Source: a virus
IMG/VR virus record: IMGVR_UViG_3300037107_000123
Location: 1-25,142 of that record
Length of the DNA: 25,142 nucleotides
Direction: 5' to 3' (one strand)
Of the stretch, positions 1 through 25,142 are shown piece by piece. Within the stretch, counting starts at the first letter, position 1; every line of letters starts with the position of its first letter. A model generated the notes under the pieces. The model searched no databases. It saw only the letters and a program-made list of their open reading frames with translations, and was not told the origin of the DNA. Position numbers and translations under genes: made by a program.

Positions 1-2899
1 TAGCAAAACATTCAAGTCCTAACAATTTTCTTACTGTAGAGATTTGTTCTCCAATAGATTGATAATGACTGTTGAACAATTCTATTTTACCAGAGAGTTT
101 TCTTTCAAAAGCCTGAATATCAAAATTATTATCATATTGGTCGTCAACAATAAACAGATTCTTATCCTGATTTGCTCTTACCTGCCAAAATCTTCTAGCT
201 GTTAGTGCAAACAACTTTTGTCTCAATAGAAGTGCTTGATGTTGCTGTTGTGCTGGGGTGTTTCTTGGATTATTTGTATCAGTAAGTGTTGGATCTGAAT
301 TTATTTCATTACCAATTACAGTTAAACCAACATCTGGATTGTCCGTAAGACTAGAACTAAAATCTTGTTGATCGCTTGCAATTTGATCTGTAAGTGATTT
401 AATTTTTGTTTGAAGCGCCATATCAGCAGCTTGAGTAATTGGATCTGCTTGGGTTGGTGGGTTTATAAGATCACCCTGGTGCTGCATCATTAGCTGATCT
501 TTGGCACGTGCTAATTCATTTATTTTTTGAGAAAGCGCTGTGTTTTTTGTTACAAGATCAAGCCGCTGTTGAGATACAAACTGATCAACCGCAGGATTAA
601 TTACCAATTGTTTATGAGGTACAAAATTTCCCCAAACCAAATTAGATCTCTCAATATCAGCAAGCAAACCCTGAATATACGAAGCCGCAGCCGGAAGATT
701 ATTCAACCCATCTCTTGCGCCCAAAGAGTTTCCGTTATCAATAGCAGCTCTTAGAAATGTATTATAATTGTATGGTATTCCTGTTATAAGCATAGAAATA
801 ACATTCATAACATCTTGTCCGGCAAATGGACTATTGGTTAAAAGAACAGATCTTTCCTGATCAATATCAACCTGCTTGTTTGGTCTTTTTGTAAATGTTA
901 ATGATTGTATTCCCTGCTTCCATCTGTATACCAACCCCGCAGGATCGTGTAATACTTTGTTAAAAGAATCGAATGATATTTCGTTTGGTGGGTTTGTATA
1001 TAGGGTATTATCTGCCAACGATCCTTTTTTAGGACCGCTTCTAAATGTTAACATACCGCTTTGGAGTAAGTCTTGGTTTTCTTTTAATAGCGGAGGAAAA
1101 TCACCGGTCCCTATTTCTGTCATAGAGGCTCCGGTTGCTGCATCAAAACTAACATCAAACGGAGTTAAAGGATCGTAGATTGAGGCATTAAAAATATCAG
1201 CAGATGGTTTGAAATTAACTACGCTCTTATCAAAGTATCCAGTATGATCTTCGCAACTAACATTAATAGTCCATTTTCCATCGCTCCAACTACCACTTAC
1301 TCCTTGATTTCCCTTACCTACAAGACCAGAGAAAATACAAGGTCCAGTAGGTTGGTTAGTAATATCTTGTCTAAACAATCTCCACAACCATCTTGGCATA
1401 TCTGGACCAACAATACTTAGACGTTCAAGATCATCAAATGAAATGGTGTTTTCATCGCTTGTAAGATTTTGTAGAGATGTATTTATATTTTTAATTATTG
1501 TATCAAACTTTTGAGCAACACCTAATCCTAATTCATTTTGTTGCTTTTTGAATCCACCAGGCATATTGGAGTCTTCGCCTGTTCTTGTTGTCATCCAAAT
1601 AGAAATTGTATCCATTGGTTGAATAATATATTTACCATTAAAGAATAAACGCATTCTGTTACGAGCATAATTATTCTTTAATGTTCTTGATTTTAATTCA
1701 CGTTGCGATGTTTCATTTTGAGCAAGCATCGTGAATATATCTGAAATAATCTGGGAAAAAGTGCTATGCTCTGATGGTGTTAATTGATTATTTTGACCAA
1801 TATTACCACTAGGATTTCCGGATAAAAACTTAGGATCAATCTCGACAGTACCAGTAGAAAACACATTGGCAATAGATGATGTAACACTTTTGGCATTACC
1901 TATACTTGATAAGAAACTATTAATTCCAGTGCTATATGTAAATATGATCTCTACGCCTTCATCATCTAAAATTGCACGAACCCTCTGAGATAATAAGGTT
2001 CCTGGGCTTGTTTTGAAGCTTATTTGGCTAGCACCTCTGGCTTGTCTGGCTACTGCAAGCTGACCCTTTAAAGCATCTATTTGTTTAAGAAGTTCGTTTT
2101 GAATGAAGATAAAATAATTACCAGTTCTCATTGGATTGGTAACATCAGTTAATGCCTGATCAATATCAGCTTCTGTTACCGTAAGTAGGTTGTATGGATC
2201 TTCTATTGTTAGAGTTGCTCCGCCTTCACCCCATTCCGTTGATACATCTGTTTTTACTGAAGAAATATTTGTTAATTCGAATGTTCCAGTACCCTCTCCA
2301 ATATCTTTTCCAAACACAGCATCATAATCATTTGTTGTCCAATTGCTATATTGTCCAGGTTGTGAATATGACATAACCTTTCTAAGTTTTTCTATAGCGG
2401 CTTGTGTTTGTGGAGTAATCCCAATCAAACCCAAAAGATCACTGTTTTGATCAACTAAATTTAATAATGATGGTGCCAAAAATGTATTAAATGTTCCAGT
2501 ATCAACAGTTAATTGTTCTATTTTTGTTAATTTTTCATATGCTGATAATAAACGACATTTATTTTGGAATAATCTTTTTGATGCAGTAATTAAAACTCTT
2601 TCTTTTTCTTCAAGAAAATCTAATCTTGAATTATCAATAAGAGTAGAAAACATTCTCTTTTTAATAACAACATAAAAATCAGGTTGTTGAAATAACACAG
2701 ATCTTTTTCTTGGTCTTATATCTCTAATAAAACCATCTTCAATATATGTTCTTTCTGCTGTTTGATCTATTTGATTAGCAAAAGCACCCAGGCCCTTGTA
2801 CGCACCATCGCCAGAAACACTATCTAATGAATGAGATGTGTTTTCTCCAATCGCAAATTGATTGTTTATTATGCCGCCAAGTGAACCTAAAAAAGACAT
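1..2899 (-). CDS. Large virion structural protein, probable tail/baseplate component (partial, C-terminus beyond left edge)
   Basis: An open frame starts at ATG 2899 (MSFLGSLGGIINNQF) and reads without a stop through at least 966 codons to the left edge. It is the last visible gene of the minus-strand tail cluster, after the tape measure and the 306-residue tail protein, where contractile phages usually encode baseplate or hub proteins. I do not recognise the family. The N-terminus has a basic segment (DIRPRKRS) followed by a region rich in predicted helix. The middle looks like mixed beta structure, with segments such as NRMRLFFNGKYIIQPMDTIS and GKWTINVSCEDHTGYF. The C-terminal visible part has a coiled-coil-like stretch (LVTKNTALSQKINELARAKD). 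No catalytic motif is evident. The start is 22 nt after the stop of the upstream gene. The Shine-Dalgarno is poor (GGTAA), and an extended -10-like box lies 16-24 nt upstream. Reading frame: sure. Structural role: inferred from position. Confidence 0.8.
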   Translation of the reverse strand, partial: MSFLGSLGGIINNQFAIGENTSHSLDSVSGDGAYKGLGAFANQIDQTAERTYIEDGFIRDIRPRKRSVLFQQPDFYVVIKKRMFSTLIDNSRLDFLEEKERVLITASKRLFQNKCRLLSAYEKLTKIEQLTVDTGTFNTFLAPSLLNLVDQNSDLLGLIGITPQTQAAIEKLRKVMSYSQPGQYSNWTTNDYDAVFGKDIGEGTGTFELTNISSVKTDVSTEWGEGGATLTIEDPYNLLTVTEADIDQALTDVTNPMRTGNYFIFIQNELLKQIDALKGQLAVARQARGASQISFKTSPGTLLSQRVRAILDDEGVEIIFTYSTGINSFLSSIGNAKSVTSSIANVFSTGTVEIDPKFLSGNPSGNIGQNNQLTPSEHSTFSQIISDIFTMLAQNETSQRELKSRTLKNNYARNRMRLFFNGKYIIQPMDTISIWMTTRTGEDSNMPGGFKKQQNELGLGVAQKFDTIIKNINTSLQNLTSDENTISFDDLERLSIVGPDMPRWLWRLFRQDITNQPTGPCIFSGLVGKGNQGVSGSWSDGKWTINVSCEDHTGYFDKSVVNFKPSADIFNASIYDPLTPFDVSFDAATGASMTEIGTGDFPPLLKENQDLLQSGMLTFRSGPKKGSLADNTLYTNPPNEISFDSFNKVLHDPAGLVYRWKQGIQSLTFTKRPNKQVDIDQERSVLLTNSPFAGQDVMNVISMLITGIPYNYNTFLRAAIDNGNSLGARDGLNNLPAAASYIQGLLADIERSNLVWGNFVPHKQLVINPAVDQFVSQQRLDLVTKNTALSQKINELARAKDQLMMQHQGDLINPPTQADPITQAADMALQTKIKSLTDQIASDQQDFSSSLTDNPDVGLTVIGNEINSDPTLTDTNNPRNTPAQQQHQALLLRQKLFALTARRFWQVRANQDKNLFIVDDQYDNNFDIQAFERKLSGKIELFNSHYQSIGEQISTVRKLLGLECFA

Positions 2900-2914
2900 T
2901 TGTTACCATTTTTG

Positions 2915-2944
2915 TATATATCAGAGCGGCCGGGAACTTTTCAA
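2915..2944 (-). promoter_or_regulatory. Possible sigma70-type promoter before the large structural gene
   Basis: On the minus strand TTGAAA (2939-2944) is followed after 18 nt by TATATA (2915-2920), and the -10 is preceded by TGA, giving the extended form TGATATATA. The -35 overlaps the 3' end of the 306-residue gene. The predicted start of transcription would leave a leader of only about 9 nt, which weakens the call. The same TGATATAT string recurs upstream of four other genes here. Confidence 0.35.
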
Positions 2945-3841
2945 AGCCTGATCAATTGTTTTTGGTACTAATTGAGCATTTGTTTCATTAAGCCTTCTTT
3001 GTGGGGTTGGGCTATTTAAAGCAGATAAAGAATAAGGGGTTCCAAAAAGAGGATCTGAGTTTGAGGGTCCATTAACTGCGCTTCGGTGCCAGGGCATAAA
3101 GTTCAACCTAAGTCCGCGTTTCTGTGTTACTGTAAATTGTAAATCATAATCAAATAATCCTAAGTTTGTAGCCGACTCACTAACACTCATAGAATTAAAA
3201 TAACCACGAAATACCCAACCAGACCAATACATCTCAGTCTGAAAAGCTATTGATGCTAGTGTTGGTCTTGGTTGCAACGGATCCACATTTCCGGTTTTAA
3301 TAACATTATTTGCTTGGTTGAGTAATGAATTGACCCCTGCACCAACTAAAGATCCAATATTTTTTAAACCAGCACCTATTGTTCCAAAAATACCATTACT
3401 CATCGAAGCTTGGTTATGAGCAGCCTCGGCAGCCAAAGCAAGAGCATCAAAAGCTACCTGCTCATTTCTATAAATATCATACAAAACATTTATTCCTTCA
3501 ACACCAGAAGAACCAGTTGTTCCATTAATAGCAATTGTACCAAGCTCTTCTCCCCAATATTGAACTATATAACCACCACGAGTTCTAACGGCCGAGGGTA
3601 TATGTTTTTTATAATTATATTTTATACTCTGTGGGTTTATATACATTTCCACAACACCCAACTCAGGCAAAAACCAACGAACCATATTTCTTTGAGCTGT
3701 TGCAAGTCTTGAATTAGGAATTTTGGCTTGTGCAATTTGTGAACCGCTAGGAGATGGTATTATAGATAATCCATTAAATCCGCTAGTGTTTTGAGGACTT
3801 CCATCAAGATTATTCACTGCACTTTGTAATAAGCTAACCAT
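2921..3841 (-). CDS. Phage tail/baseplate structural protein
   Basis: 306 residues. ATG 3841 lies just after the tape measure stop, and a strong GGGGAGA Shine-Dalgarno overlaps that stop. Around residues 60-115 the chain has an 'INPQS...' phrase, a GG-Y-x-V-x-x-W motif and an I-x-I-x-G-T-T-G strand. My recollection is that this order is common in tail tube, hub or LysM-type baseplate proteins of contractile phages. A second conserved-looking block near residues 205-260 (GYFNSMSVSESATNLGLF, then LQFTVTQKRGLRLNFMPWHR) fits a duplicated beta-barrel fold. The middle (about 130-185) is Ala/Asn-rich and looks like a flexible helical insert. Position directly downstream of the tape measure supports a role at the tail tip. 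No LysM or lysozyme motif was seen, so a cell-wall-degrading role is not supported. Confidence 0.7.
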   Translation of the reverse strand: MVSLLQSAVNNLDGSPQNTSGFNGLSIIPSPSGSQIAQAKIPNSRLATAQRNMVRWFLPELGVVEMYINPQSIKYNYKKHIPSAVRTRGGYIVQYWGEELGTIAINGTTGSSGVEGINVLYDIYRNEQVAFDALALAAEAAHNQASMSNGIFGTIGAGLKNIGSLVGAGVNSLLNQANNVIKTGNVDPLQPRPTLASIAFQTEMYWSGWVFRGYFNSMSVSESATNLGLFDYDLQFTVTQKRGLRLNFMPWHRSAVNGPSNSDPLFGTPYSLSALNSPTPQRRLNETNAQLVPKTIDQALKSSRPL

Positions 3842-3844
3842 TTA

Positions 3845-6031
3845 TTATCTCCCCATAAGGCTTTGGCCTAAAGTACCAGCTTGATTTTCTTGAATATTCT
3901 TCTTTACAATTAAATCTATTTTCTTATCAAGCTCAGGAATAGTAAGTGTGATTGGCATGAATTCAAATGGTGCAAATTTAAGTGGTTCATTACCGTGTGT
4001 TGTGCCTCTTATATCTCTGCCTTGTCCTGGTAATGTAAAATCTGTATGTGCTGGTGGTGGTAACATTGGCCTATGCAAATCAGAAATACCAGCGCCAATT
4101 CCTGGAGTCGGTACATAATTCTTACCAACACTTGTAAGATCATCATGCTTAACTGCCGTTACCCCTCCCATTATTCCCATTAGTTTTTCACTAGCGCTGC
4201 GCTGATCTGTTTTATCTGTTTTATCAAATAATTTTGTAATCTTATCAGCTAATGGTTTAACAAAGCCCTCAATTGGTTCAAGAGCTTTCTTTGCCGTTTC
4301 ATTAATATTATCTTTAACATACATCTCTTCGCCGCCAGGACCTCTTGATTCACCACCCCTCGACAAAACATGCACCCCTGTTCTTCCAGATGCATCACCA
4401 ATCCGTTCACCTTTAAATAACTTGCTTTGTAAAATTTCTTTATAATATGCATCTTGTGTCGTACGTGAAAGCTCAAAACTCTGATACATTTTCATTAACT
4501 CGTTTTTTGTTTGCTCTTGCTCATCAGCACCTCTCTTAATATTTGTTTCTAATACCTTATTTTTATCATCAGCACCGCCACCTGGTTTTAACATATCCAT
4601 AACACCAGATTTCATCGCCTTCAAAATATTATATGCATCACGATCATCTTTTGCTACACCAGCCACCTGAGTTAAATATTGAACCTGCTTATAAAACTCT
4701 CCAGCAACAGCAGGGTTTTCGGCAGCATCTTTTAATGTAAGAACTTGACCACCAAATTGACCCTGCATAGCAGTCATTGTCTTCTTGAGCACCTCGTCCA
4801 TATGCCCAGTCTGCATGGCATATTCCATTTGATAAGAACCAGCCAAACCTCCAGGACCACCAGTAGCTCCTGAAACAAATGCTTGCTTACCCCTATCCAT
4901 TCTCTCAATACCAGTACCAATTCCGGTTATTACTTCCTTCATTGCCTCAGGGCTAATACTACTACCCTTAAAAGCCTCATCAAAAGCCTTAACAAAATTT
5001 GTGGTTGCAACTGTATTATCACCAAGCATCTTATAACTGCCGGCAAGATTCATAACTGTTGAAGCAAATGTCTCAAATCTAAGTTTTGAATCACCTGCTT
5101 TATCATACAAATTAGCCAATGATTCCAAAGCATCTTGACCCCTAGTTCCTAAATAGGTGTACATATTACCAAGATCTTTAGCTACATCACTCTGTTCTCT
5201 CATAAAACCAGTAGCTAATTTTGATACTGCTGCTAACTCACTCATCTTTCCACCAGCAATAATAACCTGATCAAGAGATCCTGGAACTGGCCCTAATGCC
5301 TTTGCTAAATCCATTACAGAGCCAACTGTTTGACCTGTTGCTCTGGCCGTTTCAAAAGCCAAATTTGTCATGTCCAAATATGATTGGCTCATATCCTTAA
5401 ATTTACCACCACCATCCCTCATTACATCACTTAATCTACCTTGGGCTGCGGCAAGAGATATAATTTCTCTTTCCAAACCAATAGCTTTTGATCCGCCTTC
5501 AACTGCCTGATTTCCCCACATAAGTAAGTGTTTGGAAAGCCCAGTAGGATCAACGCTTGCCAAATGTTCTAATATTGGTTTAACCCCACTAAAAGCCGTA
5601 GTAATTTTCGAGCCAGCCTCATAACCAGCATCTCCCAACTTACCCATACCAGTAATTCCATCTGGTATTATCTTAAAAAATGGTTCTGCAATTAAAAAAG
5701 CTTCGCGCCATCCAATATCATTTTGTTTGGCAAATTCAGAGACCTTTCCAATAGCCTCATTAAACATATTTTTAATTGAAGACCCTATCTTTTCAACATC
5801 TTGTCCAAAACTACCATAAATTAATGATAATTTTGAGTATTCTTCAGCAAGTTTGTGTATTTTATCTGTTGTTGCCTCACCAACAATATTATGAATCTCT
5901 GCAAACTTTATTAATTTATCACCAGCCTCACCTATCAAAGTCTTCATTTTTTCTATAGCTTCACCACTAAAACTATTAGGATCTAAAAGTTTTTTCAATA
6001 GATCAGAAGATATAGTATCATTTTCAGCCAT
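3845..6031 (-). CDS. Tail tape measure protein
   Basis: 728 residues. It starts at ATG 6031 in a TAATG overlap with the stop of the preceding chaperone-like gene. The chain is almost wholly helical, rich in Ala, Gly, Lys and Met, with long amphipathic stretches (for example VSKLATGFMREQSDVAKDL) and Gly-rich breaks near the middle (GGPGGLAGS). This composition, and the position after sheath, tube and chaperone-like genes, is typical of tape measure proteins, which set tail length and occupy the tube lumen. The last ~90 residues are Pro-rich and end in a charged helix (ELDKKIDLIVKKN), a plausible hub-binding tail. By the usual rule of about 1.5 angstrom per residue the tail would be near 110 nm; this is an inference. 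No peptidase, transglycosylase or clear transmembrane segment was seen. It is short for a large myovirus, so the assignment rests on context plus composition. Confidence 0.75.
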   Translation of the reverse strand: MAENDTISSDLLKKLLDPNSFSGEAIEKMKTLIGEAGDKLIKFAEIHNIVGEATTDKIHKLAEEYSKLSLIYGSFGQDVEKIGSSIKNMFNEAIGKVSEFAKQNDIGWREAFLIAEPFFKIIPDGITGMGKLGDAGYEAGSKITTAFSGVKPILEHLASVDPTGLSKHLLMWGNQAVEGGSKAIGLEREIISLAAAQGRLSDVMRDGGGKFKDMSQSYLDMTNLAFETARATGQTVGSVMDLAKALGPVPGSLDQVIIAGGKMSELAAVSKLATGFMREQSDVAKDLGNMYTYLGTRGQDALESLANLYDKAGDSKLRFETFASTVMNLAGSYKMLGDNTVATTNFVKAFDEAFKGSSISPEAMKEVITGIGTGIERMDRGKQAFVSGATGGPGGLAGSYQMEYAMQTGHMDEVLKKTMTAMQGQFGGQVLTLKDAAENPAVAGEFYKQVQYLTQVAGVAKDDRDAYNILKAMKSGVMDMLKPGGGADDKNKVLETNIKRGADEQEQTKNELMKMYQSFELSRTTQDAYYKEILQSKLFKGERIGDASGRTGVHVLSRGGESRGPGGEEMYVKDNINETAKKALEPIEGFVKPLADKITKLFDKTDKTDQRSASEKLMGIMGGVTAVKHDDLTSVGKNYVPTPGIGAGISDLHRPMLPPPAHTDFTLPGQGRDIRGTTHGNEPLKFAPFEFMPITLTIPELDKKIDLIVKKNIQENQAGTLGQSLMGR

Positions 6032-6372
6032 TAACCAACCACCTTACGCTTTTTCCGCTTGTTCTTTGAAGCTTTTTCCGACTCAATAATTTGCTCACGA
6101 ACCATTTGGGTAGTTGCTTCAAAATCGGTAGTTTTCATGTCTGGATTTTCTGCCTTAACCATTTTTACAGCCATTTCATAATTAGAAAATGATCCAAGAA
6201 AAATAGCTTGATTTCTCTCTTTTTCAGATTCTAATTCCAGTTTATAACGCCAACTTTCATACAACCATACCTTTAAGTATGCGTCAATATCCTCATAAAA
6301 AGGCTCGTTAGGCAACTTATGAAACGTCTCCATTAAATATGTTATGAACTGACTCTCAGGCGTCCTCACCAC
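6031..6372 (-). CDS. Probable tail assembly chaperone, second (downstream) component
   Basis: 113 residues from GTG 6372. It overlaps the end of the upstream gene by 17 nt and its stop overlaps the tape measure start. The protein is acidic/basic and helical: a YEDIDAYLKVWLYESWRYKL segment, then a Lys-rich C-terminus (KNKRKKRKVV). Small helical proteins in this exact slot, just before the tape measure, are usually tail assembly chaperones that hold the tape measure in a soluble state before tube polymerisation. The frame lies +1 relative to the upstream gene. It may therefore be translated by termination-reinitiation at its own GTG, or be fused to the upstream product by a frameshift. No strong Shine-Dalgarno precedes the GTG. 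The chaperone role is inferred from position and size, not from a recognised domain. Confidence 0.6.
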   Translation of the reverse strand: MVRTPESQFITYLMETFHKLPNEPFYEDIDAYLKVWLYESWRYKLELESEKERNQAIFLGSFSNYEMAVKMVKAENPDMKTTDFEATTQMVREQIIESEKASKNKRKKRKVVG

Positions 6373-7006
6373 TTTTCGAGATGGCCTCTACCACCTCCTT
6401 TGCCTCCTCGGCAGTCTTTGGAAAATAACCGTCAGTTGTTTCTTTATTTAATATACTGTATTGTAACCATAAATAATCAATAAGCGAACCATCCATTTCT
6501 TCTACTAATTCTTTTCTGGCAACAACCTTATCTTCATAACCTAAGTTTGCAGTGCCTAATACAATATCTATAGACTGACCATCAACCATAAATATAGAAT
6601 GCGATAATGCCTCGGTCTGTATCTTGTGTAGACTTGTTTGTGAAAAATTCATTTCTCCACTTGGCATTGTAATTATTTCTGCTTTTTCTATAACCTGCGC
6701 CACACAATTTTTTTCAAACTTTTTAAGAGACCTTAGTGTAAAAACAGTACCATCATCAATCGTAACATCCTTGGTTTTTCTACCAAGTCCAGTTAATATC
6801 TCAATCCTACCCATCGCAGCATCTAGTGACCTTCTATCAACCTGCTCTTGCTGTTCTTGTGCCTGCCTACGCATTCCAGCAACTACAGAAGGATCTATCA
6901 TCTGAACCCCTTGCTCTGAATCTGCATTAGGTACAATAAAACGTCTCTGATTAGGTGCCGGAATTCCACTACTACCACTTTCACCAATTGAACTGCGTAT
7001 CTTCAT
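6356..7006 (-). CDS. Probable tail assembly chaperone, first component
   Basis: 216 residues, ATG 7006 preceded by an AGAGG Shine-Dalgarno. The N-terminal 60 residues are low-complexity and polar, with a Gln-rich helix (RRQAQEQQEQVDRR). The folded part begins near residue 65. A TIDDGTVFTLRSL strand is followed by helices and a 'FMVDGQSID' segment near 139-147, then 'LIDYLWLQYSILN' at 175-187. The pattern of an 'LR-x-L' strand, then helix, then a 'vdG' turn, then a C-terminal helical bundle, resembles tail assembly chaperones of contractile phages. That is family knowledge applied by eye. The gene heads a tight run with the 113-residue gene (17-nt overlap) and the tape measure, so the three are probably co-translated. 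The preceding 182-bp gap carries a repeated element and a candidate promoter. Confidence 0.6.
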   Translation of the reverse strand: MKIRSSIGESGSSGIPAPNQRRFIVPNADSEQGVQMIDPSVVAGMRRQAQEQQEQVDRRSLDAAMGRIEILTGLGRKTKDVTIDDGTVFTLRSLKKFEKNCVAQVIEKAEIITMPSGEMNFSQTSLHKIQTEALSHSIFMVDGQSIDIVLGTANLGYEDKVVARKELVEEMDGSLIDYLWLQYSILNKETTDGYFPKTAEEAKEVVEAISKSGEDA

Positions 7007-7024
7007 ATAAAACCTCTATAAGTC

Positions 7025-7054
7025 TATATATCAACACTTATATTTACTTGTTAA
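7025..7054 (-). promoter_or_regulatory. Candidate promoter for chaperone-tape measure operon
   Basis: On the minus strand TTAACA (7049-7054) precedes TATATA (7025-7030) by 18 nt, with TGA just before the -10 (TTGATATATAG). It lies in a real 182-bp gap upstream of ATG 7006, with the AGAGG ribosome site between. A second possible -10 (TATAGT, 7054-7059) sits downstream of a CTGGTAAAAA arm. Which of the two is used cannot be decided from sequence. Confidence 0.45.
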
Positions 7055-7078
7055 CTATACATTGATTGTTTATTATTA

Positions 7079-7143
7079 TTTTTACCAGAGAATTTATTTA
7101 TATTTTGCCCGGCCCTAAAATAAACAAACTTTCCTGGTAAAAA
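7079..7143. repeat. Intergenic inverted-arm element, copy A
   Basis: TTTTTACCAG (7079-7088) and its exact reverse complement CTGGTAAAAA (7134-7143) flank a 45-nt A+T-rich core. The similarity of the arms extends inward imperfectly. Near the centre ATTTT (7102-7106) and AAAAT (7117-7121) face each other around GCCCGGCCCT. Each arm read outward is followed by ATGTAT: at 7057-7062 (minus strand, 16 nt away) and at 7178-7183 (plus strand, 34 nt away). Copies B and C are near 14396 and 23749. TATAAATA occurs on the minus strand at 7095-7102. The gap 7007-7188 holds no credible gene. Confidence 0.75.
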
Positions 7144-7188
7144 CATTGAAACAGCTAAAAATAAACAAATGACCAAAATGTATCATAA

Positions 7189-7485
7189 TCAACAAATTCG
7201 CCATCTTCCATTTTCTATAAATCCATGATGCCCACACCTCCTACACAATAAAGAAGGCGCTATGGTAAACGGATCTATACTAACCAAATCCCAATGATCT
7301 TCCCATTGACGATCCTGTCCTTTGATTGGAATATAATCTGGTACCCTTAATCCATTAATACAATTGTGCCAGTAATCTATTCCCCATAAATAATCATCAT
7401 TGTATAAGAAACGAATGGATACATCATTTCCTATATCTATTATTTCACTTTCCCTGTGTTCCATTACCCAACCCCTGTGTTCCAT
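7189..7485 (-). CDS. Small CxxC protein of unknown function
   Basis: 98 residues. The first ATG (7485) overlaps the stop of the tube gene as TAATG, so the two are translationally coupled. A second in-frame ATG at 7464 lies in the duplicated copy of a 21-bp tandem repeat and has a GGGG ribosome site, so the true N-terminus may be seven residues shorter. The protein is rich in Trp, Asp and Ile. It has a central 'YLWGIDYWHNCINGLR' segment, and a C-terminal CRRCGHHGFIENGRW ending in Cys98. That arrangement could bind one zinc ion through Cys81, Cys84, His86/87 and Cys98. I have an impression of similar short proteins in other phages and bacteria but cannot name the family. It sits between tube and chaperone genes but is not a known tail component. 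Confidence 0.7.
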   Translation of the reverse strand: MEHRGWVMEHRESEIIDIGNDVSIRFLYNDDYLWGIDYWHNCINGLRVPDYIPIKGQDRQWEDHWDLVSIDPFTIAPSLLCRRCGHHGFIENGRWRIC

Positions 7486-7493
7486 TACCCAAC
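7452..7493. repeat. 21-bp perfect tandem duplication spanning a stop/start junction
   Basis: Two back-to-back identical 21-bp units, 7452-7472 and 7473-7493, both beginning CCCTGTGTTCC. Each contains, on the minus strand, GGGTAATGG: the TAA stop of the tube gene in one copy and the ATG of the 98-residue gene in both. The duplication adds exactly seven codons, so the frame is preserved and two alternative starts (7485, 7464) result. Confidence 0.9.
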
Positions 7494-8123
7494 AAGATTA
7501 ATCAAACCAGCTGCATCCAAGCCACCACGACGTAGCCCAATATCAGCCTGTTGCTCAAATGAATCCCTGTCAATAATCGGAATTTGGCGAGCAGATGGAG
7601 CAGGTACAGCACTTTGACCCTGACCAACATATGAATAAATTGTCTCAGCTACCCAACTCATTTGTTGCGTAATTACGAAATCTTGAGCTGTATAAGTGGT
7701 TCCTAAACTCTTAATCCAAACATTCTTAATAACTGTTGTAATAACATTTTCAGAATTTGTGAACCCGTCGGCATCAGTTTCGTCAGCAGCAATAATATCT
7801 AGAACAACAATATCAAAAGGAATACGCTGAGCTGCTACATGAATAAATCCACGAGAAAACGCAGGCGCCATTCTTAGATTATCAAAAGCAACACGGGTAC
7901 AATCACCTTGAATATCGGTAGATTTATTTGGGACTGAATCAATGTGACCATCAGTACCAACCTCATCAATCGGCTTAATACTACGATCTTCCTTGATTGA
8001 TAAGCTTTGGATGGCTCCTATGGGGTTGCCGTCACACTGTATAATTATTTGGGTAGAAACACCTGTGCGAGTTACATTTCTGCCTGCGTTCTCCAAAATT
8101 GACCCACTATGAGGATAGACCAT
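7485..8123 (-). CDS. Tail tube protein
   Basis: 212 residues, ATG 8123 with an AGGTGA ribosome site 5 nt upstream. The chain looks like the all-beta tube fold. It has a strand with 'VSTQIIIQCDGNPIGAIQSL', an acidic loop (DEVGTDGHID), a strand ending in a charged turn, a helix near residues 82-92 (FDNLRMAPAFSRGF), then paired strands (IKNVWIKSLGTTYTAQDFVI). The short C-terminal tail is Pro/Ala-rich and disordered. Tube subunits form the inner hexameric ring stack through which DNA passes. The gene follows the sheath, separated only by an HNH endonuclease gene; sheath then tube is the standard order in contractile phages. The size is right for a gp19-type tube protein (about 150-220 residues). 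The assignment is by context and fold-like pattern, not by a diagnostic motif. Confidence 0.7.
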   Translation of the reverse strand: MVYPHSGSILENAGRNVTRTGVSTQIIIQCDGNPIGAIQSLSIKEDRSIKPIDEVGTDGHIDSVPNKSTDIQGDCTRVAFDNLRMAPAFSRGFIHVAAQRIPFDIVVLDIIAADETDADGFTNSENVITTVIKNVWIKSLGTTYTAQDFVITQQMSWVAETIYSYVGQGQSAVPAPSARQIPIIDRDSFEQQADIGLRRGGLDAAGLINLVG

Positions 8124-8141
8124 AATTCACCTATTAAAAAG

Positions 8142-8894
8142 TTATGCTGCTATAGATAATGTTGTTTTATGCCTGGTTCTTTTAACACCATCAATCAAAT
8201 TTTCTTTAGAAGATAACGGCCTCAAATTTTCTAAAGCCCAACACTTTTGAAAATTTGGGTGTTCCATTGATTCATATGGCAAATCAGATTGTGGAATAAT
8301 ATGATCTATCTGCCATGTCCAAGTAGACGAATCACTGTCATTCCATGTTTTATTAGTATATTTACCATAATTATTCCAATTCATCCATGGCTCAAATTTA
8401 GATTCAAGATATTCTTTTAATTCTTCAACCGTATATTTAAGATATTTTAAAACAGAAGATCCATTTTTAGATTTATCAAGATTATGTAAAGCCGATCGTA
8501 CACTCCTGGATACATTAGAACGTATTTTAGATAAATGATTATTTTTCCTACTTTCCCAACTTGCACTTTTTTTAAAACGTTTTAGGCTGGCTATCTTTTC
8601 ACAATCTTTACAGTAACTCTCATAATAAATTATATTATTCACACCTTTATTTTTATTCTCACGCCCTCTAAAACAATCAATTAGCTTATCTTGGTCACAC
8701 TTTTTACAAATTTTATGAGTAGGTATTTCTTTTATCCTGGCTCCTCGAAAAATTGATGCGTCTATTCCAAGAATTTTATATACATAATAAACCCTTTGTA
8801 ATTTAATTCCTAGATGATCTGATATATTTTGTGCCGTTCGCTTTCCATCGAATAGTTTACTAACGGCGTCTAATTCTTCTTGTAAAACCTTCAT
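8142..8894 (-). CDS. HNH endonuclease, probable free-standing homing endonuclease
   Basis: 250 residues. Residues 1-50 are helical and look like a helix-turn-helix (KRTAQNISDHLGIKLQRVYY). A zinc ribbon follows with CKKC (63-66) and CKDC (95-98). The C-terminal nuclease has WQIDHIIPQSDL (Asp197-His198), CWALENLRPL (Asn223) and KENLIDG (Asn232). This is the usual HNH order with the metal-binding Asp-His and the later Asn residues present, so the enzyme looks intact. It lies between the sheath and tube genes, 15 nt after the sheath stop. Free-standing HNH genes of this type are selfish elements that cut uninfected alleles near their insertion site. The ribosome site is weak. A TGATATAT box overlaps the sheath stop (8905-8912). 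It has no obvious role in the virion. Confidence 0.88.
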   Translation of the reverse strand: MKVLQEELDAVSKLFDGKRTAQNISDHLGIKLQRVYYVYKILGIDASIFRGARIKEIPTHKICKKCDQDKLIDCFRGRENKNKGVNNIIYYESYCKDCEKIASLKRFKKSASWESRKNNHLSKIRSNVSRSVRSALHNLDKSKNGSSVLKYLKYTVEELKEYLESKFEPWMNWNNYGKYTNKTWNDSDSSTWTWQIDHIIPQSDLPYESMEHPNFQKCWALENLRPLSSKENLIDGVKRTRHKTTLSIAA

Positions 8895-8904
8895 ACTTAA
8901 TTAG

Positions 8905-8912
8905 ATATATCA
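8905..8912 (-). promoter_or_regulatory. TGATATAT box overlapping the sheath stop codon
   Basis: TGATATAT begins with the TGA stop of the sheath gene and lies 10 nt before the HNH start. It matches an extended -10, but no good -35 is visible and the leader would be only about 3 nt. It may be a promoter giving a near-leaderless transcript, or simply shared context. Listed because the same box precedes four other starts. Confidence 0.25.
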
Positions 8913-11378
8913 GCCTGGCAACACACCAATATTAATAATTACATAGCCCCAGTTGAACGGGTAGGTTGGCTGTACAGAAAGTGTTACATTCCATTGTCTT
9001 GGTTCGACAGCATCACGATTCACAGTCAAACCACCGAATGTAGTAATCAATTTCTGTTGAATAAATGCCTTAGCTGCGTTTTGTGCAACCTGGAATAAAG
9101 TGGCCTTGAATGTTGGGGTTTCTGTTCTGCCCACGTAAGGCTTAAGGACAGTCCTCATTCCGAAAGCAACAGCATCACGAATGAATACAATACTTATTTC
9201 CTGTTCTGTGGGCTCACCATCACTAACCGTTGTCTTTCCCCAAATAATATTTCCGCCACCCTGAACCGGAGTTAGTAGAGTTATTCCTTGGTTCACAATA
9301 TTTTCCGTAACAAGCGGTGAATATAGCTTGGTATTAAGGATATTAAATCCAACTAATATCTTATTCGTAAGCGGCTCTTGAATCTGTGTATTGCTAGACA
9401 AATATCCTAATGCGGCCGCTCCCACGAAAAATCCATCCACAAAAATATTACTTGCTCCTGCCTGAACAACAATCTGGTCAGGATAAAAATATACAACACG
9501 GAATGAGTCACCAAATGCCGCAGATACACTATAATTAGCCAAGTCCTCAATATTTCCATCAAGAATTTCAGAAACGGTATCTCCCTGAATTCCTTCTAGA
9601 ACTCCAATGTCTTCAACAGCCGCTAACGTATTTCCTATTACATTATCTGGAGTAAGTCCTTGAATTGCGCCGATAAGCAATATTCTTTCGTGTCTATTGC
9701 GGATATTGCTTTGCTTTTCGACGTGTACTTTTCCGTTTTGGAATATGGTGCTAATCGTTTGGCTTGGAAGTGGGCATACCATATCAATATCAAGTTTTTC
9801 AGCCGCTGCATAAGCCTCAACCCATCCAGCATCATAAAAATCTGCATCCTTAGTATCAACAACCGTACAACGCAAAGATTGTCCAAGACTAAGTGCCAAA
9901 TCAGGAGTAAACAAAATTCTAGCACTCGTAGCAACAGAATCTAATACCAAGAAATGAAGTGAGCTTTCGCTGGTTCCAAATGTACCGTTTAGCTGCAATT
10001 TACCACCAGAAATACCGGTAATTGTTGCTATTTCACTATTTCCATTAGCAGAATCTATAATTTGAACAGAACGGGTTGCCGAAAGATCTTCAATACCAAA
10101 CTTTACTGTAACGCTTGATAGGGTAGCCGTTGTTGAGCTAGTAACCATCAAAGCACCATCTAATCCCTCTTTCTGTACCGATGCTTCTTCAACAACAGTA
10201 TAAGAAAACTGATCTCCACCAAAAATGAAAGATGAAGGACTTGCTGTATAACCAGAATTATAAAAAGCAACCTTATTAGGAATTACCTGTGTTTCCTTCT
10301 TGGTTATCGGGTCTGTAATAAAGAAATTTATATTTGAGTTTACATCTGGGGTAACGTTTAGAGGAAGATCAAATGTCAAACTATCAAGATCATTATTACC
10401 ATCTGCAGACTCAACCAAAGGATATGATACTCGTCTTGGAACAGATGGCATTGCTTGGATTGACCATATGCCTGGAGTACCATTATCCCATGCTAATTGA
10501 GCTCCCAAAGAAAGCCTATTTGTTGCAGAAGGCTGTCCATATTGAGCCACAAGCGCATTTAAGTCTGTAAAAAACGTTGGCTGATTTAGAGAAATTTGTG
10601 AGATATAACTGGCAGAAAGAGAATCACCAGCAACCAAAGCACCACCAGCAACCTCAATAGCAAAATTATCACCCTCAGTAAATGGAGTTAGTCCTTCAGT
10701 AATAGAAAAGCTCAAAATACCATTGCTAACAACAACATCATTTGATTGCCAGCTAATCTGATTTCCATACCCATCAAGAAGAGTTCCACTAACCGAACCA
10801 CGAGCAATAAATTTAGCATAGCCATCGATCGGGTTTCCATTAGTATCTCTACGAACACTTGAACAACGAATAGTCCATGTTTCCGGTGGTGCATTAGGAT
10901 CAACAAGTGTTAAGTTGCCAATTGTTCCGGTTCCAACATTGCTTCCGGAGGCCAAATAAAAACTTCCACCCTGATCCACTAAAGAAGAGGTTTGTAATTC
11001 AATTTCACCAGTTACCGGATCAAGTCTTGCATCAAATCTATTATCAAAAGTATTATTATCAATTGGGTGTTCTAATACATTTAGTGTGATACCATTTTTG
11101 AAAAGCATCGATCTATTAGGAACAACCGGAGCAACAACAACCTGACCCTTCCCCAAAAGAAAATGACGACTATCAGATCCTCTGGTTGTGGAATATGTTG
11201 GATCGAAACCATCATTACCCTTACCATTTGCCGAACCAACAAGAATTTCTTCGGTCAAACCCTCAGCAATAATAACGCCTAAGCGAACCCCGATAGGAAT
11301 GCTTACGCCAGTTTGAATTGTTCTTACCTCATCGTAAATACCGGGTACAACTGTGGTAGCATTTGGTATGTTAGGCAT
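8910..11378 (-). CDS. Tail sheath protein
   Basis: 822 residues, ATG 11378 with an AGAGGA ribosome site. The N-terminus (PGIYDEVRTIQTG) is of the kind that exchanges strands between neighbouring sheath subunits. The C-terminal domain is the best evidence: FIRDAVAFGMRTVLKPYVGR, then FQVAQNAAKAFIQQKLITTF, then a final beta strand (NWGYVIINIGVLPG). This is the sheath C-terminal order of helix, linker, helix and terminal strand. Sheath subunits form the outer contractile tube. At 822 residues it is longer than T4 gp18 (about 660). The excess is in the middle (roughly 90-480), which is Ser/Thr/Asn-rich and beta-like and probably forms surface-exposed insert domains. It is the first gene of the sheath-tube pair and has its own candidate promoter. 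Confidence 0.9.
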   Translation of the reverse strand: MPNIPNATTVVPGIYDEVRTIQTGVSIPIGVRLGVIIAEGLTEEILVGSANGKGNDGFDPTYSTTRGSDSRHFLLGKGQVVVAPVVPNRSMLFKNGITLNVLEHPIDNNTFDNRFDARLDPVTGEIELQTSSLVDQGGSFYLASGSNVGTGTIGNLTLVDPNAPPETWTIRCSSVRRDTNGNPIDGYAKFIARGSVSGTLLDGYGNQISWQSNDVVVSNGILSFSITEGLTPFTEGDNFAIEVAGGALVAGDSLSASYISQISLNQPTFFTDLNALVAQYGQPSATNRLSLGAQLAWDNGTPGIWSIQAMPSVPRRVSYPLVESADGNNDLDSLTFDLPLNVTPDVNSNINFFITDPITKKETQVIPNKVAFYNSGYTASPSSFIFGGDQFSYTVVEEASVQKEGLDGALMVTSSTTATLSSVTVKFGIEDLSATRSVQIIDSANGNSEIATITGISGGKLQLNGTFGTSESSLHFLVLDSVATSARILFTPDLALSLGQSLRCTVVDTKDADFYDAGWVEAYAAAEKLDIDMVCPLPSQTISTIFQNGKVHVEKQSNIRNRHERILLIGAIQGLTPDNVIGNTLAAVEDIGVLEGIQGDTVSEILDGNIEDLANYSVSAAFGDSFRVVYFYPDQIVVQAGASNIFVDGFFVGAAALGYLSSNTQIQEPLTNKILVGFNILNTKLYSPLVTENIVNQGITLLTPVQGGGNIIWGKTTVSDGEPTEQEISIVFIRDAVAFGMRTVLKPYVGRTETPTFKATLFQVAQNAAKAFIQQKLITTFGGLTVNRDAVEPRQWNVTLSVQPTYPFNWGYVIINIGVLPG

Positions 11379-11407
11379 ATAAAAATCCTCTTGAAACTAT
11401 TGAACAC

Positions 11408-11436
11408 TCTATAAGATGGTGAAATATTACTATCAA
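11408..11436 (-). promoter_or_regulatory. Candidate sigma70-type promoter for tail sheath
   Basis: On the minus strand TTGATA (11431-11436), a 17-nt spacer, then TATAGA (11408-11413). It lies in the 91-bp gap 11379-11469 upstream of the sheath start. A leader of about 23 nt would include the AGAGGA ribosome site, so the geometry is right for a strong structural gene. Nothing else was seen in the gap. Confidence 0.45.
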
Positions 11437-11469
11437 AATACGCTGCTTAAACTAATGCCACGATATGCG

Positions 11470-12279
11470 TTATAATAAGGCCTCTATCCTATCTGAAAGG
11501 CATATAGAGTCACTAATTGCAAAATTTGGGTCGGTAATTGTATCAGATCCTATTACCTTAAAATCTATACATAAATTAATATATTCAACTATATTTTTAA
11601 TGGGAATCAGGCGTCTCCACTCGGTTCTAATATCCACACTAACCGTAGCTTTATATAGTTTATTTTTTTGCCTATCTTCGCCCTCAGTAACCCCGCCAAC
11701 AGTAGGTTGTCCTGACTTTACTAAAACGCCGGCTTTTCTTAAGCTCTCAAATCTAATATCTACAAAAAGCAACATTATGATACTTACAAGATTATCCCTA
11801 TCCAGAATATCCCTGCTCTGGACCTCAATCGTAACTGTCCCCTCCCAAGCACCAGATAAATCTATATGTCTAGGCGTGAAATATTCCTTGGTATTTCCGT
11901 ACCCATCAATAACTAATTGCTTTTCCCATTGGATAACTTCTTTATTTCTATTGAAGGAAATTGGTACAGATCTAGCAGAGACCATCCTCACCAAAAGCGC
12001 AGGATAGAAAATCGCATCAAATCTAAATGCTTCGCCAATAAAAATGCGAGTTGTTAGATCGTCTTCAAACCCGGCACCTAATGGGAGGTTTGTGTGATCG
12101 GGTATTTTAGGGTAACCCCAAGAATCACAAGTAAAATGATAGAAAGAATCTTTAGCAAACTCCTCACGCAACATCCCAATAATAAGCTCTTTAGGATAAG
12201 ATAATAAACTATTCTGTGCCACATGATGAATGGCATAAAGATCAGAGCGAAATAATGAACCGGTACCTGGTGTAGTCAC
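11470..12279 (-). CDS. Probable neck/tail-completion (tail terminator-like) structural protein
   Basis: 269 residues starting at GTG 12279; an in-frame TAG lies four codons upstream, so no longer start is possible. No clear ribosome site precedes it. The protein looks like mixed alpha/beta. There is an N-terminal helix (SLLSYPKELIIGMLREEF), a middle with paired strands ending in 'GAWEGTVTIEVQSRDILDRD', and a later strand (YKATVSVDIRTEWRRLIP). The position directly before the sheath gene is where contractile phages often encode the tail terminator or head-tail connector protein that caps the tube and sheath. That role is inferred from position only. I do not recognise the family. The gap to the upstream tnpB is 46 nt and includes the possible end of the TnpB element, so the original upstream promoter may have been displaced. 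Confidence 0.6.
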   Translation of the reverse strand: MTTPGTGSLFRSDLYAIHHVAQNSLLSYPKELIIGMLREEFAKDSFYHFTCDSWGYPKIPDHTNLPLGAGFEDDLTTRIFIGEAFRFDAIFYPALLVRMVSARSVPISFNRNKEVIQWEKQLVIDGYGNTKEYFTPRHIDLSGAWEGTVTIEVQSRDILDRDNLVSIIMLLFVDIRFESLRKAGVLVKSGQPTVGGVTEGEDRQKNKLYKATVSVDIRTEWRRLIPIKNIVEYINLCIDFKVIGSDTITDPNFAISDSICLSDRIEALL

Positions 12280-12318
12280 ACATAAATGCTAAGATATGAC
12301 TAACAACGCCCTGATATT

Positions 12319-12339
12319 CCACAAGCTAAAGCATTGTAG
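12319..12339 (-). ncRNA. Possible 3' hairpin of the TnpB guide RNA (omega RNA) / right end of the element
   Basis: On the minus strand the last codons and stop of tnpB lie in a hairpin: CTACAA pairs with TTGTGG (one G-T pair), with an inner GC-TTTA-GC. A tnpB stop codon inside a terminal hairpin is a hallmark of IS200/IS605 right ends, where the omega-RNA scaffold finishes just past the hairpin and the guide continues into flanking DNA. Here the flank begins around GGGCGTTGTTAGTC (minus strand, just below 12313). The exact scaffold/guide border cannot be set by eye. Confidence 0.5.
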
Positions 12340-13537
12340 ATTCTTGAAAAAGATTATTCTCTTTCAATACACCAGATAATTCCAGTGGCGGTATCAGTGC
12401 CGCAAGATGATAACTCTCCCATCGTCTCAATATATTAATGGCAGAATTTAGATCACGATCGATGATTATTCCTTCAGCTAATTGTACTATCCTATCCTTC
12501 AACTCAACCTTCTTACTAAACTTCTTTCCTGTAAGACAATTAAGTTGAGTAGTGTGTCGTTCATCTATTTCAACAACATTAGTTTTACCTTGACACTTGT
12601 AGGTTAGAAATTGCCTAAATGTATCAATGGAAGATTGTGAAAATGATTTACGAACACCTTTATATGACTTTTCTTTTGACATTAGTTCTTTAACTGAGAG
12701 ATCACCTAATACTATCGTTTGATAGTTCATATTCGATAATTTCTTACTCTGAATATGTAGAGTTTGTTTTACTTGTGCGTTTTTCTTATTATATAGCTTG
12801 GTTCGCACCTTGGATAAGTGTTTATGCTGATTGCTATCTTTTGTTTTTATTGATAATTGTTTAGAAACTTTAGCTATTTGCTTGCCGAAATACTTAGCAA
12901 TTTTCTTGGCTTTGTTATTAAGTATAATAACCTTTCCATCGTTATCGATACCAGTAGCCAATGATTTCAGACCAAGATCAACAGCTAAAACTTTATTAGA
13001 CTTATTTTCTTGGTATTCATCTTTGTATTCTATAATAAGATCACATAACCATTTGTTGTTGATTAATTTTATTCTTACTTCTTTTATTTTTAGTTTTGTT
13101 ATATCATCTTTTGATTTGAATAAAATTGGATTATCTATTTTTGAAAATTTAATCTTTTCTTTTTTAAATTTCCAACCTGACTGATTAAAAACAATACTAA
13201 CAATTTTGTTTTCATCTACTATACCTGGGGGTCTTGCTTTCCTGTCACCATTTTTTAGATGTCTAAAGAAAGAGCGATATGAACTTCCAATTTGTTTAGC
13301 AACAGCTTGTGCTGCCCTTGAATTATAATTTTTTAATTCTGGATATTCTTTCTTTATTTTTGGTAATAATTTAATCAAATCAAAATCACTCATACCCTTT
13401 TTGGTTGATTGGTACGTTTGCTCTCTAATAGATACTAATTTGTTCCAGATTATATTACGCAAACACATAAAGTTATACAGCTGCTTTTCTTGTGAAGCAT
13501 CTGGAAATAATCTAATAGTATGCGTTTTATTATTCAT
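12326..13537 (-). CDS. tnpB: IS200/IS605-family TnpB RNA-guided nuclease (OrfB), stand-alone
   Basis: 403 residues, ATG 13537. The N-terminus (KTHTIRLFPDASQEKQL, then CLRNIIWNKLVSIREQ) is the standard OrfB start. The RuvC-I aspartate is in LAVDLGLKSLATG (Asp187). The RuvC-II position reads IVLGDLSVKEL, with Gly278 where many relatives have the catalytic Glu. Nearby VVEIDERHTTQ supplies Glu323 and Glu326, which could substitute. RuvC-III is IDRDLNSAINIL (Asp360/Asp362). The zinc finger that normally lies between RuvC-II and -III keeps one Cys (Cys334); the other three are replaced by a Lys/Glu-rich loop. No TnpA lies next to it, so it is either moved in trans or domesticated. It sits inside a phage tail cluster between a fibre gene and the neck/sheath genes. 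TnpB proteins cut DNA using a guide RNA from their own 3' end. Length is normal, so it is probably not a fragment. Confidence 0.92.
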   Translation of the reverse strand: MNNKTHTIRLFPDASQEKQLYNFMCLRNIIWNKLVSIREQTYQSTKKGMSDFDLIKLLPKIKKEYPELKNYNSRAAQAVAKQIGSSYRSFFRHLKNGDRKARPPGIVDENKIVSIVFNQSGWKFKKEKIKFSKIDNPILFKSKDDITKLKIKEVRIKLINNKWLCDLIIEYKDEYQENKSNKVLAVDLGLKSLATGIDNDGKVIILNNKAKKIAKYFGKQIAKVSKQLSIKTKDSNQHKHLSKVRTKLYNKKNAQVKQTLHIQSKKLSNMNYQTIVLGDLSVKELMSKEKSYKGVRKSFSQSSIDTFRQFLTYKCQGKTNVVEIDERHTTQLNCLTGKKFSKKVELKDRIVQLAEGIIIDRDLNSAINILRRWESYHLAALIPPLELSGVLKENNLFQESTML

Positions 13538-13548
13538 TCACTCTCATA

Positions 13549-13577
13549 CATATATCAGCTAATGCCTATATTATTAA
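13549..13577 (-). promoter_or_regulatory. Weak promoter-like site upstream of tnpB
   Basis: On the minus strand TTAATA (13572-13577), 17-nt spacer, TATATG (13549-13554) preceded by TGA, giving GCTGATATATG, almost the same string as before the HNH gene. The leader would be only about 5 nt, so the call is tentative. A GAGAG ribosome-site-like string is next to the start. A short inverted pair (GTGTG ... CACAC) lies at about 13598-13616 and might be part of the left end of the TnpB element; too weak to claim. Confidence 0.3.
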
Positions 13578-13626
13578 ATATACAGAATAATAATGGTGTG
13601 GTACAATATCACACATAAAATAAAGA

Positions 13627-13655
13627 TTGACTAATTTAATGCTTTGTGTTATTCT
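13627..13655 (+). promoter_or_regulatory. Sigma70-like promoter of the plus-strand Cys-rich gene
   Basis: TTGACT (13627-13632), exactly 17 nt, then TATTCT (13650-13655). Transcription would begin near 13662, leaving a short leader that contains GGAGA ahead of ATG 13682. This is the best consensus-like promoter in the window and implies expression independent of the minus-strand late operon. Confidence 0.6.
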
Positions 13656-13681
13656 GATTAAGAAATTGGAGAAATAATCAA

Positions 13682-14365
13682 ATGAACAAGCACATATCAT
13701 CAATATTTTGCGTAATATCAATAGGTTGCGGTAGCACTTCAACGACCACAGTGGAATGCACAAGCCCAGAATGCTTTGGAAATGATGCAGGGGCCGGAGC
13801 AAGTTCAACTGGTGGAGGTTCAAGTACTACTGTCACAAATGGTACAGGAGGAAATAATTCTACTGGAAGTTCGGCCGGTACAGGGAATTCAACATCATCT
13901 ACAGGGGGCAATTCAACAATCAGCACATGCGTAGCGAAGACTTGTGATCAGATTGCGGCTGCGGCACAAGTCACGGGTTTTTCTAATGCTAGTGCTTGTG
14001 GATCTGCTTCTGATGGTTGTGGTGGAAGTATAGATTGTGGTAATTGCTCAACTGATCCACCCAGTTCTTCAAATACTGGTTGTGGTCAATCAAGTTGGAG
14101 CACATCAACACAATTTCCAGTCGTACCAATACCAACAGCTAATATTTGTGGAACGCGCTGTTTGTCATATGGATCTAATAGTTGTCAAACCCAATTAGGA
14201 CAGGAGTGGATTAATTCATGGAACACATCTAATCCTACAAAACAAATTGCCACCAATGCTGTTTCATATTCATGCCCATCATCACCATCATTAGTACATC
14301 CAATAGGCCTTACTGGGTGTGTATCAATTCCATCAGTAAATTGGTGGTGTTGCAATCCATCTTAA
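13682..14365 (+). CDS. Cys-rich, Gly/Ser/Thr-rich exported (lipoprotein-like) cargo protein
   Basis: 227 residues, ATG 13682 with a good GGAG ribosome site and its own promoter. The N-terminus MNKHISSIFCVISIGCGS looks like a short lipoprotein signal, with Cys16 as possible lipidated residue. The position-3 residue is Ser and the hydrophobic core is short, so the lipobox is imperfect. Residues 37-80 form a Gly/Ser/Thr/Asn-rich linker. The first Cys module (83-122) reads CVAKTC...ACGxxSDGCGGxIDCGxC. From memory this signature is typical of secreted and lipoproteins of Myxococcota. A second Cys-rich part (134-224) ends NWWCCNPS. There are 18 Cys in total, suggesting disulfide-bonded domains outside the cytoplasm. 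It runs opposite to the flanking tail genes and is not a known virion component. Possible roles: surface change of the infected cell, exclusion of other phages, or an adhesin. No direct evidence distinguishes them. Confidence 0.8.
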   Translation: MNKHISSIFCVISIGCGSTSTTTVECTSPECFGNDAGAGASSTGGGSSTTVTNGTGGNNSTGSSAGTGNSTSSTGGNSTISTCVAKTCDQIAAAAQVTGFSNASACGSASDGCGGSIDCGNCSTDPPSSSNTGCGQSSWSTSTQFPVVPIPTANICGTRCLSYGSNSCQTQLGQEWINSWNTSNPTKQIATNAVSYSCPSSPSLVHPIGLTGCVSIPSVNWWCCNPS

Positions 14366-14387
14366 TTAGTTTGATACATTATTGTTT

Positions 14388-14405
14388 TATTTATATTTTT
14401 ACCAG
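14388..14405. repeat. Intergenic element, copy B (single arm)
   Basis: TTTTTACCAG at 14396-14405 in the 67-bp gap between the convergent ends of the Cys-rich gene and the 1760-residue fibre gene. Read on the minus strand the arm CTGGTAAAAA runs directly into TATAAATA (14388-14395), then ATGTAT (14374-14379) follows 16 nt after the arm, the same spacing as copy A. The inverted partner arm is absent. If it is a promoter it would transcribe toward tnpB, antisense to the Cys-rich gene. No stem-and-T-run terminator was seen in this gap. Confidence 0.65.
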
Positions 14406-14432
14406 AAAAGTATTTATTTTGTGTGCGAATAA

Positions 14433-17400
14433 TTAGTACATATATACAACCGAAAATGGTGGTTGCCCTGTATCATTAATTACCATTTTTGGAACGCCTA
14501 TTGCTAATGGTTGTGGCCAATTACCATATACAGCAACACTAGGATCTCCACCCGGTTCTCCTTGTCTCATTTTTAGAACCATGTTTTTTACTGGTCCTGG
14601 ATTGGTGGGTCTTACATTAGTTTGCAGAACATTAGAATAATATTTAAGAGTAAAATTTCCACCAGGAGTTGCATCGACACTGGCAACAACCTGCCCATCT
14701 AATTCAAGGGAAAGTTGCGGAAACGTTGTTGATGGGTTGCTATTATTATTATTAAAAATAGACCATGTTGTATTTAAAGATACTGTTATTTGGAGTGATA
14801 ATAAGAAAGCTTGATCTGGTAAAATAGAAGATAAAGGGATCACTAATCCAACAGTTCCATCATTATCTACAGTATCCCACCATTCCCAAACCACCCTTTC
14901 ATTACGATCAAAATATACCTTAGCTAACCCTCTATTCGGACTATATAAACCAGGATTTGATAATAGTGCATATTCCTGACAAAACAATAATCGCTCATTG
15001 TTTTCATAAGGATTAACAATAGAATTGGTATTTGGTGATGCACTCATATGTAAAAGAGGGATTGCGGAACTCAAGCTGGGCATAAGCTTAACAACTTGAT
15101 TTACGTTATGAGAAGCAAACGCGCACCCATCGATTCCGTTCATATTCGATGATGTGCTAATTCCAAAACTATCATAACCGTCACCAGCACCAGTCCACCA
15201 AGTTCCTAAATTAAAATGACTTAGTGTATTTCCGTGTATTGATGAAGCTGCTCCGGCATGAATAAACCCATTAATAATTGTTGCATCTGCTTTATTAATT
15301 GTATTTCCAGTAATAGTTGATTTGAGTTGACTACTATTCCATATACCCCAACCATTCGTCGCTATATTATTTACAATATTTCCGGTTATAGTACCAGCAC
15401 CATCAATATGAATACCCTTTATATATCCTACATTAAGCCCATCAATTGTATTGCCCGTACATACAACAGAAGTATCAGTATCAATAGAATTACTCACTAT
15501 AGTTAATCCTGATGTATATAAATCTGGAATAATAAGGTTTACAATATTATTAAAAACTGATTGGTTTCTAATTTTATTATCAGAAACAATAGTTTTGAAG
15601 CTTAGAGACCCTGGTGTTGATTCTGCCTTAATATAATATGCACTATTGTCAATAATTGTGCTATCAACCGGATATTTATGAACATTAAGCATCTTGTAGC
15701 TATATGTTTTAGATAGCGGATGCATAGTTGCTGTTACGCCAGTAATAATTAATTGTGTTGTATTTTCACTTATTGTAATACCAGCTGTTAAATTGCCGGC
15801 TACGATAGTGCCTATAAGCCCAAATCTATTTTCATCAATTATAAAATTGTCAACAGCAACAGCACTAGCTGATAAATAAGTTCCAAGCACATCTGGATTG
15901 GCCCTACCAGTTACAATAATACCTTGTTGTGCATTTATTTTTGTTCTAGATACCAAAATATCTGAACAAACCAAAGATGATAATGGTATGGTGTTTGTAT
16001 TAACAAATGCGTAAGCTAACGCGTTTCCGGCATTTGTATCTGAAAATTTGTTATTAATAAAATTACCATTACTAAAGTTTCCTGACAAAGCATACACGGC
16101 AAAGAATGGGGGTCTTTGTGCTGCATCAGAATAAAAATAAGTATCCTCAATACCAAAATTATCTATATTTACAGTTGGAGAATCAATTACTATACCACCC
16201 CAATTTATAATTCCATTAACCGCACTTCCATTAGTATTAAAAATATCACTAGCATCCGGGGTAAAAACAGATCCACCATAAAAATTAGTATCTTTATATG
16301 GATAATAGTAAACCTTTCCACCAGCAATCTTCCAATTTCCGCTCTTTAATGATAATCCCTTTACGCTATTTATTTCGTATATTCCACCTTTTAGTGTTAC
16401 AAAATTATTAAACCCTAATTGCAATTCACTATTTATCTTTACATATTTTACATTTACTTCATTAACACCATATTCATTAACCCAGTTCATCAAAGCATCT
16501 GTAGTAATAAAACTTACATTATAACCATCCATACCATAAGCCCAAGTAAAAGAGCCTAAGTCTTGATTAATTATATGTTTACGAGCATCGGTTACTTCTA
16601 ATAATTGATAAGGTGTTTGTCCAGAAGCAATTTGAACTTTAACTCTAGAAATAATTGTAAGATCTTTTCTTTTATCCACAATTTCTTTAAATGACAATGA
16701 TTCTACAAAATAACCAGATATACTTTCAAAGAATTGAAATCCTATATCCTTAACAACAGCTTTTAGTTGCCCATTTTCGGTTACGCAAATAAAGAACTCA
16801 ACAACTGAGCTAGACAATGATTTTATTTGTGGAATCTTAACACCAATGGAATCAACGGCAACAAAACCACCATTTACTAGAGCCATACCGCCAGTAAATT
16901 TTAATATTGTATTTGTACCATCAGCGTGTTCGTAATCAAAGCCTCTTACCACACCATTTGTATGTAGATAACGCTCACCAGATTGAATAAAGTTTATTGC
17001 AGAATCAGTAAAGTTTTCTTCTGATAATGTTCCAAATTCCCTTAGATCTGTTATAGCCCTAAAGTTTACGCCATCGTGACTTACACCTGCTATTATAAAA
17101 AACTCATCATCTCCGATAAATGTATTAAATAATTCAATTGGCGCAAAACCAGTTGAAGACATTGGTGTTCCTGGATTAGAAAGATCTTCGCGGAACTCAA
17201 TATCAATAAAATTAACAAAAGAACTATCAAAAAACCTAATTGGATGATTCTTTTTACCACGAACAACTGGACCAACATTTAATCCGCTCAAATCACCTAT
17301 ATATCCATCAAACTCACCAGTTACAGAGTTATAATTAACAATATTTAAATAAATATAAAATCGTAAATCGCTGCTTCTATAACCTTTTAATTTTTGAGAA

Positions 17401-19715
17401 ACATTTCTAATATTCCATCCTGATACTGCCAAATCTCTAACAGCCCCAAATGTTGCCTTAGACATCCTGGCTCGTTCAACAGAAATAGTTCTACCAAGAT
17501 TATCTAAAAATACCTCATGATAATTTTGATATTGTGAAGGATCGTCTGAAGAAACCATATTTTTTAAATTAAAAGATACAGAATCTTTAGAGAAATATAT
17601 TTTAACTTGAGTAGATAGTGGTAATGGAGCTTGGTTGGAATTTCCTGTTCCATGTATAGCATTTAGAACAGTGATATTAGTGTTATCATTTCCTACACAA
17701 GAAAACGAAAGATCTGAAATAATAAATCTTCCATATCCACTAATATCTGAATTATTATTATCTATTGGCTGAACAACAATGGTTTTTCCAGGATCTAGAC
17801 CTTCGGTATTAAGATCTAATGGAATAGAATAGGTAACAAACGAAGTTCCGTCACTGATACTAGGTGTAATGTTTGTTATTGTAGCAATCCAATAACCATC
17901 ACCTTCTGTAAATCTTGACTTATTTAAAAAATCCCTTTTGGTACCGTTAACTAAATAATTACGATCACTAACTGGAGGAATTATTAGTGTTGAAAAATTA
18001 GCCGCAGCAATAGGGGCAGAATAACCATTTGGAGCAATGGCAGTAGCAAATCCAGCACGCCCTCCACCAAGACCTAAAGCATCAAATAAATCAGTAGCAT
18101 CACCAATTACATTGTTTACATATGGTCCTGCTATTAAAGATATTCCGCTAACCTGACCAGCAATAATGGAAAATGATGCTCCATTATATGAATCAGCTAA
18201 CATAATACCAAACTCACCTTTTTGATTAAACGCAATAAATCTATAATTATAACCGGCTTTTCTAAATTGTTTATTGGTTTGTTCTACAATATAATCAATA
18301 CTGTAGCGCCCTGGTGTTGCTCCTAAATTACCACTCACATCAATAGCGTGCAAATCAACAAAAGAGCTAACATTACCATTTTGATACAACCTAAGATATA
18401 ATAGATAGTGATTAGCATCTATTTGGTTGGGATCAAAACCAATACCAACAGCCACTGCTCCCTTAGGATTTCCAACAATTATAGTATCAAAAACAGGAGA
18501 GTTTTGGGAAATACTTGGAACAGCTCCTGCGGCAGCACACACCCCCCATGTGCTTCTATCAAAATTAGATTGATCAATTCTAGCATATCCATCATACCCA
18601 TCCATACCATCAGCATTGAATAGATTATTTGAACTGATTCTAATTGTCCATTCAGATCCTGGTACAAACCTAATAGAAATTATTGGAAATATAGCCTCAA
18701 TACCATTTCCATAATTAACACGAACAATATCACCAACCTTAACATTGGTAAACTGAGAATCAAATGAAAAACCAGTGTTGTTAATAGGAAAGAATTTTAT
18801 AACATCATCACCGTTATTAATGTTATCATTTGGTCCTAACTGATTTGGCTCTGATAAATAGGCCTGTATTTTTGTAACAGGAACAATATTTACAGTATAT
18901 CCATCATTATTTAAATCTTGAATACGAGCTGTTCTTGGAATACCATTAGAATTTAATGTTGCTCTATCTACACCATTAGAAAGCGCATCTTGATTATCAA
19001 AAAAATCAATAACCTGCTGTACATTTTGGATATCGGCTGGAAGTTGCACAAAGCCAGTTGTATCTACCGTAATTGCCGTAGCTGGATGAGCTAATGTTGT
19101 AGTGTTTTCATGACCAACCAATTCATTATTTATCTGAAGAAGCGCCTCTGCTACCTGAGTTGCACTACGCTGGTTTCCATTAATATCTTTCAAACCAACC
19201 CACACATATGAATCACGAAGATCGTGTGGAACAGCATTAATATCTATTTGACTAGCCACATGCCTTGCTGGTGTAATATGATCAGTTAATAATTGTGCAC
19301 CAGAAATATGAAGTAATAAATCTGAACTATCATCAACAGCAAGATTTTCAACATTATTTAGCTGTGCCTGAATATTAATTATTTGAGTAGACAGATCAGA
19401 AGTGCTATGGTCTAGTGTAAGTTTTGATTCCTTAATTCCTGCATTATCAGCGACTTGATTATCTGTTATTGGAAGTGTTACTAATCCAAGATTCTGCAAT
19501 GCCGCAGCTACAGGCTCACCATCTGGGCCAATAAGAATAGAAATACGATCATTTATATTAGATTTTGACCCTTGTGGATTAATACCAAGCGTTTTTTCAA
19601 TAGCAAAAATAGCATCTCTAAGCTGATTAATTACAGATGTACCAAGCTCTGAAAGATTGTCGTCAATTCTATTTATTGAACGATCATCATCTATATTTGC
19701 AGGATAATTTGTCAT
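14433..19715 (-). CDS. Giant tail fibre / tailspike with right-handed beta-helix
   Basis: 1760 residues, ATG 19715 with GAAGG ribosome site, 3 nt after the 78-residue gene. Residues 1-125 are helical with a coiled-coil tendency (SELGTSVINQLRDAIFAIEK; LSTQIINIQAQLNNVENL), as expected for a trimeric virion-attached shaft. Residues 145-158 and 201-239 carry short modules of the form H-P-A-x-x-I-T-V ... N-V-Q-x-x-I also seen in the 519-residue fibre. A long mixed beta region (about 250-1050) follows. Roughly residues 1080-1530 are a parallel beta-helix made of Asn/Thr/Ile-rich turns, with recurring 'ITGNTI', 'IVSNSI', 'ISENTT'. The C-terminal ~170 residues look like a beta-sandwich receptor-binding or trimerisation head. 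Such proteins bind, and sometimes cleave, surface polysaccharide. No lyase or hydrolase active site can be assigned by eye. Located in the virion cluster upstream of the sheath. Confidence 0.85.
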   Translation of the reverse strand: MTNYPANIDDDRSINRIDDNLSELGTSVINQLRDAIFAIEKTLGINPQGSKSNINDRISILIGPDGEPVAAALQNLGLVTLPITDNQVADNAGIKESKLTLDHSTSDLSTQIINIQAQLNNVENLAVDDSSDLLLHISGAQLLTDHITPARHVASQIDINAVPHDLRDSYVWVGLKDINGNQRSATQVAEALLQINNELVGHENTTTLAHPATAITVDTTGFVQLPADIQNVQQVIDFFDNQDALSNGVDRATLNSNGIPRTARIQDLNNDGYTVNIVPVTKIQAYLSEPNQLGPNDNINNGDDVIKFFPINNTGFSFDSQFTNVKVGDIVRVNYGNGIEAIFPIISIRFVPGSEWTIRISSNNLFNADGMDGYDGYARIDQSNFDRSTWGVCAAAGAVPSISQNSPVFDTIIVGNPKGAVAVGIGFDPNQIDANHYLLYLRLYQNGNVSSFVDLHAIDVSGNLGATPGRYSIDYIVEQTNKQFRKAGYNYRFIAFNQKGEFGIMLADSYNGASFSIIAGQVSGISLIAGPYVNNVIGDATDLFDALGLGGGRAGFATAIAPNGYSAPIAAANFSTLIIPPVSDRNYLVNGTKRDFLNKSRFTEGDGYWIATITNITPSISDGTSFVTYSIPLDLNTEGLDPGKTIVVQPIDNNNSDISGYGRFIISDLSFSCVGNDNTNITVLNAIHGTGNSNQAPLPLSTQVKIYFSKDSVSFNLKNMVSSDDPSQYQNYHEVFLDNLGRTISVERARMSKATFGAVRDLAVSGWNIRNVSQKLKGYRSSDLRFYIYLNIVNYNSVTGEFDGYIGDLSGLNVGPVVRGKKNHPIRFFDSSFVNFIDIEFREDLSNPGTPMSSTGFAPIELFNTFIGDDEFFIIAGVSHDGVNFRAITDLREFGTLSEENFTDSAINFIQSGERYLHTNGVVRGFDYEHADGTNTILKFTGGMALVNGGFVAVDSIGVKIPQIKSLSSSVVEFFICVTENGQLKAVVKDIGFQFFESISGYFVESLSFKEIVDKRKDLTIISRVKVQIASGQTPYQLLEVTDARKHIINQDLGSFTWAYGMDGYNVSFITTDALMNWVNEYGVNEVNVKYVKINSELQLGFNNFVTLKGGIYEINSVKGLSLKSGNWKIAGGKVYYYPYKDTNFYGGSVFTPDASDIFNTNGSAVNGIINWGGIVIDSPTVNIDNFGIEDTYFYSDAAQRPPFFAVYALSGNFSNGNFINNKFSDTNAGNALAYAFVNTNTIPLSSLVCSDILVSRTKINAQQGIIVTGRANPDVLGTYLSASAVAVDNFIIDENRFGLIGTIVAGNLTAGITISENTTQLIITGVTATMHPLSKTYSYKMLNVHKYPVDSTIIDNSAYYIKAESTPGSLSFKTIVSDNKIRNQSVFNNIVNLIIPDLYTSGLTIVSNSIDTDTSVVCTGNTIDGLNVGYIKGIHIDGAGTITGNIVNNIATNGWGIWNSSQLKSTITGNTINKADATIINGFIHAGAASSIHGNTLSHFNLGTWWTGAGDGYDSFGISTSSNMNGIDGCAFASHNVNQVVKLMPSLSSAIPLLHMSASPNTNSIVNPYENNERLLFCQEYALLSNPGLYSPNRGLAKVYFDRNERVVWEWWDTVDNDGTVGLVIPLSSILPDQAFLLSLQITVSLNTTWSIFNNNNSNPSTTFPQLSLELDGQVVASVDATPGGNFTLKYYSNVLQTNVRPTNPGPVKNMVLKMRQGEPGGDPSVAVYGNWPQPLAIGVPKMVINDTGQPPFSVVYMY

Positions 19716-19718
19716 TTA

Positions 19719-19955
19719 TTATTTACCTTCAGTTTTTACTTCGCCTTCAAGCTTTGGTTTGTTTTGTGGTTCAAACCCTTGTAGAATAGCCGCTATTTTA
19801 GCAAAATCAAAACCAAGAGCCGCACAAATAGCCACACCTTTCTTATAATTAAAAACCTTAAACAAACCAGATAAAATAGTTGCAAACCCACCAAGAGAAC
19901 CAACTATTGCAATTGCATATTGTATATATTCAGGAAGATTAGTTATAAAATCCAT
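19719..19955 (-). CDS. Small membrane protein, holin-like
   Basis: 78 residues, ATG 19955 with AAGGTGA ribosome site. Residues 12-36 (AIAIVGSLGGFATILSGLF part) form one clear hydrophobic segment. A second, weaker one spans 40-59 (GVAICAALGFDFAKIAAIL). The C-terminus is short, polar and charged (KPKLEGEVKTEGK). Size, one or two membrane spans and a charged tail are consistent with a holin, which would set lysis timing by permeabilising the inner membrane. No endolysin is in the window. A virion-associated or moron membrane protein is equally possible. It lies between two fibre genes with gaps of 10 and 3 nt, so it is part of the same transcript. Confidence 0.7.
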   Translation of the reverse strand: MDFITNLPEYIQYAIAIVGSLGGFATILSGLFKVFNYKKGVAICAALGFDFAKIAAILQGFEPQNKPKLEGEVKTEGK

Positions 19956-19965
19956 ATTTCACCTT

Positions 19966-21525
19966 TTACCTTATCGGTCTCCAAACCTGTAAATCAAGCC
20001 AATCACTATTAGATATGTATAAATTACTAACAGTCACACCACCAATAATTCCAACATACATATGAATCTCAACAGTACAACCAGCAGGAAAATCATTACT
20101 AACTACATAATACATCGGAAAAACTAATTCGTTTGCAATATTTCCAGTTATACCACCAGATAATAAAAGACCATTCAGGCCCTGATCGTATGTCTTTTTA
20201 ACGTTTCCATTTTCATAAATTACACAAGTTAAAAATAATTGAGATCCAGAACTTAAAAGCGCACGAAAATAAGCCCTTGAAATAAGTATATCTCCAGGTA
20301 GTAAAAATATTGTCTGCTTAACAATATTATTAGATGTATCTAAAAGATCTGTTGTTCCAGTTACAGTATTATAACTTATAAACTGACTATTACTAACCAC
20401 ACCACCAACTGGAGAGGTATAAGCTAATTGATAAGAATTTCCACTAACCTGTCCTATAAAAGAAACAGGGTTGTGCATAATAATAGAATTACCTTTAACA
20501 TTTACATTTCCAGTATTACTATTTAAAATTATATCTCCATCACCAGCAAAATTATGACTTATACCAGATACTAAAAATAAATTTCCAGCTATTCCACTTA
20601 AATTATTTTGTGATTGAATTGTCAAATCATTTGCTACACCACTTATATCTGCTTGGTATATTATTGGGTTTATCACATCTTCACTAAACTCAACAAAAAT
20701 AGAATCAACAACAACTTTTCCAGATCCAGTGAACAAATTTATATTACCAAATAAACCAAAATTTGTAGTAGACGACAAATTAATATTTCCAGATCCACTA
20801 AAAAGATTTATATTTCCATCATTATTTTGACCAAGACCAGAATCTGAAACTATATTTATATTTCCAGTACCTTGCCCATAACCAGAATATAGAAATAAAT
20901 CACCACCTGCATGGGATCCGCTGAAATTTGGCTGTGCCGTAATTGATAATGATTGAGATGGTGTATCAATAAAAACTGGCTCCTGGTATATTGATGGGTT
21001 TGGCATGTTCTGTAAAAAGAAAAACTTAGAACTTTGCAACGTTACAGAACCATCAAAAATATTATCTAAAGAATTATAACCAGATGATAAACACAAATCT
21101 CCTGCTGGCCCTGCTAAATTACCTTGTCCAGAAATTATTAATGATGGTTTTGTTGCTGAAACCACATTATTTGTTTGTTTCTGAGTTATATTATGAGTCT
21201 GACCATCGTCTGGAAATATCAAATCATTGAAATCATTAATTGTAATTCCGGAATTTTTTGTTAACTTGCCAGAATCCCCATCAAATCTTGGAATTGCATT
21301 GTCTGTCGATGATAATGGACCTAACACAGTATTATTGGCTACGATTTGTAAACTAGCTAAGGCATCTTGAACGTTTGATATAGATGGAAAACCGGCAACA
21401 GTTATATCAGACGCCGGATGAACCCAATCCCCACCAGTAACATGAGCCATGAAATCTTGCTTTGTTGTTGCAAGAAGCCCAGATTGTATAGGACGGCCTG
21501 AGCCAATATATCTAGTGATGACCAT
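19966..21525 (-). CDS. Tail fibre/adhesin protein with three internal repeats
   Basis: 519 residues, ATG 21525; AAGAG lies close to the ATG as a poor ribosome site. Residues 21-60 carry a module seen in many phage fibres (TTKQDFMAHVTGGDWVHP, then ITVAGF ... NVQDALASL), also present in the 1760-residue protein. Three ~40-residue repeats follow at about 127-167, 191-229 and 299-337, each of the form L-x-I-x-x-Q-x-N-L-S-G-x-A-G-x-L-x-L-x-S-G. Between the second and third are short strand repeats (GNINIVSDSG, GNINLFSGSG, GNINLFTGSG). The pattern suggests a repetitive beta-fold shaft that trimerises. The last ~150 residues look globular and beta-rich and may be the receptor-binding head. The bias to N, G, S and I agrees with an extracellular fibre. 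No enzyme motif seen. Confidence 0.8.
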   Translation of the reverse strand: MVITRYIGSGRPIQSGLLATTKQDFMAHVTGGDWVHPASDITVAGFPSISNVQDALASLQIVANNTVLGPLSSTDNAIPRFDGDSGKLTKNSGITINDFNDLIFPDDGQTHNITQKQTNNVVSATKPSLIISGQGNLAGPAGDLCLSSGYNSLDNIFDGSVTLQSSKFFFLQNMPNPSIYQEPVFIDTPSQSLSITAQPNFSGSHAGGDLFLYSGYGQGTGNINIVSDSGLGQNNDGNINLFSGSGNINLSSTTNFGLFGNINLFTGSGKVVVDSIFVEFSEDVINPIIYQADISGVANDLTIQSQNNLSGIAGNLFLVSGISHNFAGDGDIILNSNTGNVNVKGNSIIMHNPVSFIGQVSGNSYQLAYTSPVGGVVSNSQFISYNTVTGTTDLLDTSNNIVKQTIFLLPGDILISRAYFRALLSSGSQLFLTCVIYENGNVKKTYDQGLNGLLLSGGITGNIANELVFPMYYVVSNDFPAGCTVEIHMYVGIIGGVTVSNLYISNSDWLDLQVWRPIR

Positions 21526-21568
21526 GCTCTTATACAGAAATATTGAGCGTTTAGATTATTTTGGCTAT

Positions 21569-23527
21569 TCACGGAAGAATAATGATGTGAGTATGATTTA
21601 ATTCAGTAACAATTTTTCCAGAAACTATTGGATGACTGTGCCCTTGAGTAATACTTGTCAATTGGTTTATTTGGTTTAGTGATGTTGTCTTCTCACTTCG
21701 GATCACGCGATGAGCATGAAGAGGTATGCCACCAGGACCAGGAACACCACTAATTGATGTAAGAATCTCTGATGGAAACATGCTTGTATCCAAAAATGCA
21801 GGTACTTGACAAATTGGATCGGTTTTACGCACACGAATAGCCGTAAACTTCTGCGCCCCAGTTTCTTGAAGGAATGATCTGTTTCTTTCTACATTCAAAA
21901 TTTCATAACGCCATTCTTCTGTTCCATCCTGATTAAACCTTATTATAAAATCACCATCTTTTATTGATGGAATAACTAATGTCCAGCAATTAGGAATATA
22001 TGTGTTTTCAATACCAGCATCATCCCTCTTAAACTCTTCTCTAGTAGGCCCAAAACGAACTAAAATCTTACCATCACTTTCACGAGGATTATAAAATGGC
22101 TCATATCCTACAACCTGAGATGTTCCATAAGTATCTAATCCACGATAACTGGTGTTTTCACGCATAGAATCATAATGTTTAGATTGCTTTCCGCTCCATG
22201 TACGCTTAAACAACATTACTCTTTCACCAGTATTTTGAAGTAAATATTCCTCGCGCATGTTCATATGTTCTTGAATACTTAGTCCACGAATATTATTATC
22301 GCATTCATATCCATCAGAACAACCCCACTCCCCACCAAAATAAGTACCTACACATTTTCCTGATAGATAATCCGGCAAGAACGTTCTATCCCACCCAGTC
22401 TGATCATAAATAGGAAATCCAGCATTAGCAGCATCAACAACAGCCAAATTACCACCGCCCGAAATTATATCTACACGTTCTCTAAAACCATCTGTATTGG
22501 TTCTGGCATATTGTTCTGTAAACTTAATGGTTGTCATTCCAACTGCAGTATTAGATGCCTCCCAGCCCTTCCATATACTCACAAATATATTATCATATGT
22601 TCTGTATCCATCATATCCATTTGTGTTGTGTATTCTAGCCTCATATCCATAAAGACCACGAGACGCATTAAGTAAATAACCATCAACCAAATCAACACCA
22701 GAATAACCAATTAATTCAGCACCAATTATAACAATACCGCTTGGTGGAAAAAGAGAGGCATCATCTAATGGAATGTATGTCTGTTCTGCTGTAATATCAT
22801 TTTTTAATGCTGCTTCTGAGTACATTCTAAAACCAGATTCATTTCCAGGCAATTGATCAAATAATAATGTACCAGGCTCATGACCAGAACCCCTAACTGC
22901 AAAATAATAAACACTACCCGGCTTAAATAGATTGTGCACCTCTGCAGATAAGGTATTCTTAACTACAAACTTTACACCTTCAGAAAAAATATCGTATTGA
23001 TCAGTAGACCAATACAAATTATAAACCAAGTCCCAATTACTAGGCTTTAAATATTCTTTGTACCATTCTAAACTTATTGTATACCCATCTCCCAAACAAG
23101 TAACCGTTCTAAGACCATGAATAGATGCATCAAAAGAACGAAGAAATACAGGGGGCGTGCATGATATATTAGTAACAACAACCGGAACTGGAACTTGAGG
23201 ACCACCACTTGTTCTCTTGCTAACCGTATAGAAAGCAATTGAGTTGGTTGGTATAATTTCACCTGAACTGGTTATTAACGTTACATCTAACCAACTTGTA
23301 TCTCCAACTTCACTATTTACCGCAGAAGCCCAAAAAGATATAACATTATTATTAATACTAGATGAGTGTGCCCCGCCAGTTGTTTTATCTACAATTACAT
23401 TACCAGTAGAATTTAATGACCATGATACAATAGTAACAGCTGGGCCTTCGCTAGTAATGAGGGGATTACAGTCTAATTGCCACCAAGATTGTTCACCTGG
23501 TAATATTTGAAAGAAAAAATCATCCAT
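21569..23527 (-). CDS. Multidomain tail adhesin/fibre with C-terminal HxH motifs
   Basis: 652 residues, ATG 23527. Residues 1-110 look like an Ig-like beta-sandwich, and 115-215 a fibronectin-III-like domain ('WDLVYNLYWSTDQYDIF' ... 'GSVYYFAVRG'). Residues 220-340 have short strands and a 'GAELIGYSGVDLVDGYLL' type segment, common in phage tail-associated proteins. Around 390-425 is a Cys cluster (KCVGTYFGGEWGCSDGYEC). The C-terminal ~50 residues contain three HxH motifs, HAH (604-606), HSH (630-632) and HTH (645-647), ending 'NHTHIIILP'. HxH pairs bind iron or zinc in trimeric tips such as T4 gp37, so a metal-stabilised tip is plausible. Gene order and a short overlap with the upstream 68-residue gene place it at the head of the fibre operon. 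Domain borders are estimates. Confidence 0.78.
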   Translation of the reverse strand: MDDFFFQILPGEQSWWQLDCNPLITSEGPAVTIVSWSLNSTGNVIVDKTTGGAHSSSINNNVISFWASAVNSEVGDTSWLDVTLITSSGEIIPTNSIAFYTVSKRTSGGPQVPVPVVVTNISCTPPVFLRSFDASIHGLRTVTCLGDGYTISLEWYKEYLKPSNWDLVYNLYWSTDQYDIFSEGVKFVVKNTLSAEVHNLFKPGSVYYFAVRGSGHEPGTLLFDQLPGNESGFRMYSEAALKNDITAEQTYIPLDDASLFPPSGIVIIGAELIGYSGVDLVDGYLLNASRGLYGYEARIHNTNGYDGYRTYDNIFVSIWKGWEASNTAVGMTTIKFTEQYARTNTDGFRERVDIISGGGNLAVVDAANAGFPIYDQTGWDRTFLPDYLSGKCVGTYFGGEWGCSDGYECDNNIRGLSIQEHMNMREEYLLQNTGERVMLFKRTWSGKQSKHYDSMRENTSYRGLDTYGTSQVVGYEPFYNPRESDGKILVRFGPTREEFKRDDAGIENTYIPNCWTLVIPSIKDGDFIIRFNQDGTEEWRYEILNVERNRSFLQETGAQKFTAIRVRKTDPICQVPAFLDTSMFPSEILTSISGVPGPGGIPLHAHRVIRSEKTTSLNQINQLTSITQGHSHPIVSGKIVTELNHTHIIILP

Positions 23528-23726
23528 TAAAAGATCCTATTTTTGGTTCAGAACAAAACTGCTCATGATTTTTTCTTCTTAATATTGCTGTGTTTTTTCT
23601 TGGTTTCAAAGCTATTCTATGATCAGGAGGCACTACAATTATAATAGCACGTGGAACCGTACCTAAATTAATGGGCAGTGGAGATGGAAATACTGCAAAA
23701 TTAGGAAAAAGAATAGCCACAAACAA
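23520..23726 (-). CDS. Possible small protein at head of fibre operon
   Basis: 68 residues if started at TTG 23726; a GTG two codons in is the next choice, and no ATG is available. No convincing ribosome site. It ends 8 nt inside the next gene, a typical coupled arrangement. The sequence is unusual: Pro/Ile/Val-rich then basic (VPRAIIIVVPPDHRIALKPR). Similar short 'VVPP-x-x-R' proteins are, from memory, found near tail genes of other phages, but I cannot name the family. It may be a real small virion protein or a leader-region frame. The gap between this and the next gene has the repeated element copy C. Confidence 0.45.
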   Translation of the reverse strand: MFVAILFPNFAVFPSPLPINLGTVPRAIIIVVPPDHRIALKPRKNTAILRRKNHEQFCSEPKIGSFNG

Positions 23727-23748
23727 ATGCTAAAAAAGAGATAGATGC

Positions 23749-23811
23749 TTTTACCAGAAAATTTGTTTGTTTTATTTTAATCGGCAAAATCTAAAACTCT
23801 TCTGGTAAAAA
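23749..23811. repeat. Intergenic inverted-arm element, copy C (between divergent genes)
   Basis: TTTTACCAG (23749-23757) and CTGGTAAAAA (23802-23811) face each other across a 44-nt A+T-rich core. The centre has ATTTT (23774-23778) and AAAAT (23786-23790), as in copy A. The plus-strand arm continues as TATAAAAT and then ATGTAT (23827-23832) after 15 nt. The two arms point outward toward the two divergent transcription units, as expected of a divergent promoter. Confidence 0.7.
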
Positions 23812-23831
23812 TATAAAATGCCAAAAATGTA

Positions 23832-23839
23832 TGATATAT
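23832..23839 (+). promoter_or_regulatory. TGATATAT box just before the glycosyltransferase start
   Basis: TGATATAT overlaps the ATGTAT box of element C and ends 8 nt before ATG 23848. As a -10 it would give an almost leaderless transcript. No -35 at 16-18 nt is convincing, but CTGGTAAAAA lies upstream. Confidence 0.3.
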
Positions 23840-23847
23840 TGAAGTGT

Positions 23848-25142
23848 ATGACTATTGCTGGTATAAAAGTATTAATCGTTGGACAGTCTTTCAATTTACC
23901 CTATGAAGTTGTACATTTAGACGGAACATCACACTTATTAGAAACAATTGCAACATTTCGTCCAGATGTAATTGTAACTTCTGACTTTTTTCCTGGTGTA
24001 TTAAATCTTTCACCATTCGAACTTAGAAAAAGATGGATTAATGTTCCTACAGATGCACCCATTGATGATATTTGTAATAGTATTGAGAGCTGTTATGAAT
24101 TTAATATCTGGACCGAACACCAATTCCAAAAAGATCACCCATTAGTCTCAGTTTATACCCCAACTTATAATACCGGTGACTACCTTCAAGAAACATTCCA
24201 ATCGCTAAAAGGACAAACTTATGCGAATTGGGAATGGGTTGTTATCGATGACCATAGCTCCGATAAAACATGGGCTAGGCTTCAAGATTTTGCTACCCAG
24301 GATTATCGAATTAGACCATTTCAAAGCGCTGTAAACCTAGGAAAAATAGGCGCAACCAAAAACCTGGCAACAAGATTATGTAGAGGAAAATATCTTGTTG
24401 AGCTGGATCATGATGATATGCTTACGGAAAATGCATTGGAAGAGGTTAAGAATGCATTTGAAAATAATCCTGAAGTTGGAATGGTTTATACAAATAGCGC
24501 CTCTTTTTATGAGAACGGAAACCCTCAGAGATTTGGTGGAGAGCCTTGGGAGGAACCGGGACGATATAAAGAAATTGAATATCATGGCCGAAAATATCTT
24601 GAATGCAAAAACCCAAATATTTATGATCGATTTGGCCCGCTCTTCACTCAACAGTTTGCATGGTTCTTAACTGTTGGCCCACATCACATTAGAGCTTTTA
24701 GAGCTGAGGCATTTTGGGAGCTTGGAGGATACAACGCAGAATTAGGTGTTGCAGATGATTTTGATTTGTATGCGCGCTTTTTTCTTAGATCAAAATGTTT
24801 ACATATAGATAAGATGTTGTATTTATATAGGTATAGAGACGCAAATGGAAACACCACATTCCAAAGACTTCAATCAATACAAGATCATCTAGCATTAGCA
24901 CGAAATCATTATGGTGCTGAATTTGAAAAGATTAATGAAATTAGGCTTAAAGAAAACCAAAGTATCAATCAAACTCCCAAAGTTAAAACAACATCACCAA
25001 ATCAAGATGATGGAACAGGAATATCATTTATTGTTCTTGATGCTACCGGAAGTATACATGCAGTTAATTGTATAAAAAGCCTAAATAAATATGCACCAGA
25101 TTCAGAAATAATATTGGTTGAAAACGGTTGCACATCTCAAGC
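23848..25142 (+). CDS. Glycosyltransferase family 2 protein, apparently followed by a second GT domain (partial, runs off right edge)
   Basis: At least 431 codons from ATG 23848, chosen because GAAG lies upstream; ATG 23827 is in frame but has no ribosome site. Residues 1-95 form a Rossmann-like N-terminal part (IKVLIVGQSFN, RPDVIVTSDF). The GT-A domain starts near 98: LVSVYTPTYNTGDYLQETF, then VIDDHSSD (Asp134), the metal-binding LDHDD (187-190) in place of the usual DxD, and the acceptor-side GGYNAELGVADDFDLYARF (Asp303-Asp304). These are the full set for a retaining-fold-like GT2 enzyme and suggest activity. From about 391 a second domain appears to begin (GISFIVLDATGSIHAVNCIKSL). Phage GTs modify virion proteins, phage DNA bases or host surface polysaccharide; target unknown. 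It is divergent from the fibre operon. Confidence 0.88.
   Translation, partial: MTIAGIKVLIVGQSFNLPYEVVHLDGTSHLLETIATFRPDVIVTSDFFPGVLNLSPFELRKRWINVPTDAPIDDICNSIESCYEFNIWTEHQFQKDHPLVSVYTPTYNTGDYLQETFQSLKGQTYANWEWVVIDDHSSDKTWARLQDFATQDYRIRPFQSAVNLGKIGATKNLATRLCRGKYLVELDHDDMLTENALEEVKNAFENNPEVGMVYTNSASFYENGNPQRFGGEPWEEPGRYKEIEYHGRKYLECKNPNIYDRFGPLFTQQFAWFLTVGPHHIRAFRAEAFWELGGYNAELGVADDFDLYARFFLRSKCLHIDKMLYLYRYRDANGNTTFQRLQSIQDHLALARNHYGAEFEKINEIRLKENQSINQTPKVKTTSPNQDDGTGISFIVLDATGSIHAVNCIKSLNKYAPDSEIILVENGCTSQ

Follow-up and report, generated by a model that had tools for sequence, protein, structure and literature searches.

Architecture of the locus

The stretch of DNA analysed here, called the window, is an entire virus record of 25,142 bp. 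The gene under study occupies positions 13682..14365 (+) and encodes a protein of 227 aa from an ATG start, with a Shine-Dalgarno sequence, GGAG, recognised from the sequence at 13668..13671 (+), 10 nt upstream of the ATG. In a first-pass annotation, this open reading frame (ORF) had been described as a Cys-rich secreted protein and as the only plus-strand gene among the tail genes. The ORF is real and carries the Cys-rich signature as claimed, and the rest of the tail cluster (1-23.5 kb) lies entirely on the minus strand; a second plus-strand ORF, glycosyltransferase-like, is found at 23818, beyond the tail genes. The remaining genes of the window are those of a contractile-tail phage, and include a tail sheath (phrog_2839), which is weakly related to the sheath of phage G, and tube-like and baseplate-like proteins. 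A small CxxC protein is encoded between the tube-like genes (7189-7485, -) and has a weak match to DUF6527 (E 2e-4, under the curated cut-off).

A predicted lipoprotein signal peptide with lipobox (ISIG-C16; 13682..13729, +), recognised by a lipobox rule, is followed by a Gly/Ser/Thr-rich linker (13769..13924, +), the best 40-aa window of which is 88% G/S/T/A. The linker leads into a host-type Cys-rich subdomain, CVAKTC...CGSASDGCGGSIDCGNC (13925..14047, +), delimited by motif scan and alignment; the order of the signature, a Gly/Ser/Thr-rich stretch and then CVAKTC...ACGSASDGCGGSIDCGNC, is as first described. A variable C-terminal module (14141..14362, +), with 7 invariant Cys among 14 sequences, ends in WCC, and the Cys-rich C-terminal end of the window protein reads NWWCCNPS. 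An AlphaFold model of the head had a mean pLDDT of 70, and in the AF2 model residues 1-40 of the head, the host-type subdomain, scored 63-91 by block; PDB and fold searches with the head returned no match.

Convergent with the lipoprotein gene lies a large tail fibre gene of 1760 aa (14433..19715, -), assigned by synteny, whose product has no match in Pfam. Its variable tip extends from about residue 1050 to the end (14436..16568, -), as delimited by identity profiles; a beta-sandwich model of it (mean pLDDT 66.5, moderate) shows weak matches to carbohydrate-binding modules (CBM) and to the lambda gpJ fibre. The gene is assumed here to encode the receptor-binding, host-recognition fibre. Structural proteins with repeated DGYDGY-like motifs are encoded across 14433-23527 (-), as they are in the related locus L153. 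On its other side the slot that holds the lipoprotein gene is bounded by a conserved tail gene (11470..12279, -), placed by synteny and alignment. Between the lipoprotein gene and this next tail gene, and divergent to the former, lies a gene for a TnpB-like protein (12326..13537, -; Pfam and PDB alignments), the fold of which was judged from the sequence match. Its RuvC-II Glu is replaced by Gly, the RuvC-I and RuvC-III Asp are kept and the zinc-ribbon Cys are mostly lost; the protein is probably nuclease-dead and is possibly a TldR-like repressor. A search for a guide RNA gave no Rfam match. An 18-nt inverted-repeat match linking the end of tnpB to the lipoprotein gene was judged to be chance, because similar pairs were listed alongside it.

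A conserved slot beside the fibre gene

When the peptides of the lipoprotein itself were used as query, no relatives were found in viral contigs, phages or plasmids. The family was reached through its neighbours: queries with the sheath and with the 269-aa tail gene that borders the slot gave many loci, some from contigs of >300 kb, among which the tail gene order is conserved. In some loci, such as L002, the 269-aa gene directly follows the fibre gene with no slot gene between them; in other loci the gap between the two holds an opposite-strand gene for a lipoprotein whose Cys-rich head follows a Gly-rich linker. Among 154 phage loci, all 24 opposite-strand ORFs with a Gly/Ser/Thr/Ala linker lie in this fibre-adjacent slot, with duplicate records included. 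The distinct loci with a lipoprotein in the slot number 17, the window and L153 counted, on contigs of up to 459 kb, and in these 17 the distance from the fibre stop to the lipoprotein stop is -6 to +68 bp. Whole-record searches of records of 17-459 kb found exactly 1 copy in each record that has the lipoprotein. The gene had been proposed to be cargo carried in the tail cluster, a claim that fails on this fixed slot in 17 related loci and on its single copy in the records searched. Several relatives lack the gene, among them L002, L157, L018 and L019, and one exception to the position was seen in L231, where the copy of the 321-kb record L030/L006 sits away from the fibre gene. The L231 gene (1492-2109, +) starts with GTG and lies amid small ORFs, with no fibre gene within the 3.6 kb examined.

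The head domain of the family has 10 invariant Cys and hypervariable loops, with a mean column identity of 28% (13 sequences); the figure of 7 invariant Cys given above is for the C-terminal module on its own (14 sequences). Pfam, NCBIfam and PHROGs held no fitting family; the best PHROGs match, at 9e-4, was to a function-less PHROG and was obtained with one family member only.

The export signal and the promoter were both assessed across these loci. The lack of an export signal had been named beforehand as evidence against the annotation; such a signal is present, residues 1-16 of the window protein (MNKHISSIFCVISIGC) forming a lipobox under a PROSITE-style rule. The same rule picked out 15 of 16 slot ORFs and 0 of 185 other ORFs of >=100 aa from the same loci (Fisher 1e-21). 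The slot gene is predicted to encode a lipoprotein with a type II signal peptide, which would be lipidated and displayed on the outer membrane. The gene had also been credited with its own promoter, and a sigma70-like promoter, TTGACT-17-TATTCT with an extended -10 TGT, lies at 13627..13655 (+), 27 bp upstream of the ATG. A generic promoter scan over the window region gave matches at chance level. When a space of <=120 bp upstream of the start was searched for the pattern TTGAC-N15..19-TANNNT, however, it was found at the matching place in 14 of 15 relatives, compared to 1 of 135 tail-strand genes and 0.87% of random 120-bp windows; the 15th relative, L007, falls outside the pattern and carries TTGACA-17-TATAAG. 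Because the motif is conserved in 14 of 15 relatives and rare in the background, the promoter is more than a chance match.

Other genes also enter the slot. An HNH endonuclease ORF lies between the lipoprotein gene and the 269-aa gene (g10 homologue) in L011, L020, L158, L159, L169 and L219, and these slot ORFs are homologous to 8142-8894 of the window. In L021 (7418-8997), the slot of a 336-kb relative also holds an HSP20 gene and a gene with a HAD domain (PF18143). The TnpB-like gene is absent from all other loci examined, the other 16 with the lipoprotein included, and is found in 1 of 17 members.

The Myxococcota-like subdomain and the host

The Cys-rich signature had been associated with Myxococcota, and this assignment stood for the first subdomain (CxPxTC...DGCGGxxxCGxC) and did not extend to the C-terminal module in the genomes searched. 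An unrestricted motif scan of 84,980 species genomes, in which row 1 of the query alignment was the window and three rows were composed to resemble Myxococcota-like repeats, returned 71 loci; by record title, these belong to 45 Myxococcota taxa, 20 'Deltaproteobacteria' metagenome-assembled genomes and 6 others. Matches scattered over many phyla, or mainly to fibre proteins, had been named as the outcome that would speak against the assignment, and no such pattern arose in the tally. Many of the 71 host loci also have a lipobox and a Gly-rich linker, often with several repeats. The C-terminal module was found in 0 of 237 Myxococcota genomes, which is a weak negative because, in leave-one-out tests, an HMM of the module recovered only 8 of its 14 members however far the threshold was relaxed, up to E 10, and 4 at E <= 1e-4.

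The G+C content is 35-46% in the phages and mostly 60-77% at the host-type loci. Among 379 Myxococcota genomes, no relatives of the sheath were found, and a search for spacer-like DNA matches gave none that was credible, the best being 86% over 44 bp, with no repeat array around the matches. The motif association holds, and a Myxococcota host is likely for these phages.

Exchange of the variable ends, proposed function and known counterparts

Two pairs of related phages revealed how the lipoprotein and the fibre vary. L167 and L168, from two records, are 99.6-99.9% identical across a 34.6-kb contig, with 98.2% in one 1.7-kb piece. The exception is one replaced block, 814 bp in one and 891 bp in the other, which consists of the fibre tip and the C-terminus of the lipoprotein. 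Its edges lie in the fibre gene about 200 codons from the end and in the lipoprotein gene just past ECGG, at the close of the first subdomain; the fibre tips are 42% and the C-modules 39% identical, whereas both N-terminal parts are about 100% identical. A second, small discrepancy of ~60-77 bp lies deeper in the fibre gene; at ~6819-6821 of L168, the reading frame of the fibre is broken by a ~77-bp deletion when compared with L167, which is either an assembly chimera or a true mutation. In the second pair, L161 and L219, both from metagenome 3300023202, the fibres are 92-100% identical to about residue 1000 and 22-56% past residue 1050, and lipoprotein identity is 70-95% as far as about residue 120 and mostly 5-30% beyond. 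This joint replacement in two pairs of phages indicates that the abutting 3' ends form one exchange unit. The window and L153 have both the tip type and the C-terminal module in common; L011 and L020, however, share the tip (47%) and not the C-module. Furthermore, across all pairs, tip and C-module similarity showed no correlation (rank correlation; Mantel rho -0.06 to 0.12, not significant), and a long-range matching of tip and lipoprotein types was dropped on these tests. Tip and C-module are thus a linked unit, short of a demonstrated strict pairing. Free-standing HNH ORFs recur both beside the exchanged cassette and at other places in the tail cluster; that nucleases beside the cassette might promote its exchange is offered as an idea only.

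Beyond the slot, strand, signal, promoter, variable disulfide-rich head and joint exchange demonstrated above, the function that we propose is that of a fibre-linked, receptor-masking (superinfection-exclusion) lipoprotein, similar in action to Llp and Cor and unrelated to them in sequence, a reading drawn by analogy to which we give about an even chance. The gene's own sigma70-like promoter suggests that it is transcribed by the host RNA polymerase, probably ahead of the tail genes. After export, the product would be held in the outer membrane of the infected cell by its lipid anchor, and the disulfide-rich head with its variable loops would project on the flexible Gly/Ser/Thr linker. Most likely the head binds the receptor of the fibre, or else the fibre tip, and sister phages would thereby be kept from adsorbing to the infected cell or to debris. 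Because the genes are arranged tail to tail, the fibre tip lies next to the C-terminal module, and a single recombination could replace the two as one block. It had been suggested earlier that the protein alters the infected cell surface, which is plausible, and it probably controls which phages attach to the infected cell. Counted against the exclusion reading are the lack of a tip/C-module correlation, the position of the L231 copy, the relatives without the gene, the lack of homology to Llp or Cor and the moderate quality of the tip model.

Some of these points would suit a surface lipoprotein that mimics the host for another purpose, such as myxobacterial recognition, lipoprotein exchange or prey interaction, its link to the fibre being merely physical. 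The Myxococcota-type first subdomain and linker, the absence of a deep correlation between tip and C-module and the distance of the L231 copy from a fibre are in keeping with such a mimic, but 17 loci preserve both the slot and the tail-to-tail arrangement, and the sole large replaced block of two near-identical contigs spans the ends of both genes, so that we consider it unlikely. Fibre chaperones are known to adjoin fibre genes and to be exchanged with tips. An example from an Alteromonas phage is mentioned in PMC10579305. A virion or assembly factor, acting as a tip accessory protein or a chaperone of fibre-tip folding, would likewise adjoin the fibre gene and be exchanged with its tip; it is nevertheless a doubtful explanation of a disulfide-rich, export-type protein with a lipobox, encoded on the opposite strand behind its own promoter, the gene for which is absent from many relatives that have this fibre backbone. 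A surface-switching module, in which the probably nuclease-dead TnpB-like protein and a guide RNA would silence a host surface gene and the host-like lipoprotein of the phage would replace its product, is very improbable. Slightly less probable again is a polymorphic toxin delivered by a lipoprotein: a constant leader and linker before a variable C-terminus fit this pattern, but what varies is a short disulfide scaffold that matched no toxin family convincingly, and the fibre gene stands where a constant immunity gene would be expected next to it. The accidental acquisition of a host gene by way of a TnpB element, suggested by the adjoining TnpB-like gene of the window and the host-like first subdomain, has almost nothing left in its favour, since the conserved slot is occupied in 16 other loci without TnpB and the C-terminal module is common to other phages.

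If the exclusion reading is right, giant phages swap the variable ends of a lipoprotein and of the receptor-binding fibre as one cassette, and attachment specificity and exclusion can shift together by one recombination. Receptor-masking lipoproteins would then be a feature not only of small coliphages but also of uncultured giant phages, and the family would make phages with a probable Myxococcota host recognisable by sequence. It would also mean that nature has provided near-identical phage pairs that differ almost only in the cassette, which makes the exclusion idea directly testable.

In T5, the llp gene is adjacent to and downstream of the gene for the receptor-binding protein pb5, and Llp blocks the receptor (PMC9586334); Llp is reported as early-expressed in that paper and in its reference list. 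The present phages are similar in that a phage lipoprotein gene directly adjoins a presumed receptor-binding protein gene, and its own promoter suggests separate expression. No homology to Llp or Cor was found, however, for the family in Pfam, NCBIfam and PHROGs or for the window protein in phage records, and unlike in T5 the head is larger, disulfide-rich, variable and carried on a long linker, the genes are convergent and exclusion is a proposed function. Loci of coliphage receptor-binding proteins (RBPs) travel with cognate superinfection exclusion proteins, and the Cor/RBP loci that lie downstream of gpJ in small siphophages, Drexlerviridae among them, have allelic variants that include them (PMC8594841). 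The present loci may resemble these; in contrast, they belong to contractile-tail phages of up to 459 kb, both 3' ends are exchanged as a block and the protein is unrelated. The Cys-rich lipoproteins of Myxococcota, with their CxPxTC...CGxxxDGCGGxxxCGxC repeats, share the lipobox, the Gly-rich linker and the subdomain at many of the loci found, but the host proteins are usually multi-repeat and the WCC C-terminal module of the phages was not found in them. The window also recalls the prophage TldR-FliCP modules (PMC13418256), in which a TnpB-like protein without a catalytic residue is encoded beside a phage-borne gene for a host-type surface protein; here, however, the TnpB-like gene accompanies 1 of 17 members, the surface protein is unrelated and the guide RNA and target are putative. 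If the surface-switching reading were true, it would parallel TldR-FliCP, with the difference that the module belongs to a giant phage and is tied to the specificity of the fibre. Altogether, the lipoprotein is most likely a new, sequence-unrelated form of fibre-linked exclusion lipoprotein.
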